A stretch of DNA of 64,000 nucleotides, from assembly GCA_014381825.1 (NCBI GenBank), contig JACNKX010000061.1:62001-126000 (forward strand). The letters run 5' to 3'. Of this stretch, positions 1 to 64,000 are shown piece after piece (the first letter of the stretch is position 1; every line of letters begins with the position of its first letter). A program made the position numbers and the translations under genes. The notes under the pieces were generated by a model. That model was not told the DNA's origin. It did no database searches and saw nothing but the letters and a program-made list of their open reading frames with translations. The DNA is from Planctomycetota bacterium (GTDB taxonomy: Bacteria; Planctomycetota; Planctomycetia; Pirellulales; Pirellulaceae).

Positions 1-95
1 TCGATTCAGAGAATAACTTGCTGTTGGTGCGCGGAGCCATTCCGGGGCCGAATGGCGGGTTGGTAGTGATACGGGAAACGAATAAAGTTGGTTGA
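1..95 (+). CDS. rplC: 50S ribosomal protein L3, 3' end (partial)
   Basis: This is the last 30 codons of L3, cut by the left edge of the window; the reading frame starts at base 3. The visible C-terminus contains [13 protein letters not shown] followed by a short basic tail, which is the conserved end of bacterial L3. L3 is one of the first proteins bound to 23S rRNA. rplD follows after 47 bases, as in all S10 operons, so the identification is also supported by order. Confidence 0.93.
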
Positions 96-142
96 GCTGG
101 AATGAATTGTTTCGTCCGCTCGCATTGGAAGTGACTTGAGTC

Positions 143-787
143 ATGGCAAGCTTACCGATTTACGACCGCACCGGTGCTAAAGTTGGTGATTACGATATTG
201 AGCCGTCGGATTTAGCGGCTCGCATTAGCAAGCAGTTGCTGCATGATGCTGTCGTGATGTACCAAGCGAATCAACGTCAAGGTAGCCATAAGTCAAAGAC
301 GCGAGCCGAAGTGGCTGGCACGACAAAGAAAATGTATCGACAGAAGGGCACGGGTAATGCGCGTGCTGGTTCTCGTCGCTCGGGTATTCGGCGTGGTGGT
401 GGTCATATTCATGCGAAGTCACCTCGCGACTACTCGTATCGATTGCCTCGCAAGGCATTGCGAGCGGCAACTCGAATGGCGCTCGCGTCTAAGTTGCGTG
501 ACGATCAAGTTGTTGTGATTGACGAGTTGGCGTTTGGTCAGCCTTGCACGAAAGACATGGTGGCGATGCTGAAAGCTCTTGGGTTGGACGGTGCATCGGC
601 GCTGGTTGCCACGGAATCATTGGATATTAACGTTTATAAAAGTGCTCGAAATATCGAGAAGGTCAATGTGGCCCCGGTTGCTGAGTTGAATGCGTATTCG
701 GTTTTGGCGCCTCGCAAGCTGTTAGTTACCAAGGCCGCTTTGGATGCGATCCGCGAGCGGCATAGTTCGACCGCAGTGGCTTCGTAG
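143..787 (+). CDS. rplD: 50S ribosomal protein L4
   Basis: L4 binds 23S rRNA domain I and lines the exit tunnel. The 214-residue product has the normal length. The conserved basic loop with YRQKGTGNARAGSRRSGI (about residues 65-82) is the tunnel extension, followed by GGGHIHAKSPRDYSYRLPRK. The start ATG is preceded by a GGAAGTGA Shine-Dalgarno-like stretch. It sits between rplC and rplW. In enterobacteria L4 also represses its own operon; nothing here shows that directly. Confidence 0.97.
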   Translation: MASLPIYDRTGAKVGDYDIEPSDLAARISKQLLHDAVVMYQANQRQGSHKSKTRAEVAGTTKKMYRQKGTGNARAGSRRSGIRRGGGHIHAKSPRDYSYRLPRKALRAATRMALASKLRDDQVVVIDELAFGQPCTKDMVAMLKALGLDGASALVATESLDINVYKSARNIEKVNVAPVAELNAYSVLAPRKLLVTKAALDAIRERHSSTAVAS

Positions 788-813
788 TCTGCTGAGTATC
801 GGGAGTGACGTCG

Positions 814-1143
814 ATGGCTAAAAAAGACAGAAGTAAACAGGCTGACGCTGATAATGGGCTGAAGCTAGAGCCACATCAGATCATCTTGAGGACGCTTGTG
901 ACGGAAAAGGGTGTGCATCGTTCGACGCGAAATAATCAATACGCGTTCGAGGTGAATGCTCGTGCTAATAAGAGTGATGTAAAACGAGCTGTTGAAGAGT
1001 TGTTTGAGGTTACGGTCGAAAAGGTTCGTACGCAGAATCGTAAAGGCAAACCTCGTCGACACAAGTTTCGCTATGGTTATACAAAGAATTGGAAGAAGGC
1101 TCTGGTGACTCTGAATTCAGAGCACCGAATCGACTTCTTCTAG
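814..1143 (+). CDS. rplW: 50S ribosomal protein L23
   Basis: L23 sits at the tunnel exit and is the docking site for trigger factor and SRP. The 109-residue product carries the family core LRTLVTEKGVHRSTRNNQYAF and a basic loop QNRKGKPRRHKFRYG that contacts rRNA. A GTG three codons upstream (805) is in frame, but the GGGAG at 801-805 is correctly spaced for the ATG at 814, so that start is preferred. The gene follows rplD after 26 bases. Confidence 0.95.
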   Translation: MAKKDRSKQADADNGLKLEPHQIILRTLVTEKGVHRSTRNNQYAFEVNARANKSDVKRAVEELFEVTVEKVRTQNRKGKPRRHKFRYGYTKNWKKALVTLNSEHRIDFF

Positions 1144-1191
1144 TGATTGATTGGATAGTGTCTCCTGCGAAAGTTGGGGGGGAGTTAAGTC

Positions 1192-2055
1192 ATGGGAATT
1201 CGACATTACAAGCCAACGTCCGCCGGACGGCGTAACGCGACGGTTAGCGATTTCGCTGACTTGACGCCGGGCGTGAAGCCTGAGAAGTCGTTGATGCGAC
1301 CGCTGACGAAAACCGGTGGCCGAAATAATCAAGGCAAGATTACGTCGCGGCATCGCGGCGGCGGTCACAAGCGGCAGTATCGCTTGATCGATTTCGCTCG
1401 CAAGAAAGACGGCGTGCCCGCAAAGGTTGCGTCAATTGAATACGACCCAAATCGAAGTGCTCGCATTGCACTGCTGCATTATGTTGATGGCGAGAAGCGA
1501 TACATTTTGGCTCCTGACGGTTTGAAGGCTGGCGATCGGGTTCAGAATGGGCCGGAGGCGCCGCCGACATTGGGAAATACTTTGCCTTTGAAGAACATCC
1601 CGCTCGGTACGACGATTCACTGTATTGAGTTGTTGCCCGGTCGCGGTGGTCGCATGTGTCGAAGTGCAGGTACAAACGCGACGTTGATGGCTCGCGAATC
1701 TAATTGGGCTCAGGTCTCGCTCCCGAGTGGTGAGATTCGCCGAGTTCCAGCCGCTTGCCGGGCGACGATCGGCAAGGTTGGTAATACAGATCACATGGCG
1801 GTTGTGTTGGGTAAGGCTGGTCGTGCACGTTGGCTCGGCCGCCGGCCGCATGTTCGTGGTACGGCGATGAATCCTGTCGATCATCCGCATGGTGGTGGTG
1901 AAGGTCGGACGAAAGGTGGTCGCCATCCGGTAAGCCCGACTGGTGTTCCAGCGAAGGGTGGTCGTACTCGCCAGCGACGCAAGGCATCGAATTCGGCGAT
2001 TGTTCGTCGTCGTCGATCACGTCGTTACGGTCAGTTGCGGTTACCGAAGAGTTAA
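1192..2055 (+). CDS. rplB: 50S ribosomal protein L2
   Basis: L2 is needed for subunit joining and peptidyl-transferase assembly. The 287-residue product has the full family length, with the N-terminal [20 protein letters not shown], the OB-fold region [20 protein letters not shown], and the highly conserved C-terminal [14 protein letters not shown] whose histidine lies near the peptidyl-transferase centre. A purine-rich GGGGGGGAG lies just upstream of the ATG. It is in the standard position between rplW and rpsS. Confidence 0.97.
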
Positions 2056-2090
2056 TCTGCCGGAAAGGCATTTGGAGTAATTAGTTCGGC

Positions 2091-2360
2091 ATGAGTAGAT
2101 CCACTAAAAAAGGCCCGTACGTTGATTTGAAGCTGTACTCGAAGGTCCAGAAGCAGCAGGAACGTGGCAAGGCTGATCCCATCAAGACATGGGCGCGAGC
2201 GTGTACCATCGTGCCGGAGTTTGTTGGTGTGACGTTTATGGTTCATAACGGCAAGCAGCATTTGAAGGTGTTCGTTACAGAGGACATGGTCGGTCACAAG
2301 CTTGGTGAGTTTTCTCCCACGCGAACCTTCCGCGGTCACGGTGGTAAGGGTAAGCGTTAG
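2091..2360 (+). CDS. rpsS: 30S ribosomal protein S19
   Basis: S19 forms the head of the 30S subunit with S13. The 89-residue product starts [15 protein letters not shown] and contains the conserved [16 protein letters not shown] and [18 protein letters not shown] segments. Normal length and expected position between rplB and rplV. The 95-base gap to rplV is wider than most in this cluster and shows no obvious hairpin. Confidence 0.97.
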
Positions 2361-2455
2361 TCCGGTTGCTGATTTCGCTGGTCGTGATGCGATCGAATGA
2401 GTGAGCAAACGACAAGGGCCGGTTTAGGAAAGATAAGGTTTAGAGGGTTAAGACA

Positions 2456-2812
2456 ATGCCGTTTCGTGCCATGCATCGCAACGCTCGGATCAGTCCCCGC
2501 AAGGTGCGACACTTGGCGGATATGATTCGCGGGCGTTTCGCTGACGAAGCATTAGATTTGCTGAAATTTCAGCCACATCGCGGTGCTCGGATGCTTGAGA
2601 AGGTACTGCGAAGCGCGTTGGGAAATGCTCAAGATCCTGATCAGAACCCAGGTAAGACGATTCGAGTTGAACGGCTGGTTGTGGTGGATGCTCGTGTTGA
2701 TGGCGGTCCGATGTTCAAGCGGATGCGGCCTCGTGCACGCGGCATGGCCTTTTTGATCAAAAAACGGATGTCGCACATTCACGTCACACTGGAAGACATT
2801 AACGAGATTTAG
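2456..2812 (+). CDS. rplV: 50S ribosomal protein L22
   Basis: L22 lines the exit tunnel with its beta-hairpin. The 118-residue product has the family signature RNARISPRKVRHLADMIRG near the N-terminus and the hairpin region RMRPRARGMAFLIKKRMSHI. It ends two bases before the rpsC start codon (TAGATATG), so translation of the two genes is probably coupled. Confidence 0.96.
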   Translation: MPFRAMHRNARISPRKVRHLADMIRGRFADEALDLLKFQPHRGARMLEKVLRSALGNAQDPDQNPGKTIRVERLVVVDARVDGGPMFKRMRPRARGMAFLIKKRMSHIHVTLEDINEI

Positions 2813-2814
2813 AT

Positions 2815-3525
2815 ATGGGACAAAAAGTTAACCCTATCGGTTTCCGAACCGGTGTGATGATCGGGTGGAAGAGCCGTTGGTTCGCATCCAAGCAGGAGTT
2901 TGCCAATCTGCTGGTTGAGGATTTCAAGGTTCGGAATTTCATTAAGAAGCATCCGAAGAAGCAGCAATATCGCAACGCTGGTATTGACCGAATAGAAATC
3001 GAGCGAACGCGTGATGAAGTCAAAGTGGTGCTGCATGTCGCCCGACCGGGGTTGATCATTGGCAAGAAGGGTCAGGAAGTGGAGTTGTTGCAAGAGGAAC
3101 TCCAAAGCCTGATCGGTCGTCGTGTGAACTTGAAGGTTGAAGAAGTTGGCCGACCCGAGCTGATGGCTCAGTTGGTTGCTGAGGATATTGGACAGCAGTT
3201 GTCAAAGCGAGCGAGCTTTCGCCGAACCATTAAGCGTTCGATGGAGCAGACGATGGACGCTGGTGCCAAAGGTATTAAGATTCGCCTAGCGGGCCGACTC
3301 GGCGGCGCCGAGATGGCGCGTATTGAAAAACAGATTTCCGGATCGATTCCGTTGAGTACCTTGCGAGCAAAGATCGACTACGGCTTCCACGAAGCCAAGA
3401 CGGCTCAAGGTCACATCGGTATTCAGGTTTGGGTTAACCAAGGTATGTACGAAGGAGTCTCCGATGGCCCTGATGCCCAAGAGAGTCAAGCACCGAAAAA
3501 GCCAAAGAGGACGTATAAAAGGTAA
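2815..3525 (+). CDS. rpsC: 30S ribosomal protein S3
   Basis: S3 shapes the mRNA entry channel. The 236-residue product begins MGQKVNPIGFRTGVM, contains a KH domain with the GLIIGKKGQEV loop (about residues 80-90), and a C-terminal domain with GAKGIKIRLAGRLGGAEMAR. The last 20 residues, a Lys/Pro-rich tail beyond the conserved fold, are encoded in DNA that also encodes the start of rplP in another frame. The overlap is 62 bases, unusually long for this junction. Confidence 0.96.
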   Translation: MGQKVNPIGFRTGVMIGWKSRWFASKQEFANLLVEDFKVRNFIKKHPKKQQYRNAGIDRIEIERTRDEVKVVLHVARPGLIIGKKGQEVELLQEELQSLIGRRVNLKVEEVGRPELMAQLVAEDIGQQLSKRASFRRTIKRSMEQTMDAGAKGIKIRLAGRLGGAEMARIEKQISGSIPLSTLRAKIDYGFHEAKTAQGHIGIQVWVNQGMYEGVSDGPDAQESQAPKKPKRTYKR

Positions 3526-3880
3526 CGCGACTCGTGGCAACAAAGTTGTTTTCGGTGACTTTGGCCTGCAATCACTAGAAGGTGGTTGGATCAAGGCGCA
3601 GACCATCGAAGCGGGTCGTATTGCTGCCCAGCAATATATCCGTGGCGAAGGCCGCTTGTACGTTCGACTGTTTCCGCATCGTTCGATTACTTCGACGCCG
3701 TTGGAAACGCGAATGGGAAAAGGTAAGGGAGAACCGGAAGCCTGGGTGGCGACGGTTCGGCCTGGAACAGTTTTGTATGAACTCGGTGGTGTAACTGAAG
3801 ATCAGGCTAAGGTGTGCTTCGCTCGATTGGCTCACAAGATGCCTGTGCGAGTGCGACTTGTGCGACGCCGTCCTGCTTAA
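3464..3880 (+). CDS. rplP: 50S ribosomal protein L16
   Basis: L16 completes the A-site side of the peptidyl-transferase centre. The 138-residue product has the canonical N-terminus LMPKRVKHRKSQRGR and the signature RMGKGKGEPEAWVA (about residues 84-97). The start at 3464 lies inside rpsC; it is supported by an AAGGAG Shine-Dalgarno about 8 bases upstream and by the need for the conserved N-terminus, which leaves no later start. The gene therefore overlaps rpsC by 62 bases in a different frame. Confidence 0.96.
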   Translation: MALMPKRVKHRKSQRGRIKGNATRGNKVVFGDFGLQSLEGGWIKAQTIEAGRIAAQQYIRGEGRLYVRLFPHRSITSTPLETRMGKGKGEPEAWVATVRPGTVLYELGGVTEDQAKVCFARLAHKMPVRVRLVRRRPA

Positions 3881-3911
3881 CACCACTTAACGATAGAAAA
3901 AGGTTGGGTCG

Positions 3912-4115
3912 ATGAAGGCCGCAGAACTTCGAGAAATGAGCGACGAGCAACTTGAGCTGGCGCTCAAGGAAACATGCGATCGTCTGTTTCGGCTGCGACT
4001 GCAATCGCAGACCGAACGATTGGACGCACCAAGCGAACTGCGAAAATGCCGACGACTTGTTGCTCGTATTAAAACATTGTTGCACCAAAGACAGGCACAG
4101 GCGGCTTCCGCCTAG
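3912..4115 (+). CDS. rpmC: 50S ribosomal protein L29
   Basis: A 67-residue helical-hairpin protein at the tunnel exit next to L23. The N-terminal MKAAELREMSDEQLELALKE and the ELRKCRRLVARIKTLL helix fit L29. It starts after an AAAAAGG ribosome-binding site and lies in the usual order rplP-rpmC-rpsQ. Confidence 0.94.
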   Translation: MKAAELREMSDEQLELALKETCDRLFRLRLQSQTERLDAPSELRKCRRLVARIKTLLHQRQAQAASA

Positions 4116-4150
4116 GCGAATCTAAAGGGTATTGAAAGAGTAGATAAGAC

Positions 4151-4453
4151 ATGCCAAAGAAAGTTGCTACCGGCGTTGTTACGAGCGACAAATGCGACAA
4201 GACACGCCGCGTTGAAATCGCTCGACAAGTCCAGCACCCGAAATACGGCAAATTCGTCCGCCAACGAACCGTTTGCTACGTCCATGACGAGGGCAACGAG
4301 TCTGGTCAGGGTGACATGGTAGAGATCGTCGAGTCGAGACCTTTGTCGAAGACGAAGCGATGGGAGTTAGTTCGTGTTGTTGAGAAGAGTCGCGCTGTTG
4401 ATGTGGCAGCGCTGAAGGCTGCTCGCGAGCAAGCGGTCGACGATTCGGAGTAA
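4151..4453 (+). CDS. rpsQ: 30S ribosomal protein S17
   Basis: S17 is an early 16S rRNA binder with an OB fold. The 100-residue product keeps [18 protein letters not shown], the HPKYGKFV strand and the [18 protein letters not shown] motif. A C-terminal helix of about 15 residues (Ala/Glu-rich) extends slightly beyond short S17 proteins. The order rpmC-rpsQ-rplN is standard. Confidence 0.95.
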
Positions 4454-4465
4454 GGATGTAGTACG

Positions 4466-4834
4466 ATGATTCAGCAAGAATCGCGGCTTTCAGTCGCAGA
4501 CAATACGGGTGCTAAAGAAATCCAGTGCATCAAGGTTCTGGGTGGATCGCGACGTCGATTTGCGGGCCTTGGCGATGTGATTATTTGCAGTGTTAAAAGC
4601 GTGATACCTGGTAGCGAAGTTAAGAAGAAGACAATTGTGCGTGCGGTCATTGTTCGCGTGAAGAAGTCTACGCGACGTCCCGACGGCAGCTACATTCGGT
4701 TCGACAGCAACGCCGCTGTGATCGTGGACAACGATGGCAACCCTCGAGGGACTCGCATCTTTGGTGCCGTCGCTCGCGAGTTGCGGGATTGCAATTTCAT
4801 GAAGATCGTGAGCCTCGCGAACGAGGTGGTCTAA
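4466..4834 (+). CDS. rplN: 50S ribosomal protein L14
   Basis: L14 forms an intersubunit bridge. The 122-residue product has the usual length and motifs: [19 protein letters not shown] at the start, then [14 protein letters not shown] and a conserved [20 protein letters not shown]. The stop codon overlaps the start of rplX (TAATG), indicating coupled translation. Confidence 0.97.
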
Positions 4835-5181
4835 TGCATATTAAAACTGATGATACCGTACAAGTAATCGCTGGTAACGATCGAGGTAAGCAGGGCCGAG
4901 TGCTCAGCATCGACCGTCCGAGCGGGAAGCTTGTCGTCGAAGGTTGCAATCGTGTTTACAAGCACGTGCGACGAAGCCAGAAGAATCCGCAAGGTGGTCG
5001 GCTCTCCAAAGAGATGCCCCTTCAGATATCAAACGTATTGTTATTCTGCACTCAGTGTGCCCAGGGTGTTCGCACCGGCGCACGAATCGCGGAAGACGGC
5101 AGTAAGGAACGCTTTTGCCGAAAGTGCAGTACCGCACTCGGTCAGATCGCACCCGCAAAGGACAAACAGGCCTCCACATAA
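4834..5181 (+). CDS. rplX: 50S ribosomal protein L24
   Basis: L24 initiates 50S assembly. The 115-residue product starts [20 protein letters not shown], the KOW motif, and continues with VEGCNRVYKHVRRSQKNPQG. The C-terminal half has two CxxC pairs (CTQC and CRKC), so it is the zinc-ribbon-containing form. The start at 4834 overlaps the rplN stop as TAATG; a longer in-frame extension from 4789 would lie inside rplN and adds only residues absent from the family. Confidence 0.95.
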   Translation: MHIKTDDTVQVIAGNDRGKQGRVLSIDRPSGKLVVEGCNRVYKHVRRSQKNPQGGRLSKEMPLQISNVLLFCTQCAQGVRTGARIAEDGSKERFCRKCSTALGQIAPAKDKQAST

Positions 5182-5239
5182 AACAGGCATACGAGACATT
5201 GGGGCGGTGATACGCCGACCACGCTAAGGCAACGAAACT

Positions 5240-5806
5240 ATGGTCCCTCGACTACAAGAAAAATATCAAGACGAGATCCTTCCGGCTTTGAAGGAAAAGC
5301 TTCAGCGAGATAATCGCATGGCGCTGCCTCGTTTGCAAAAGATCGTCGTGAATATGGGAGTCGGTGAGGCGACTCAAGATAAGAAGCATCTCGAGACGGC
5401 TGTCGATGCACTCACGCAGATAACAGGCCAGAAACCAATCATCACCAAAGCTCGAAGATCGATCGCTGGCTTTAAGCTGCGAGAAGGTCAAAGCATTGGT
5501 GCGAAGGTGACGTTGAGACGTCAGCGGATGTACGAGTTTCTCGATCGATTGATTGCGATTGCGTTGCCACGTGTTCGTGACTTTCGTGGAGTTAGCGAAA
5601 CAGCCTTTGACGGCAATGGAAACTACAGTCTTGGATTGACGGAACAGCTGGTTTTTCCGGAGTTGAATCCGGACAAGTTTCCAAATATCCAGGGAATGAA
5701 TATTACGTTTGTTACTTCGACGGCCAGCAACGACGAGGCTCGCGAATTGTTGCGACTCTTTGGGATGCCGTTCCGTCAGGCGGAGACGCCCGCAGGTGCG
5801 GCATAG
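5240..5806 (+). CDS. rplE: 50S ribosomal protein L5
   Basis: L5 carries 5S rRNA into the large subunit. The 188-residue product has [18 protein letters not shown], the segment [20 protein letters not shown] and the loop [20 protein letters not shown], all family hallmarks. It follows rplX after 58 bases and precedes rpsN. Confidence 0.96.
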
Positions 5807-5841
5807 GCTCCGTCCGTTTTATCGATCAACAGGAATACGTT

Positions 5842-6027
5842 GTGGCGAGCAAATCGAAAATCGCAAAGGCTAGCAGGACGCCGAAGTTTTCAACTCGGCA
5901 AGAGCGGCGATGTAATCTATGCGGGCGACCGCGCGCCGTTTATCGCAAATTCGGCGTATGCCGCATTTGTTTCCGTAAGTTCGCGGAACAGGGATTGATT
6001 CCTGGCGTCCGAAAGTCCAGTTGGTAA
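5842..6027 (+). CDS. rpsN: 30S ribosomal protein S14, zinc-binding type
   Basis: The 61-residue product is the short, zinc-binding S14 form: CNLC and CRIC form a four-cysteine site, followed by the conserved [18 protein letters not shown] end. The start is GTG at 5842 with AGGA seven bases upstream. Organisms can carry a second zinc-free S14 paralogue; none is in this window. Confidence 0.95.
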
Positions 6028-6045
6028 GCAGAGGACCTAAGTCAC

Positions 6046-6441
6046 ATGATGACCGACCCGATTGCCGATATGTTGACGCGGATACGAAATGCCGTTCGTG
6101 TCGAACGTCCGAATGTGGATATGCCGCTCTCGAAAGTCAAGCAAGGCTTAGCCGAAGTGCTAAAGCGTGAAGGCTATATCTGGGACTGGCAAGAAGTAGA
6201 AGAACAGCCCGTTAACCAGTTGCGGCTCGATTTGAAATATGGCCCGAATGGCGAGCGCGTCATCCAGCGGATTCGGCGCGTCAGCAAACCTGGCTGTCGG
6301 GTGTATCGCAAGGCACGTGACCTGAAGCCTGTGTTGAACGGGCTCGGTATCACGATCCTCAGCACGAGTCGTGGGTTAGTAAGTGATCGCGAGGCGCGAC
6401 AGCGCAAGCTGGGCGGCGAAGTCTTGTGCGAAGTGTGGTAG
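6046..6441 (+). CDS. rpsH: 30S ribosomal protein S8
   Basis: S8 organises the central domain of 16S rRNA. The 131-residue product begins MMTDPIADMLTRIRNAV and ends with the signature region LGITILSTSRGLVSDREA and LGGEVLCEVW. Two ATG codons lie in tandem at the start and cannot be told apart here. Standard position between rpsN and rplF. Confidence 0.96.
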   Translation: MMTDPIADMLTRIRNAVRVERPNVDMPLSKVKQGLAEVLKREGYIWDWQEVEEQPVNQLRLDLKYGPNGERVIQRIRRVSKPGCRVYRKARDLKPVLNGLGITILSTSRGLVSDREARQRKLGGEVLCEVW

Positions 6442-6506
6442 TGGCGAATTACGTCGCTGCAATAGCGTAGTTTGATAACAACAAACCTGAGCGAATAGTC
6501 GTAACG

Positions 6507-7049
6507 ATGTCACGTATTGGTAAAAAACCTGTATCGATCGTGGATGGCGTAAAAGTCGCTATTCAAGACCGCGTTGTCACCGTCGAAGGGCCACTCGGTA
6601 AGTTGCAATACGAGCATCGACCCGAAATAGCGATTGCCGTCGACGAAGGCGCAAAAGAACTCTCTGTCAGCCGCGAGTCTGATGATCGTGAAGTTCGTGC
6701 TTATCATGGACTGACGCGTTCTTTGATCAATAACATGATCATCGGTGTGAAGGACGGCTACGAAAAGCGTCTTGAGATCGTCGGTGTCGGTTACGTTGGG
6801 TCACTTCAGGGTGATACGTTGAGCCTGCGGGTTGGATTTGCGAACGAGATCAAGAAGAAAGTACCCAGTGGTCTGGATGTCAGTTGCCCCGATCAGACGC
6901 ATGTCGTGGTCAAGGGTTGCGACAAGCAGATGGTTGGCCAGTTCGCCGCGGAAGTCCGAGCTTGCCGAAAGCCGGAGCCTTACAAGGGCAAGGGAATTCG
7001 TTATCAAGGTGAGCACGTGAAGATCAAGCCGGGTAAGTCGGCTACGTAA
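6507..7049 (+). CDS. rplF: 50S ribosomal protein L6
   Basis: L6 sits at the base of the L7/L12 stalk. The 180-residue product contains MSRIGKKPVSIVDGV, the RSLINNMIIGVKDGYEKRLE segment and the C-terminal signature KPEPYKGKGIRYQGEHV. Length is typical. Confidence 0.97.
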   Translation: MSRIGKKPVSIVDGVKVAIQDRVVTVEGPLGKLQYEHRPEIAIAVDEGAKELSVSRESDDREVRAYHGLTRSLINNMIIGVKDGYEKRLEIVGVGYVGSLQGDTLSLRVGFANEIKKKVPSGLDVSCPDQTHVVVKGCDKQMVGQFAAEVRACRKPEPYKGKGIRYQGEHVKIKPGKSAT

Positions 7050-7068
7050 TACAAAGAAGGCAACAGTC

Positions 7069-7437
7069 GTGGATAAAAACAAATTCATCCAGAAGCAACG
7101 TGAGCGGCGTCAGTTTCGCGTCAGAAAGAAACTGCGTGGCGACGGTGACCGACCTCGTATGTGTATCTATCGCAGCAACAAGCATATTGGTTGCCAGTTG
7201 ATTGATGATGTATCAAAAAGGACTTTGGTTTCAGTCAGCACGCGAGATAAGGACTTGCGAGAGTCCGTTTCGACTGGTGGAAACAAAGACGCGGCTCAGG
7301 CGATCGGTAAAGCGATTGCGGAGCGTGCGTTGGCGGCTGGGATTAAAGCCGTGCGACTGGATCGCGGAGCCTCGAAGTATCACGGACGCATCGCCGCACT
7401 GGCCGACGCCGCTCGTGAAGCCGGGCTGACCCTGTAA
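7069..7437 (+). CDS. rplR: 50S ribosomal protein L18
   Basis: L18 binds 5S rRNA with L5. The 122-residue product starts at GTG (7069) after AAGAAGG and has RRQFRVRKKLRGDGDRPRM, the NKHIGCQLIDD strand and the C-terminal DRGASKYHGRIAALADAARE signature. Expected position between rplF and rpsE. Confidence 0.96.
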   Translation: MDKNKFIQKQRERRQFRVRKKLRGDGDRPRMCIYRSNKHIGCQLIDDVSKRTLVSVSTRDKDLRESVSTGGNKDAAQAIGKAIAERALAAGIKAVRLDRGASKYHGRIAALADAAREAGLTL

Positions 7438-7470
7438 CTAAAGACAAGAATCAATCGGAGCGAACAGATC

Positions 7471-7956
7471 GTGCCTACAGACACATCGCAATCCCAAGAT
7501 CTCGAACGGACGATCAAGATTCGCCGCTGTGCTGCCGTAGTTAAAGGTGGCCGTCGATTTAGCTTCGCGGCAATGGTGGTTGTCGGTAACGGCAATGGCA
7601 GGGTTGGCTGGGGCTATGGCAAGGCGAACGAAGTTCCGCCGAGTGTCGAGAAGGCCACGAAACAAGCGTCGCGAGAGCAGGTAGACATTCCGATCGCGGA
7701 AGGTACAGTACCCCACGTAGTCAAAGGGCATTTCGGTGCGGGTTCGGTCATCCTCGTCCCGGCTGGTCCTGGTACTGGTATCATTGCCGGCGCTGCCGTT
7801 CGCGCAGTATGCGAAGCGGCTGGCATTCAAAACATTTTGACGAAGAGCATCGGGACGAATAACCCAATTACTTTGGTCAAGGCGACTTTCGACGCCCTGA
7901 GCAAACTCAGAACTCAACAAGATATCGAACGACTGCGGGGAGTTTCGCTGTCATGA
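7471..7956 (+). CDS. rpsE: 30S ribosomal protein S5
   Basis: S5 contributes to decoding accuracy and mRNA unwinding. The 161-residue product has the dsRNA-binding-like N-terminal domain with KGGRRFSFAAMVVVGNGNGR and the C-terminal fold ending around SIGTNNPITLVKATFDAL. The start is GTG, with GGAG upstream. Its stop overlaps the rplO start (ATGA), which leaves no room for rpmD, normally found here. Confidence 0.96.
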   Translation: MPTDTSQSQDLERTIKIRRCAAVVKGGRRFSFAAMVVVGNGNGRVGWGYGKANEVPPSVEKATKQASREQVDIPIAEGTVPHVVKGHFGAGSVILVPAGPGTGIIAGAAVRAVCEAAGIQNILTKSIGTNNPITLVKATFDALSKLRTQQDIERLRGVSLS

Positions 7957-8447
7957 ATTTGAATGACGTACATCGTGGCATCAATAAGTTCAAAAAACGC
8001 CGCCGAATCGGACGTGGTCCGGGTTCTGGACATGGCAAAACTGCGGGTCGTGGCCACAAAGGCCAGAAATCCAACCGTGGTTACTCGGCGCTTGCGATTT
8101 TTGAAGGAGGGCGCACTCCGCTCGTCCGTCGAATTCCGAAACGTGGGTTTAATAACAAATTCGCCGTAACCGTAGCCGTTGTGAACGTAGGCGACCTAGA
8201 CAGTGCTTTCAATGCTGGCGACGAAGTCACGCTTGAGCTGTTGCGAGAAAAAGATCTTGCCAAGAGTCGCTACGATATCTTAAAAATCCTAGGCGATGGC
8301 GAGCTCACGAAGAAGCTCAAAGTGAGCGGCCACCGATTCAGCACTTCCGCTCGCGAGAAGATCGAAAAAGCTGGCGGCGAGGTGGTCGTCGTTCCCGGCA
8401 AGACCACCGTGGAAGAAAAGAAGAAGCTGGCGAAGTCGAAGTCCTAG
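7953..8447 (+). CDS. rplO: 50S ribosomal protein L15
   Basis: L15 is a late assembly protein of the 50S subunit. The 164-residue product has a Gly/Arg-rich N-terminus RIGRGPGSGHGKTAGRGHKG followed by FEGGRTPLVRRIPKRGF, as in the family, and a Lys-rich C-terminal tail of about 15 residues. Its start is coupled to the rpsE stop. A perfect hairpin lies three bases after its stop codon. Confidence 0.96.
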   Translation: MNLNDVHRGINKFKKRRRIGRGPGSGHGKTAGRGHKGQKSNRGYSALAIFEGGRTPLVRRIPKRGFNNKFAVTVAVVNVGDLDSAFNAGDEVTLELLREKDLAKSRYDILKILGDGELTKKLKVSGHRFSTSAREKIEKAGGEVVVVPGKTTVEEKKKLAKSKS

Positions 8448-8450
8448 ACT

Positions 8451-8466
8451 GGGAAGCTCGCTTCCC
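8451..8466. promoter_or_regulatory. Hairpin between rplO and secY
   Basis: GGGAAG, the tetraloop CTCG and CTTCCC form a perfect six-base-pair stem three bases after the rplO stop codon. No T-tract follows, so it is not a classical terminator. It could limit 3' decay or set the transcript ratio between the ribosomal genes and secY. This is an inference from position and symmetry only. Confidence 0.45.
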
Positions 8467-8536
8467 TGTGCGTGAGTCCTCCTCGGGCCGCGCGAACTTG
8501 AACTAGCCCTCTAATGACTAGGGACGGATCGATATC

Positions 8537-9910
8537 ATGTGGGAGAAGCTTCGCGTTGTCTTTACGATTCCCGAATTGCGACAGAAGATCTTTCTGACGT
8601 TGATCTTTCTCGGAATCTATCGAGTCGGCTTTCAGATTACATTGCCGATTATCGATCAAGCTGCGATGGCGGCGAACACCACGCAAGGCAGTTTCGGGGA
8701 CTTCGTCGATAAGGTCGCGGTCTTTGCTGCCAGCGATCTGCAAAAGGCGACCATCTTTGGATTGGGCATTATGCCCTACATCTCCGCTTCGATTATCTTT
8801 CAGCTGTTGGGGAGTGTCTGGAAGCCGCTTGAAGAACTCAAAAAGGAGGGCGAGACCGGTCGGAAGAAGATTAACGAGTACACTCGGTATGTGACCGTAT
8901 TGCTTTGTTTCGTTCAGAGTTGGTTCTATCTGTTGGCAATCATGCAGCCGAGAGACGGTGTCGGGATGATTGCCGCCCAGTTCTTGTCCGATCCGGGAGA
9001 TCCAACGAGCTTATCGTTTGGCTGGCAATTAACCTCCGTCCTCACCATGACGTGCGGCACTATCTTTTTGATGTGGCTGGGCGAACAGATAGATGAGTTC
9101 GGAATCGGCAACGGCATCAGCTTGCTGATTATGGCCGGTATCCTGGCGCGAATGCCAGGAGCGATGATCAACCTGATCAAAAATGCCGAGTTTGAGTTGC
9201 TTGGATTCGGATCTTCGCGAACTGGCATAGAGACATTGATTGTTCTGTGCTTCCTCTTTGTGGCTGTTGTTTTTGGAGTTGTCTTCATCACGTTGGGGCA
9301 ACGACGAATTCCGACGCAAAGTGCCAAGCACGTTCGTGGTCGGCGCGTCTACGGTGGAACTCGTCAACACCTTCCGCTTCGAATCAATCAAGCTGGCGTG
9401 ATGCCAATCATTTTCGCAAGCAGCCTCCTGATGCTGCCGACGATGGTATTCGGGGCGATCGCGAATGTTACAGAAGGTACGATGCAAGATGTCTTTGGTC
9501 AGTTGGGACAGATGCTTGGCGGTGGCTTATCCTTTACGTACAACTTGCTGTACGTTGTCTTGATTTATTTCTTCTGCTACTTCTGGACGGCGATTACGTT
9601 CAATCCGAAGGAGATGGCGGAGAATCTAAAGGACTATGGCACGTTCATTCCCGGCTATCGTCCCGGTAAACGAACCGCTGATTATCTTGAGAAGGTGATG
9701 GTGCGGATTACGTATGTGGGCGCCGGGTTCCTCGCGCTTGTCGCGATCGTACCGACCATGATTTCCGGTTCGCTGGGTGTCGATTTCCAGATTGCAAGCT
9801 TTTACGGCGGTACTGGTTTGCTGATCGCTGTGAGCGTTGCCTTCGACCTCGTTCAGAAGATCGACAGTCACTTAGTGATGCGAAACTATCGTGGCCTCTT
9901 GGAAGGTTAA
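8537..9910 (+). CDS. secY: Protein translocase subunit SecY
   Basis: SecY is the channel of the Sec translocon in the cytoplasmic membrane. The 457-residue product is hydrophobic with about ten membrane segments. It has the N-terminal RQKIFLTLIFLGIYRVG, the LGIMPYISASIIFQLL signature near residue 80, the cytoplasmic RRIPTQSAKHVRGRR loop and the GYRPGKRTADYLEKVM C-terminal loop. As in E. coli, it closes the spc gene group, and a 212-base gap separates it from rpmJ. Confidence 0.97.
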   Translation: MWEKLRVVFTIPELRQKIFLTLIFLGIYRVGFQITLPIIDQAAMAANTTQGSFGDFVDKVAVFAASDLQKATIFGLGIMPYISASIIFQLLGSVWKPLEELKKEGETGRKKINEYTRYVTVLLCFVQSWFYLLAIMQPRDGVGMIAAQFLSDPGDPTSLSFGWQLTSVLTMTCGTIFLMWLGEQIDEFGIGNGISLLIMAGILARMPGAMINLIKNAEFELLGFGSSRTGIETLIVLCFLFVAVVFGVVFITLGQRRIPTQSAKHVRGRRVYGGTRQHLPLRINQAGVMPIIFASSLLMLPTMVFGAIANVTEGTMQDVFGQLGQMLGGGLSFTYNLLYVVLIYFFCYFWTAITFNPKEMAENLKDYGTFIPGYRPGKRTADYLEKVMVRITYVGAGFLALVAIVPTMISGSLGVDFQIASFYGGTGLLIAVSVAFDLVQKIDSHLVMRNYRGLLEG

Positions 9911-10058
9911 TCGGTAGCATTCTGGATCGCCGGGTGATTTGGACCGAAGTCGACAGAGTCGCGGGTAGCGAGATAACGAGAAACGCCAGCTGAGGCGGAG
10001 TTTATGGGAAATTGTCCCCCCGACAGCACCGATTTCCGAAAGTTTGCCCGGGTGGGCC

Positions 10059-10088
10059 TTGAAGTCTAGGCAAAAAAGATCATATACT
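10059..10088 (+). promoter_or_regulatory. Sigma-70-like promoter before rpmJ
   Basis: TTGAAG (10059-10064) and TATACT (10083-10088) are separated by 18 bases and lie 34 bases before the rpmJ start codon. Both hexamers are close to TTGACA and TATAAT (4/6 and 5/6). The surrounding sequence is AT-rich in an otherwise GC-balanced gap. It would allow rpmJ-rpsM-rpsK-rpoA-rplQ to be transcribed independently of the upstream ribosomal genes. Confidence 0.55.
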
Positions 10089-10122
10089 GACACGCTTTAC
10101 TTGAGTGGATTGGGGACGAGTT

Positions 10123-10239
10123 ATGAAGGTACGTGCCAGCGTCAAGCGTGTGTGCGAGAACTGCAAAGTCGTACGTCGCAAGGGTCGCGTTTATATCGTT
10201 TGCAGTAGCAATCCACGTCATAAGCAACGTCAAGGCTAG
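10123..10239 (+). CDS. rpmJ: 50S ribosomal protein L36
   Basis: The 38-residue product starts [20 protein letters not shown] and ends NPRHKQRQG. The zinc ligands C11, C14, C27 and H33 of the zinc-binding L36 form are all present. It is the smallest ribosomal protein. It heads the alpha group here, after the 212-base gap from secY, and rpsM follows after 52 bases. Confidence 0.96.
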
Positions 10240-10291
10240 TAGCCAGCGTCCCGTGTTGGGTGACTCGGTACTTGTGAGGAGCGACAAATAG

Positions 10292-10675
10292 ATGCCTCGT
10301 TTGCTCGGTGTTGATATTCCAAATGACAAAACAGCGGTCATTTCGTTGACCTATCTGTACGGAGTCGGTCCGAAGACCGCTCGAGATTTGTGCCATAAGG
10401 CTGGCGTCGAGCCGACTTTAAAGGCTCGCGAATTGGCGGATGACGAACTCGGTCGATTGGCTGCGTTGCTAGAACGTGATTACGTTGTCGAAGGCCCGCT
10501 TCGTCGCCAACTCCAACAAGCGATCACGCGACTTCGCGATGTGAAGTGTTATCGTGGTGTTCGACATCGAGTCGGATTGCCTGTACGTGGCCAACGCACT
10601 CGTACTAACGCTCGCACTCGCAAAGGCCCCAAGAAAACAGTCGCCGGTAAAAAGGGCGTGAAGGACCTGAGGTAA
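10292..10675 (+). CDS. rpsM: 30S ribosomal protein S13
   Basis: S13 contacts P-site tRNA and forms head bridges to the 50S subunit. The 127-residue product has MPRLLGVDIPNDKTAVISL, the helix-hairpin region YGVGPKTARDLC and the basic C-terminal signature GLPVRGQRTRTNARTRKGP. Normal length and position. Confidence 0.97.
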   Translation: MPRLLGVDIPNDKTAVISLTYLYGVGPKTARDLCHKAGVEPTLKARELADDELGRLAALLERDYVVEGPLRRQLQQAITRLRDVKCYRGVRHRVGLPVRGQRTRTNARTRKGPKKTVAGKKGVKDLR

Positions 10676-10722
10676 AGCCTCGGTTGACCGCGCGTCCAAG
10701 GAATTCATAGGAGTTGTCCCTC

Positions 10723-11103
10723 GTGGCGAAGACCAAGAAACGAAGAGTTCGGCGTAACGTGACCGTTGGAGTTGCCCACATTAAGGCGACTTTCAACAAC
10801 ACGACCGTCACAATCACCGATACCAAGGGTGACACATTATGCTGGGCAAGTGCTGGTACTTCCGGATTTAAGGGAAGTCGAAAAAGCACGCCGTTCGCTG
10901 GCCAATGCGCCGCTCAACAGGCGGCCGAAAAGGCAACGAAGTTCGGCATGAAGGAAGTCGAGGTTCGAGTCAAAGGGCCCGGTTCCGGACGAGAGAGCGC
11001 GATCACGTCGCTGCAAGCTGCGGGCTTGAATGTGAAGTTGATCGAAGACTGTACTCCGATTCCGCACAACGGGTGCCGTCCTCGTAAGAAGCGACGAGTC
11101 TAA
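10723..11103 (+). CDS. rpsK: 30S ribosomal protein S11
   Basis: S11 lies on the 30S platform near the E site. The 126-residue product has the motifs [32 protein letters not shown] and the C-terminal [15 protein letters not shown]. The start is GTG at 10723, nine bases after TAGGAG; an in-frame TTG at 10714 abuts that ribosome-binding site and is rejected. rpsD, usually next, is absent; rpoA follows after 69 bases. Confidence 0.96.
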
Positions 11104-11172
11104 AACAATCGCTGGCACGGAATTTCTCATGATCGCTGCCTGTTCAGCGACATCGTTCTAGGGAGACGACTG

Positions 11173-12168
11173 ATGCATATTCGATGGCGTGGTTTGGAAT
11201 TGCCGAGCGTAGTGGACTGTGACAAGGATTCCTTGTCCGCAACGTACGGAAAGTTCGTTGCAGAGCCGTTTGAGCGAGGATTTGGTGTGACAATTGGCAA
11301 CAGCCTTCGACGTATCTTGCTTTCCAGCTTGGAAGGTAGCGCCGTAACTCAAATCAAAATCCGCGGTGCCCAGCACGAGTTCTCGACGATTCCGGGAATT
11401 CTCGAAGATGTCACGGACATCGTGTTGAACGTCAAGGCACTCGTTGTCAAGAATCACAGCGATTCGACTCGGGTTATCACCGTCGAGAAGAGTGAAGCTG
11501 GTGTGATCACCGGTGCCGATGTTCAGGTTGATGCGGATGTCGAGATTATCAACAAGGACCATGTAATTGCGACGGTGACCGACGACGTTCCATTTATGAT
11601 GGAAATGGTAGTCGAGAACGGTCGCGGCTATGTTCCTGCAACGGAGCACAGTTCGGGCGAACATGAGATTGGGATCATCCCCATCGACGCGGTCTACAGT
11701 CCTGTCACTCGAGTTCGTTATGAGATCGAAGAGACTCGGGTTGGACAGAAGACGAACTACGACAAGTTGAATCTCGACATTTGGACGAACGGTTCGGTTC
11801 ATCCAGAGATGGCGTTAGTCGAAGCGGCTAAGATCCTCCGCAAGCACCTCAACCCATTCGTTCAGTATGTCGAACTAGGTCCCAAAGTGTATTCCGCTCC
11901 TCGTGCATCGAGCGGCGGAGCCGATGCAGCGATGGAGTCGAAGCTGAACCTCAGCTTGGCAGAACTCAAGCTCTCCGTCCGCGCGATGAACTGTCTTGAA
12001 TCAGAGAATATCAATACGGTTCGTGACTTAGTAACACGAACCGAAGATCAGCTCCTTGAAGTCCGCAACTTCGGCGACACGACGATGACCGAAGTTCGTG
12101 AAAAGCTGACCGAACTGGGGATGCATCTAGGCATGCGAGTACCTGCTGCACAGCCAGCACGTTTCTAA
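11173..12168 (+). CDS. rpoA: DNA-directed RNA polymerase alpha subunit
   Basis: Alpha assembles RNA polymerase through its N-terminal domain and contacts UP elements and activators through its C-terminal domain. The 331-residue product has the NTD signatures [20 protein letters not shown] and GYVPATEH, and a CTD with [14 protein letters not shown] and [16 protein letters not shown]. Length is normal. It lies between rpsK and rplQ, as in most bacteria. Confidence 0.98.
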
Positions 12169-12204
12169 CAATATATCAGAGTAACTACTGGACGCAGTGT
12201 AGCC

Positions 12205-12891
12205 ATGCGACACCGAAGACGAGGCCGAATTTTAGGACGTTCCCCAAGCCATCGCCGTGCGATGTTGCGCAATCTGGCGAGCAGCTTGATCCTGACCGAA
12301 CGAGATGCGGAGTTCGACGAAAACGAGCCGAAGGTCAAAGGTCGCGTTACGACGACTTTACATAAGGCCAAGGAAGTTCGTCCGCTGGTAGAGAAATGCG
12401 TGACGATCGCGCGTCATTCGCTCAAGCATCAAGAGAACGCCGAACAGTTCGCCACAGATGCCGAACGCGGTAGCTCCGAATGGAAGCAGTGGCGTTCTAG
12501 TGATCAATGGCAGAAGTGGGTTGCGGCCATCGCGCCTACGGTTGCGGCGCGGCGCCGGGCGTTGCAGCTGCTCGGCGATAAGCAAGCCGTCAAGATTCTC
12601 TTCGACGATATCGCTCCTCGGTTCGCGGACCGTAACGGTGGTTACACTCGTGTGCTACGCCTGGCGCAGCCCCGCCTGGGGGACGCCGGGATTCAAGCGA
12701 TTATCGAATTCGTCGGTGTCCACGACCGAGAGACCGTTCGCAGCGAGAAACCTTCCTTCGGTGGTGAAGAAGCTGTCGATGAAGGCGATTCCGACGCATC
12801 GGCCGAGCCTGAAGCGTCTGAAGAGGCAGCTGCAACTGACGCTGATGCTTCCGATGCAACTGACGAATCGGAAGATGCGAAGTCCGAGTAA
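12205..12891 (+). CDS. rplQ: 50S ribosomal protein L17 with long insert and acidic tail
   Basis: The N-terminal part, MRHRRRGRILGRSPSHRRAM, and the C-terminal family block FDDIAPRFADRNGGYTRVLR identify L17. At 228 residues it is far longer than the usual 115-130. The extra length comes from two places: an insert of about 30 residues near 79-109, Trp/Gln-rich (SSEWKQWRSSDQWQKWVA), and a C-terminal tail of about 55 residues made almost only of Asp, Glu, Ala and Ser. The acidic tail is unexpected in a ribosomal protein. It closes the ribosomal cluster; the next gene converges from the other strand after 31 bases. Confidence 0.95.
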   Translation: MRHRRRGRILGRSPSHRRAMLRNLASSLILTERDAEFDENEPKVKGRVTTTLHKAKEVRPLVEKCVTIARHSLKHQENAEQFATDAERGSSEWKQWRSSDQWQKWVAAIAPTVAARRRALQLLGDKQAVKILFDDIAPRFADRNGGYTRVLRLAQPRLGDAGIQAIIEFVGVHDRETVRSEKPSFGGEEAVDEGDSDASAEPEASEEAAATDADASDATDESEDAKSE

Positions 12892-12922
12892 TTGTCCCTG
12901 ACGGAATTCACCGCAGGCATGA

Positions 12923-13756
12923 TCACTTCGCGTTAACGCGCGAGTACATCTCCGGTCGCCGATCATCAAACCGGTCGATGATGTGTTTTTCCGGTACTCG
13001 GACGATACGCTTTGTTCTCGCGCGCTGAACATCGATATCCGCGTATAGAATCGCCTCATCAGTGTGTGCTGCTCCAGCTATCACCCGTCCGCTCGGATCG
13101 CAGACCTTGCTCTGCCCGATAAACGGGAAACCGCGTTCGACGCCGACCCTATTAACACACGCGTAGTACACGTTGTTCTCCATCGCTCGCGTATTCGCCA
13201 CGTGAGCCGCCATGCATTCGGCACCCGGAGGGAAGTTAGTTGGAAGGGCAATCAAATCCGCACCGTCCAGCGCCATTACGCGAGCTGATTCGGGAAACGC
13301 GCTGTCATAGCAGATATTCATTCCGACTCGCAACTCCCCCGCCGAGTGAACTACGAAGGGTCGATCGCCGGGATCAGTGAACCGATCGATTCCAAGAAAC
13401 GGCAAGTGAATCTTACGATAACTCCCAGCGACGCCCTGCGGCCCGATGAGAACGCAAGCATTAAAGAGTTGGTCGTCAGCCGTTTCGAGCATTCCCATAA
13501 TCGCAAACACGTCAAGTCGAGAGCAAGCGTCAGCCAGTCGCTCGCAGCTTGGGCCAGGAATCGATTCAGCATACGGCATCGCTTCCTCACGACTGTCGAA
13601 GCAGTATCCGGATAACGAACACTCCGGAAAAATGGTTAGTTGTGCGCCATTCGTAGCGGTCGCCTCAAGAGTTTTAATCATCGCGTCTAGGTTGGCTTTG
13701 GGCTCGCCAAGTCGAATGTCCATCTGAGCGGCAGCGATTCGGTGCGAATGGGGCAC
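12923..13756 (-). CDS. Carbon-nitrogen (nitrilase superfamily) hydrolase
   Basis: The 277-residue product has the complete catalytic triad of the superfamily: Glu45 in FPECSLSGYCF, Lys115 in YRKIHLPFLG and Cys149 in GMNICYDSAFPES. These enzymes hydrolyse amides, nitriles or carbamoyl groups through a thioimidate or acyl-enzyme. The fold is the single-domain aliphatic amidase/omega-amidase type. The substrate cannot be read from the sequence; N-carbamoyl-amine or omega-amidase activities are possible. It is cytoplasmic, with no signal peptide. It converges with rplQ and follows the divergent DUF1080 gene in the same orientation after 72 bases. Confidence 0.88.
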   Translation of the reverse strand: MPHSHRIAAAQMDIRLGEPKANLDAMIKTLEATATNGAQLTIFPECSLSGYCFDSREEAMPYAESIPGPSCERLADACSRLDVFAIMGMLETADDQLFNACVLIGPQGVAGSYRKIHLPFLGIDRFTDPGDRPFVVHSAGELRVGMNICYDSAFPESARVMALDGADLIALPTNFPPGAECMAAHVANTRAMENNVYYACVNRVGVERGFPFIGQSKVCDPSGRVIAGAAHTDEAILYADIDVQRARTKRIVRVPEKHIIDRFDDRRPEMYSRVNAK

Positions 13757-13828
13757 AGCGATTGTTCCTGGTTGATATGCGATCAGTGTTAGTGGAGAGG
13801 AAGTCCTAACGTAGGAATCGAATTGCCG

Positions 13829-14545
13829 CTAAAGTCGGGTCAGCTGAATATCGCGCACCGCTGACTTCGTATACCAACTAGCGATCCCAAATGGGCGAAC
13901 TGGTTCCTGCTCCCACCAGATCGATAGCTTACGCTTTGCATGTTCGACGTCAACGATCTGTTCTTTGTCGATCCACACTTCGACCTTCTCGCTCGTGACT
14001 CGAAGCCGAACGCGATACCAACGGTTCTGTTCGAACTCCGTATATCCCGTTGTCTCATTCTCGATGGCCGACATGTTGTCTAGATTCGAAAGTCCAGTCG
14101 TACCACCGCCCCATCCGCCAAGCACCAATGACAAGTAGTCGTCGCCTACCGGAAACGTGATGCCACAGAAGAAATCGGATCCGTCGATCCGTTTCGCTTC
14201 GAGAGTAACTTCGTAATCTGAGCGAGGGAATTCGCCATCGACTCGAATGCCGGATGCTGGAGTTCCCGCTCCGAGAATGATGGCGTTGTCGACGACCGCG
14301 ATCTCACCATGCGCCGCGAAGTCGTACTTCTCGATCACGGCCCATCCGGAAAGATCTTTCCCATTGAATAGCGATCGAGCCGCATGTTCCGCGTCCGCCT
14401 GCCGCGTCCTTTCGTCCTCGGGCGCAGTATGAACTGAGTCGTAGCCGAGCCGCAGGCAACGTCTTCGGCGGAGGATTGGTTGGGCACCGACCGTGTCACT
14501 AACGACCGCTATTAGAACCAGTATCGCCAACAAACGTTTCATCAT
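13829..14545 (-). CDS. Secreted DUF1080 (3-keto-disaccharide hydrolase-like) protein
   Basis: The 238-residue product starts with a signal peptide (MMKRLLAILVLIAVVSDTVG) and then the family opening SLFNGKDLSGWAV, a concanavalin-like beta-sandwich pattern with LEAKRIDGSDFFCGITFPV, and a final SWYTKSAVRDIQLTRL. DUF1080 proteins are abundant in planctomycetes and some members act on 3-keto-glycosides; the activity here is inferred from family only. Two ATG codons in tandem open the gene. It is divergent from the Lhr helicase across about 134 bases. Confidence 0.82.
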   Translation of the reverse strand: MMKRLLAILVLIAVVSDTVGAQPILRRRRCLRLGYDSVHTAPEDERTRQADAEHAARSLFNGKDLSGWAVIEKYDFAAHGEIAVVDNAIILGAGTPASGIRVDGEFPRSDYEVTLEAKRIDGSDFFCGITFPVGDDYLSLVLGGWGGGTTGLSNLDNMSAIENETTGYTEFEQNRWYRVRLRVTSEKVEVWIDKEQIVDVEHAKRKLSIWWEQEPVRPFGIASWYTKSAVRDIQLTRL

Positions 14546-14644
14546 TGTTCTCGCAATTTATTAGTCAGCAGAATCTCCGCAGATCTAGTGATCGCCATAA
14601 TCGCTCACATGCCTCTCCATTGCAACAAATGGCCAGCGAAGTGA

Positions 14645-14673
14645 CTGCCATCGGCAGGACGGACCGGTACAAT
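14645..14673 (+). promoter_or_regulatory. Promoter-like site giving a leaderless lhr transcript
   Basis: CTGCCA (14645-14650), a 17-base spacer and TACAAT (14668-14673) match sigma-70 hexamers 4/6 and 5/6. The predicted transcription start falls on the A of the ATG at 14680, and there is no Shine-Dalgarno before that ATG. This pattern fits a leaderless mRNA. It is a prediction from sequence alone. Confidence 0.4.
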
Positions 14674-14679
14674 AGCGGT

Positions 14680-17600
14680 ATGCCGCTCGACATGTTTCAC
14701 CCTCTGGTCCGGGAATGGTTTTCGACTCGCTTTGGTGAGCCGACGGAACCGCAACTGAAGGGTTGGCCTCAGATTGCCGCGAGACGAAACACGCTGATCG
14801 CAGCACCGACCGGATCTGGAAAGACGCTTGCCGCATTCCTCGTTTGTCTGAATCGCTTGTGGGAAGACTGGCTCGACGGCAAGTTGGAAGACGGTGTTCG
14901 CGTTGTCTATGTATCACCGCTGAAGGCGCTTAGTAACGACGTCGAGCGAAATCTGCAACAGCCGCTCGCCGAGTTACGCGAGTTGGCACTGCAACGCGAC
15001 TTCGGTACTCCTCCGATCCGGACAGCCGTTCGCACGGGCGATACGCCGAGTTCAGCTCGCCAGAAAATGCTTCGTGTGCCTCCGCACATATTGGTCACAA
15101 CGCCAGAGTCACTTTACTTAATGCTGACGGCCGAGAAGAGCCGCGTCGTTCTCAAATCCGTCGACACAGTCATCGTCGACGAAATCCATGCGTTAGCGCG
15201 CGACAAGCGAGGATCGCATCTCGCCTTGACCTTGGAACGATTGGCCGATCTCTGCGATGCGCCCCCCGTTCGGATCGGGCTGTCGGCGACACAACGTCCA
15301 ATCGACGATATCGCAAAGTTTCTCGTCGGTTCGCGCGCCGAGCGACTTACGCATATCGAATCTCCCACCGTCGAACCGAGTGTAAACAACGTACGCAGCG
15401 ACGAAGTATTCATTGTTGATGGCGGGCACTCCAGGGACTTAGACCTCGCGGTCGATGTTCCACCTAACGAACTCGCGGCAGTCTGTTCCAACGAACAGTG
15501 GGGAGAAGTCTACGAGCACTTAGTCGAGCTAATTCGATCGCATCGCAGCACACTCATCTTCGTCAACACGCGACGCTTGGCAGAGCGAATCTCGCATCAT
15601 CTACGTGAAGTCCTTGGTGAAGATGCCGTAGCTGGTCACCATGGAAGTCTGGCGAAGGACCTCCGCCATTCTGCCGAACAACGGCTGAAGAATGGTGAGT
15701 TGAAAGCGATCGTCGCCACGGCATCGCTCGAAATGGGAATCGACGTTGGTTACATCGACTTGGTCTGCCAAGTCGGATCGCCTCGAGCGATTGCTACGTT
15801 TCTGCAACGAGTCGGACGGTCTGGCCACTCGTTGGGGCTAACACCCAAGGGTCGACTCTTTCCACTGACACGAGACGAATTGCTCGAGTGCATGGCGCTC
15901 GTCCGAGCCGTCAAACGTGGCGACCTGGATCGAATCGAGATCCCACAGGCTCCACTCGATATTCTCGCGCAACAGATCGTCGCGACAGTTGCCTGCGAAG
16001 ATTGGGACGAGGATCAGTTGTTCGAGCTCTGTCGACGCGCATGGCCATATCGAGATTTAGGCCGCGAGCGATTCGACGAGGTCGTCGAGATGCTCGCAAG
16101 TGGTCTCACGGCTGGCACGAAGCGAGGCCTTCATCTGCATCGCGATCGAATCAACGGGCGTGTTCGTGCACGACGCGGCGCAAGACTTGCGGCCATAACC
16201 TCGGGCGGCGCAATCCCCGATACAGCCGAGTATCGCGTCGTGACCGATCCGGACAAAACGTTCGTCGGTACGTTGGACGAAGATTTCGCGATCGAGAGCA
16301 TGGCTGGCGACGTGTTTTTGCTTGGAAACACCTCCTGGCGCGTGCAACAAGTTCGTTCTGGAGAAGTCATCGTGCAAGATGCGGAAGGTGCGCCGCCAAG
16401 CGTTCCATTCTGGTTCGGTGAAGGCCCAGGCCGGACGATCGAATTGTCGGCGGAAGTCTCTCGATTACGGCAGGATATTGCCGAGCAGCTATCGTCGTTA
16501 AACGATGAATGTGGTGTGAGCGGCTGGGCGTTTGAGCAAGCGACAAACTACATCGAATCACAAGTGGCTGCCATCGGACTCGTTCCGACAACCGAGCAAG
16601 TCGTCTTCGAACGTTTCTTCGATGAGTCGGGCGGCATGCAGTTAGTAATTCATTCGCCCTTTGGCGCGAGGATCAATCGAGCTTGGGGGCTCGCCCTGCG
16701 AAAGCGATTTTGCCGAAGTTTCGACTTCGAACTGCAAGCTGCTGCGACCGACAACGGGATTGTGCTTTCGCTCTCGCCGCAGCATAGCTTTCCGATTGAT
16801 TCTCTATTCAAGATGCTCGGACCCCACAACGCAAAGTACTTGTTGGAGCAAGCCGTCCTCGCGGCACCCATGTTTCAGGTGCGTTGGCGTTGGAACGTAA
16901 CCCGAGCATTAGCCGTGCTCCGCCGACAAGGAGGAAAGAAAGTCCCACCGCATCTGCTTCGTTTCCGTTGCGACGATCTGCTGGCTTCCGCGTTTCCCGA
17001 GACCGTTGGATGTTTAGAGAATCATCATGGCGATGTCGAAGTTCCAGATCATCCTCTGGTTCAACAGACGATGCACGATTGTTTGACCGAAGCAATGGAC
17101 GTCGAACGATGGGTCGGTGTGTTACAGGACGTCAAGGACAACCAGATCGAACTCGTGGCGCGCGATACGCGCGAGCCGTCACCGTTCAGTCACGAACTGT
17201 TGAACGCAAATCCATACGCGTTTCTGGATGGCGCTCCGCTGGAAGAACGGAGGACTCGGGCGGTCGCGACGCGGCGCTCCTTCTCAGCAGAAGATGTTCG
17301 CGACTTGGCTCGATTAGATCCGGCAGCAATCGCCCAAGTGCGTGCCGATGCATGGCCGCTCGTGCGCGATGCCGAGGAGCTTCACGAAGCACTTCTTACG
17401 CTCGTTGTCATCCCGATACATGAAGCTTCCAGATGGCAAACGTATTTCGATCAGCTTCTCTCGCTGGGGCGTGCCACATCGATCGAGTGTGGCCAACAGT
17501 CGTTCTGGATCGTTTCCGAATCGTGGCCTCTCGCGAGCGCCGTGTACGATGGTGTGATCGCAACGCCAAAGGTGAAACTCCCTGCCGCTCTGGAGAAGAC

Positions 17601-19089
17601 CGTTGAGCGGTCAGACGGATGGATCGAACTTGTTCGAGGACGAATGCAGATCTGCGGTCCGGCCACAGCATCAGAACTCGCCGCTGAACTTGGCCTCGAC
17701 GAGAGCAATGTTGAGGCCGCTCTGGAAGCTTTGGAAGGCCAAGGTGTTGTTCTGCGAGGCGAGTTCACGAATCGTGCCGGAACGCCAGAGTCATCCGGCG
17801 CTGTTGAATGGTGCGATCGGCGATTGCTAACGCGAGTTCATCGATTGACACTCGACGGATTGCGGCAAAAGATCAAGCCGGTCGCTCCGGATGACTTTAT
17901 GCGATTTCTTCTCCGGCGGCATCGCTTAACCGACGAAAGTAAATGGGGAGGAGCTGTCGGCGTTCGCGAAGCGATTTCTCATCTACAGGGCTTTGAGATG
18001 CCCGCCGGTGCGTGGGAAACGAAGATCCTGGCAGCACGTTGTCAGGACTACGACGAACAATGGCTTGATCATTTGTTCATGGCGGGGGAAGTGGCGTGGG
18101 GGCGACTGCGGTCGCCGAAGCGAGACGAAACGAGCAAACGCTCTGCGGCCGCGATGACGCGATCCATGCCGATCTCGTTAGTGCTTCGTCCCGACCTGCC
18201 GTGGTTGCTGACCGGTGAGCGAGAAGCGGCGTCGATGAATATCAGTACCTACGGGAATGAGGTACTGACCGCTCTGTCGCAACGAGGAGCATTGTTCTTC
18301 CAGGAACTAAAAGCGACGATAAACCTTTTGCCTGGGCATGTCGAAGACGCATTGCGGGAGTTGTCGACACTTGGCTTAGTAACTTGCGATATGTTTGCGG
18401 CGGTGCGAACGATCGCTCGTAAAAACTCGGGGCGTCGAGGTACTCGACGGCGGCTCGCGAACGCAACAGTTGCTTCGCCTGCAGGGCGTTGGTCGCGGTT
18501 TCCTGGTTTCATTGAAACCGTCACGCCTGAGGTCCGTCTCAAGCGATGGTGTCATCTGCTGCTGCGCCGTTACGGAGTTGTATTTCGAGACCTTTTGACG
18601 CGAGAGACGGTTGCTCCGCCGTGGTCTGAACTAGTTCGCATGTTTCGTCGTTTGGAATTGCAGGGCGAAGTTCGCGGGGGCCGATTCATCCAGGGAGTGG
18701 CCGGTGAACAGTTCGCCGAGGAGGCGGCCATTGGCGAACTTCGTGCAGTTCGAGAGCAGGGTCCTGATGGCTCGTGGCTCGTGTTGTCTGCCGTTGATCC
18801 TCTAAACCTTGCTGGAATCGTTTCTCCCGGAGCGCGTGTCATTGCGAACTCGAATAACACGCTGATATTTAAAGATGGCACGTGCGCCGCAGCCAAACAA
18901 TCCGATCGAATTGAGTTCTTTGAGGCTTTTTCGGTTGACGTTGAATCAGAGATGCGACGCGCGCTCCAAATCGGAAAACGCGAATCAGAGTCGCACATTC
19001 GATCGTCATGGCTCGATACCGATCGTAAACCGAGGAAACCCCGTGAGCTGTCGAGCCAAGCGCCTTCTCGCTCGTTGAGGCAATCATGA
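14680..19089 (+). CDS. lhr: Lhr-type large superfamily 2 ATP-dependent helicase
   Basis: The 1469-residue product has all helicase motifs: APTGSGKT (I), VYVSPLKALSNDVERNL (Ia), VDEIHAL (II), LSATQR (III), LIFVNTRR (IV), VATASLEMGID (V) and QRVGRSGH (VI). A long C-terminal half of about 800 residues contains winged-helix-like segments, as in Lhr of mycobacteria and E. coli, which unwinds RNA:DNA hybrids and takes part in DNA repair. The reading frame is open back to 14545, but that would overlap the divergent DUF1080 start; homology begins at FHPLVREWFSTRFG just after the chosen ATG. Its stop overlaps the putA start (ATGA). Confidence 0.93.
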   Translation: MPLDMFHPLVREWFSTRFGEPTEPQLKGWPQIAARRNTLIAAPTGSGKTLAAFLVCLNRLWEDWLDGKLEDGVRVVYVSPLKALSNDVERNLQQPLAELRELALQRDFGTPPIRTAVRTGDTPSSARQKMLRVPPHILVTTPESLYLMLTAEKSRVVLKSVDTVIVDEIHALARDKRGSHLALTLERLADLCDAPPVRIGLSATQRPIDDIAKFLVGSRAERLTHIESPTVEPSVNNVRSDEVFIVDGGHSRDLDLAVDVPPNELAAVCSNEQWGEVYEHLVELIRSHRSTLIFVNTRRLAERISHHLREVLGEDAVAGHHGSLAKDLRHSAEQRLKNGELKAIVATASLEMGIDVGYIDLVCQVGSPRAIATFLQRVGRSGHSLGLTPKGRLFPLTRDELLECMALVRAVKRGDLDRIEIPQAPLDILAQQIVATVACEDWDEDQLFELCRRAWPYRDLGRERFDEVVEMLASGLTAGTKRGLHLHRDRINGRVRARRGARLAAITSGGAIPDTAEYRVVTDPDKTFVGTLDEDFAIESMAGDVFLLGNTSWRVQQVRSGEVIVQDAEGAPPSVPFWFGEGPGRTIELSAEVSRLRQDIAEQLSSLNDECGVSGWAFEQATNYIESQVAAIGLVPTTEQVVFERFFDESGGMQLVIHSPFGARINRAWGLALRKRFCRSFDFELQAAATDNGIVLSLSPQHSFPIDSLFKMLGPHNAKYLLEQAVLAAPMFQVRWRWNVTRALAVLRRQGGKKVPPHLLRFRCDDLLASAFPETVGCLENHHGDVEVPDHPLVQQTMHDCLTEAMDVERWVGVLQDVKDNQIELVARDTREPSPFSHELLNANPYAFLDGAPLEERRTRAVATRRSFSAEDVRDLARLDPAAIAQVRADAWPLVRDAEELHEALLTLVVIPIHEASRWQTYFDQLLSLGRATSIECGQQSFWIVSESWPLASAVYDGVIATPKVKLPAALEKTVERSDGWIELVRGRMQICGPATASELAAELGLDESNVEAALEALEGQGVVLRGEFTNRAGTPESSGAVEWCDRRLLTRVHRLTLDGLRQKIKPVAPDDFMRFLLRRHRLTDESKWGGAVGVREAISHLQGFEMPAGAWETKILAARCQDYDEQWLDHLFMAGEVAWGRLRSPKRDETSKRSAAAMTRSMPISLVLRPDLPWLLTGEREAASMNISTYGNEVLTALSQRGALFFQELKATINLLPGHVEDALRELSTLGLVTCDMFAAVRTIARKNSGRRGTRRRLANATVASPAGRWSRFPGFIETVTPEVRLKRWCHLLLRRYGVVFRDLLTRETVAPPWSELVRMFRRLELQGEVRGGRFIQGVAGEQFAEEAAIGELRAVREQGPDGSWLVLSAVDPLNLAGIVSPGARVIANSNNTLIFKDGTCAAAKQSDRIEFFEAFSVDVESEMRRALQIGKRESESHIRSSWLDTDRKPRKPRELSSQAPSRSLRQS

Positions 19090-22000
19090 CGCTCGAGCGA
19101 TGGACCAACGTGCAGGATTTCGACGAGCGAGATCTCGCCTCGATTGAACATCGTACTCAAGAGCTGGGACGCTATCTGTTCGATCATCTCGACGAACAAA
19201 AGCCGAGCATGCTGCAACGTCGATGGTGGGATGAACGACTGATGGACTGGGCGATGCGCGATGAGGGATTGAAAGTTCAATTGTTCCGCTTCGTTGACGT
19301 GCTGCCGATGCTTCGCACGAATGAGGCGGTCGTTGATCATCTGAACGAATATCTCGGCGAAGTTCGTTCGCACCTACCGGCAGCCGTTCGTACGGCTCTG
19401 GGGATTGGCCGGCGGTCCTCATTAACTAGAACGGCGATCGCCCGACTCGCGCGTTTGAGCGCGATGGATCTTGCCCGCCGTTTCATTGCGGGGACCAACG
19501 TCAACGAAGTTGTTGAAGCAGCGCAGCGCGAACGCCGAGAGCGGCGCGGCTTCACTCTGGACATCTTGGGCGAAGCGGTAACAAGTGACTCGGAGGCAGA
19601 GCGATTCTTCAACGCCTACGTGAACCTTATCGAAAGTGTTGCGCCCGAAGTAAATCGCTGGCCCATTGAACCCAATATCGACCGAAGCGTGCTCGGCGAA
19701 GTGCCACGGATGAACCTATCGATTAAGCTGTCAGCGCTCGATTCGCAGTTCGATGCGATCGATCCCGAGGGAGCCTTTTCACGGGCTGGCGAGCGGCTAC
19801 GCGAGTTATTGCGAGCGGCAAAGGATCACAATGCATTTATCAACGTCGACATGGAGTCCTATGAGAAGAAAGACCTGACTTTGCGGATTTTCAAAGAAGT
19901 CCTGCTAGAAGAGGAATTTCGCGATATCGGCGACGTTGGAATTGTTATTCAATGTTACTTGCAAGATGCGGCACCGGACTTGCGAGACTTAGTCGAATGG
20001 GCGAAGCATCGCGGGCGACCAGTTTGGGTCCGACTAGTAAAAGGAGCCTATTGGGATTACGAAACAGTTCACGCCAGGGCGGACGGTTGGCCAATTCCCG
20101 TTTATCAACAGAAGTGGCAATCCGATGCCAGTTTCGAACGCGCTACGCGTTTCGTGATGCAAAACCACGAGCATCTTCGGCCCGCGCTCGGTACGCACAA
20201 CATTCGCTCGATAGCTCATGGCTTGGCGACGGCCGAGCATCTTGGGATCGCAAAGAATGCATTCGAAGTCCAGATGCTATACGGCATGGCCGATGGCGAG
20301 AAGCACGCGCTGGTTGGGCTGGGAAACCGGCTGCGAATCTATATGCCTTACGGTGAGCTGATCCCTGGTATGGCCTATTTAGTGAGAAGGTTGCTGGAGA
20401 ACACTTCGAACGACTCCTTTTTGCGTGCAGGCTTTGTCGAACAGGTCGCTCGTGCTGAGTTGCTCCGCGATCCGCTCGAATCTAACTACGATCGACCATC
20501 CGAGAAACGAGAGGAAACGATGACTGGCTCTGACTCTTACTCCGTCGACCATCGACATTTCGACGCCACTTTCGACAATCATCCACCGATCGACTTCTCT
20601 GACGAGTCGAACCGATCCTCGATGCGGGACGCGTTGAGGCAAGTCATGACGGAGTTGGGACGCGACTTTCCTCTGGTGATCGGCGATCGAACAGTGGCGA
20701 CCGACGCACGACTCGACTCCGTTGACCCTTCGTTCAAGGATCGCATCGTCGGCTCTGTTTCGCTGGCCGATAAGGCCCACGTTGACGAAGCCGTACGCGC
20801 AGCCAAAGAGGCGCTCACTTCGTGGCGAAACACGTCGGTTGAGTCACGCGCCGAGATAATTCGCCGTACCGCTCAGTTGATGCGGAATGAATTCTTCGAA
20901 CTCGCCGCGTTAGAAGTTTACGAATGTGGAAAGGGATGGCGAGACGCAACAAACGATGTTTGCGAGGCGATCGACTTCTGTGAGTACTATGCGAGCTGCG
21001 CGATCGCACTCGCGCAACCCGATGGCGCGGATGTCCCTGGCGAAGAAAACCGTTTCGAGTACACCGCGCGCGGCGTGACAGCCGTTATCGCTCCGTGGAA
21101 CTTCCCGTTGGCGATTCTAACAGGCATGACAACGGCAGCTCTGGCTACCGGAAACACCGTGCTCATGAAGCCTGCTGAACAGTCACCCATCATCGCTGCT
21201 CGTTTCATGGAGATGCTGCAAGAAGCCGGACTACCGTCGGGGGTTGCGAACTTTCTGCCAGGCGACGGTCAAGTTGCAGGGGCGGCTTTGGTCGAGCATC
21301 CCGACGTCGCTTTGATTGTCTTCACCGGCTCACGTGAAGTTGGCCTTGGAATCAACCGTCGCGCCGCAGAGATCTCAGCAGAAGGCATCGGTCACGTAAA
21401 GCGAGTCATTGCGGAAATGGGCGGAAAGAATGCGATCATCGTCGATTCCGATGCCGATCTCGACGAGGCCGTACTCGGGACCGTGAAAAGTGCCTTTGGG
21501 TTCCAGGGACAAAAGTGTTCCGCCTGTAGTCGCGTCATCGTACGCAGCGACGTCCACGATGCGTTTGTGGGACGACTGGTGGAAGCAACTCGCAGCTTGG
21601 AAGTCGGCGCTGCTGAATATCCATCGACATCCGTAGGCCCAGTGATCGATGACGCTGCTCTGACCAAGGTGCATGAGTACATCGCAATCGCCCAACAGGA
21701 GGGTCGAAAAGAGCTTGCCGTCGACGTCGCGGATCTGGCTCGGCAAGGCTTCTTTGTCGGGCCACATATTTTCGCTGACGTCTCGCCTGATTCGCGAATC
21801 GCACACGAAGAGGTGTTCGGCCCAGTGCTGGCAGTCATTCGAGCCGACAACCTAGACGAAGCATTTCGAATCGCCAACGGCACTGACTATGCGTTAACAG
21901 GCGGTTTCTACTCGCGAAGCCCCGCGAACTTGGAGCGAGCAAGACGGGAGATGATCGTTGGCAATCTCTATTTGAATCGAACGATCACGGGTGCGGTGGT

Positions 22001-22139
22001 CGGACGTCAGCCGTTCGGTGGCTTCAAAATGTCAGGCATCGGTAGCAAAGCCGGTGGCCCTGACTACCTCCTCCAATTCGTTGTGCCACGCACGATTTCC
22101 GAGAACACAATGCGTCGTGGTTTTGCACCGGAGGCCTAG
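19086..22139 (+). CDS. putA: Bifunctional proline dehydrogenase / glutamate-semialdehyde dehydrogenase
   Basis: The enzyme oxidises proline to glutamate in two steps on one chain. The 1017-residue product has an FAD proline-dehydrogenase domain (about residues 100-450, with NVDMESYEKKDLTL and PVWVRLVKGAYWDYE) and an NAD aldehyde-dehydrogenase domain (about 500-1010) with APWNFPLAILTGM, general base Glu777 in AEMGGKN and nucleophile Cys811 in FQGQKCSACSRV. There is no N-terminal ribbon-helix-helix domain, so it is not a self-repressing PutA. It starts within the lhr stop codon, so translation is coupled to the helicase, an odd partner. Confidence 0.95.
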   Translation: MTLERWTNVQDFDERDLASIEHRTQELGRYLFDHLDEQKPSMLQRRWWDERLMDWAMRDEGLKVQLFRFVDVLPMLRTNEAVVDHLNEYLGEVRSHLPAAVRTALGIGRRSSLTRTAIARLARLSAMDLARRFIAGTNVNEVVEAAQRERRERRGFTLDILGEAVTSDSEAERFFNAYVNLIESVAPEVNRWPIEPNIDRSVLGEVPRMNLSIKLSALDSQFDAIDPEGAFSRAGERLRELLRAAKDHNAFINVDMESYEKKDLTLRIFKEVLLEEEFRDIGDVGIVIQCYLQDAAPDLRDLVEWAKHRGRPVWVRLVKGAYWDYETVHARADGWPIPVYQQKWQSDASFERATRFVMQNHEHLRPALGTHNIRSIAHGLATAEHLGIAKNAFEVQMLYGMADGEKHALVGLGNRLRIYMPYGELIPGMAYLVRRLLENTSNDSFLRAGFVEQVARAELLRDPLESNYDRPSEKREETMTGSDSYSVDHRHFDATFDNHPPIDFSDESNRSSMRDALRQVMTELGRDFPLVIGDRTVATDARLDSVDPSFKDRIVGSVSLADKAHVDEAVRAAKEALTSWRNTSVESRAEIIRRTAQLMRNEFFELAALEVYECGKGWRDATNDVCEAIDFCEYYASCAIALAQPDGADVPGEENRFEYTARGVTAVIAPWNFPLAILTGMTTAALATGNTVLMKPAEQSPIIAARFMEMLQEAGLPSGVANFLPGDGQVAGAALVEHPDVALIVFTGSREVGLGINRRAAEISAEGIGHVKRVIAEMGGKNAIIVDSDADLDEAVLGTVKSAFGFQGQKCSACSRVIVRSDVHDAFVGRLVEATRSLEVGAAEYPSTSVGPVIDDAALTKVHEYIAIAQQEGRKELAVDVADLARQGFFVGPHIFADVSPDSRIAHEEVFGPVLAVIRADNLDEAFRIANGTDYALTGGFYSRSPANLERARREMIVGNLYLNRTITGAVVGRQPFGGFKMSGIGSKAGGPDYLLQFVVPRTISENTMRRGFAPEA

Positions 22140-22153
22140 CCGCTGAAGCAGCT

Positions 22154-23413
22154 TTAGTTGTCGCCAATGCAATACAGAGTTTCTTGACGTCGACCGCCTA
22201 AATCTGATGCGACTCGCATATAGATTCGGTTGTCGCAGATTGTCGGTGTGGCGAAGGATTCTTGACCAAGTTGATTGCGAGCGACGAGGGCGAATCGACT
22301 CGGCTGCGCTTTGAAGACGTACATCGTTCCCCGTTCGTTCGCCAGGTAGATATTCCCGTTGGCGAGGATGGGCGAAGAACTGACGGCTCCGCCTTCGAGA
22401 CGTGACGACCACATCTCTTGACCATCGGTGCCTCTCCAACAATACGCGATCCCACGATCGGTCACTGCGTAAACGTAGCCATCGACCGCCAGCATCGATT
22501 GTTCGTAGCACTTCTGATCATTGCGCCATACCAGCCGACCATTGTCCGCTCGCAGGCAGACTGTTTCCGACTTCGGATAGCCACCGCTGGCGAACACCAA
22601 ATCGCCGTCCCAGACCATCGTCCCGCAAGTGGCCATAGTCGTTGCGGGTGTGGCCCAAAGCTGTTGGCCATTGTTTGGATCGTAGCTGGCGACCTGCTCG
22701 GTTCCGCTAAGCAATAGCCGGTCACGGCCTCCGACTTTCGCGACGACCGGTGATGAAAAACTGAGCTTTCGCGAACGAGCGACTTGCCACCTCGTCGTAC
22801 CGGACTGGGCGTCGAGCGCGGCCAGCCAACCTCCCCCCTCATAATCCGCCGCAATTAGCACAAGGGATTTGTAGAGCATAGGGGAGGGTGCGTATCCGTA
22901 CTTGTACTGTCGCGGATCGTACTTGCCGATGGTCTTCTGCCAAAGCCCTTTGCCATCCAAAGACAGTGCTGACACTTGAATGCTGCTGTGATGATGAAAC
23001 GAAACAAACAATCGTTCGCCATCGGATGCTACTGTCGGTGTAGCATGCGTGTTCTTGCGATGCGTTTCCGGAAATCCGCCCTTACTGATCGGGGTCGTCC
23101 AGAGTTGCTTACCAGTTGCACGATCAAATGCGATGACGCCTTGAGTTTGGGATTGCTCGTCGGCCGTTGTCAAGAAGATTCGATTACCGATGATCGTTGG
23201 CGACGAGTGGCCTCGACCTGGAACTGGAGATTGCCAAACCACGTTCTGGCTTTTACTCCAAGTGGTTGGCGGAGTTTGCTCCGCGGCGGCGATTCCGTTC
23301 AGATTCGGTCCGCGCCATGTCGCCCAATCACTAGCGATAGCCGGCTTCATCGCCATAGAAAGAATTAAGATGCAGCTCGCATATGACAGAGCTAAGGAAG
23401 TACGTCGTGGCAT
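22154..23413 (-). CDS. Secreted PQQ-like beta-propeller repeat protein
   Basis: The 419-residue product has an N-terminal signal peptide and then WATWRGPNLNGIAA, the usual opening of planctomycete PQQ-propeller proteins. Repeated blades such as GVIAFDRATGKQLWTTP, WLAALDAQSGTTRWQ and VASYDPNNGQQLWATP are evident. The fold is that of BamB and quinoprotein dehydrogenases, but no catalytic residues of the latter can be assigned, so it may be a binding or scaffold protein in the periplasm. It converges with putA, with 14 bases between the stop codons. Confidence 0.87.
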   Translation of the reverse strand: MPRRTSLALSYASCILILSMAMKPAIASDWATWRGPNLNGIAAAEQTPPTTWSKSQNVVWQSPVPGRGHSSPTIIGNRIFLTTADEQSQTQGVIAFDRATGKQLWTTPISKGGFPETHRKNTHATPTVASDGERLFVSFHHHSSIQVSALSLDGKGLWQKTIGKYDPRQYKYGYAPSPMLYKSLVLIAADYEGGGWLAALDAQSGTTRWQVARSRKLSFSSPVVAKVGGRDRLLLSGTEQVASYDPNNGQQLWATPATTMATCGTMVWDGDLVFASGGYPKSETVCLRADNGRLVWRNDQKCYEQSMLAVDGYVYAVTDRGIAYCWRGTDGQEMWSSRLEGGAVSSSPILANGNIYLANERGTMYVFKAQPSRFALVARNQLGQESFATPTICDNRIYMRVASDLGGRRQETLYCIGDN

Positions 23414-24211
23414 CGTCGTGGCTCTCCAGCAGCATTTTTCAAGAAAGGTCCTTCATAACATCGATCACGGTATGCTACTTGAAAGCAGCTGCCGATGCCA
23501 CGAACGGCTCGACTAAGGACTAAGCGATCGCATGACGTTTGTTTGCATTGCTACGAAGATTGGGGGCGATGACGCGTTTGGTGAGTGAAGCTCTTGTTCT
23601 TGGGCGGCCAGCGTTGCTTGCCCAATCTATGAGCCTTTGTGAGTTTCATCGGGCGGCCAGCGGCGCGACAAGACGCAGCCTCCATTGCCAACATTTGACG
23701 ACGGTTTGCAATTGCGACAGACACGGCGGGATTCGGAGACGCTGGCATCTGGACGATCGCGCCGGGGACACTACGACCATTTTCTTTGGCCGCGATCCCG
23801 CCGTGCTTAGCTGAGTATCCTCCAAGCGCGCAGGCCAAAAGAGCCTGCCGCCAGATGCGAGCGTGGTCAACAACAAGAGTCCGTTGCTAAGAGTCTTCAT
23901 TGAATTCAATCCGTTCTGGGGGCGTGTGAGGTCGACAATTCGTTAGGCGTTTAGCTTAGAAGTGGCAGCTCCAGCTCGATTCTTTCAGGAAAGAAATAAG
24001 TGCGTTTCGTCTCGATGTGTTCTCATTTTGTGCAAGCGTTTCGGCGACAAACGTAGATGAATAAAGGAGTTGTGACTAAAAGCACTGGAACCCGAGATTG
24101 GGGCTTGACAGCCGGGCGCATCTTACTGATACTGAGTCTCACTTGCAGCAAGCCAGCGGTTTGCCAGCCACTGCCTACCATCACTCCCACCCTGATTGAG
24201 GAAGCTGGCAC
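23414..24211. other. 798-base stretch with no convincing gene
   Basis: Nothing here has the codon pattern or family motifs of its neighbours. On the minus strand, 23900 down to about 23551 holds a possible remnant: a signal-peptide-like start (MKTLSNGLLLLTTLASGG) is followed, after a frame change at about 23842, by a lipobox-like LLACALGGYSAKHGG and an open frame to 23551. A frameshifted small secreted protein would fit, but no family is recognised. A good promoter for the next gene lies at 24105-24133. Confidence 0.5.
24105..24133 (+). promoter_or_regulatory. Sigma-70-like promoter of the DUF1559 gene
   Basis: TTGACA (24105-24110, perfect) is followed after 17 bases by GATACT (24128-24133, 4/6). 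The predicted start point gives a leader of about 70 bases ending in the ribosome-binding site GAGGAAG, nine bases before the ATG at 24212. Confidence 0.55.
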
Positions 24212-25207
24212 ATGTCTTACGCAGATTCACGCCAACACCGCAAAGCGTTTACGTTGGTCGAATTGCTCGTGGTCATAGCGATCATTGGCATTCTCGTTGC
24301 TCTATTGCTGCCTGCCGTGCAAGCCGCTCGCGAGGCTGCTAGGCGGATGTCTTGCGGAAACAACTTGAAACAGATCGGGCTCGCACTTCACAATTATCAC
24401 GACACGTACAAGGCGTTTCCACCGTCTGCACTTTTGCCAAATGGAGTGGTCGCTGATAGCTTCTCTCCCCAAGCACGCTTACTGGCATTTCTCGAACAAG
24501 AGAATCTCCAGGACTTGATCGATTGGAACGTCAGCTATGCATCGCAACCAGTCGTGACCCAGCAGCGCGTCGCCACCTACATTTGTCCTAGCGACATTGG
24601 TGATCGAGAGCGACCTGATGGTGCTCTAACGCATTATCCACTCACTTATGGAATTAACTTCGGAACATGGTTTGTCTATGACCCGACGACGCGACAGGGT
24701 GGAAACGGTATTGCCTATCCGAACGGTCGTGTGAACTTCGCATCCGTGACCGACGGCACGAGCAACACCCTGGCGTTTGGCGAGGTCAAAGCTTGGACTC
24801 CGTATCTGCGTGATGGTGCTAACCCGAATGGACTTGGAATCACAATTCCAGCGACTCCTGGCGACGTCGTCGCTTTTGGTGGCAACTTCAAGACGAACTC
24901 TGGTCATACTGAATGGGTTGACGGTCGAGCGCATCAAACTGGATTCACAGGGACGTTTCCTCCGAATACTGAATTCCTTTACACGAGCGGTGGACAAGAC
25001 TACGACGTCGATTTCAATTCCTCCCGGGAAGGGAAGACGACAAATCAAACGACGTACGCAGTCGTTACGTCGCGAAGCTACCATCCTGGCGGAGCCCAAG
25101 TCGGTTTGGTCGATGGCTCGGTGCGATTTGCTTCGGAAACCGTTGATCTATCGGTTTGGCGAGGCTATGCAACTCGTGATCGCGGAGAAGCTCTAGGCGA
25201 TCTGTAA
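24212..25207 (+). CDS. DUF1559 protein with type IV pilin-like N-terminus
   Basis: The 331-residue product begins with a short basic leader and the prepilin sequence [20 protein letters not shown], then [20 protein letters not shown], the family hallmark. The C-terminus has the [16 protein letters not shown] motif (the H-x9-DG box) of DUF1559. Such proteins are massively expanded in planctomycetes; they are thought to be exported and anchored like pseudopilins, with unknown function. The residue before the cleavage Phe is Ala rather than Gly, common in this family. A near-consensus promoter and ribosome-binding site precede it. Confidence 0.93.
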
Positions 25208-25228
25208 GACGAGAGTCGAGTTATCGCC

Positions 25229-25411
25229 ATGAACGGACAATCTGCGAACAGCAGCGACAGTCAATCCAGCGATGAGTACGCGAACGAGGCTCCTCCCGAG
25301 TGGACTTCAAGCCAGATACTTGATGGACATTCTGAGGCGATCATCGTCCACGCTGGAGAAGTCTATCGGCTGCGATGTACTCGGAACAACAAGCTGATCT
25401 TAACCAAGTAG
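25229..25411 (+). CDS. hemP: HemP/HmuP-like hemin uptake small protein
   Basis: The 60-residue product has a polar N-terminal half and the compact C-terminal HemP pattern: ILDGHSEAIIVHAGEVYRLR, ending in NNKLILTK. In proteobacteria HemP/HmuP activates haem-uptake genes. No haem receptor or transporter lies nearby, so the role here is uncertain. It starts 22 bases after the DUF1559 gene on the same strand and may share its transcript. The gene is short, but the C-terminal motif is distinctive. Confidence 0.75.
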   Translation: MNGQSANSSDSQSSDEYANEAPPEWTSSQILDGHSEAIIVHAGEVYRLRCTRNNKLILTK

Positions 25412-25419
25412 CATCAGGC

Positions 25420-25839
25420 TCAGACGTGAAAAACCTTGCGTTGCTCTTCAATGTTTTCGATCTGATGCAGCTTTCCCTTACCACTGCCAGGGCAGATGTC
25501 GCAAGTCTCGGCCCACGCCTGGGGTGACTTAAGATTCGAATCCCAGAACGGCCAAGTTCGACACTGCCGCGGACGAGCGTTGTAGACGGTGCATTTACGC
25601 GTTTCATTGTCGAAGAACACACAATCGCCGTTTGGAAACTCGCGGAGACTTCGACGAATGCCGACCTTTCGAACATATTCGGCTTCAAACGCCGCGACGT
25701 TAGTTTCATTCATCTCGGCGGCAATTCCTTCGACCTCGGCCTGATTCACCCAAACATATCCCGGAGCGCCCGTGCAGCAGTTACCGCACTCCGAGCATTT
25801 GAACCGCAATCCGTCTTGGTACCAGGGCTCGTCCGCCAT
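25420..25839 (-). CDS. YkgJ-family cysteine-cluster protein
   Basis: The 139-residue product has the family cluster CSECGNCC (Cys15, 18, 21, 22), then GDCVFF, RKCTVYNARPRQCRTWPFW and a last pair CDIC. These conserved cysteines probably bind zinc or an Fe-S cluster; the function of the family is not established. It is last in the minus-strand run, 23 bases after the cysteine desulfurase gene, which makes Fe-S acquisition plausible. It converges with hemP, eight bases away. Confidence 0.85.
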   Translation of the reverse strand: MADEPWYQDGLRFKCSECGNCCTGAPGYVWVNQAEVEGIAAEMNETNVAAFEAEYVRKVGIRRSLREFPNGDCVFFDNETRKCTVYNARPRQCRTWPFWDSNLKSPQAWAETCDICPGSGKGKLHQIENIEEQRKVFHV

Positions 25840-25862
25840 CGAATTCTCTCCTTACGTCTTCG

Positions 25863-27035
25863 TTAGATAGCAGATGCTGCGATTTCGCTCACCGCTTGAA
25901 TCGCTCTGTCGACATGTTCGTGTGTGGTAAAAGCGCCGACGCTGAATCGCACCGTACCACCGCAATCACGCGTGGATAACTTCTCATGCATTAACGGTGC
26001 ACAGTGAAAGCCGCTCCTCACTTGAATTGAGTAGGCGGTGTCGAGCATTGTCGCAACTTCTTGCGGATCGTAACCCTCGATGTTGATGCTGACTACCCCC
26101 ACTCGCTGCTTGGCATCGTGCGGGCCGTAGATCGTGACGTTGTCGAGCGAAAGGAAGCCATTTAGCAGTCGCGAGGTTAGCTCTTGTTCATGTAGTGCGA
26201 TGTGTTTCACTCCGCGCTCGGTGAGATAGGTTAATGCGGCTCCCAATCCAACGATACCGGGAACGTTGTGGTTGCCGGATTCGTACTTGTCCGGCATTGT
26301 CATCGGCTGATAGTCGGTCTCGCTCAATGTCCCTGTCCCGCCTTGCCGAGTCGCGTGTAGATACGCTTCGACTCCGGGCGCGACGTAGAGGACGCCCGTT
26401 CCTAAAGGGCCGAGCAACCCTTTATGTCCCGGTGCTGCGATCAGGTGAGCGCGCAGTTCGATTGCGTTCAGCGGCACATGACCCAGCGATTGGGCTGCGT
26501 CAATCAAAAACCGAATGCCACGCGAATTGGCAATTCTTCCGATGGTCTCCGCCGGTTGGATCGCACCCGTCACGTTGGAAGCTTGTGTAAGAACAAACAG
26601 TTTTGTGTTGCTGTTGACGGCAGCCTCGAAAGCCGTCGCGTCGACGATCCCGCTCGCGCCGCATTCGACTCGAGTCACTGTGACATCACGATTCTTCTCA
26701 AGCTGCCGGAGCGGTCGTAATACCGAATTATGTTCGCACACCGTCGTGACAACATGATCGCCCGCGCGCAACAAGCCGTGCAGCGCCAAATTCAAGGAGT
26801 CCGTTCCGTTCGATGTAAAGATAATACGCTTTGAGTCTGAAACGCCGATGAGATCTGCGATTTGCTTGCGAGATTCGCTCACTAGTCGCTCGACTTCAAT
26901 CGCCTCGCCGTAAGTGCCACGGCCGGCCGGTGCCCCGTTCTTCCGCATATAGCGGTCTACCGCATCATAAACCGCCGCAGGCTTCGGCCAACTGGTCGCG
27001 GCATTGTCCAAATAGATGCGGTTGGTCGGCGGCAT
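25863..27035 (-). CDS. Cysteine desulfurase-like PLP enzyme (class V aminotransferase fold)
   Basis: The 390-residue product begins IYLDNAATSWPKPAAVYDAV, the opening of the cysteine desulfurase family. The catalytic set is present: His102 stacking on PLP, Asp179, the Schiff-base lysine Lys205 in APGHKGLLG and a candidate persulfide cysteine Cys345 in RSGFHCAPLMHE. It removes sulfur from cysteine to form a protein persulfide. It lies 33 bases after moaA in the moaD-moaE-moaA run, so it may supply the sulfur for the MoaD thiocarboxylate; this is inference from context. Other class V enzymes such as selenocysteine lyases are less likely. Confidence 0.88.
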   Translation of the reverse strand: MPPTNRIYLDNAATSWPKPAAVYDAVDRYMRKNGAPAGRGTYGEAIEVERLVSESRKQIADLIGVSDSKRIIFTSNGTDSLNLALHGLLRAGDHVVTTVCEHNSVLRPLRQLEKNRDVTVTRVECGASGIVDATAFEAAVNSNTKLFVLTQASNVTGAIQPAETIGRIANSRGIRFLIDAAQSLGHVPLNAIELRAHLIAAPGHKGLLGPLGTGVLYVAPGVEAYLHATRQGGTGTLSETDYQPMTMPDKYESGNHNVPGIVGLGAALTYLTERGVKHIALHEQELTSRLLNGFLSLDNVTIYGPHDAKQRVGVVSINIEGYDPQEVATMLDTAYSIQVRSGFHCAPLMHEKLSTRDCGGTVRFSVGAFTTHEHVDRAIQAVSEIAASAI

Positions 27036-27068
27036 AACAATACGATCAGGCAGGGGAACTTACGGTCG

Positions 27069-28070
27069 CTAGCCGCCGATTTGGTACATCGCTCGGTCGG
27101 GCCTTACGAAGTTCGGCGAATCGATGCCATGGCCAGGTTTCTTTGCGCGGATGCAGTCACGAAGCAATTCGACGAGTTGTTCGTCGCTGCCACCTCCGCG
27201 CATGATCTCCCTTGCATCCCATTCGGCGATCGAGAACAGACAGTTCCGCATCTTCCCTTCAGCCGTGATGCGAAGTCGGTTGCAAGCGTTGCAGAACGGT
27301 TGCGTCACGGGGTTAATGAAGCCGATGACACCGATACCGTCCGCGAAACGGAAGTCGCTGGCTGGCTGACTTGGATCCTTTCGTTCGATTGCTACCAGCG
27401 GGCAGAATGCTTCTTCAAGAGCTTCGCGAATCTCGCTTCCCGAAAGAACTTGATCGTCGCACCAGTTATTCTCTGCGTCGAGTGGCATGAACTCAATGAA
27501 GCGGAGTTCTAATTCGTGTTGTCTCGCGAACTCACCAAGCGGAACGATCTCTTCCTCGGTGATTCCTCGGATGGCTACGGCGTTCAGGCGGATCTTTTCG
27601 AAGCCGATTCGCTGTGCCGCGAATATGCCCTCGAGAACGCGGTCGAGTCCCTGACGTCGTGAGATTCGTTCGAACGTTTCTTCTCGAAGTCCGTCGAGAC
27701 TGATATTCAATCGCTGCAAGCCAGCTTCCTTCAAGGCGACTACATGATCGGCGAGCAATACACCATTTGTCGTCATGGCAATATCGCGGATGCCGGGGAC
27801 GGAAGCGAGTTCCCGAATCAGATTGGGCAGTTCCGCTCGAACCAAGGGCTCCCCACCGGTGATCCGCAGTTTATCGACGCCGAGTGATGCAGCAACGCGC
27901 GTGAAACGAACAATTTCCTCGAACGTTAGGATCTCGACACGAGGTTTAAACTGAACGTTTTCATTCGGCATACAGTAAAAACAGCGAATGTTGCACCGAT
28001 CAGTAACGCTGATTCGTAAGTTATTGTGGACGCGTCCAAGTGTATCGACGAGTATTCTTGAATCAGTCAT
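27069..28070 (-). CDS. moaA: GTP 3',8-cyclase (molybdenum cofactor step 1)
   Basis: MoaA is a radical-SAM enzyme that, with MoaC, turns GTP into cyclic pyranopterin monophosphate. The 333-residue product has the N-terminal SAM cluster Cys26, Cys30, Cys33 (CNIRCFYC), KLRITGGEPLVR, the second cluster CNACNRLRITAEGKMRNC and the C-terminal GG needed for activity. Its start overlaps the moaE stop (ATGA). moaC is not in the window and must lie elsewhere. Confidence 0.96.
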   Translation of the reverse strand: MTDSRILVDTLGRVHNNLRISVTDRCNIRCFYCMPNENVQFKPRVEILTFEEIVRFTRVAASLGVDKLRITGGEPLVRAELPNLIRELASVPGIRDIAMTTNGVLLADHVVALKEAGLQRLNISLDGLREETFERISRRQGLDRVLEGIFAAQRIGFEKIRLNAVAIRGITEEEIVPLGEFARQHELELRFIEFMPLDAENNWCDDQVLSGSEIREALEEAFCPLVAIERKDPSQPASDFRFADGIGVIGFINPVTQPFCNACNRLRITAEGKMRNCLFSIAEWDAREIMRGGGSDEQLVELLRDCIRAKKPGHGIDSPNFVRPDRAMYQIGG

Positions 28071-28534
28071 TCGGCTTTATCGATCGGTTGCTTTGGCGGA
28101 GACGGTCGAATCTGTGTTGTCTCAATCATGGGATGGACCCATTCAGTTGTTCCATCGGCCCAATTCTCTTGCTTCCAGATTGGCACAACCTCCTTGAGCG
28201 TGTCAATAAGCCACTTGCCAGCTTCGAACGCATCTTCGCGATGTGCGGAGCTAACTCCAATGGCAACACTTGCCTCTCCAAGCTGCAACTGTCCGATTCG
28301 ATGCACAATAGCTGTTGCGACGAGGGGCCAGCGCTCGTGAGCCTCGGCATCAAGTTCCGTAAGTTGTTTTTTGGCCATATTGGCATAGCATTCATAATTT
28401 AACGAAAGCGTCTGGCGCCCATCGGTAAACTCGCGTGTTGTGCCAAGGAACAGAACGACGGCACCGGCTTGCGTCGAACTGACTTGCCGAAGCACTTCTT
28501 GTGTGTCGATCGGTTTTTCAGTGAGCTTGATCAT
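28067..28534 (-). CDS. moaE: Molybdopterin synthase catalytic subunit
   Basis: MoaE uses thiocarboxylated MoaD to add the dithiolene sulfurs to the pterin. The 155-residue product has AGAVVLFLGTTREFTDGR, LSLNYECYANMA, HRIGQLQLGEASVAIGVSSA and PIWKQENWADGTTEWVHP, all family motifs. The ATG at 28534 (MIKLTEKPID) is preferred over an in-frame TTG four codons upstream, which lacks a ribosome-binding site. It lies between moaD and moaA. Confidence 0.95.
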   Translation of the reverse strand: MIKLTEKPIDTQEVLRQVSSTQAGAVVLFLGTTREFTDGRQTLSLNYECYANMAKKQLTELDAEAHERWPLVATAIVHRIGQLQLGEASVAIGVSSAHREDAFEAGKWLIDTLKEVVPIWKQENWADGTTEWVHPMIETTQIRPSPPKQPIDKAE

Positions 28535-28565
28535 GTTGTGGTCCAAGTCGCTGAGCGAAAAACGA

Positions 28566-28811
28566 CTAGCCGCCGGAGACCGGCGGAATGAGGGCGATCT
28601 CGGAATCTACAGGGACAGCCGCGTCGTTACGAACATACTCCGTATCGATCGCAATCATCGCTCGCTGGATGACGTCACGCAACTGAACGTGTTGGTCGCT
28701 GATCGCATCTCGGAGGACGAGAACGGTCGCATCATCGGGCAGCTCAACCGAGACCGTTTCCGAACCGGCGAGTTGTTTCGCGACGGCAAACAATTTAACT
28801 TTGACTTTCAC
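28566..28811 (-). CDS. moaD: Molybdopterin synthase sulfur carrier subunit
   Basis: The 81-residue ubiquitin-fold product ends in the obligatory Gly-Gly (PPVSGG), which is adenylated and thiocarboxylated. The N-terminal MKVKVKLFAVAKQLAGSETV and IALIPPVSGG end match MoaD. The start is GTG and overlaps the stop of the upstream FAD/Fe-S dehydrogenase gene (GTGA). moaE follows 31 bases downstream. Confidence 0.94.
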   Translation of the reverse strand: MKVKVKLFAVAKQLAGSETVSVELPDDATVLVLRDAISDQHVQLRDVIQRAMIAIDTEYVRNDAAVPVDSEIALIPPVSGG

Positions 28812-31780
28812 GTTACGATCAACTCCTCACCGCGCGTCGTAAGTAATCGACCAAGTTCCGGCATCAACCCATAGGATAGCGCTAGCAGCTTTAGCGGGTG
28901 AATCGTCGGCTTCGTCGTGCCCTGTTCCATTTGAATCTTACACGCACTGCATTCGGTCGTTCCGACTTGGATCACCGGGTCGCGGAGAGCCGAAATAACA
29001 CCCCATCCCGCGCGTAAACTGCTGCGATAGTTGTCGCGTTTCAATCCGAAGGTGCCCGCCATTCCCGAACAGCCTTTGTCGATTCGTTTCAGTGAAATTC
29101 CTGGAATAAGCCGCAGGAGGTTCTCCCCCGGAGAGCCAACATCCAACGCTCGCATGTGGCACGGCAAGTGATAGCCAACAGTCGCGTTGACTGGGCTCAA
29201 GTCGAGCTCCAAGTGGCCTGTCTGGTGCATCTTCCACAAGTAATCGCAAGCGTCAGAAATGTTCTTTGCGACAAGCCGCACGTCATCGTCGTCTACGATA
29301 TTCGGATACTCGTGGTTCAGGCACAGCGTTGCAGAAGGCTCGGTCGTAACGATGTGATATCCCTGGCGAACGGCTTCGGCTAGCAGCGGTACGTTGCGGG
29401 CCGCGTATTTCCGTGCGGTGTCGACTGCGCCCACGGAAACCGCGGACATACCTGATGGAACTTGTTTCGGCGGGACATAGACCGCGACGCCATTGTGGCG
29501 CATGATATTAACAAATGCGTTGGCCAACTCGACGTCAAACCAATTTGCATAGACGTCGACGAAGTACAAAACCTTGCGCCCTTCGAAGCGGCCTTGTCGC
29601 GTAAGTCGCTGTCGCTGGGCGTCTCGCATGAATGTTCTTGTCGCAAATTTCGGCAGCTTTCGCCCTTGCGCAATTCCGACTGTCTTTTCCATCAGCCAAC
29701 GCATGGCTCGATTGCCAAACGCCCAATTCGTCAGCGTGGCAAAACTACTGCCGATCTGACACATCCTATCGAGACGGGTAAACAGCGACTCGGTAGGCCG
29801 CAAGCCGTTCGTAGCGACGTATTGTGCTTTCGCTTCCAAGACGAGCTTTGGAATATCGACATTGGCGGGGCATTCCAGGCGACACTGATGACAATTCACA
29901 CAGAGATCCGCGACGGCCTTGAGATGTTCCTTGGATAGCTCCTCCGAATTGAGTCGGCCGGTCAGGACCGCACGAATTAAATTCGCCTTTGCCCGCGGGG
30001 AAGCCTCTTCGCGTGGGGCAAAACGAAAGATCGGACACATCCGTTCTTCGGGCGACTCGGTTCGGCAACGCCCACAGCCGTTGCATATGCGAGCTGCGAG
30101 AGCAACGTCGTCCTCTTCCCAAATGATTTGAAGCTTAACCGGTTGGAACTCTGGGAGATCCTCTGGTCCGACTGTTTCGGTTTCGGCGGCAAAGGATTCC
30201 GCAGTTGCAGCGACAACTGGCCGTAAGTTCTTGCTGGGCGGCTGCGGCGCGTCGGCAACGACCTTGCCGGGATTGAAGATGTTCTGCGGGTCGAAGATCC
30301 GCTTGACCGAACGAAAGACTTCGTACAGTTCACCGTGTTGCTTTTGAGCAAACCAAGTTCGGCTTAGGCCATCGCCATGCTCACCGCTGATTGTCCCTCC
30401 GACTTTGAGCACTTCTTCGTAGAGGTCTTGTGCAAGACCTTGCATCTTTCGAATGTCGTCCGGATTCGCAAGATCGAGGAACGGTCGAATATGCAACTGA
30501 CCATGTACGGCGTGTGCAAATAAAGTAGCAGTGACTTGATGCGCCTTCTGAACATTCTGGATCGTGACCAAGAAGTCGGGGAGCACATGCGGAGGGATCG
30601 CGATGTCTTCGACGAGCGGGATCGGACGGGTCGAGCCGCGTAGGCGATGCAGACGCGGAACAACTCGCCGCGCTAAATGCCAGTAGAGGTCGCGTTCTTC
30701 TTTATCCATCGTCATGCGCGAATCGAAGGCGAGCCGCTTGCGACGCTGGACACGGTTGATCACTTGCTTCAATCGTTCTCGTAACTCGTTCGCATCGTCC
30801 CCACACTGCTCGACTAATAACATCGCTTCCGCATCGCGTGGAATGATTAAATCAAAGCGGACATCGACTTCGCGTGAAATCGTCAGCAACCGCCGATCCA
30901 TCAAATCACAAGCACTCACGCCCATCGTCGAAAGCAGCAGTGCCGCTTGCGCCGCGTTCTCCAAACGGTCAAAGAACAGCAAGACGACACCGCGGTGCTT
31001 GGGCCTCGGATCGATGCGAACGGTGGCCTCAGTAATTAAGCCGAGCGTCCCTTCGGAACCAACGATCAAGTCGGCGAGACGGAGTTGATCGTCTTGTAAG
31101 ACGTCGTAGACGTGGTAGCCCGAGCGATTCACAAAGGACTTAGGCTGTCCCCGCGTAATCTCGTCTTGATGACGCTGAAACAAATCGACGAGTCGCCGGA
31201 CGATTTCACCGCGTCGCGAGTCTGCATCCGGTTTGTTGATCGGAATGTTCTCGGCTTCAATCACAGAACCATCGGCGAGGACCACCTGCATACGCTCGAC
31301 GCGTCCGCGAGCCGATCCGTACTGCGGCCAATGGCTCCCGCTACCATCGAGCGCTAAGACGCTTCCCATCGTTGTCACACTTCTTGTGGCAGGATCGGGG
31401 CCGAATAGCCGTCCATACGGATAAAGCGCTCGGTTGAGTTGGGCATGAACGATACCCGGTTGGATGCGAATGCGGTCGTCACTGACTTCAAGAACTCGCC
31501 GCATGTAGTACGAGAAATCGAGTACCAATCCGGTGCCGAGCGACTCGCCGGCAACACCCGTTCCCGCGCCGCGGGCATGAATGGGCAGTTCGTTCTCGGC
31601 GGCGTATTGAACGCACGCGACGACGTCCGACAACCCACGAGGACGCACAACGCCCAGCGGGCGGATCTCGTAGATGCTTGCGTCGCTCGCATACATCTGG
31701 ACGAAGACATCGTCACAGCGGACGTCGCCATCGATCAAGCCACGAAGATCAGCCTGAATGCGTTCGCGTTCCTTGTCCAT
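28808..31780 (-). CDS. FAD-linked oxidase / Fe-S reductase fusion (YdiJ/GlcD-GlcF type)
   Basis: The 990-residue product joins a VAO-type FAD domain (about 35-480, with HARGAGTGVAGESLGTG and VTTMGSVLALDGSGS), two 4Fe-4S motifs (CNGCGRCRTE at about 560 and CVNCHQCRLECP at about 624) and C-terminal CCG modules (LPCHMRALDVG, CSGMAGTFG and ECSACKIQME). Relatives oxidise D-2-hydroxy acids such as D-lactate, glycolate or D-2-hydroxyglutarate, passing electrons to the respiratory chain. The exact substrate is unknown. Overlap with moaD and tight spacing to the upstream zinc-ribbon gene (12 bases) place it inside the pterin/molybdopterin operon, although it is not itself a molybdoenzyme. Confidence 0.92.
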   Translation of the reverse strand: MDKERERIQADLRGLIDGDVRCDDVFVQMYASDASIYEIRPLGVVRPRGLSDVVACVQYAAENELPIHARGAGTGVAGESLGTGLVLDFSYYMRRVLEVSDDRIRIQPGIVHAQLNRALYPYGRLFGPDPATRSVTTMGSVLALDGSGSHWPQYGSARGRVERMQVVLADGSVIEAENIPINKPDADSRRGEIVRRLVDLFQRHQDEITRGQPKSFVNRSGYHVYDVLQDDQLRLADLIVGSEGTLGLITEATVRIDPRPKHRGVVLLFFDRLENAAQAALLLSTMGVSACDLMDRRLLTISREVDVRFDLIIPRDAEAMLLVEQCGDDANELRERLKQVINRVQRRKRLAFDSRMTMDKEERDLYWHLARRVVPRLHRLRGSTRPIPLVEDIAIPPHVLPDFLVTIQNVQKAHQVTATLFAHAVHGQLHIRPFLDLANPDDIRKMQGLAQDLYEEVLKVGGTISGEHGDGLSRTWFAQKQHGELYEVFRSVKRIFDPQNIFNPGKVVADAPQPPSKNLRPVVAATAESFAAETETVGPEDLPEFQPVKLQIIWEEDDVALAARICNGCGRCRTESPEERMCPIFRFAPREEASPRAKANLIRAVLTGRLNSEELSKEHLKAVADLCVNCHQCRLECPANVDIPKLVLEAKAQYVATNGLRPTESLFTRLDRMCQIGSSFATLTNWAFGNRAMRWLMEKTVGIAQGRKLPKFATRTFMRDAQRQRLTRQGRFEGRKVLYFVDVYANWFDVELANAFVNIMRHNGVAVYVPPKQVPSGMSAVSVGAVDTARKYAARNVPLLAEAVRQGYHIVTTEPSATLCLNHEYPNIVDDDDVRLVAKNISDACDYLWKMHQTGHLELDLSPVNATVGYHLPCHMRALDVGSPGENLLRLIPGISLKRIDKGCSGMAGTFGLKRDNYRSSLRAGWGVISALRDPVIQVGTTECSACKIQMEQGTTKPTIHPLKLLALSYGLMPELGRLLTTRGEELIVT

Positions 31781-31792
31781 GAGCGCCCTAAA

Positions 31793-32269
31793 CTACCCCT
31801 TTGAGTGGACCGCTTGGCTCTCGGCAAGACGAATCGCTTGCTGGCGATACTTCTCATGCGTTTCAAGGCTAAACGCTGCGTGATCGTCCAAATGCGGAAG
31901 ACCGCGATATTCGGTGCTGCATCGATAGCATTGCAGCAAGTTGCCGACTGTGAAATACAAGTATAAGTCTAGCAGTGCAGCAGCGAATAGAATTCCGTAC
32001 GCCGTGTACCACATGTAATACGCCCAAGCGATTGCGCTCGCGGTAGCTGCGACGACGACTACGAACACGCCAATCCGCTGTGAGAAGTTCTTCCGAATGA
32101 ACAACTCTTTACAGCCGCAGACCAAACACTCGTCCAAGGCGTCCTCTCGTGGAGCCTCAGCCGAAGTCGTTTGCTTCCAATCGCATTCGGGACACGTGAC
32201 AGCAGTTTCCAGCGCGAGCGGGATACGGCTCGTGTGATCACACTCGGGACACGCAAAAGTAATGTTCAT
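31793..32269 (-). CDS. Zinc-ribbon membrane protein of unknown function
   Basis: The 158-residue product has four cysteine clusters: C7/C10, C26/C29, C48/C51/C53 and C114/C117, consistent with one or two zinc ribbons, and two membrane helices at about 66-86 and 90-108 lying before the last pair. No family is recognised. The frame is open up to 32593, but that part lies in the upstream membrane-protein gene; the ATG at 32269 starts directly with the first zinc motif (MNITFACPECDH). It sits between the eight-helix membrane protein and the FAD/Fe-S dehydrogenase with short gaps, so it may act with them. Confidence 0.8.
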   Translation of the reverse strand: MNITFACPECDHTSRIPLALETAVTCPECDWKQTTSAEAPREDALDECLVCGCKELFIRKNFSQRIGVFVVVVAATASAIAWAYYMWYTAYGILFAAALLDLYLYFTVGNLLQCYRCSTEYRGLPHLDDHAAFSLETHEKYRQQAIRLAESQAVHSKG

Positions 32270-32316
32270 CGATCGTTTTACTGCACCGTGCAACCTACTC
32301 GGAAACCCAACTTCCA

Positions 32317-33108
32317 TCATAAGGGATAGAGGTAGTCGACCGACAGTAGCAGCGAGGTTAGTTCGCCCAGGAATGCAAGAATAACGCCTGCGTAAAGGAT
32401 GCCGGTGGCGCTCTGTGTGTTGGGGACCTTTAACGTGTACCAAGTCATCAGCGAGAGCGTGAACGTGCCCAGCAGTCCCGACAGCCAGCGGAAGGTCACA
32501 AAGATCCAAAACACCGTATCGAGAGGCTGTGCCGATGTCGCTTGCATTGCCAGCCCTGTACCGCTGACAAAAGTTCGAGCCACGATTGCACACGCCATGA
32601 GGATCACAAGCCGCTTTAACGGCAGTAACTCCATTGTCGGTGTATTCAGGTACCAGTGTCCAAGAAACATCGCGGACAACGTGACACCCATCAGCAAGCC
32701 GCTCGAGCCAAGATCCAGCATCGCGAGGGTGATACCGAGCGATGTCTTCGTGCCAGCCCAGGGCGTTGCAAACGCGGCGGCTATAAGTGCGCCCGTCGCA
32801 ACGAGGACAATTACCGCAGTTCCCAAATCTGTCTTCTCATAGAGCCAGATTACCGATCCAACGTAGCAGAGGACTCCCAGAGCAATGGCCAGTCCAAGCG
32901 GTATTCGCCAGTTCGTGAGTACACCGGCGAGAGCTTCCGTCTGTGAATAGACAGCGAGCGCCGCGAATGTATTGAGCCCCATTAAGACCCAAAGATGGAC
33001 GCGATAGAAGCCGCTCGATACGTGCTTGGGCGGCGTGATCGCCATGGCGAGGGCAACGCCGAACGTCAGTCGAAAGACGAATTGTATCAGCAGTTGCGAG
33101 AATCCCAC
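32317..33108 (-). CDS. Polytopic membrane protein of unknown function
   Basis: The 263-residue product is almost wholly hydrophobic, with about eight predicted helices and short loops. Points that may matter are HVSSGFYRVHLWVLMGLN near residue 30 and a central GHWYLNTPTMELLPLKRL (about 150-167), where buried His, Trp and Tyr suggest a functional site. No family is recognised with confidence. It begins six bases after the folE stop and precedes the zinc-ribbon protein, so the three are probably one transcript. Confidence 0.82.
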   Translation of the reverse strand: MGFSQLLIQFVFRLTFGVALAMAITPPKHVSSGFYRVHLWVLMGLNTFAALAVYSQTEALAGVLTNWRIPLGLAIALGVLCYVGSVIWLYEKTDLGTAVIVLVATGALIAAAFATPWAGTKTSLGITLAMLDLGSSGLLMGVTLSAMFLGHWYLNTPTMELLPLKRLVILMACAIVARTFVSGTGLAMQATSAQPLDTVFWIFVTFRWLSGLLGTFTLSLMTWYTLKVPNTQSATGILYAGVILAFLGELTSLLLSVDYLYPL

Positions 33109-33114
33109 GCGTGC

Positions 33115-33774
33115 CTACCGCCTGTTGCCGTAAATGAGTTGCATGACTTCGGCACGCGACGACGAGTTCGTGCGGAACAGCCCTTTCATCGCCGACGTCA
33201 CGCACAAGCTGCCCGGTTTTCTTACGCCGCGCATCGTCATGCATGAGTGAGTCGCTTCCACAACAACGCCGACTCCTTTCGCGTCAAGTTCGCTTTCCAT
33301 CAAGCTTGCGATCTCTTCTGTCATACGTTCTTGCACTTGCGGGCGATGCGAAACGCTTTCGACAACACGAGCCAACTTGCTCAGACCGAGAACTCTGCCG
33401 TTCGGGATGTAGCCGATATGAGCTTTGCCCATGAAGGGCAAGAGGTGGTGTTCGCACATGCTGTTGAAGCTGATGTCACGTACCACAACGACCTCGTCGT
33501 ACTTCTCGGTGAACACCTTCTTTAAGTGAACGCGCGGGTCGTCATGCAAGCCGCTGAACAGTTCGGCGTACATCCTCGCCACGCGAGCCGGTGTCTCAAG
33601 CAGGCCTTCTCGATCTGGATCCTCGCCTACCGCGAACAAGATCTCGCGGACGGCATTTTGCAGTCGCTGCATATCGACCGGTGAAGTTGGTGCACTACTG
33701 GGACAGCCAGGTTGGTCGTCGCTCTCTCCATCGATAGTGCCTATTTCCGCCTTCGTCATTTCGCTGTCTGGCAT
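33115..33774 (-). CDS. folE: GTP cyclohydrolase I
   Basis: FolE converts GTP to 7,8-dihydroneopterin triphosphate, the first step to folate and tetrahydrobiopterin and also to queuosine. The 219-residue product has zinc ligands Cys107 and His110 in [18 protein letters not shown] and Cys178 in [10 protein letters not shown], plus [14 protein letters not shown]. The ATG at 33774 has GAAGG upstream; the open frame beyond it has no support. It is the first gene of the compact run that leads to moaD-moaE-moaA. Confidence 0.95.
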
Positions 33775-33917
33775 CGATCGCCTTCGTCTTAAATGTGAGT
33801 GGTAGTCAGCAGTTGCGCTGGTTGACGCCGGGGATACTGGAAGCACTGCGGCAAACTGCAAAGTTCATCGTAGAAGGGCGATTTCAACCGGTCAAGGACG
33901 CCAAGCATGACTCGTCG

Positions 33918-34562
33918 TCAGTCGCCTGGCGAGTTCGCATTACGAATATCGCTCGAAGAAATATCGTGGCGAAACACTTCCTCGCTCACCTCGCAACAAA
34001 TCATTCGTAGCGGCCCAGGGAGATCTAGGTGACTGAGTGTTTGAAAACCGTCACTCGTCGTCCGACCGAACACGAGGAACTGCGCACCGGCATCGGCGAT
34101 TGTCTCCAGTGCCCGATCGCGTCGTGACACCTCGTCACGGTAGTAACTCACTTCTGCGATTCGTAAGATAGTATCCACGCCAACGACGAATCGCACGCCA
34201 CCGAATAGCTCCACTTTCTGAACAAAGGTCGCTGTGCGAGTGATCCAGACATTGCGGCAATTCTCAAATTGCGAAAGCCTTCGTTCAATCGACGCGAAGT
34301 CTAACGAAGCTTTGTCGACGTTCTGAACAGAAAGCTCGAAGTCGACCGGAGTACCATAGACTTCTTCGGCCAGCTTCGCGATCTGGTGATGGCCGTCATG
34401 GAGCGGATTGAAGGCTCCTGGGAAGAGCAACGACGTAGCGGGTCTATCCTGAAAACTCGCAGTACCGCGAACCAGTACCGCCCCACGTTCGCCTTGATGC
34501 AATCGCTCGATGGCCGCTTGGAGATCAAGTCTTGATTCACCCGAACTCTCTCTAGTCGTCAT
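33918..34562 (-). CDS. Nucleotidyltransferase of the NadD/NMNAT type
   Basis: The 214-residue product has the nucleotidyltransferase signature FPGAFNPLHDGHHQIA (about residues 47-62) and the C-terminal ISSSDIRN, equivalent to the ISSTxIR motif. Together these fit NMN/NaMN or pantetheine-phosphate type adenylyltransferases. The adjacent NMN amidase gene, overlapping by 11 bases, makes NaMN adenylyltransferase the best guess. An N-terminal extension of about 45 residues precedes the fold. The substrate is not proven by sequence. Confidence 0.78.
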   Translation of the reverse strand: MTTRESSGESRLDLQAAIERLHQGERGAVLVRGTASFQDRPATSLLFPGAFNPLHDGHHQIAKLAEEVYGTPVDFELSVQNVDKASLDFASIERRLSQFENCRNVWITRTATFVQKVELFGGVRFVVGVDTILRIAEVSYYRDEVSRRDRALETIADAGAQFLVFGRTTSDGFQTLSHLDLPGPLRMICCEVSEEVFRHDISSSDIRNANSPGD

Positions 34563-35082
34563 GGTCGCCCGCTACTTTGATTGCGTCATTCAGCTGTTGC
34601 AGAACAAGCGAAGTCGCTTCTCGTTGTCGCTGCGACCTCGTCGTACTAGTAAGCACATGTCGATACGTCATCACGTCAGTCGACGACTTCTCCGTCCGCG
34701 CCGCAGCGCAGCGAGCAATTCCGATATACACCAGTCCATCAAGCCGTTTCGGTGCGTTCGGGCCCAGATGGCCAGTGACGGACGCTGACCAATCCGCCTC
34801 GGGTGTCATCGCCAATATCCCCGCAGCCATCTCGCGAGCGACGATCGCGCTGACCGGGCCAGGCCGCACTAAGTTTGCGCTCGAAACGTCAAGCCACTGA
34901 TGCTTGGTGTCGTTTCGATAGGTAACCGCCGAACCGCAGAGATAGTCCGAAATGCCTGGCACTTTAGCCAACGAAGCGGCGACCAATCCAGCAGTGCAAC
35001 TCTCGGCGAAGACGACTCTTAATTCTGCCCGGTTCAGCGTCCTTGCAAGTCGTCGCGCGTCACTCGATAGATTGGCCATCAT
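34552..35082 (-). CDS. pncC: CinA C-terminal domain amidase (NMN deamidase-like)
   Basis: PncC hydrolyses nicotinamide mononucleotide to nicotinate mononucleotide, recycling the NMN made by NAD-dependent DNA ligase. The 176-residue product is the stand-alone CinA C-terminal domain, with VVFAESCTAGLVAASLAKVP, SDYLCGSAVTYRNDTKHQWL and ASVTGHLGPNAPKRLDGLVY. The family usually has ESCTGG; here Ala replaces the first Gly. Its stop region overlaps the adenylyltransferase start, and its start overlaps the stop of the upstream gene (ATGATG). Confidence 0.87.
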   Translation of the reverse strand: MMANLSSDARRLARTLNRAELRVVFAESCTAGLVAASLAKVPGISDYLCGSAVTYRNDTKHQWLDVSSANLVRPGPVSAIVAREMAAGILAMTPEADWSASVTGHLGPNAPKRLDGLVYIGIARCAAARTEKSSTDVMTYRHVLTSTTRSQRQREATSLVLQQLNDAIKVAGDHDD

Positions 35083-35513
35083 TCTTCCGCGTTACAGTCG
35101 CCTGGGTCACTAACGTCATAAGCGTCGCGTTCAAACGGATTGTCGCGATACGCATCTCGGCCCGCAAGCCACAACCAGAGGGACGCGAGCAAGTAAGCGG
35201 GCAGGAAGAGCGGTCCCCAGCGTTCATACTGTCGGACATGAACCATCTCATGATCTCGCGTGATATCCAAAGCGGCATCGGTCTTGCCGAGAATCGTATG
35301 CCCCAAGGTCATCGCCAACACAAACTGACCATTCGGCATACATTCGAGAACCCAGCGAGCGAAGCCGCCGTGAAATTCAAGCACATGGCCTCGCCTCTGC
35401 GCGGCTCCGCCCATTAGTAGTCCAATGCATCCAGCAGACAATCCGAGTAACGTAGCTGGCGAGGCCCACATCCATAAGATAGCTGTCCAGGCTCCGCGGG
35501 CAAACGATTTCAT
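35079..35513 (-). CDS. Small membrane protein with an HExxH metal motif
   Basis: The 144-residue product has one or two membrane segments near residues 12-36 and another at about 101-117, flanking a central domain with TRDHEMVHVRQYERWG. HEMVH at 88-92 is the zincin HExxH pattern and could make it a membrane-embedded or periplasmic metalloprotease, but no third ligand is obvious and the family is not recognised. The ATG at 35513 is preferred to one at 35549, which would overlap the upstream deacetylase gene. Confidence 0.68.
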   Translation of the reverse strand: MKSFARGAWTAILWMWASPATLLGLSAGCIGLLMGGAAQRRGHVLEFHGGFARWVLECMPNGQFVLAMTLGHTILGKTDAALDITRDHEMVHVRQYERWGPLFLPAYLLASLWLWLAGRDAYRDNPFERDAYDVSDPGDCNAEE

Positions 35514-35529
35514 ACTTCCCGGCGCTCCT

Positions 35530-36495
35530 TCAACTTCCGTACCATTCACTCATGCCACGTACCGAAGCGAAAACGTGTTTGTAACTTTCGCCGCTGTAAC
35601 CGCCACTCAATAGCATTGCCACGGGGATATCACGCTGACGAAGCTGATCGACGACGAACAAATCTCGTTCTAGGATGTGTTCGGCTTTCACGTTTAAACC
35701 GCCCAACGCATCTCCTTCATACACGTCTGTGCCGGCGTTGTAGATCGCTAGTTCAACGGGTTGCGTTCTAGTCACAGAATCCAGGAATCCGGGCAAGCCC
35801 TCTCTCAATGCTGTCATATACTCGCCGCTAGTGTGGCTAGAATTGACCCGGACGTGGCAATCCACGCGATCTTGGGCCACGTAGTCGTAGCAGGGGTAAC
35901 AGGTGTGATTGTATATGTCGAATATGAAAACACGTCGATCATCAATTAACGTGTGGCAGACTCCGTTCCCTTGATGCGCATCCGTGTCGATGTATGCCAC
36001 GCGGGCGTCCTGGCTGATCAATCCCTCTCGTCGAGCCGCATCCACCGCCAACGCGATGTCAGCGTAAATGCAGAAGCCTTCGCCTTGATCGGCCTTCGCG
36101 TGGTGGTAGCCTCCGGATAAATTGACAGCTACGCCATTCTTTATCGCTTCTCGCACGGCAAGAATTGAACCCTTCGTTCCCCATCGCATCGGTCGCAAAA
36201 TGCAACGATTGATCACAAAGTTTGGTAACTTCGCAACGATAGGCAACTCCAGCGCTGCGGCGACGCAATTCGGTTGGCGCAATTGCTCCAAGTACTTCGC
36301 CGAGTGAACACGCAGCAGCTCGTCCCGTGAAACCGGCTGTTCCGGTTTCACGTGCAAATCGCGCAGCCGCGAGCCAAGCTCCCGCTTCAAGCAACGCCAC
36401 GCACGGCTGTACTTCCGCGAATCGAACGGATGTAGTCGTTCGAGGCCGAAGAATCCAATGTCGTATTGCGGACTGTAAACGATTTTCATAATCAC
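35530..36495 (-). CDS. Class IV (HDAC11-like) zinc deacetylase
   Basis: The 321-residue product has the histone-deacetylase fold. Seen directly are the tandem His131-His132 in NLSGGYHHAKADQGEG, zinc ligands Asp172 and His174 in YIDTDAHQGNG and Asp257 in YNAGTDVYEGDALGGL, and the catalytic-Tyr region LSGGYSGE. The YNAGTD-EGD-LGGL wording is that of the class IV branch. Bacterial members remove acyl groups from lysines or small molecules; the target is unknown. It lies in a close-packed minus-strand run, upstream of the NAD-salvage pair. Confidence 0.9.
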   Translation of the reverse strand: MIMKIVYSPQYDIGFFGLERLHPFDSRKYSRAWRCLKRELGSRLRDLHVKPEQPVSRDELLRVHSAKYLEQLRQPNCVAAALELPIVAKLPNFVINRCILRPMRWGTKGSILAVREAIKNGVAVNLSGGYHHAKADQGEGFCIYADIALAVDAARREGLISQDARVAYIDTDAHQGNGVCHTLIDDRRVFIFDIYNHTCYPCYDYVAQDRVDCHVRVNSSHTSGEYMTALREGLPGFLDSVTRTQPVELAIYNAGTDVYEGDALGGLNVKAEHILERDLFVVDQLRQRDIPVAMLLSGGYSGESYKHVFASVRGMSEWYGS

Positions 36496-36568
36496 ACATG
36501 ACGAATCTGGCCCGTCATGTGTTCGCGAGTGGAGTTCGTTTCTCGATCGAATTCTCTAAGACGTCGAT

Positions 36569-37453
36569 TTATCGAGCGACGATTGAGTCAGGCAAGCGAG
36601 GCGTGGCACCCGCCTGAGAGCAGACATACGTGGCAACTTGCGAGGCCCGTTCGTTAACGCGATCGAGATCCATCCCGGCTAGCAATCCAACGGTCATGGC
36701 GGCGGTGAACGCATCACCCGCGCCAACCGTGTCTACGACCTGTGTTGCCACCCCCGCGTGGTCACTCACCTCGAAGCCGCGAATGAGCAAAGCTCCGTGT
36801 GCACCGCGTGTTAACGCAACGAGTTGCAAGTCGAATCGTTGCGACAGCGACTGCATGACTTCTCGATCGTTCCCAGAGAGCTCGCAAAGGTTCGCGAGGA
36901 TTGGCAACTCTTCGTCATTCAATTTTAAGACATTGGCAATCTTTAGCGACTCAAAAATCGCGTCGTCAGAGTAATACGGCGGGCGAAGGTTGACGTCAAA
37001 GATCCGGAGACAAGAGGCAGGCGTTGCACTTACGAAACGGCGAATCGTCTGTTGTGACTGCGGACTTCGTTGACCGAGAGTTCCGAAGCAGACGGCGTCG
37101 GTCTTGGCAGATAACTGCTCAAGTTCCGCGGTCCATTCCAAGTGATCCCAAGCAGTATTGTCGAGGAAGTCGTAACTCGCCTTGCCCTCGGCATCGAGTT
37201 CAATGTGGACGGCTCCCGTCGGAAAATCGCCTTGCTGAACTGCGGACGTATCGACCCCGAGTTCACGAAGAGATTTCAACGCGCGCGCTCCCAACTCGTC
37301 GCGACCGACTGAGCTAATCATACGCGAATTGGCCCCGAGACTCGCCGCATGACTTGCGTAGTTCGCGGGTGCCCCGCCGAATCGTGGGCCACTAGGGAAG
37401 ACGTCCCACAACACTTCTCCTAATCCAACGACAACGGGCTTACGTGCGTTCAA
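36569..37453 (-). CDS. PfkB-family sugar kinase (fructokinase-like)
   Basis: The 294-residue product has the PfkB N-terminal GEVLWDVFPSGPRFGGAPAN and the C-terminal ATP/anion-hole signature DTVGAGDAFTAAMTVGLL with the catalytic Asp. The layout without a long insertion fits fructokinase or a related ketose/ribose kinase; the sugar cannot be decided. It starts inside the stop codon of the DUF952 gene (ATGA). Confidence 0.9.
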   Translation of the reverse strand: MNARKPVVVGLGEVLWDVFPSGPRFGGAPANYASHAASLGANSRMISSVGRDELGARALKSLRELGVDTSAVQQGDFPTGAVHIELDAEGKASYDFLDNTAWDHLEWTAELEQLSAKTDAVCFGTLGQRSPQSQQTIRRFVSATPASCLRIFDVNLRPPYYSDDAIFESLKIANVLKLNDEELPILANLCELSGNDREVMQSLSQRFDLQLVALTRGAHGALLIRGFEVSDHAGVATQVVDTVGAGDAFTAAMTVGLLAGMDLDRVNERASQVATYVCSQAGATPRLPDSIVAR

Positions 37454-37821
37454 TTGTCGTCACCGCTGGCATTTGATTGCAAATTGGGCGGGAAGCGGTG
37501 AGTTCCGTCTGGTCCCAGTGGCAGTTCTGCGACTGACGTCACTGCGTCCAACGCCATGTCGCTGTAAAGGTGTGGAAAGAGTTGGCCGCCGCGAGAGAGT
37601 TCCCAATGCAATCCATTGCCCAGGCGTGCCGCGTCTACTTCGACCAACAGAAGGTCATCTTTGTCAGCGAAGTGCTTGGCGACTGTCTCGACAACTTGAC
37701 TGGCTGTGGAGAAGTGGATGAAGCCGTCTTTCAGATCGATTGGTGCGCCGCGCAAGACGCCGGCCTTCTCTGAATCGGACCACAGCTGCCTTGAAAGGAC
37801 TTTGTAAATTCGGTCTTCCAT
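37450..37821 (-). CDS. DUF952 protein
   Basis: The 123-residue product matches DUF952: IYKVLSRQLW, LKDGFIHFSTASQV, LLLVEVDAARLG, LHWELSRGGQLFPHLYSDM. The family is a small cytoplasmic domain with an ADP-ribosyltransferase-like fold; its function is not established. It is coupled to the downstream PfkB kinase gene through overlapping stop and start codons. Confidence 0.85.
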   Translation of the reverse strand: MEDRIYKVLSRQLWSDSEKAGVLRGAPIDLKDGFIHFSTASQVVETVAKHFADKDDLLLVEVDAARLGNGLHWELSRGGQLFPHLYSDMALDAVTSVAELPLGPDGTHRFPPNLQSNASGDDN

Positions 37822-37832
37822 TTACATGACGA

Positions 37833-38225
37833 TCAGAACGGGATGTCTTCTTCGTCGTAGGCGGCTTCCGAAAGTCCAGCGTTTGGATCACCTTCGTCGA
37901 CGGGCGCAGCACTAGATGCAGAAGATGGCTTACCGCCGAGTACCTTGAAGCCGGTCGCTTCCGCGTTCAGGAAGAATTTAACTTCGCTGTTCGCATCCCT
38001 CTGCCACTTGCGACCAGCCAAGCGATACGAAATCTCGGCTTCGTCGCCGACATTGAGTTCGTCAGCCGAATCGCAGGCATCTTGGATGAACTCGAACGGA
38101 ATATAGTTCGTGAATCGATCGTTATCCTGCTCCAGGACAACAAGTCGCTTACGAAACCCCTTCTGCCCATAAGTCTTCGTTTCTTCGATCAAGTGGACAA
38201 CACCACGCACTTTCGCATCGCTCAT
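37833..38225 (-). CDS. DUF3127 protein with SSB-like acidic C-terminus
   Basis: The 130-residue product has the DUF3127 core (KVRGVVHLIEETKTYGQKGF and YIPFEFIQDACD), which resembles an OB fold, then a disordered Ser/Ala/Asp-rich linker and the end EAAYDEEDIPF. The final EEDIPF is nearly identical to the acidic tip of bacterial single-strand DNA-binding protein that recruits repair partners. A nucleic-acid-binding role is therefore plausible, though not shown for the family. It is the first gene of the minus-strand run, after the terminator-like hairpin of the kinase gene. Confidence 0.84.
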   Translation of the reverse strand: MSDAKVRGVVHLIEETKTYGQKGFRKRLVVLEQDNDRFTNYIPFEFIQDACDSADELNVGDEAEISYRLAGRKWQRDANSEVKFFLNAEATGFKVLGGKPSSASSAAPVDEGDPNAGLSEAAYDEEDIPF

Positions 38226-38328
38226 CTCTGCTTCTTTCCGTTTGATTTGTTTGGATCTTGCAACTGTACTTCAGTCGTCCGCCATCGTAACGCGAAACGG
38301 CGGGGAGATAAATAAGATGCCTCGGACA

Positions 38329-38388
38329 AAAGTGGCTATCACTCTCCGAGTGATGAGCGCTCGTCACTCGGAGAGCGACGGCCACTTT
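38329..38388 (-). terminator. Long hairpin terminator of the sigma/kinase operon
   Basis: A 60-base dyad centred at 38358.5: outer arms AAAGTGGC/GCCACTTT (38329-38336 and 38381-38388), a partly paired internal loop and a perfect 12-base-pair inner stem (CTCTCCGAGTGA with TCACTCGGAGAG, 38342-38353 and 38364-38375). The ten-base centre is itself nearly palindromic. It begins three bases after the kinase stop codon and, read on the minus strand, ends in TTTT, as expected of a factor-independent terminator. Confidence 0.75.
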
Positions 38389-38391
38389 AGC

Positions 38392-40059
38392 TCAATTGGC
38401 CTCCGCAGCAATTCGCTGCCGATAATACTTCAGCCCCGGGAAGAAGAAGCATGCGGCGGAAACCGCCCCAAAGATCAAGTGTCCGAATTCTGGGAACCAG
38501 GCCATTACCGGTGACATCACAAAGAGGGCTGTGGCCTGCAAGTAGAAGGTTCCACTCAGGATTCCGGCTTTGATCACGAATACCATCCCGGCGATCAGCG
38601 GCAACACTGGCGAGAGCGTAAGTGCAGGCAGTCCGAGCCACATCTCGACGAAGAATAACCCGGCAATCGCGACCATACTGGACGCCCAAACGTGGGCGAT
38701 TTGTCGTTCGACAAAGGTCACTGGCCCCATCCTCCTTCGTAGCCACCAGAATACGCCGGCCCAGATCCAAATCCCCATCGTCCACAACGCCATGTAGATC
38801 CAACGGTCTACTTCCATCCACTGCAGGACATTCGTTAACGCACTGGCGCTGAACAATGCCAAACTGTGCCACATCCAGAGCAACCCCCAATTCTCCAAGA
38901 TTACCGAGTGGTGGGTCTCGCGAAACATCTGCGACATAACTTGTCCGAAGCGTCCGCTACTAGCCGAGATTGCCTCGTCATTGAGATACGCATTCAGATC
39001 ATCCGCCAAGCCGCCGGCGCTCTCGTAACGAAGGTCGATTGGCTTTTGGAGACAACGCAGCGCTATCATCTCCAGATCACGATCGACTCGCGGATTCACG
39101 ATGCGCGGGGAGACGACATCTTGCTCGAGTAACATCAGAATCGTGTCGACTGGCGAGGCTGCTTGGAACGGCGGCTTGCCCGTGAGCATTTGGTAGAGGA
39201 TCGTCCCTAAACTGAAAACGTCGCTCGCCGGGCCGACTTCGCCTCGCGCTCCGGCCGCTTGTTCAGGTGCCATATAAGCGGGCGTTCCTAGAATTGCGCC
39301 CGTCCGAGTCAGGCTCTCGGCTTCTTGCACTCGCTTGGCCAAGCCGAAGTCTGTCACATGAGGTTGCCCGTCGGTATCGATCAGGATATTCGACGGCTTT
39401 AAGTCGCGATGCAACACGCCTCGCTGATGCGCATAGTGGATCGCGCGCGCGACACGAGCGAGGATCTTGGCCCCTTCCTTCGGCGAGACTAGTCCGTCGG
39501 TGAGCCGCCGTGTCAGCGTTTCGCCGCGAACGTACTTCATGCTGAAATACGGCTGTCCATCGATTTCGCCAACTTCATAAACAGGCACGATGCCCGGATG
39601 ATCGAGTCTTCCCGCCGACTCCGCTTCGGCTTGAAATCTTTCGCGATCGGCGACCGAAGCGAGCTGCCCCAGCAGAATCATCTTCAAGGCAACTTCGCGG
39701 TTCAAACTGATTTGCGTAGCGCGATAGACGATGCCCATACCTCCGCGACCGAGCTCTTCGAGCAGTTCATAGTCACCGAATCGACAAGGCAAGTCGAACG
39801 ACCGCGCCGGTGCGTCTCGCGAAGATCCCGAAGATAACGTCGCTTGTAGCTCGCTGCTCCCCGCCGCATCAGCGATCATTACGGCGCCCCAAAGTTCACG
39901 CAGTTCATCCGCAAACTCGGGATGTTGTTCGCAAACCGTGTTGATGTCGACGTGCTGCCCGTCGTTGGCGAGATCAGTTAGATCAGCCAGAAGCAAAGCG
40001 AGTTGTTCGTCGCGTTCGACGTTTGGTTCGATCGTCATGGTGGTGGAAAATTGCCTCAC
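38392..40059 (-). CDS. Membrane Ser/Thr protein kinase paired with ECF sigma factor
   Basis: The 555-residue product has an N-terminal helical region of about 80 residues typical of planctomycete kinases, then a Hanks-type kinase domain (about 93-350): LGRGGMGIVYRATQ, the VALKMI lysine, HRDLKPSNILID and DFGLAKRV. The C-terminal 170 residues hold about six membrane helices in place of an outer sensor domain. The start is GTG at 40059 or, equally possible, ATG at 40038. It follows the ECF sigma gene after 13 bases, the ECF-kinase pairing known from this phylum, where the kinase is thought to control sigma activity. Confidence 0.93.
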   Translation of the reverse strand: MRQFSTTMTIEPNVERDEQLALLLADLTDLANDGQHVDINTVCEQHPEFADELRELWGAVMIADAAGSSELQATLSSGSSRDAPARSFDLPCRFGDYELLEELGRGGMGIVYRATQISLNREVALKMILLGQLASVADRERFQAEAESAGRLDHPGIVPVYEVGEIDGQPYFSMKYVRGETLTRRLTDGLVSPKEGAKILARVARAIHYAHQRGVLHRDLKPSNILIDTDGQPHVTDFGLAKRVQEAESLTRTGAILGTPAYMAPEQAAGARGEVGPASDVFSLGTILYQMLTGKPPFQAASPVDTILMLLEQDVVSPRIVNPRVDRDLEMIALRCLQKPIDLRYESAGGLADDLNAYLNDEAISASSGRFGQVMSQMFRETHHSVILENWGLLWMWHSLALFSASALTNVLQWMEVDRWIYMALWTMGIWIWAGVFWWLRRRMGPVTFVERQIAHVWASSMVAIAGLFFVEMWLGLPALTLSPVLPLIAGMVFVIKAGILSGTFYLQATALFVMSPVMAWFPEFGHLIFGAVSAACFFFPGLKYYRQRIAAEAN

Positions 40060-40072
40060 GCCAAGGCGCGAA

Positions 40073-40705
40073 TCATTCTGTGTCTTCCTCGTTTCCCGTT
40101 AGCATCTTGCGCAATCTCCTCACCGCACGAAGATATCTCATGCTCGCTGCGGGTTCACTAAGGTCGAGTGCTTGAGCGACCTCTTGGTTCGAGAGCTGTT
40201 CGTAGTGGCGCATGATGATAATCTCGCCGTCCTGCTCGCCGAGTTCCGTGATCGCTGCTTCGACGCGTTTGGCCATCTCGCGTTGTGTCGCTGCGGCGGC
40301 TGGCGTTAGTTCACCGTCGCATAAATGTGCAGCGAGATCCATCGTGGAATGATCGTCGGCTCCCGGAACGGCCAGCCCTTGTTCGCGATCAACCGATCGC
40401 TTTTGCGAGCCACGATGGCGTCGGTGCGCATCGATGATGCGATCCTTTGCGATGTGCCGGAGCCAAAGATGAAATGGCATAACCGGGTTCGCGATGTAAT
40501 CCTGCAGCCGGCGACTCGCATCGATCATGACATCTTGGACAACGTCACTGACAGCCACACGACCACGAATCTTCTGATCCAGGCGCATCTGAACCATCCG
40601 CAGAACCGCATCGCGATGCCGCTCGATCAGGCGATTTATAGCGTCGTCGTTGCCCTCTTTTGCGCCGAGGAGCAGTTCTTCCGTCTTGTCGTCAGTAGGC
40701 CACAT
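40073..40705 (-). CDS. ECF sigma factor (planctomycete kinase-associated group)
   Basis: The 210-residue product has a region 2 with RVAVSDVVQDVMIDASRRL and MPFHLWLRHIAKDRIIDAHR and a region 4 with LGEQDGEIIIMRHYEQLSNQ followed by the helix-turn-helix EVAQALDLSEPAASMRYLRA. This is the large planctomycete ECF type that is encoded beside Ser/Thr kinases. An extended inverted repeat lies eight bases upstream of the start codon. Confidence 0.93.
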   Translation of the reverse strand: MWPTDDKTEELLLGAKEGNDDAINRLIERHRDAVLRMVQMRLDQKIRGRVAVSDVVQDVMIDASRRLQDYIANPVMPFHLWLRHIAKDRIIDAHRRHRGSQKRSVDREQGLAVPGADDHSTMDLAAHLCDGELTPAAAATQREMAKRVEAAITELGEQDGEIIIMRHYEQLSNQEVAQALDLSEPAASMRYLRAVRRLRKMLTGNEEDTE

Positions 40706-40713
40706 GGTTTGGC

Positions 40714-40783
40714 AGAGGTCAGAACTCAGAAGTCAGAGACCAGACTGAAAAATCTGGCTTCTGACTTCCGACCGCTGACTTCT
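40714..40783. repeat. Short-word inverted repeat upstream of ECF sigma gene
   Basis: GAAGTCAGA..CCAGA (40729-40744) pairs with TCTGG..TCTGACTTC (40753-40768) around the loop CTGAAAAA, with two mismatches. An outer pair AGAGGTCAG/CTGACTTCT (40714-40722 and 40775-40783) extends the dyad with one G-T pair. The word TCAGAAGTCAG recurs within it. It would fold into a strong hairpin in the 5' leader of the sigma gene. Confidence 0.75.
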
Positions 40784-40949
40784 ACAACGCCTCCAAAAAG
40801 TTGGATTCCGCTCGGCGAATTCAATCCGCAGCTAAAAACTTGCCACTTATTATCCTCTAGCGACTAACAAATCGACAAGATCTGCGTCATTAGGGTAGAC
40901 GCGTTCCCCATTTCTAACTGATTTGCCGGCCCTAAGTGCTGAATACGAT

Positions 40950-40971
40950 GGAGTTTTCTGCTAAAAACTCC
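40950..40971. promoter_or_regulatory. Perfect dyad upstream of second ECF sigma gene
   Basis: GGAGTTTT (40950-40957) and AAAACTCC (40964-40971) form a perfect eight-base-pair inverted repeat with a six-base centre, 57 bases before the GTG start at 41029. No T-tract follows on either strand. An operator or leader hairpin is possible. Confidence 0.4.
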
Positions 40972-41028
40972 TGGAAGGTGAATCCGCCAGGCTCGCCGTC
41001 TCGTCTAATTTAGCGAAGAGGCGTTCGT

Positions 41029-41571
41029 GTGACCGAAGTAGCTCGCCAGCCAAAGGCTCAAAGAGATACCGATTGCGGTAAGCTCGAAAATGCTTTTGCG
41101 CAATACCAGGGCGAGTTGCTTGGGACACTGTATTATCTGGTCGGCAACATCGAGGACGCTCGCGACGCCCTGCAGGAGACGTTTGTCAAATGCTGGCGCC
41201 ACAAGGACCAAGTCGCCGGGGTCGAGAACCTCAAGGCTTGGATTTTCCGCATCGCTCTGAATACGGGGCGAGATTTGCGGCAAACTGCGTGGCGTCGCAA
41301 ACGAACGGGCCTGCCAGAAGACGAGAGTATTGTGGAGAGTACGGCTGCAGGCCCCATGGCTATCGCAACTCGCAATGAGCAGCTTGAACGGCTGAGCAAC
41401 GCGATTCGCGGTCTGCGCGGCGAGGAGCAAGAAGTGTTCCTCTTGCGTCAGAACGGTCAATTGAAGTACGAGGAGATCGCCGAAGCAGCGGGCATTCCGC
41501 TCGGCACGGTGAAGACTCGAATGCGGCTTGCACTGACGAAGTTAAGAGAAGTACTGGCGGAAGAGGAGTGA
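41029..41571 (+). CDS. ECF sigma factor
   Basis: The 180-residue product has region 2 with YQGELLGTLYYLVGNIEDARDAL, QETFVKCWRHKD and LKAWIFRIALNTGRDLRQTAW and region 4 with LRGEEQEVFLLRQNGQLKYE and the helix-turn-helix IAEAAGIPLGTVKTRMRLAL. The start is GTG with GAAGAGG seven bases upstream. The next gene encodes a protein with an anti-sigma-like N-terminus, so the two probably form a regulatory pair. Confidence 0.92.
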   Translation: MTEVARQPKAQRDTDCGKLENAFAQYQGELLGTLYYLVGNIEDARDALQETFVKCWRHKDQVAGVENLKAWIFRIALNTGRDLRQTAWRRKRTGLPEDESIVESTAAGPMAIATRNEQLERLSNAIRGLRGEEQEVFLLRQNGQLKYEEIAEAAGIPLGTVKTRMRLALTKLREVLAEEE

Positions 41572-41573
41572 AC

Positions 41574-41631
41574 AGTAAGTAGTAGTTAGTCGTCAGTAGG
41601 TAGTTGCTCGATTTGCTACCTACTACTTACT
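41574..41631. repeat. GTAGTA-word repeat with two alternative hairpins
   Basis: AGTAAGTAGTAGTTAG (41574-41589) can pair with CTACCTACTACTTACT (41616-41631), 15 of 16 positions. The competing AGTAGGTAG (41595-41603) can pair with CTACCTACT (41616-41624). The words continue as direct repeats to 41640. It fills the gap between the ECF sigma gene and its partner, where it could act as a switch or attenuator. Confidence 0.7.
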
Positions 41632-41653
41632 ACCTACTACCGACTCGGCTCAA

Positions 41654-44600
41654 ATGAACCAAGAACTACAACAACAGCTGATGGAGTTCGTCTACGGTCT
41701 CTTGGACGAGGGCGAGGCGAACGCGCTCTGCGAACGGATCACGTCCGAGCCAGACGTCGCCCGCGCCTATTCCAAGGTCAAGTTGCAGTGCGATCGTGTC
41801 GGGCGAGCCGCGCGGATCGACACAGCGACTGTCGCGTGGATCCGTCCCGGAGAAGGCGGGTTGCCAGGTGCCGGTCCGCAAGCAGCGTCGACCGATCGGT
41901 CTGCGAACTCCTATCGTCAAATTGCTAACTGGTGTATCGGTGTCGCGGCGAGCGGGTTGATTGGTTTGGTCGGTTCGGCTTACTGGATGTCCTCACCTCG
42001 CAGTCTGACTGAATCAACTCCAGTCGCGATCGCGACGCCAACACAGCTTCAACTAGTGCTGACCGGCCCATCAAAGTTGCATTCCGAGGCAAGCAATCCG
42101 TTCACGGTCCAGGTCGAGAACCAAGCGGGAACGCCCGTGTCGACGATGGTCAACTATCGTGTCTATGACGAAGCGGGTGTTGTTAGCTGGCACGAGTCGA
42201 CTGCTACTGACGAGTCCGGTAATGCTCGATTTTCCCTTGACGGAGAAGTCGCGCGTACGGCATCGCGTTTGGAAATCGCGCCCGAGACTGACTCATCCGC
42301 GCCTGTCCTTCGACAATTGGAAGCAACCCCTGGGCGGTTCGTCACTCATTTGCAAATGGACCGCCCGCTTTACGAGCCGGGCGAACGAGTCTTCTATCGA
42401 TCGGTCACGCTTTCGCAGTACGGATTGCGAGCTGACCAAGAAGTGACGACTTCGTTCGACGTCGTCGATTCGAACGACAAGCAAATCGAAGGCTCGGCCC
42501 ACGCTGTCGAGACCGAACGAGGTGTTGGTAGCGGCGCGTTTGCATTGCCGGACGATTTGCCAGACGGAGAATACACGCTGATCGCGCGAAGTCCAGATAA
42601 TCTCTTCCGCGAAGAGTGGCGAGACTTTCACGTTCGTCGCTACGAAGCTCCGAAATTCAACAAGAAACTGGAACTCGCAAAAGACAGCTACACGTTCGGG
42701 GATCAAGTCGATGTCGATTTCTCCGCCACACGTGTGGCAGGCGAGCCACTAGCTGAAGTGCCGTTGAAAGTTCAAGCAACACTCGACGGAGTCGCGCTCG
42801 ACGCGCCGGAAGTGAAAACTGATGTCGACGGCAAATCACGATTCGCGTTAAAGCTTCCCGAATCGATGGAGCGAGGCAAAGCGAGTGTTAGTGTGACCGT
42901 GAAGGACGGGGAGAATCTCGGGGAAACGATTACGAAAGAGATTCCCATCAATCTAGGTAGGGTCAACGTCGACTTTTATCCGGAAGGTGGTGACTTCGTC
43001 GCAGGGCTGCCAAGCCGTGTCTACTTCTATGGTCGTGACCCACTTGGCCAGCCAACACACATTGAAGGTAGCATCGTCGATTCGGAAGGAAGTGAGATCA
43101 CAGAAGTCACCACTGGCCACGAAGGACGCGGGCGGTTTTCGATTACGCCTACTGCAAACGAACAATACCGATTGGAAATCAAGAAGCCCGTTGGTGTTAC
43201 GAAAGAGGTGCCGCTCCCAATTGCGTCCATCGATCGTTTCGCGACGATCATGACTGGCGACGGTGTCTTTGATGCGACAACACCGATCGATATCACGCTG
43301 AACCAGCGAACGCCAGCGAAGCCATTGATAGTCGCCGCCTATTGCCGCGGAGCGATGGTGGGCCAGCAAACGGTCGAGCCTGACGCCAACGCCGATGCGA
43401 ACGCACCGTTTGCAACATTTCGTGGCGAGATTCCATTGTCCGACGACGCGCAAGGTGTCATCCGTCTGACGGTGTTCGATCCAGCTCCCTCTCCGCCCGA
43501 ACCGATTGCAGAACGACTGGTCTACCGTCGCGTCAATAAAAAGCTCGACGTGCAACTGACGCCTGATGCTGAAGTCTTCGCACCTGGACAGTCTGCGCAG
43601 CTTGACTTGTCCATCAGCGACGAAAACGATGTGCCTGTCGCAGCCGCACTCGGTATCGCGATCGTTGACGATTCGATACTGACTCTCGCCGACGACAAAT
43701 CCGTTCGCATGCCGACTTACTTTCATCTGCTGACGGAAATTGATTCATCCGAGCAACTCGAAGACGCAAACTTCTACTTGAAGGACGAACCGGAAAGTGC
43801 CACCGCGCTCGACTCGTTACTCGGGACACAAGGTTGGCGCCGCTTTCGTGAAGTTCCTGGGATGCAACTTGCTCAACGATTCGGTGGTGAATCTGGAGGC
43901 GGTGGCTTCGGTGGCGGTGGTGGTGCCAACGATTTGTTCGACCAGAGAACATCACTTGGACGTTCTCACTCGGCGGCTTGGGGAGTCGAAGCAGTGGTTC
44001 CAGTCGCGACAGCGAATACGATTGACGTCCAGAAGGCTTCCGTTCCAAGGTCGAGCCGATCCGAAAGACGAACTTCGTTAGATCGCGGAGATTTCGCTTC
44101 GTCGATCGTCGTCGTCAGTCTCATTCTCTTGGGGCTCGTGGGCGCGGCGAGTTTGCACCAGGTGCAGAGTAATCGCTCCCTACGAGTGCTCGCTGGCATC
44201 GTTGCCGTTGCGTCGTTATTCGCAGGTTCTTTGAGCCTGCCGACGAATCCAACACAAATTGCGAGCAAGTTCGAAGATAGCGAGACAGCCTTTAGTGGGG
44301 ACGTGGCTTTAAGGGATCAACCCGAGTCAGCGATCACTGATGGCGATTTGCCGGCGTTTGCCGGAGAGCAGGCAGCTGGCGAAGCCGAGGAGTATATGTA
44401 CGAGGCAGATATGGTAGACGCGTTGGCTGGCGCTGCGACTGCCGCACCGGTGGCCTCAGAGCCCTCCACGCAGCGACTGGGCACTGTGGCCGCTAAGGAT
44501 CGCAATGCGGAAGAGGAGAAGGAACTTGGTCCCTCGCCGATTTCGAAAGGTGGCGAGAAAAAAGCTGACTCAAGGATGGCTAGGGGCAAAACTGCGCCCA

Positions 44601-44977
44601 GACCCGCGGCTGAAACACCGCCACAGCCCGAAGCGCCTACGCAACCGAACGCGCCTGAGGCGGATCCAGAACCGCGTTCCGCGCGGAGCCTGATGTTAAC
44701 GCGAGAACGCGAAACGATGGCGGGAAAAAACACGAATCGCGAGTTGCGGCGAGAGTATGCTGATTGGTTCTTCAGCACTCGCTCGAACCTCCCGCAAGAC
44801 GAACAGCCCTCAAGTACGATCTTCTGGCATCCGCTCTTTATTGCGGATGACACGGGCAAAGCGACCGTGTACTTCAAACTGCCGGAACGCGCGTCAAGCT
44901 TCCGGGCAATCGTCGAGGCTCACGGATCGGCTCGGCTCGGGGCGGGCGAGTTGTTGATCAATTCGCGCGAGCGTTAA
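41654..44977 (+). CDS. Anti-sigma-like / alpha-2-macroglobulin-like membrane protein, truncated
   Basis: The 1107-residue product starts with an acidic helical region of about 80 residues resembling anti-sigma factors, a membrane helix at about 94-112, then macroglobulin-type beta domains: LQMDRPLYEPGERVFYRSV (MG2-like, near residue 235), repeated MG domains to about 650, a Gly-rich loop (about 745-760), two further helices (about 815-833 and 842-862) and a Pro/Ala/Glu-rich linker. It ends at FWHPLFIADDTGKATVYFKL and the LPERASSFR segment, where the A2M domain normally begins; the thioester domain is missing. It follows the ECF sigma gene and is probably its membrane-bound regulator. Confidence 0.85.
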   Translation: MNQELQQQLMEFVYGLLDEGEANALCERITSEPDVARAYSKVKLQCDRVGRAARIDTATVAWIRPGEGGLPGAGPQAASTDRSANSYRQIANWCIGVAASGLIGLVGSAYWMSSPRSLTESTPVAIATPTQLQLVLTGPSKLHSEASNPFTVQVENQAGTPVSTMVNYRVYDEAGVVSWHESTATDESGNARFSLDGEVARTASRLEIAPETDSSAPVLRQLEATPGRFVTHLQMDRPLYEPGERVFYRSVTLSQYGLRADQEVTTSFDVVDSNDKQIEGSAHAVETERGVGSGAFALPDDLPDGEYTLIARSPDNLFREEWRDFHVRRYEAPKFNKKLELAKDSYTFGDQVDVDFSATRVAGEPLAEVPLKVQATLDGVALDAPEVKTDVDGKSRFALKLPESMERGKASVSVTVKDGENLGETITKEIPINLGRVNVDFYPEGGDFVAGLPSRVYFYGRDPLGQPTHIEGSIVDSEGSEITEVTTGHEGRGRFSITPTANEQYRLEIKKPVGVTKEVPLPIASIDRFATIMTGDGVFDATTPIDITLNQRTPAKPLIVAAYCRGAMVGQQTVEPDANADANAPFATFRGEIPLSDDAQGVIRLTVFDPAPSPPEPIAERLVYRRVNKKLDVQLTPDAEVFAPGQSAQLDLSISDENDVPVAAALGIAIVDDSILTLADDKSVRMPTYFHLLTEIDSSEQLEDANFYLKDEPESATALDSLLGTQGWRRFREVPGMQLAQRFGGESGGGGFGGGGGANDLFDQRTSLGRSHSAAWGVEAVVPVATANTIDVQKASVPRSSRSERRTSLDRGDFASSIVVVSLILLGLVGAASLHQVQSNRSLRVLAGIVAVASLFAGSLSLPTNPTQIASKFEDSETAFSGDVALRDQPESAITDGDLPAFAGEQAAGEAEEYMYEADMVDALAGAATAAPVASEPSTQRLGTVAAKDRNAEEEKELGPSPISKGGEKKADSRMARGKTAPRPAAETPPQPEAPTQPNAPEADPEPRSARSLMLTRERETMAGKNTNRELRREYADWFFSTRSNLPQDEQPSSTIFWHPLFIADDTGKATVYFKLPERASSFRAIVEAHGSARLGAGELLINSRER

Positions 44978-45031
44978 GACGTAGGGTTGGCACAGACCGC
45001 CCGACGAGATGCATCGGTAGCGACTCCCGCC

Positions 45032-45037
45032 TATAAT
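45032..45037 (+). promoter_or_regulatory. -10 element TATAAT before the CehA-like gene
   Basis: A perfect TATAAT preceded by CC lies 40 bases before the ATG at 45078. No good -35 is present at the proper distance. The element overlaps an upstream in-frame ATG (45036), which argues that translation starts at 45078. Confidence 0.4.
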
Positions 45038-45077
45038 GCAGCTCACCCTCGATTCCTTCAACCGGAGACGTCGTATC

Positions 45078-46373
45078 ATGCCGCGATCGCTTGCTATCAC
45101 CGTTCTGCTTATTGCCAATGGATTCACGACGTTTGTGATCAGCGATCGCTGTCAGGCGGGCGAACTCCGTTGGTACAAAGGCAACCTGCACACACATTCC
45201 TTGTGGAGCGACGGAAATGATTATCCTGAGATGATCGTCGACTGGTATGTTCAGCAAGGTTACGACTTCTTGAGTCTTTCCGATCACAACATTCTGAGTC
45301 GCAGCGAAAAGTGGGTTGGTGAAGAGCTTGGCCCGAAACGGGGAGCCATCGAGGGATTGAAACGCTATCGCGCGAGGTTTGGCGACGATTGGGTCGAGAT
45401 GCGTGAGAAGAATGGTAAGACGGAGATCCGTCTAAAGGCGTTCGACGAGTTCGCGCCGATGTTTGATAAGCCTGGCAAGTTCCTAATGATTCAAGCCGAG
45501 GAGATTACCGATCGTCACGGAGCATTGCCGATTCATATCAACGCCAACAACATCGCCGAGTTGATCCGTCCGCAAGGCGGCGAGAGCGTTCGCCAGACGA
45601 TTGCGAACAATTTGATCGCAGTTCAGCAACAAAGTAAGCGCGCCGGACAGCCAATTATCGCCCATCTGAATCATCCGAACTTCGGCTACGCGGTTACCGC
45701 GGAGGATATGGCCGCCGTTATTCAGGAGGAGTTCTTTGAAGTCTATAACGGACATCCCGGCGTGAATCATCTTGGCGATGAGACGCATGCGGGTCTGGAA
45801 CGAATGTGGGACATTGCCAACACGATTCGTATCGGTGACATGAAGCATCGCCCTTTGTACGGAATGGCGACCGACGACTCGCACAACTACTTTGGAAATC
45901 GCGGATCGTCACCCGGACGGGGTTGGGTAATGGTGCATGTAAAGGAGTTATCGCCTGAATCGATCATTCACTCACTCGAAGACGGCGACTTCTATTCTTC
46001 AAGCGGCGTTACGTTGGAAGCGATTTCCTTTGATAGCAAGAAGCGTACCCTAGCGGTTTCAGTCGCGGCGGCAGACGGTGTCGAATATGTCACCGAGTTC
46101 ATCGGGACGCCGGTCGATTACGACAAGACGAGCGAAGCGGTCGTCGACAAGGATGGCAAGGAAATCACAGCGACTAGAACTTACTCGGCCGACGTTGGCA
46201 AAGTCCTGTCACGCGTGGAAGGAACTTCGGCATCCTATCAGCTTACGGGCAAAGAGCTGTACGTCCGCGCGGTGGTTACTTCGACAAAGAAACATTGGAA
46301 TCCGTCGTTCGACAACCAGACCGAGCAAGCTTGGACGCAGCCGGTCGGTTGGGAGAAGCACGTTCAGGAGTGA
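45078..46373 (+). CDS. Secreted CehA/McbA-type PHP-domain metallohydrolase
   Basis: The 431-residue product has a signal peptide (MPRSLAITVLLIANGFTTFV) and then the PHP metal site: His38 and His40 in KGNLHTHSLWSDGND, and Asp69-His70 in FLSLSDHNIL. CehA-like proteins hydrolyse phosphoesters or carbamates; the substrate is unknown here. The chosen start gives the signal peptide its proper place. The gene ends ten bases inside the convergent oxidoreductase-like gene. Confidence 0.87.
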   Translation: MPRSLAITVLLIANGFTTFVISDRCQAGELRWYKGNLHTHSLWSDGNDYPEMIVDWYVQQGYDFLSLSDHNILSRSEKWVGEELGPKRGAIEGLKRYRARFGDDWVEMREKNGKTEIRLKAFDEFAPMFDKPGKFLMIQAEEITDRHGALPIHINANNIAELIRPQGGESVRQTIANNLIAVQQQSKRAGQPIIAHLNHPNFGYAVTAEDMAAVIQEEFFEVYNGHPGVNHLGDETHAGLERMWDIANTIRIGDMKHRPLYGMATDDSHNYFGNRGSSPGRGWVMVHVKELSPESIIHSLEDGDFYSSSGVTLEAISFDSKKRTLAVSVAAADGVEYVTEFIGTPVDYDKTSEAVVDKDGKEITATRTYSADVGKVLSRVEGTSASYQLTGKELYVRAVVTSTKKHWNPSFDNQTEQAWTQPVGWEKHVQE

Positions 46374-47584
46374 CTTTCGTCGCGTGCGGCGCCAGTCTTC
46401 GGCTTCTTCGCAATGAACACGAGCAGTTGCAGTAGCAGAAAAGCCGCCAGTGGATAAACAGGCCACAGCCGAAGCAGCACGTGCATCCGCGACACTTCCT
46501 CGCCGCTCTCTTGTACTGCGCCAGCATCGATCATCGGCATGCGAAATCCTTCGACGATCGCAAATGCCATCAATAAGAGCAAGGCAAGCATCAAGACGAC
46601 ACAGCCGCCCGCGGACATAATTCCCTTGAAAGCGCCTTCTTCGTTTTGTGCATCTCGACGAAATTCAATCGTTCGCTTTCGTCGTAGGCTTCTTTCGATT
46701 TGTTCCATCGCATCAAGATCATGGCAAACCGCTTCCCAGTCTGGTGGGAGCGCCGACTCTGCGATTACTTGCTCAAGCTGGTCGATACAACGACTCGCGT
46801 CGTCGTGTGAATCGAACTCATGCTCAATTGACCCAACACAAAGTGTCCAGTTGCGATCTGCGGCATAAGCCGTGACAACTGCCGTGCCGCGAGTCCCGAC
46901 CAGGGTAATAGTCGCCTCGCGATCGTCCGTAACGGGACCAACCGACCAGCGTCCGATCACGGCAGTCGTTCCGGTTACGTGCACGGCGAGATTGGCGAGC
47001 GACGTATCACCCGGCTCTGCACCAACGGCACCGATGCTGCTAATCTGGCCTGCCAACTGACGCTGGAGCGTGATGTCTTGCGCGAGAACGTGTAAGACGC
47101 TGGAGCGATCTCGCATTGACATGTGCCGTTCAATCACAAGCTGCTCAACCGCACCGATGTCGGACGATTCGCCTTGTTCGATTAACTGAGCGAGTTGAGC
47201 AAATGCTGGATGTCCGAATCCGGGAGAGTACGCGAAAATCGCCCCGCGAGCTTCTTCCCGCATCATCTCGAGTTCATAAGCAAATAACGAATCGCCAATC
47301 GGATGCGAGATGATGATCGGGACGCCGGCTTGGACAAGCTTGCGGCACTGATCTTCAAACACGATGGCGTCCGAATGCGGACTTACCAGAACCGCATCGA
47401 CTTCGCCCGAAACGAGCAGGGACTCCCAATGCTCAGACGAAATGGCCGAGGGAGCAAGATGGGTCAGTTGCTCTCGATACTCGTCAGCGTTGTGGATCGA
47501 GGCGATCGCATGCAGCTTCGAATCGGCGATCGCGCGAACCATGCGGAGCGAGTCGTCGTTACATCCAATTAGTGCAAATCGCAT
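46364..47584 (-). CDS. Membrane-anchored Gfo/Idh/MocA-like protein
   Basis: The 406-residue product has a Rossmann N-terminus (MRFALIGCNDDSLRMVRAIA) and the core order of Gfo/Idh/MocA enzymes, ending in about residue 320. The Gly-rich loop is GCNDDS instead of GxGxxG and the usual EKP is replaced by ISHPIGDS, so dinucleotide-dependent catalysis is doubtful. Two membrane helices follow (about 328-349 and 377-394), which is unusual for this family. It may be a sensor or a membrane enzyme. It is divergent from the response-regulator gene across 288 bases. Confidence 0.72.
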   Translation of the reverse strand: MRFALIGCNDDSLRMVRAIADSKLHAIASIHNADEYREQLTHLAPSAISSEHWESLLVSGEVDAVLVSPHSDAIVFEDQCRKLVQAGVPIIISHPIGDSLFAYELEMMREEARGAIFAYSPGFGHPAFAQLAQLIEQGESSDIGAVEQLVIERHMSMRDRSSVLHVLAQDITLQRQLAGQISSIGAVGAEPGDTSLANLAVHVTGTTAVIGRWSVGPVTDDREATITLVGTRGTAVVTAYAADRNWTLCVGSIEHEFDSHDDASRCIDQLEQVIAESALPPDWEAVCHDLDAMEQIERSLRRKRTIEFRRDAQNEEGAFKGIMSAGGCVVLMLALLLLMAFAIVEGFRMPMIDAGAVQESGEEVSRMHVLLRLWPVYPLAAFLLLQLLVFIAKKPKTGAARDESHS

Positions 47585-47872
47585 CGGTTCGTCGAGTTAG
47601 GGAAGGTTCAGTTAGTTAATTCGTTTGACCGTTCGATCCTAGCGACCAAACGCCCAACTTGTCGATGGGCTGCGGCGTTTCGCTCTAGGAAAAGCAATCC
47701 CAGGAACCAATCCAGCCGGTTCGTTACAAACGCTTTACACCTCAAAACTACATCTGGCACTAGAATAGAAAGGGACTTCGTAAGGCCTCGTTCACGCGCA
47801 TCGGGGCGGCTCATTTCGGCAAGGGTTACAATAATGATACGAGCTTCCCAGCCAACGAAAGTGCATAGTCCG

Positions 47873-48586
47873 ATGTCGCAACTCCGACAAGTTCTCACCA
47901 TCGAAGACGATTCTGCGATCCGTCGCGGGATCGTTGATGCATTGGAGTTTGCGGGCTACGGCGTGATTGAAGCGGCTGACGGCGAAGCGGGCCTCGATCA
48001 TGCGGTTCGCAGTGAATACGACTTACTGCTGCTGGATCTCGTTCTGCCACATCGCGGCGGTCTGGAGATTCTTCGCGAACTGCGAGTCGCCAGACCGACG
48101 AAGCCTGTGATCATCTTGTCGGCTCGTGGCGAGGAACAGGATCGTGTTCGCGGACTGCAAATGGGAGCCGACGATTACGTCGTGAAACCGTTTAGCGTCA
48201 AAGAGTTGCTTGCTCGTGTCGAAGCCGTTTTGCGTCGTTCGCCCGAACGTCCTAGCGATCTGGAGCGAGCAGCGTTCCCCGGCGGACACGCCGACTTTGC
48301 ACGACGTGAACTGTGTTATGACGATGGCGGTCGAAGCGACCTATCCGAGCGAGAAGTTGAGCTGCTTCGTTACCTGGTGATCAATGCGGGCCGAGCGATC
48401 GATCGCGATGAGTTGCTATCTAACGTTTGGCGAATCAGTCCTCGTGGCGCGGCCACACGCACGATTGACATGCACATTGCGCGGCTACGCGAAAAACTAC
48501 GCGACGATTCTTCGCAACCGCAGATCGTATTGACCGTGCGAGGTAAGGGGTACATGTTCAAACACGCGGCAGGTGATGCATCGTGA
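47873..48586 (+). CDS. OmpR/PhoB-type response regulator
   Basis: The 237-residue product has a receiver domain with acidic residues in TIEDDSAIRRG, phosphoacceptor Asp55 in LLLLDLVLPHRGG and the switch lysine in VVKPFSVKELLARVEAVL, then a winged-helix output domain with TRTIDMHIARLREKLRDD. The frame is open to an ATG at 47834, but that one overlaps a -10-like TACAAT (47827-47832); the ATG at 47873 begins two residues before the fold. It is coupled to the histidine kinase gene (GTGA). Confidence 0.93.
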   Translation: MSQLRQVLTIEDDSAIRRGIVDALEFAGYGVIEAADGEAGLDHAVRSEYDLLLLDLVLPHRGGLEILRELRVARPTKPVIILSARGEEQDRVRGLQMGADDYVVKPFSVKELLARVEAVLRRSPERPSDLERAAFPGGHADFARRELCYDDGGRSDLSEREVELLRYLVINAGRAIDRDELLSNVWRISPRGAATRTIDMHIARLREKLRDDSSQPQIVLTVRGKGYMFKHAAGDAS

Positions 48587-50406
48587 GAAAGCCTGCACAT
48601 TATTGGATCTGCTACTTCGCGGCTTGCACAGTGGTGCTGATGGCGATGGGCTGGTTGACGATAAAGGCGATCGAACTGGATCGCGCCGAAGCCCTCGCTC
48701 GTCGACAAGCCGATTTAGAAGAGGCGGTCGGGCGAGCATTATGGCGCATGGACGTCAAGCTGATGCCACACTTGGCACGCGAAGCGGCGCGCCCCTATGC
48801 TGTCTACCGGTCACTATTAAACACAACGGATGCAAAGGGAAACGCAGGAGAATCGCCGCAACTTTCGCCATTGCTGACGGATCGTTCTGAGTTTGTCGTG
48901 GTCAATTATCAAGTCGAACCGGGTGACCTGTGGTCGTCGCCCCAGGCTCCCGCCGAAGCAATGTATCGTTTGGCATGCGATAACGGGGCGTCGGCACTAG
49001 AGATGGCGGCCTGCACAAGCGCTCTTGGAAATCTCCAAGCCCTGATTTCCTACGACGAGCTTGCAGAATCGCTTCCCACCGAATCGTCGCCGGCTCGCGA
49101 CGCCTTCGGGAATGCCAGGTTACTCCGCAATTCGATGATCGACATCGAGGACATCGCTCAAGCGGAGAACGCTGATCAAAACCAACAGTTGCAGCAACGA
49201 ATTACTAGCTCCCCAGATCGCGGGAACGGTCGTAGCAGTCGAAGCAACGACTACATCAATCGCGACGCGGCAATGAACTCATACGCTCAGGAGGCTGTAT
49301 CGCAGCAACTCCCGATGCTTCAGGCGTTCAATGCGTCGAATAGGGAGTCCGTTATCGAAGGCGTCAGCCAGCCGCTATGGATCGGTGAACAGCTAGTATT
49401 AGCACGCCGGGTTGATGTCGGAGAGAAGGTTGTCATCCAAGGATGTTGGCTCGATTGGCCTAAACTCCAAGCGAACCTCGTCGATGAGGTTCGCGACGTG
49501 TTGCCCGACGCAACCCTGGAGCCCGTACTGGACTCGTCACGCGCGCAGATCGGGAGGATGCTCGCAACACTGCCCGTACAACTCGTTGCCACACTTCCCA
49601 CTTCGACGACAGCAAGTTGGTCCGCGATGCAGGTATCGCTGGCCATTGCTTGGACGTGCGTCCTGATCGCGGCGTTTGCTGCTGGCGTGTTGTTGCATGG
49701 AGTGTTGAGCCTAAGCGAGCGGCGCGGTGCATTTGTTTCGGCGGTGACGCACGAATTGCGAACGCCGTTGACGACATTTCGGATGTACTCGGAAATGCTC
49801 GCCAAGGACATGGTCCCAGATAAAGCGAAGCGCCAATCCTATCTTGATACTTTGCGAGTCGAGGCGGATCGGCTTTCCCATCTCGTCGAGAATGTCTTGT
49901 CTTACGCCAAGCTGGAGCGAGGTCCACAACGTCCCAGCCGCGAAGAGCTATCGGTCGCCGACATTCTAGATCGAACGGGCGAGCGACTCGCCGATCGGGC
50001 TCGGCAAGCAGAGATGCAACTGGTCATCGACGCAACCGACGATGCTCGCGAGTCGACGATAAAGACGGATCCTGCCGCCGTCGAGCAAATTTTGTTTAAC
50101 CTTGTTGATAATGCATGCAAATACGCGGCCCGAGCGAAAGACCGACGTGTCCACCTCGCGGTCAGCAACGACGCGAAAAAACTGCGGTTTCAAGTTCGGG
50201 ATCATGGGCCCGGCATTTCGCCTCGAGAAGCGAAAGCGTTGTTCCGGCCTTTCTCTAAATCCGTCGATGAAGCGGCCCATTCGGCACCTGGCGTAGGATT
50301 GGGGCTTGCTCTTTGTCAACGCTTGGCGCCCGACTTGGGTGGTCGCCTGGAGTGGATTCCGACCGATGAAGCTGGCGCGATGTTTCAGTTGACGCTACCT
50401 AAGTGA
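48583..50406 (+). CDS. Sensor histidine kinase with large extracytoplasmic domain
   Basis: The 607-residue product starts at GTG inside the regulator stop codon. It has a membrane helix at about 6-28, an extracytoplasmic region of about 320 residues with no recognised fold, a second helix at about 350-372, the dimerisation domain with phosphoacceptor His390 in AVTHELRTPLTTFRMYSE and an ATPase domain with FNLVDNACKYAA, DHGPGISPREA and GVGLGLALCQRL. With the preceding response regulator it forms a two-component system; the signal is unknown. Confidence 0.94.
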   Translation: MRKPAHYWICYFAACTVVLMAMGWLTIKAIELDRAEALARRQADLEEAVGRALWRMDVKLMPHLAREAARPYAVYRSLLNTTDAKGNAGESPQLSPLLTDRSEFVVVNYQVEPGDLWSSPQAPAEAMYRLACDNGASALEMAACTSALGNLQALISYDELAESLPTESSPARDAFGNARLLRNSMIDIEDIAQAENADQNQQLQQRITSSPDRGNGRSSRSNDYINRDAAMNSYAQEAVSQQLPMLQAFNASNRESVIEGVSQPLWIGEQLVLARRVDVGEKVVIQGCWLDWPKLQANLVDEVRDVLPDATLEPVLDSSRAQIGRMLATLPVQLVATLPTSTTASWSAMQVSLAIAWTCVLIAAFAAGVLLHGVLSLSERRGAFVSAVTHELRTPLTTFRMYSEMLAKDMVPDKAKRQSYLDTLRVEADRLSHLVENVLSYAKLERGPQRPSREELSVADILDRTGERLADRARQAEMQLVIDATDDARESTIKTDPAAVEQILFNLVDNACKYAARAKDRRVHLAVSNDAKKLRFQVRDHGPGISPREAKALFRPFSKSVDEAAHSAPGVGLGLALCQRLAPDLGGRLEWIPTDEAGAMFQLTLPK

Positions 50407-50430
50407 TTGCGTCAAAAGGGCTTCTGCAAA

Positions 50431-50898
50431 ATGCAATCCTACAACGGTCCGAACGCTCGACACCCCAAACGCGGCGTGGTTGCGGTGATTCCCCGTGGCG
50501 AGAGGCTCTTGGTAATTCGTCGTTCACAATCGGTCGTTGCTCCTGGAGCCAATTGCTTTCCCGGCGGAGGCATTCGTGATGGCGAGACGGAAGCAGCCGC
50601 GCTAGTACGAGAAATGGGCGAAGAGCTTAACGTCGAAGCGATCCCGCGTCTTTGTCTTTGGCGAAGCGTGACGCCGTGGAGTGTCGAACTGGCGTGGTGG
50701 TTGACCGAATTGCCGGAAGAAGCAGTCCTACATCCTAATGAAGAGGAAGTCGAGGAGATTCTTTGGCTCAAGCCCAACGAAATTCGGACTCTCGTCGACC
50801 TACTCGAGAGTAACCACCACTTTCTCGACGCTTGGCAACGAGACGAATTCTCGCTCTCGCTTGGCGAAGAAGGGAACAATCTTGAACCGTCGAATTGA
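50431..50898 (+). CDS. NUDIX hydrolase
   Basis: The 155-residue product has a NUDIX box GGIRDGETEAAALVREMGEE (family pattern Gx5Ex7REUxEExGU), with Asn in place of the last Gly. Enzymes with this fold hydrolyse nucleoside diphosphates linked to another group, often for house cleaning. The product ends with an acidic tail. The ATG at 50431 is chosen; the frame extends to a TTG at 50407 one base after the kinase stop. It may be part of the same transcript. Confidence 0.88.
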   Translation: MQSYNGPNARHPKRGVVAVIPRGERLLVIRRSQSVVAPGANCFPGGGIRDGETEAAALVREMGEELNVEAIPRLCLWRSVTPWSVELAWWLTELPEEAVLHPNEEEVEEILWLKPNEIRTLVDLLESNHHFLDAWQRDEFSLSLGEEGNNLEPSN

Positions 50899-51008
50899 GG
50901 TTCTTGTCTCGATACGGACTTCCGATTGGACGGAGCGTCACGTTGGTCTAGCTATTCCATCGCGAATCCAATACGAGCCTTAAGATTGCTAAACAGTTAG
51001 GTTCGAGT

Positions 51009-52043
51009 TTAGCGCCCGCCACGCGCGGACGGACCGCCCCGAGACGCCCCTGCTCGATTGGCAGTTGCATTGCTCCGGTTCGCGCCGCCGGTCGGTGAAC
51101 TCCTGCGACTCGCTCCATCCGATGATTGTGAGGTGCGACTGCGCGCCGTCAGATTCGTCCTCGATCGATTTGAACGGGAAGTTTGCGGTGACGGTCTCGA
51201 TCCTTGTGGTTGCCTTGAACCGCTATTCGCTCGCGGCTGTTGTCCGCCGAGGCGTGAAGACCGATTGAAGCTCATGTCGGCCGGTCTCGTCCCCTGATCT
51301 GCGGCTTGCGGTTGATTTCCGCTTCGACGCCTCGCGTCTTGGCTCTGCGCACCATTAAGCGAGGATGGCGAATCGGTCGTTCGTCGCTTCAGTCGAATTG
51401 CGTTTTGACTGTCGGTCGGCTGGCGTCGTTGTTGAGCTTGAATCGCGGCGGCGCGTTCACGTGGGCCGAGTTGTCCGTCACTATTCCGATCAAAGTGATT
51501 GAGAGCTCGATCCGATGTCGACGGTCCATCGTTCGGTTGACCGCCATTCTGGTTAGATCGCCGCAGCTTAATCGCTTTGCGCGCCGCGTCTCTCTCGTGC
51601 GGACCTAAGTGGCCGTCGTCGTTTCGATCAAAGTGATCTCTTGCCCGGTCATTCACTCGTGGATGATCGCCAGCGTTCTGATTGGCATGATCGCTCTGTC
51701 GCTGTCGGAACGCTTGCTGAGCCAGTTCTAACTCCTTTGGTCCGAGCGCGCCGTCGCCGTTCTTATCGAAACGCTGTTTCATCTTCTCCTGTATTTGCTG
51801 AAACTGCTCAGGATTCTGTTGTTGCATCTTCTTAGCCAGTGCGCGTATGCGGCGACCGTTCTCTCCCGATAGCATTTTCTTGAGCTGGTCCTTGTTGGGA
51901 AGCTTTGACGAATCGATCCCCAACTTTTCCATTTGCTGAATTGCTTGGTCCAGCTGCTCGGATGTCGGATTCAGACCATCCTCGGCTGCGACGGGAAGAG
52001 TGAGAACGGAGAACAACGCAAACATCACAGCGAGTTTCTTCAT
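51009..52043 (-). CDS. Secreted EF-hand protein with basic low-complexity tail
   Basis: The 344-residue product has a signal peptide (MKKLAVMFALFSVLTLPVAA), a helical region and three EF-hand calcium loops: DKNGDGALGPKE, DRNDDGHLGPHE and DRNSDGQLGPRE, spaced by about 45 residues. The last 150 residues are rich in Ser, Arg, Gly, Asn and Gln and probably disordered. The ATG at 52043 puts the signal peptide at the N-terminus; an upstream ATG at 52118 is less likely. Function is unknown; calcium binding is inferred. Confidence 0.85.
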   Translation of the reverse strand: MKKLAVMFALFSVLTLPVAAEDGLNPTSEQLDQAIQQMEKLGIDSSKLPNKDQLKKMLSGENGRRIRALAKKMQQQNPEQFQQIQEKMKQRFDKNGDGALGPKELELAQQAFRQRQSDHANQNAGDHPRVNDRARDHFDRNDDGHLGPHERDAARKAIKLRRSNQNGGQPNDGPSTSDRALNHFDRNSDGQLGPRERAAAIQAQQRRQPTDSQNAIRLKRRTTDSPSSLNGAQSQDARRRSGNQPQAADQGTRPADMSFNRSSRLGGQQPRANSGSRQPQGSRPSPQTSRSNRSRTNLTARSRTSQSSDGASRRSSPTGGANRSNATANRAGASRGGPSARGGR

Positions 52044-52306
52044 CGTTAACCTCGTAAGTACAGTAACGTCGTGAACACGACAGCCGCCGTGGATACACGC
52101 CTCGGAAACTCTGAACACGAGCTAACAGACGCCGGAATCGATGAGAGCGAAAAGATGAGACGCCCTATCGTGAAACATAGCTCACGAAGCCAGCTGACGT
52201 CGGATGAAGACGATCATCTGGCGGTGGCTTTTTGGCAACATCTGTCGGCTGGCAACCACGCAATGCGAGTGTTGCACGCAGCTTGTTACGCGGGCAGAAG
52301 TATTAG

Positions 52307-53596
52307 TTACTCGCCGCTCACTCTTTCGATCGCTTGTTTCGCCAACTGACGCATGCCTTCGTCCGGGCTTTGTAACAGCTTACGGAGTGCTGGAAGTCCA
52401 TTCTTCGCGGACGGCCCAATGCCAGCAAGCGACATGGTCGCAAAGTACTGGGTCTCGCCGGTGGTCGTTTCTACTAGCTTGCTGAGTTGAGCAACCGCCG
52501 GTTCACCAATTGCGCCGAGCCGTTCGAATGCCATCGCGGCTTCCCAAGGCGAATCGCGACTTCGCAATACGTCAAGAAGAATCGGCAAGCTCTCAGTATG
52601 TTCTCCGGTGATCTGCCATGCCGCAGCGGCTGCCTCGGCTCGGATTGAACGAGTTGTATCTCGCATTGCATCTTTGATCGCTGGAGCACTCACGGAGGAT
52701 AGCTTTCCCAGTCGCCCGAGCGCGATCACGCCGGCTCGTCGGACGACATAGTTGCGATCCTCCAACATCATTGTCAAAGGACCAATCGCACGCGAGCCGA
52801 CCGTCACCCCGATCGTGCCGATTGCGTCGGCGGCGTTAGATCGAACCGAAGCAACGCCAGTACCGGTCAATTCCAGCAACTTTGGCACAGCGTCCAAAGC
52901 CTCGGGCGCGCCAATGGCACCGATCGTGCGGCACGCCCAATATTTCGTATGGAAATCATCGCCATTTAACATCGAACGGAGCGACGTCATCGCAGGCGCT
53001 GCTTGCTTCGGATCGAGCGCGATGATCGCGTACATCGCCGCGATTCGCGTCTCCGGTTCGTTTTGAATCAACAACGTCATGAGCGCAGGAACTGCTTGCC
53101 TTGGTGGTGGCTTGATATCATGCAATGTGACCGCCGCTGCTCGACGCCCGGTTCGGTTGTCGGCTGCCAGCTTCTCGATTAAACGTGGTACGCTTTTGGG
53201 GCCGAGTTTTCCCAAGGCTTGCGCGGCGAAAGCCCACACCGGTGTGTCGTCGGACCGGAGTTCCTTGTCTTCGAGTCGAACGAGCAACGCCGCGATGGCC
53301 GCATCGTCATCGAGTCCGATGTGTCCCAGCGCGATCGCGGCTGCTGCGCGGGCATCGGGACTGGGGTCGTCTAGTGTCTTGACCAATTCCGGAACGGCCT
53401 GACTTGCGTCTTTGCCAAGCTCTGCAATCTTGGCAGCCGCGTCGACTCGTGTGGTCTCCGAAGACGCCTGCAATGCCGCGAGTAAATCGTCGAACGTCTG
53501 AGTCGACTTTTGCGCAAGGCAAAACGGGGCGACAAGGCATATCATGCAACACATGAATGCCGCAGAGAACACGAATTGTTGTAGCCAACCATGCAT
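52307..53596 (-). CDS. Secreted HEAT-repeat protein
   Basis: The 429-residue product has a signal peptide (MHGWLQQFVFSAAFMCCMIC) and about nine HEAT repeats of 35-40 residues, recognisable by patterns such as AVPELVKTLDDPSPDARAAA and AIGTIGVTVGSRAIGPLTMM. HEAT repeats form solenoids that bind other proteins. No catalytic residue is apparent. A 263-base gap separates it from the divergent aldolase gene. Confidence 0.87.
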   Translation of the reverse strand: MHGWLQQFVFSAAFMCCMICLVAPFCLAQKSTQTFDDLLAALQASSETTRVDAAAKIAELGKDASQAVPELVKTLDDPSPDARAAAAIALGHIGLDDDAAIAALLVRLEDKELRSDDTPVWAFAAQALGKLGPKSVPRLIEKLAADNRTGRRAAAVTLHDIKPPPRQAVPALMTLLIQNEPETRIAAMYAIIALDPKQAAPAMTSLRSMLNGDDFHTKYWACRTIGAIGAPEALDAVPKLLELTGTGVASVRSNAADAIGTIGVTVGSRAIGPLTMMLEDRNYVVRRAGVIALGRLGKLSSVSAPAIKDAMRDTTRSIRAEAAAAAWQITGEHTESLPILLDVLRSRDSPWEAAMAFERLGAIGEPAVAQLSKLVETTTGETQYFATMSLAGIGPSAKNGLPALRKLLQSPDEGMRQLAKQAIERVSGE

Positions 53597-53777
53597 AGCG
53601 GGCTCCTTCCGATTGGTGAGACGATCCTTAATGAATCATGCATTAGCTTATTGCCCGCCGATCGTCGTTGAAAGCTTTGGTGTCAAACGGCGACGACTCG
53701 GAAAATAGTCGCGCCCCCAGGTTGCGTATCACGACATCTCGGATCAGAATATGTGGTTTGCTATTACCTGCCGCCCC

Positions 53778-53805
53778 GTCTCAGGGTACACCACCGGCCT
53801 GAGAC
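53778..53805. promoter_or_regulatory. Perfect inverted repeat upstream of the aldolase gene
   Basis: GTCTCAGG (53778-53785) and CCTGAGAC (53798-53805) are exact reverse complements around a twelve-base centre, 54 bases before the ATG at 53860. It could be an operator or a leader hairpin. No T-tract follows. Confidence 0.5.
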
Positions 53806-53859
53806 TACTACGAAATCGCCGCTCGATTCTTTGAGTTCGGCCTACTTAGAGCAACCACG

Positions 53860-54843
53860 ATGTCTGACAAAGCACCTTGGATTACGTACCGTCCCGAATT
53901 GAAAGTCCTCGACTGCACGGTCCGAGACGGCGGTTTGATCAACAACCATCAATTCACCGACGAGTTGGTCCGAGCGGTCTACGACACCTGCGTCGAAGCT
54001 GGCACGGACTATATGGAGATCGGTTACAAAAACTCGTCGAGCCAATTCCCAAAATCGGAATTCGGCGCGTGGCGTCACTGCGATGAAGAGGATCTAAATC
54101 GCGTTGTCGGCGATCACGATGACGAGAAGACCGGGATGAAGCTTGTTGCGATGGCCGATGCCGGAAAGAGCGACTGGAAAGAAAAGATCGTTCCTTGCGA
54201 TGAGAGCGTGCTGGGAATGATTCGGGTTGCATTCTATGCCAACCAAGTCTCCGAAGCCGTCGAGATGATTCAGCATTGTCACGAACTGGGATACGAAACG
54301 TCGGCCAATTTGATGGCCGTTTCGAATATCACCGAGTCCGAAATCGACACGGTTCTCGAAGCCGTTCGTCCGACGCCAGCGGGTATCATGTGTATTGTCG
54401 ACAGCTTCGGACATCTCTATCGCGAGCAGATCGACATGCTCTACACGAAGTATGCTTCCGCGCTGGAGGGGACAGGCAAAGAGATCGGCATTCACGCACA
54501 TAACAACATGCAACTGGCATTCGCCAACACGCTCGAGGCGATCATTTTGGGAGCCAATCGCGCGGACGCGACAATGGCCGGATTGGGACGCGGCGCGGGC
54601 AACTGTCCCATGGAGATATTACTTGGATTCCTGCGAAACCCGAAATTCAAACTGCGTCCGATTATCAAGCTGCTTCAGGACCACATCACGCCGCTGCGCG
54701 AAACGGTTGAGTGGGGGCCGCTGCTCGCCTTCAATCTGACCGGCCAGATGAATCTACACCCGCGAGCCGCGATCAAATTCCGCACGACCGAAGACAAAGA
54801 CGACTATGTCAAGTTCTATGACGAGTTGATCGCGGACATCTAA
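53860..54843 (+). CDS. DRE-TIM-type aldolase (HMGL-like domain)
   Basis: The 327-residue product carries the DRE-TIM metallolyase signature as LDCTVRDGGLINNHQF (Arg22, Asp23) and the metal-binding HxH in IGIHAHNNMQLAFANT near residue 210, followed by GLGRGAGNCPMEILLG. Relatives include 4-hydroxy-2-oxovalerate aldolase and HMG-CoA lyase; the particular reaction is unknown. No acetaldehyde dehydrogenase partner is nearby. It converges with the kinase gene, ten bases away. Confidence 0.86.
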   Translation: MSDKAPWITYRPELKVLDCTVRDGGLINNHQFTDELVRAVYDTCVEAGTDYMEIGYKNSSSQFPKSEFGAWRHCDEEDLNRVVGDHDDEKTGMKLVAMADAGKSDWKEKIVPCDESVLGMIRVAFYANQVSEAVEMIQHCHELGYETSANLMAVSNITESEIDTVLEAVRPTPAGIMCIVDSFGHLYREQIDMLYTKYASALEGTGKEIGIHAHNNMQLAFANTLEAIILGANRADATMAGLGRGAGNCPMEILLGFLRNPKFKLRPIIKLLQDHITPLRETVEWGPLLAFNLTGQMNLHPRAAIKFRTTEDKDDYVKFYDELIADI

Positions 54844-54853
54844 ACCGTTGTGG

Positions 54854-56476
54854 TCAATCCGCTGGTGCGTCATTAGGCAGGATGGCGTTCAGGCGTTTGA
54901 CTCGATGTTGCGAAGCCTCGATGCAAGTAATCGGATCAGCCTTATCGGGTGCATCTGCATAGTTCGACAACAAATCGAGGAAGTGATCGCGGGCGGTTTG
55001 CGGCTTACCTTCGACAAGCATCATCGCGTCGACGTAGGCTTGTTGAACTTCGGTCAACCTTTCCCGTTTTGCACGGATGCGAAGCCGGTTGAAGAGAAAC
55101 CGGCTCTGAAGGTCGAGTAGCCAATCGTTCACTTCGTGACACCGGGGATCGTCGGCATGCGAGGCAAGAAATTGTTCGATCTTTGGCTTTACGTCAAGCA
55201 GGTCGCCGTCCCGGGCGGTCGTTGCGATCTTCTCATACAACGAATCTGCAGTTGGAGGCGCGAGCCCCCAAGCGATCAGTCCCAACATTCCCACCAACAC
55301 AAGGACAAGTCCAGCGATCTTGGCGAGATCGACGAGTTTCATCGTGGACGGTCGTTCTCGCTGCCGCCTTTGTTCGTCGAGCGTCGTGAATCGATTCTGG
55401 CCAGATGATGGATCGGCAACCGTTTCGCCACTGGAGCGCACATCCGCCGCCTTCGAGGAACGGGAGTCGGAGGTCACGACCGTCGCATCATTCCATGAGT
55501 AAGCGTCTGCTGGCACGCAATCGGTGTTCGGCTCAATCGACGTCGGTGACACTTCGGTTACCGGAGTACTATGATAGTTGGATTCGCGCGTGACCTGATC
55601 ATTCGGAGAACTCGGAGCCGGTTGATCTTTGGTCGTTGGTCGTTCGACGACAGTTTTCGAAGAAAGGCCGTGTTCCATGGCTTTTAGGCGATTCGCCAAT
55701 ACCATCGCAGTTGGAATCCGATCCATGGAGTCCTTCTTTAATAGTTGATCGATAATCTCTTCCAATTCGAGCGGCACGGACGGCGCATAGCGCCGAACGA
55801 GAGGAGCGTCGTCGTAACGTAGACGATGCAGCACTTCGGGGATCGATCCGCCGGCGAAGGGTGGCCGCCGAGTCAGAAGCGTGAACATCACAGCTCCCAA
55901 ACTGAACAGATCAGTCCGATTGCTTACTGGCCGTCCTTCGGCTTGCTCGCAGGCCATGTAATCCGCCGTTCCAACGACGCTGCCATCCGCGGTCAGGTGA
56001 GTCGCCCCGAACAGTTTGGCGATACCAAAGTCCGTAAGTTTGATCTGTTGCTCTTTCGTCCGCATCAGATTCGCAGGTTTGAGATCGCGATGGATGATGC
56101 CATGATCGTGAGCGTGCTTCAATGCCTGGCAGATCTCAATCCCAATCCGTAAAACTTCGGGCCACGCGAACTCATGCTTGGCCTGAAGTTCCTCCTGTAA
56201 CGTCTGGCCTTCAACCAATTCCATGGCATAGAACAGCAGCCCGTCCTGCTCGCCATCCCCAAACAACTCCACAATGTTTGGATGTTTCAGCTGCTTCAGC
56301 GTTTCGATCTCGCCGATAAATCGCTCTCGAAAGTTACCGTCGTCCGCCAAGCCTGCGGGCAAAGCCTTAATCGCCGCCCGCTGGCCGGTCTCTTCGTGAA
56401 TGCCTTCGTAAACCGTCCCCATGCCGCCTCGGCCTATCACGCGGATGATTCGATAGGGACCTAGTTGTTTGATCAT
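54854..56476 (-). CDS. Membrane Ser/Thr protein kinase
   Basis: The 540-residue product starts directly with a Hanks-type kinase domain (MIKQLGPYRIIRVIGRGGMG, HRDLKPANLM and DFGIAKLFG), followed by a disordered Ser/Thr/Pro-rich linker, one membrane helix at about 386-405 and a 130-residue extracytoplasmic part with Tyr/Leu-rich helices. The helices suggest a protein-interaction sensor. No sigma-factor gene is next to this kinase. Confidence 0.92.
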   Translation of the reverse strand: MIKQLGPYRIIRVIGRGGMGTVYEGIHEETGQRAAIKALPAGLADDGNFRERFIGEIETLKQLKHPNIVELFGDGEQDGLLFYAMELVEGQTLQEELQAKHEFAWPEVLRIGIEICQALKHAHDHGIIHRDLKPANLMRTKEQQIKLTDFGIAKLFGATHLTADGSVVGTADYMACEQAEGRPVSNRTDLFSLGAVMFTLLTRRPPFAGGSIPEVLHRLRYDDAPLVRRYAPSVPLELEEIIDQLLKKDSMDRIPTAMVLANRLKAMEHGLSSKTVVERPTTKDQPAPSSPNDQVTRESNYHSTPVTEVSPTSIEPNTDCVPADAYSWNDATVVTSDSRSSKAADVRSSGETVADPSSGQNRFTTLDEQRRQRERPSTMKLVDLAKIAGLVLVLVGMLGLIAWGLAPPTADSLYEKIATTARDGDLLDVKPKIEQFLASHADDPRCHEVNDWLLDLQSRFLFNRLRIRAKRERLTEVQQAYVDAMMLVEGKPQTARDHFLDLLSNYADAPDKADPITCIEASQHRVKRLNAILPNDAPAD

Positions 56477-56563
56477 GATAAAGACGCCGTCGTACTGTTA
56501 GGTATCGAGACTGCGCATTGTAACAGCCGAACAGTTTTTTAGGCCGACCCGCCGTTCAGCGAA

Positions 56564-59554
56564 TCAATTCACAGGCGTTGCCCGTGATTTGAGATACTCG
56601 AGCAAGTCGGCCATCTGCTGGACGGTGACATCCTTTTCGACGCCTTCTGGCATCAGCGATTTTCCGCTGGCACGTAGTTCATCAATTTCGCTGCGTGCGA
56701 TGACCTGTTGCTTGCCCTCTGCTTGGCGAAGCACGATCGCTTCGGCCGTTTCTGAGACCATTAATCCGTTGAAGACTCGCCCATCGACGGTGACGACCGC
56801 ATAGTCAGTGAAGCGCGGCTCAAGCTTTCGATTAGGGTCGAGAATATCATAAAGCAGCGCCTCGCGAGAGCGATTCCGTACGTCACTGATGTCTGGTCCG
56901 ACTTCGTGCCCCCGTCCGTCGATGCGGTGGCATTTGGCGCAGATCTTATCGAATATCTTCAGGCCGTCCGCAGCGGATGACTTTGTCGTCAGTGCGGCAT
57001 GATACTGTTCGGCAACTTCGCGGCGATTCGACGAGACGGCACCGCCAAGTAACTTTGTCGCAAGCGCCTTGATCGCCGGATCGCCATGTCGGAGCAGACG
57101 GACTCGCCCATCAATGTCGATTACGGCCGGGTTAATCTGCCCTGTCGCCATGGCCTCCAACGCGAGCCGCGTTGTCCCTGTCCGACTGAGCAGCAATCCT
57201 AATGCAGGTGTTCGTACCTGGGGGCCGAGTGTGAGCCAGTGCTTCAGCACAATTGCCGCTGCGCCATCGTTGCCGCTTCTTCGCATCGCTTCGACACAAG
57301 CCAATTGCAACTCAACCGGCTGATCCGCAGCGAGCAACGATTCGTAAGCTGGCGAAGCTTTGTCAAAGGGCTGAAAGCCGAGCAACTCGACGGCGGCGAT
57401 TCGATTACTAATGTTTTGCTCGCCAGCGAGTGCGACGCCTTGCGTTTGCTGGAGCAACTCGTGAATGGGCGCGACCGACTGGGCAAGACTCTCCGGCGGA
57501 TCGGCTAACAGCTTTGGCAAGTTAGTTCGCCCGAGCGGGCCGTTGTGTCGCGGAAGCCCCGTCGCCAAACCGCTCAATGCCGCCGTTTGCCACCACACAC
57601 CAGTTTGCTCTGCTGACGCAACCGTCTTCAATAGCTCTGATAACTCGGATGCGTCACCGCGAACTCCAACAACGGTCGCGAGTTCTCGGACGAGTCGACT
57701 ATGTGAAGATTCCGGTTGGTGACCGGAGTTTGCCGACACGAGCCCCGCCACAATCGCGCCACTGCGCTGTGAAGCAGCAGTGAGAACGGCGTTTACGAAC
57801 CAAGGGTCGCCCCCATCGCGGCGCGCAAGCTTCGTCAGCAACTCGGTAGCCCGAACATCATCTGTTTCACCTAGCGCCAAAGCGACTTGGAAGCGCACGC
57901 GAATGTCCTCGTCATCCGCAAGTTTCGCCAGTTGCTGGAAAAGTTGCGGATGATCCTTCAAGAAGCGAGTGCTCAGCGATACGGCATCCTTGCGGATGTT
58001 GGGATTCGCATCGCCAAAGGCAACTGTAAGATGCGACGGCGTCAAAACACCGAGCCCCTCGGTTGTCCAAAGTGCGTGCAGCCGTGCGAGATCCGATTTA
58101 CCAACGCCCAATAGTGCGCTGAGCGATAACTCGGCGTTTTTCGATTGTTGCTCCACGAGTAGGCGTTGCGCCAGTCGCCTTCGCCAACCATTCGCGTCGC
58201 TCAGCATGTTAACGAGATCAGCTGTTGTTTCGGGTGGCGCGAAGCGATGCGGTTCTGTGTCTTCGGGAACGATGCGCCAGATACGGCCGCGATCTTCGCC
58301 CGCTCGCCAGTCGATTCGCTTGGCGATCTCCTCGGGCAAGAACTTCGGGTGCTCGACCCACAGCCGATACATGTCGGCCAGATAAAGTGCTCCATCCGGT
58401 CCTGTCGCAAGACTGGCCGGCCGAAACCAAGTGTCGCTGGAAGCTAGAAAGTCCGCTTTTGCGCGAGCTCGATCCGCGGTTAAGGTAGCTCCGTCCGACC
58501 TGATGATCGATCGCGTCACCAAGTGTCCGATCGGCTCGCAGACAAAGACGCTGTCATTAAACGCCGGGCCCAACAGATCGCCATGATAGGCAGTCGTTCC
58601 GCAGGCCGACGTGTGAGTGCCCGCATGTGAAAGGTAATTGCTTTTCATTTCGACGAGCGGATAAACACGCGTGTCGCCGCCCGACGCGCCAACATCGTAG
58701 TACGATTTTGGTATGACCGCGAACGGATTTCGCCGTGACTGCTCATAGGACATCGCAATCGTCATGATTGGATTGCGATTCGTACAGAAAAAACGGTTGC
58801 CCCAGTTATCAATCGTGTTGCCAAATTGACCAAGTCCGCTGGCCGGACCACACTCCATCGACAGCGGGTGAAAACGGAACTCGCTGCGCGGCATCGCGAA
58901 CGGTTGCGCCGTCTTGCCCATCGAAGTGATCTTGCCGGGCCCGTAATTCAAATAGATCCAGTTATCCAATCCCCAACGCGGATTGCCAATCTGCATCTGC
59001 GGATGTGCTGGCGTAAAGCCGCTGAAGAGGACTTCACGAACGTCCGCCTTGTGATCACCATCAGTGTCTTTCAGGAAGAGGATCTCGGTCTGTGCGCCGA
59101 CGATAAGGCCTTCCTTATACGGCATCAGGCTGTGAGCGAAAGTAAGCCTATCAGCGAATACATGCCGTCGGTCCATCCGTCCGTCGTCGTCGGTATCTTC
59201 AAGCAACACGACTCGCGACAGCGGCGGAGCACCCTCTTTCTCGGGCCCCGTCGGATAATCACCATATTCGACGACGAACATCATGCCGCGTTGATCAAAC
59301 GCAATCGCAACCGGATCCATCACTAACGGCTCGGCCGCGACCAACTCGATCTGCAGACCAGGCTCGATTTGAAAGCACGCTCGCGAGGCTTCCGGTAGTT
59401 TAGGAGGATCGGTCTTCGCGTCGATCCAATGCCTTCCGCCGCGCGTACGCTCGATCGACTGTAACGCGTCTTGTTTGTTTTCGTCTTGCTGAGCGAAGGC
59501 GGTGTTCGCTATGACCAGAAAGATCAACGAGACGCATCGGAATTTAGATTTCAT
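56564..59554 (-). CDS. PVC-type haem-binding dehydrogenase/cytochrome c fusion
   Basis: The 996-residue product has a signal peptide (MKSKFRCVSLIFLVIANTAF), an N-terminal propeller-like dehydrogenase domain (FDQRGMMFVVEYGDYP to about residue 410), a helical HEAT-like region and a C-terminal cytochrome c domain with Cys872, Cys875 and His876 in CAKCHRIDGRGHEVGPD. It ends with a segment seen in planctomycete family members (LYDILDPNRKLEPRFTDY). Probably periplasmic electron transfer from sugar or alcohol oxidation. An ATG at 59593 is rejected because the signal peptide begins at 59554. It is the last gene of the FG-GAP/Gfo operon. Confidence 0.91.
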   Translation of the reverse strand: MKSKFRCVSLIFLVIANTAFAQQDENKQDALQSIERTRGGRHWIDAKTDPPKLPEASRACFQIEPGLQIELVAAEPLVMDPVAIAFDQRGMMFVVEYGDYPTGPEKEGAPPLSRVVLLEDTDDDGRMDRRHVFADRLTFAHSLMPYKEGLIVGAQTEILFLKDTDGDHKADVREVLFSGFTPAHPQMQIGNPRWGLDNWIYLNYGPGKITSMGKTAQPFAMPRSEFRFHPLSMECGPASGLGQFGNTIDNWGNRFFCTNRNPIMTIAMSYEQSRRNPFAVIPKSYYDVGASGGDTRVYPLVEMKSNYLSHAGTHTSACGTTAYHGDLLGPAFNDSVFVCEPIGHLVTRSIIRSDGATLTADRARAKADFLASSDTWFRPASLATGPDGALYLADMYRLWVEHPKFLPEEIAKRIDWRAGEDRGRIWRIVPEDTEPHRFAPPETTADLVNMLSDANGWRRRLAQRLLVEQQSKNAELSLSALLGVGKSDLARLHALWTTEGLGVLTPSHLTVAFGDANPNIRKDAVSLSTRFLKDHPQLFQQLAKLADDEDIRVRFQVALALGETDDVRATELLTKLARRDGGDPWFVNAVLTAASQRSGAIVAGLVSANSGHQPESSHSRLVRELATVVGVRGDASELSELLKTVASAEQTGVWWQTAALSGLATGLPRHNGPLGRTNLPKLLADPPESLAQSVAPIHELLQQTQGVALAGEQNISNRIAAVELLGFQPFDKASPAYESLLAADQPVELQLACVEAMRRSGNDGAAAIVLKHWLTLGPQVRTPALGLLLSRTGTTRLALEAMATGQINPAVIDIDGRVRLLRHGDPAIKALATKLLGGAVSSNRREVAEQYHAALTTKSSAADGLKIFDKICAKCHRIDGRGHEVGPDISDVRNRSREALLYDILDPNRKLEPRFTDYAVVTVDGRVFNGLMVSETAEAIVLRQAEGKQQVIARSEIDELRASGKSLMPEGVEKDVTVQQMADLLEYLKSRATPVN

Positions 59555-59630
59555 GAGCCAACAGACTTTCAGCAGCAATGGTTGTAGGTTCATTGTTTAG
59601 CGGTCGTCGTCCGCTGGCGAAGCTTCTCGT

Positions 59631-60938
59631 TCACACTCCCATGGGAACGCCCCAGTGGCCTTCACGGTACTCGCGTCGCAAAAGGGAGTTGGCATCCGCA
59701 TCACCGAGGGCTCGTTCGTTTGCCGGATCGAACTCGAAGCCCCGCCCTACGCGCGCCGCGATGTTTCCGAGATGACACAACGTTGCCGACAGATGCCCGA
59801 CGTTGATCTCAGCTCGCAACTCATCTTCACCACGGACTGCATCGACAAAGTTTTGAAAATGTCCAGTCACGCGAGGCCGCTCGCTGGTGATGGGCTTGGA
59901 ATGGTCGCGATCGTCGAAGACTTTTAGTATTCCACGTTTGCTAAGTAGCATCCAACCGTCAGTGCCGTAGAAGGCGTTGCCGTTGTCGACACCTTCCAAC
60001 CCGTATCGCGACCAGAGCCGCATTTCAAAGACAAGCTGGCGGCGATTGCCGACGGCGCCGTCGCCGGGGTAGTCAAAGCAGGCGTATTGCGTGTCGGGAA
60101 ACTGTTGGTCGTCGTCGAAAGCGAACTTGCCGCCGATTGCAGAGACTTGCGATGGATGCGTTTTCACGCCCAGGCCCCATCTGGCGATATCCAACTCGTG
60201 AACTCCGTCATTCCCCATGTCTCCCGTTCCGAAATTGTGCCACCAGTGCCAAGTGTAGTGGTGTCGGTTCGATTGAAACGGAACCATCGGCGCGGGACCA
60301 ACCCACTTGTCGTAATCAAAACCGGCTGGCGGATCGGTTGGTTTGGCACGACCAATCTCGCCGCGACGCTGAACATTCCATGCCTTGGCCATCAAGACAT
60401 CGCCGATCGCTCCGTCGCGTAACAATTGAATTGCTTGCAGGATCAGGTCGTGCGAGCGGCTTTGTGTTCCGTGTTGAATGTGGGCGTCGTTACGACGCGC
60501 GGCTTCAACCAGCAATCGGCCTTCGCGGACGTTGTGCGAACAAGGTTTCTCGACATAGACATGCTTGCCCGCATCGGCCGCGAGAATCGAAGCCGGCGTA
60601 TGCCAGTGGTCTGGCGTAGCCACAATCACGGCGTCGACCGTCTTGTCATCCAAGGCTACTCTGAAGTCGCTGACCGGTTTCGGTTGGTTCGAAAGCTTAC
60701 GAACTGCGTCGGCTGCTCGCGAAGAATCGGGATCGCACACATAGGCGAACTCGACACCAGCAAGTGTCGCAAATTCGCGAGCGACGCTGCTGCCGCGGCC
60801 GCCACACCCGATCAAGGCAATCCGAACTTTCTGGTTCGCCCCAGCCGCTCGTTGCGCCGTGATAGCACTAACTGCTGTTGCGGTCGCCACGCCTAAGGCC
60901 GTTGTTTTTAAGAATCCTCGTCGATGATCGTCAGCCAT
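59631..60938 (-). CDS. TAT-exported Gfo/Idh/MocA oxidoreductase
   Basis: The 435-residue product has a twin-arginine signal (MADDHRRGFLKTTALGVATA), the Rossmann loop IALIGCGGRGSS and the EKP motif in YVEKPCSHNVREG. Folded export with its NAD(P) cofactor is typical for this group in planctomycetes, where it oxidises or inverts sugars in the periplasm. The start has GAGG seven bases upstream. It is seven bases after the FG-GAP gene and 76 bases before the cytochrome fusion. Confidence 0.92.
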   Translation of the reverse strand: MADDHRRGFLKTTALGVATATAVSAITAQRAAGANQKVRIALIGCGGRGSSVAREFATLAGVEFAYVCDPDSSRAADAVRKLSNQPKPVSDFRVALDDKTVDAVIVATPDHWHTPASILAADAGKHVYVEKPCSHNVREGRLLVEAARRNDAHIQHGTQSRSHDLILQAIQLLRDGAIGDVLMAKAWNVQRRGEIGRAKPTDPPAGFDYDKWVGPAPMVPFQSNRHHYTWHWWHNFGTGDMGNDGVHELDIARWGLGVKTHPSQVSAIGGKFAFDDDQQFPDTQYACFDYPGDGAVGNRRQLVFEMRLWSRYGLEGVDNGNAFYGTDGWMLLSKRGILKVFDDRDHSKPITSERPRVTGHFQNFVDAVRGEDELRAEINVGHLSATLCHLGNIAARVGRGFEFDPANERALGDADANSLLRREYREGHWGVPMGV

Positions 60939-60945
60939 CTTTTCC

Positions 60946-62166
60946 TCACTTCGTTTCGTTCCAATAGATTTTGACATTATGCGTCTGACGGCCGACGGCC
61001 ACGATATCCACCCGACCATCGCCGTTCAGATCACCAGCGGCAAGATCTTCAATCGCGACGCTGCCAGGATCGACGATAGTGCGATTCCACTTCGCGCCGG
61101 TTGCATCTTCGGGGTCGTAGATTCTCAACCCGCGACGATGCTCGTCATCCACGTCGTCGCGGACGCCGATGATCAACTCCTGTGCTTCGTCATCATCCAG
61201 GTTAGCACAGAAGACTGCGTGTCCCCACTTTAGTTGGTCGTCGAGTACGTGTCGGTTCCACAACCACTCGCCGCCTCCGTCGTACTTGGCATCAGGCTTG
61301 GTGTAGACGACAACCTTGTTGCCATGCCATGGCTCGATCGTGGCGATGTAGGGCTGATCCGCTCCCAACTCTCCAGAACGAATCTCGCTCGCCCCTCGAT
61401 TCGGCGACGACTCTTGGTCACCGATGCCAAGATGGACTCGGCCCCAACCACCGTCGTCGCGTCGATACAACGCGTTGACACCTTCGAAACTCGCGGTCAG
61501 CAAACGCGTCTTGCCTGCGACTCGGACGGGCCAGAAGTTATGCATGACGCGCAATTCGTCGGTGATGACTTCCGGCTTCCACTCGCCGTTTACCAGGTCT
61601 TTCGGAACTTCATACGATAAGAGTCGCACTCCGTTTTCGGCGAAGTTGGGCCCAGTCGTTTCACGCCCCTTCAGCGGCGCGACGATCAATTCGTCTTTGC
61701 CGTCCGCATCGATATCGGCAAACCGCATGCGGTGCGTTGTCGGTTCTTCGCCGATCGCGTGATAAGTCCAAAGGTCGTTGACGGTCTTGCCTGGCGAGAT
61801 CCAACCGATCGTTCCGCCCGACGCCGTGTTGCCGAACTGCCAGTCAGACCCGATGGCGAAATCGAGCCGTCCGTCGCCATCGATATCGTTGGGTGCGAAG
61901 CAGACGTTGTCGTGCTTCTGCGACGGCGTGTCCAACATGATGTGTTCATTCCAATTCGGATTCTCCAACCACAAGAACCGCTTGCTATCGACGATCACGA
62001 TGTCCAAGCGATCGTCGTCGTTCATGTCGATCAAACGAACCGCGTAACCCACCGTCAGACGCGTTGGCAACTCTTGGTCGCGAAATTCCAGTTCGCTAGC
62101 AGCGCCCAAGGTTGACGCGACGGCGATAATAAGTAAACCGAGGCACGATCGCGACATCTCGTTCAT
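60946..62166 (-). CDS. Secreted FG-GAP/VCBS repeat protein
   Basis: The 406-residue product has a signal peptide (about 1-25) and at least five calcium-binding-like blades: DMNDDDRLDIVIVDS, DIDGDGRLDFAIGSD, DIDADGKDELIVAP, NLDDDEAQELIIGV and DLNGDGRVDIVAVG. This is an integrin-like beta-propeller, often a binding module for sugars or a support for cell-envelope enzymes. It is first in the operon with the Gfo oxidoreductase and the cytochrome fusion. An ATG at 62244 is less likely, since the hydrophobic segment starts after 62166. Confidence 0.87.
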   Translation of the reverse strand: MNEMSRSCLGLLIIAVASTLGAASELEFRDQELPTRLTVGYAVRLIDMNDDDRLDIVIVDSKRFLWLENPNWNEHIMLDTPSQKHDNVCFAPNDIDGDGRLDFAIGSDWQFGNTASGGTIGWISPGKTVNDLWTYHAIGEEPTTHRMRFADIDADGKDELIVAPLKGRETTGPNFAENGVRLLSYEVPKDLVNGEWKPEVITDELRVMHNFWPVRVAGKTRLLTASFEGVNALYRRDDGGWGRVHLGIGDQESSPNRGASEIRSGELGADQPYIATIEPWHGNKVVVYTKPDAKYDGGGEWLWNRHVLDDQLKWGHAVFCANLDDDEAQELIIGVRDDVDDEHRRGLRIYDPEDATGAKWNRTIVDPGSVAIEDLAAGDLNGDGRVDIVAVGRQTHNVKIYWNETK

Positions 62167-62183
62167 AACGGTGACTCCAAAAT

Positions 62184-62225
62184 AGGGCAGGCTGAGCCCA
62201 CCATTGTGTGGGTGGGCACTGCCCT
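62184..62225. repeat. GC-rich double hairpin upstream of the FG-GAP gene
   Basis: AGGGCAG (62184-62190) with CTGCCCT (62219-62225) and GCCCACC (62196-62202) with GGTGGGC (62211-62217) form nested stems. It lies 18 bases upstream of the FG-GAP start codon, so it would be in the leader if transcribed. The shape resembles interspersed palindromic elements. Confidence 0.6.
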
Positions 62226-62380
62226 CCCGACAATCTATTAACATCTAAGATGGAACCAGTAGACACCAAGCGATTTTACGAAGCAACTCCGCGCCTTCAA
62301 CGCGACCCATCGACCGGCTGGTTGCGTAGTTTTCCTGGCTTGAGTACGGTGAGCAGTCCCACCCCACGCATGGAGCAACG

Positions 62381-63223
62381 ATGAAGACCTCCCCCCGCCC
62401 AATCAACTGTCTCGTATCCGGAACTTTACCAGTCCTTTTCGCAATCCCTATTTTGACGGCAACTTCCTTGCTTGCTCAAGATGTCGAGAGACAAGGTACC
62501 AGCAAACATCCACTTGATCCGGCGCTCGAACGAGCCAAGGAAGGGCTAAAGCTGCTCGAGGAGACGATCGGCGATTATACAGCCACGATTATTAAACGTG
62601 AACGCATCAACGGCAAGTTAAAGGACCATGAGTTCATTGCGGCGAAGATTCGCAACCGTAAGGTCGAAGATGGCAAAGTCATCGTCCCGTTTGCGGTTTA
62701 TTTGAAGTTCCTCAAGCCCAAGTCAGTCACCGGACGCGAAGTCATTTGGGAAGAGGGCGCGAACGAAAATAAAGTTATTGCTCACGAGACAGGGTTATTG
62801 GGGTTCAAGCGGTTTTATCTTCCGCCGGACGGCTTACTGGCGATGATGGGACAACGCTATCCGATCACTAACATTGGCGTTCAGAACTTGATCGAGGAAT
62901 TGTTGATCCGTGGCGAGAATGATCTCAAATACGGCGAATGCGACGTCAAGTTTTACAAAGGTGCGAAGGTCGACAAATACACCTGCACGCGGATCGAAGT
63001 AATCCATCCTGTCAAGCGAGATCACTTCACATTCCATATCGCTCGCATCTACATCGACGAAACGCTCGGTGTCCCCGTTCGATACGCCGCCTGGAGTTGG
63101 CCGACCGAACCGGGCGGCGAGGCGGTTCTCGAGGAAGAGTACACGTATCGCAACATCAAGCTGAATGTTGGCTTAACGGCGGCTGACTTTGATCCGGATA
63201 ATGAAGCGTACGATTATCCGTAG
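62381..63223 (+). CDS. Secreted DUF1571 protein
   Basis: The 280-residue product has a signal peptide (about 1-30) and the DUF1571 core: DYTATIIKRERINGKLKDHE, VYLKFLKPKSVTGREVIWEE and YIDETLGVPVRYAAWSWPTE. The fold resembles outer-membrane lipoprotein carriers such as LolA/LolB, so lipid binding is possible but unproven. The family is common in planctomycetes. It is divergent from the FG-GAP operon across 214 bases. Confidence 0.9.
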   Translation: MKTSPRPINCLVSGTLPVLFAIPILTATSLLAQDVERQGTSKHPLDPALERAKEGLKLLEETIGDYTATIIKRERINGKLKDHEFIAAKIRNRKVEDGKVIVPFAVYLKFLKPKSVTGREVIWEEGANENKVIAHETGLLGFKRFYLPPDGLLAMMGQRYPITNIGVQNLIEELLIRGENDLKYGECDVKFYKGAKVDKYTCTRIEVIHPVKRDHFTFHIARIYIDETLGVPVRYAAWSWPTEPGGEAVLEEEYTYRNIKLNVGLTAADFDPDNEAYDYP

Positions 63224-63465
63224 CAACGGGGGAGAGCGGCATTTATTAAGATGCGCTTTCAATGCACCTTGTGCGTTTCCCGTTCGAGCCTACCGCTTGT
63301 AGATCCAGGATGCTCTGGGTTGACGTGCTTTATTCTCGCGCGCCGTGCGTCGGTCGCCTCAATGCTTTATAGTTCAACAAAGAACGACCGTGGGTTGTCG
63401 GCGAGACTATTTCGATCTGTTCTAAATAGTCGCAAGCGACACGCTTCTTAGGAAGGCACGATGAC

Positions 63466-64000
63466 ATGCGAACTATTGCCGCGACGATGCTACTTTCAGT
63501 CTGGCTTTTCGATGACCCGACCGCGCGAGCTGCCGATCAAACGTTTGAAATCGTTCGAGGCAGCAAGCCCACGGCCTCCATTGTCATTCCCTTGGATGCT
63601 AATCGGTGGACCAAGCAAGCTTCAGGATGGCTGGTTGAATACGTCCACAAATCGACCCGTGCCACACTGCCTGTTTTTAGCGACGACAATCTACCGGCGG
63701 GAAATCTAATTTCCGTCGGCCCTACAAGTATTGCGGCGAAGGCAGAGATAGACCTGAATGATTTTAGATGGGACGACTGCCGTGTGACGGTAAAAGGAAA
63801 CACCCTATTCCTGATTGGCCGCGATGATCCCGGCACTAGCACTCATGATTGGGTAGGCCCTCGCGGGACATGTCGAGCCGTACTCAAGTTCCTTGAACAT
63901 GCGGTCAACGCACGCTGGTTCCTACCCGGGCCAAATGGTGCGTTCGTTGACAGCCAAGATTCTGTTTCAGTTGCCGCCGATTTGGATCTAATATCCAGGC
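63466..64000 (+). CDS. Secreted protein, DUF4838/GH67 N-domain-like (5' part)
   Basis: The frame is open from ATG at 63466 (GGAAGG nine bases upstream) to the window edge, 178 complete codons. It has a signal peptide (MRTIAATMLLSVWLF) and a domain with ISVGPTSIAAKAEI, LFLIGRDDPGTSTHDWVGPR and LKFLEHAVNARWFLPGPNG, the pattern of the N-terminal domain that precedes DUF4838 or alpha-glucuronidase catalytic domains. A role in polysaccharide breakdown is inferred. The catalytic part lies beyond the window. Confidence 0.75.
   Translation, partial: MRTIAATMLLSVWLFDDPTARAADQTFEIVRGSKPTASIVIPLDANRWTKQASGWLVEYVHKSTRATLPVFSDDNLPAGNLISVGPTSIAAKAEIDLNDFRWDDCRVTVKGNTLFLIGRDDPGTSTHDWVGPRGTCRAVLKFLEHAVNARWFLPGPNGAFVDSQDSVSVAADLDLISR

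Follow-up and report, generated by a model that had tools for sequence, protein, structure and literature searches.

The run of nine genes at positions 25420 to 33774 of the window (the whole stretch of 64,000 nucleotides analysed here) can be read, tentatively, as a planctomycete operon in which common pterin and molybdopterin genes and a FAD/Fe-S dehydrogenase surround a separate two-protein unit, mem8-znr, which may form a small membrane redox unit that links the quinone pool with a reduced-pterin partner in the cytoplasm. The order of the genes is conserved, mem8 and znr are present or absent together within the Pirellulales, and their occurrence is independent of the dehydrogenase. In other classes, some families again have folE or moa genes close to the two.

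The nine ORFs that the earlier note described are present, all on the minus strand, and Pfam or NCBIfam models give names to seven of them. The first in order of transcription, folE (33115..33774, 219 aa), encodes a GTP cyclohydrolase I (PF01227, 8.3e-78; TIGR00063, 243 bits for a cut-off of 181.6). It is followed by the pair, i.e., mem8 (32317..33108, GTG start, 263 aa), an eight-helix membrane protein that belongs to no Pfam or NCBIfam family, with sub-threshold matches at best; and znr (31793..32269), recognized from alignment and model as a membrane protein with two Cys4 ribbons. Then come glcDF (28808..31780, 990 aa), a fused dehydrogenase made of a FAD part of the GlcD/YdiJ type and a Fe-S/CCG part of the GlpC type (PF02913, PF01565, PF13534, PF02754), and three Moco genes whose products all exceed their Pfam cut-offs: moaD (28566..28811), a sulfur carrier whose sequence ends in SGG, with the C-terminal Gly-Gly (PF02597; TIGR01682 at 59.8 bits, slightly below its cut-off of 66.15); moaE (28067..28534), the molybdopterin synthase large subunit (PF02391, 2.1e-39; the NCBIfam equivalog PRK10678 at 99.8 bits does not reach its cut-off of 175); and moaA (27069..28070), a GTP 3',8-cyclase (TIGR02666, 378 bits for a cut-off of 284). 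The moaC gene is found elsewhere in the genome. The run ends with csd (25863..27035), a cysteine desulfurase family protein of the EF2568 type (TIGR01977, 428 bits for a cut-off of 377) that carries the HCAP motif including its Cys, and with a ykgJ-like CxxCxxCC protein (25420..25839), matched by Pfam (PF03692, 1.9e-13) and by no NCBIfam model.

The gaps had been described as all short, and they are: the largest, between mem8 and znr, measures 47 bases, and the others 6 (folE-mem8), 12 (znr-glcDF), 33 (moaA-csd), 23 (csd-ykgJ), and, taking the ATG at 28534 as the moaE start, 31 bases (moaD-moaE). The 4-base overlaps also hold, between glcDF and moaD and between moaE and moaA. Between 25200 and 34000, promoter-like sites are at the shuffle level (four, for a shuffle mean of 3.7) and terminator-like sites are below it (three, for a mean of 10.0); from this sequence evidence, we infer that the nine genes probably form a single transcript.

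The earlier note had considered that the order might be confined to close relatives. We observed that it is kept well beyond them, over many genera and families in which mem8 is mostly 30-60% identical; such a recurrence makes the run more than a chance assembly. The complete series, from folE to ykgJ and in the same order, is found in 15 of 80 named loci, which are of limited length, and glcDF lies downstream of mem8 in 52 of the 60 named loci with enough flank. For each of these counts, the denominator leaves out the loci whose flank is too short; a folE gene was accepted if its end lies within 600 bases, and a znr gene if its start lies within 500. Downstream, genes were counted on the mem8 strand alone, and inverted copies are therefore misses. 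Some loci belong to both the named and the G set (e.g., L057 and L032). The best 80 of 263 mem8 relatives bear titles that are planctomycete or plain "bacterium", and mem8 is present in 39 of 148 genomes sampled over the phylum Planctomycetota; a plasmid search for mem8 gave no match. Two Pirellulales genomes, G032 and G227, have mem8 relocated away from folE, which counts against a tie to pterins. Where the cluster is split, znr remains with glcDF.

The two membrane proteins behave as a pair. Among 148 Pirellulales genomes, 58 have both mem8 and znr, 89 have neither, one (G020, not scored as present) has remnants of both, and none has a single one. A znr match was accepted only at E<1e-40, and 32 more genomes with 20-27-bit matches to the first znr ribbon alone were scored as absent; the 58 include genomes in which mem8 is broken over frames (G023), in which one stop lies within mem8 (G201 and G230), and in which one stop lies within znr (G247). 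The two genes are on separate contigs in seven of the 58 genomes, in six of which mem8 is still with folE. Outside the class Planctomycetia, 27 of 31 mem8 loci have znr no more than 1.4 kb away. One family, f26 (two genomes, G084 and G047), has no znr at its mem8 loci, and both genomes carry a Rieske 2Fe-2S gene upstream of mem8 and in the same orientation, which speaks for a redox reading. It overlaps mem8 by 4 bases in L172, where the call is a Pfam match, and is about 590 bases off in L286, where the call was made by motif and by eye. This Rieske gene may go with the argininosuccinate synthase gene that precedes it, which counts against a redox reading.

The dehydrogenase had been proposed as part of the undescribed unit, and this part of the proposal is not supported: all of 40 relatives carry glcDF and moaC, and 27 of them carry mem8. 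The membrane pair, rather than the dehydrogenase, is the undescribed part. We also found folE immediately before glcDF in three genomes without the pair at that place. Among 31 mem8-bearing genomes of other classes, with at most five candidates scored per genome, only four have a glcDF relative at E<=1e-60. Both distributions make it improbable that mem8 is the dedicated quinone anchor of glcDF, a role to which the closeness of the two genes in the named loci, the retention of znr beside glcDF on cluster splitting, and the quinone-type fold of mem8 would otherwise point. As a dedicated partner of mem8, glcDF was rejected on the same counts.

The order could also be kept by shared regulation or inheritance in a housekeeping neighbourhood, mem8-znr being functionally unrelated to pterins. 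We consider this a serious possibility, if short of probable. It fits with the persistence of folE, glcDF, and the moa genes where the pair is gone, with the universal presence of moaC and glcDF among the 40 relatives, and with the loci outside the class, where in 13 of 17 families neither folE nor a moa or PTPS gene was found within 7 kb of the pair (some contigs being short). However, folE or moa genes recur within 7 kb of the pair in the four other families, in differing arrangements, and mem8 has kept folE in six of the seven genomes in which the pair is on separate contigs. For four of 17 families, the rough binomial chance is 0.0003-0.009 if 6-15 gene copies are assumed for each genome. 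We chose the limit of 7 kb ourselves, and a further family (L186) with folE and PTPS about 8 kb off is left uncounted; PTPS and queG were picked after being seen, and the four-family figure uses folE and moa genes alone. Other neighbours in the families outside the class include LON-domain, sigma factor, and DNA polymerase X-like genes, the last named by eye. The clustering of recurrent neighbours gave antisense artefacts alongside real families. The pterin-linked redox module that had been suggested is thus supported in part, by the conservation of the order and by the recurrence of folE or moa genes near mem8-znr in other classes; as one obligate module of nine parts, it is not supported.

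The model of mem8 (pLDDT 93) consists of eight long helices, and we infer from it that the protein probably has the CydA/NrfD fold. It aligns with CydA (5doq_A) over 260 of 263 residues (Z 20.1, rmsd 3.4) and with the NrfD-type chains ActC, ActF, and PsrC at Z 15.2-17.0, the next unrelated row being at 13.3; CydA and NrfD-type respiratory subunits occupy the top 16 rows of the structural list. By sequence, no match was found in the PDB, and hhalign gave probabilities below 1% against CydA and NrfD (one of the 15 NrfD rows being a 42 aa fragment), the value against 13 CydA sequences being 0.2%. The identification of mem8 as CydA or NrfD by sequence was therefore rejected, with no Pfam, PDB-sequence, or hhalign support. 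This failure says little, because NrfD against CydA, both at the top of the fold list, likewise gave just 0.1%. Three residues, M147, G150, and H151, are invariant in 111 of 111 proteins (L293, L294, L295, and proteins outside 200-340 aa being excluded); H151, the sole invariant His, lies in the second helix bundle, and E249 is mostly kept. In cytochrome bd, the heme ligands are two His, a Met, and a Glu. With one invariant His, mem8 seemingly lacks this ligand set.

That mem8 is a degenerate cytochrome bd subunit replacing CydA as an oxidase is very improbable. Its best structural match is CydA, and the two genes show a weak mutual avoidance: in the first 30 relatives, the six genomes above the CydA cut-off are all without mem8, and among the 148 Pirellulales genomes, 10 have both, 48 mem8 only, 32 CydA only, and 58 neither (odds ratio 0.38, p=0.016, uncorrected for kinship). 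The 19 genomes with partial or weak CydA matches stand outside this main two-by-two table; with them, it becomes 14/44/47/43 (p=0.001). However, ten genomes carry both genes (mem8 being broken in one, G023), sequence homology between mem8 and CydA was not found, the ligand set is seemingly missing, and the run holds no CydB-like partner, the neighbours of mem8 being folE and znr. The idea that mem8 strictly replaces CydA, which seemed to hold without exception in the first 30 relatives, was rejected after the odds ratio of 0.38 in the 148, and the avoidance was not used as support.

The znr model (pLDDT 87.7) has two Cys4 ribbons with a two-helix hairpin. The second Cys4 site (C48/C51/C114/C117), split by this membrane hairpin, is invariant in 48 of 48 sequences, and a fold search gave 0.67 as its best E. 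The protein may be a simple zinc ribbon, which counts against a redox role. On the most likely reading, the two proteins would make up a small redox or metal unit of the membrane that serves pterin metabolism. In the redox version, the conserved His/Met and PNTQxATG motifs of mem8 would lie on the cytoplasmic side, and znr would dock on mem8, holding its two cytoplasmic Cys4 sites (with zinc, or with iron as in rubredoxin) against the mem8 pocket. Through the pair, electrons would then be exchanged with the quinone pool on one side and with a reduced-pterin partner in the cytoplasm on the other, and znr would serve for docking or for electron transfer. This proposal is weakest at the redox step and its substrate. 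Positive charge in mem8 is highest in the loops that join helices 1-2, 3-4, and 7-8, which speaks for the proposal; loop 5-6, beside the invariant His, shows no positive bias, which counts against it. The conserved motifs at a charged, probably cytoplasmic face, in a membrane protein found near folE, PTPS, SDR, queG, and moa genes, would also suit a pair that senses a pterin or a precursor through the membrane or moves it to the other side; this is unlikely, the 16 best structural rows of mem8 being respiratory subunits.

Should the pair act on pterins, as we propose, it would represent a membrane step in cofactor metabolism for which we found no description; for the cluster or the pair, none appeared in the titles or abstract openings among the matches listed, in a coverage that leaves out many subscription journals. 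mem8 is spread across the phylum, belongs to no named family, is modelled with the fold of quinone-reactive respiratory subunits, and occurs together with znr in all 58 of the Pirellulales genomes that carry it. Even without a role in pterin metabolism, the pair offers a two-gene target in the named strains Bythopirellula polymerisocia Pla144, Adhaeretor mobilis HG15A2, and Lacipirellula limnantheis I41.

Several known systems resemble parts of the run. As in moa operons, moaA, moaD, and moaE are adjacent, but here the run joins folE, the dehydrogenase, and mem8-znr, and leaves moaC outside. glcDF resembles the YdiJ/GlpC-type dehydrogenases in having the FAD part and the Fe-S/CCG part in one chain, and its C-terminal part passes the GlpC model PRK11168 (293 bits for a cut-off of 278); it differs in lying far under the cut-off of the YdiJ equivalog NF049975 (417 bits for 1350) and also under that of TIGR03379 (214 for 279.9). 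mem8 shares the CydA fold over its whole length but has 263 residues, versus 421-521 in 13 CydA rows, and a single invariant His; PF01654 matches none of 22 members at E<=1, nor the locus in its own genome at E<=0.1. With the NrfD-like proteins PsrC, ActC, and ActF, mem8 shares the eight-helix fold; PF03916 gave no match to mem8, and the NrfD match of its own genome is on another contig. NrfD-like subunits are reported to interact with quinones, carry no redox cofactor, and have their quinone site in the first helix bundle (PMC8076601), whereas the conserved residues of mem8 are in the second, which counts against the redox reading. The constant partner of mem8 is a Cys4 ribbon protein, in place of the 4Fe-4S ferredoxin-type subunit of the NrfD systems. 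We regard it as unlikely that mem8-znr is a new two-protein membrane redox system in the full sense. In that case, mem8 would be a pared-down member of the bd/NrfD fold that has no heme, and znr would add a rubredoxin-like site interrupted by a membrane hairpin, a Rieske protein taking its place in one family; throughout Planctomycetota, the system would connect the quinone pool with reduced pterins or with precursors of molybdopterin.

The nine-gene run claimed in the earlier note was confirmed: it occupies 25420-33774 of the minus strand, and no gap between its genes exceeds 47 bases. Seven of its genes belong to named families, i.e., FolE, a fused FAD/Fe-S dehydrogenase (glcDF), MoaD, MoaE, MoaA, a cysteine desulfurase of EF2568 type (csd), and a CxxCxxCC protein (ykgJ); no named family was found for the other two, mem8 (eight-helix membrane protein, 263 aa) and znr (membrane protein, 158 aa). 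The genes queried upstream of folE (nadD-like, 33918-34562; cinA; two more up to 36495; and pfkB) had no match in the loci of 26 relatives, some of which carry little upstream sequence, so that, judging from sequence, the conserved block most likely starts at folE. The nine genes may form a single transcript, and promoter-like and terminator-like sites around the run show no excess over shuffles.

Conservation of this order turned out to be stronger than could be foreseen when the note was written. We found mem8 in 27 of 40 relatives (own genome included), and when the loci of the 26 other carriers were examined by tblastn, six contained the complete nine in order (L031, L034, L040, L043, L046, and L050), the remaining loci presenting partial runs or being cut off by contig ends. 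Among the 80 best named genome contigs, 15 carry the nine in order on the same strand (L059, L062, L067, L081, L086, L091, L092, L093, L099, L100, L101, L113, L125, L134, and L136), including those of the isolates Bythopirellula polymerisocia Pla144 (L086) and Adhaeretor mobilis HG15A2 (L099); Lacipirellula limnantheis I41 (L128) has folE through moaA. Counting each gene on the mem8 strand in these 80 contigs, with loci having sufficient flank as denominators, folE lies upstream of mem8 in 53/72 loci, and znr, glcDF, moaD, moaE, and moaA lie downstream in 64/72, 52/60, 46/58, 38/57, and 35/52, respectively. The front of the run is far steadier than the tail, since the counts drop to 14/48 for csd and 15/48 for ykgJ. 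At one locus (L089:5936-9030), the moaE, moaA, csd, and ykgJ genes lie in reverse orientation upstream of folE, the folE-mem8-znr-glcDF-moaD order being intact.

The run consists of two layers, the mem8-znr pair being separable from the remaining genes. Both glcDF and moaC, a Moco gene outside the run, are present in 40/40 relatives, and mem8 has no match in 13/40, although its absence is provisional for G001 and G024, whose glcDF contigs start within this gene. We examined the glcDF regions of 12 mem8-less genomes, one without upstream sequence (L268) and one with only 462 bases (L264); neither whole mem8 nor whole znr was found at this region in the other ten. With usable upstream sequence, moaD follows glcDF in eight of ten mem8-less genomes, and folE directly precedes glcDF in three (L258, L263, and L267). 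Hence, the single nine-part module first proposed is not borne out; the novelty lies in the mem8-znr pair, whose members are present or absent together.

Indeed, among 148 genomes of the order (Pirellulales), 58 contain both genes, 89 contain neither, and one (G020) contains remnants of both; mem8 alone or znr alone was found in none of the 148. In G020 (L265:8741-9148), all that is left of mem8 and znr is their ends, decayed and side by side, directly before a whole glcDF, and the congeneric G224 and G235 have retained both genes. The two genes are on different contigs in 7 of the 58 genomes: in six (G037, G033, G195, G204, G202, and G193), mem8 adjoins folE and znr adjoins glcDF, and in the seventh (G032), the 3.7 kb contig that carries mem8 has no folE. 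G227 has mem8 relocated behind moaA and no folE in the 19 kb examined. Separately, mem8 of G023 (L055:9508-10283) is broken across several frames with an internal stop, either a pseudogene or an assembly error, and a whole znr lies about 3 kb away; G021 carries folE-mem8 at one locus (L035) and glcDF-moaD at another (L269), with znr at neither of these two.

Across the phylum, mem8 matches occur in 39 of 148 sampled genomes, 31 of them outside the class (Planctomycetia), in 17 families. At 27 of the 31 outside-class loci, no more than 1.4 kb separates znr from mem8; the four exceptions are L293, where the contig stops at mem8, and three loci with no znr seen near mem8, namely L182 and the two fetched loci of family f26 (L172 and L286). 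Of these 31 genomes, only four (G041, G047, G084, and G133) have a glcDF relative at E<=1e-60; therefore, mem8-znr is independent of glcDF. That mem8 would be a dedicated anchor of glcDF, considered as a candidate, is unlikely with these counts and those of the 40 relatives. A protein resembling one with a LON substrate-binding domain (named by a Pfam scan of the L294 protein) is also encoded no more than about 1.4 kb from mem8, on the upstream side in L179 and on the downstream side in L171, L177, L294, L297, and L299.

We found folE or moa genes within 7 kb of mem8-znr in 4 of the 17 outside-class families, in arrangements unlike that of the window, and none within this distance in the other 13. 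Family f39 has PTPS in 4/4 genomes, accompanied by folE in G184 and by a short match to folE in G061; f34 has PTPS-folE-SDR on one flank of znr-mem8 and moaD-moaE on the other; f63 has mem8-znr-queG then moaA (2/2 genomes); and f67 has mem8-znr-LON-TatD-folE. The names PTPS, SDR, QueG, LON, and TatD rest on scans of one or a few proteins each, and the three scanned PTPS proteins fall under the cut-offs of both PTPS/QueD models. A rough binomial estimate for 4/17 families gives 0.0003 to 0.009, assuming that a 4.5 Mb genome contains 6 to 15 such genes and treating families as independent. This recurrence supports a tie to pterins, although 13 of the 17 families have no such gene nearby. The link with folE, PTPS, and moa genes would favor a role of mem8-znr in reduced-pterin metabolism; the main rival, in which the neighborhood reflects shared housekeeping only, is rated about equal.

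As for its architecture, the pair may form a small membrane unit, with znr docked to mem8 from the cytoplasmic side. The second Cys4 site of znr (C48, C51, C114, and C117), split by a membrane hairpin, is invariant in 48/48 sequences, and 44-46 of the 48 retain the first; the putative metal would be zinc or iron. Across 111 mem8 sequences, no variation was seen at G17, G141, M147, G150, H151, L154, A234, T235, G236, and G248, and R207 is found in 105 and E249 in 98. Because positive charge peaks in loops 1-2, 3-4, and 7-8, this face is probably cytoplasmic, and H151 and the PNTQxATG motifs are most likely placed there. In both f26 genomes, a Rieske 2Fe-2S gene, encoded on the mem8 strand, is flanked by mem8 and an argininosuccinate synthase gene; it overlaps mem8 by 4 bases in G084 (L172:6888-8101) and is about 590 bases from it in G047 (L286:9025-10937), which hints at an electron-carrying partner for mem8.

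With Foldseek, the mem8 model (pLDDT 93.0, pTM 0.91) matched nothing at E<=0.001, and the protein is not named by any sequence match in Pfam or the PDB. Its modeled fold would favor quinone exchange by the pair. That mem8 is a stand-in oxidase is unlikely; in the 148 order genomes, 10 have both mem8 and full-length CydA (cytochrome bd subunit I), 48 mem8 only, 32 CydA only, and 58 neither, a weak mutual avoidance in counts that ignore kinship. Compared with known systems, mem8 shows no homology in profile comparison to 13 CydA or 15 NrfD rows, these two being without homology to each other as well, but resembles both in fold: in VIA-align, where Z up to about 13 is possibly chance for helical bundles and unrelated bundles score from 13.3 downward, CydA chains come top (Z 17.7-20.1) and chains of the type of NrfD, an eight-helix respiratory subunit, come next (15.2-17.0).
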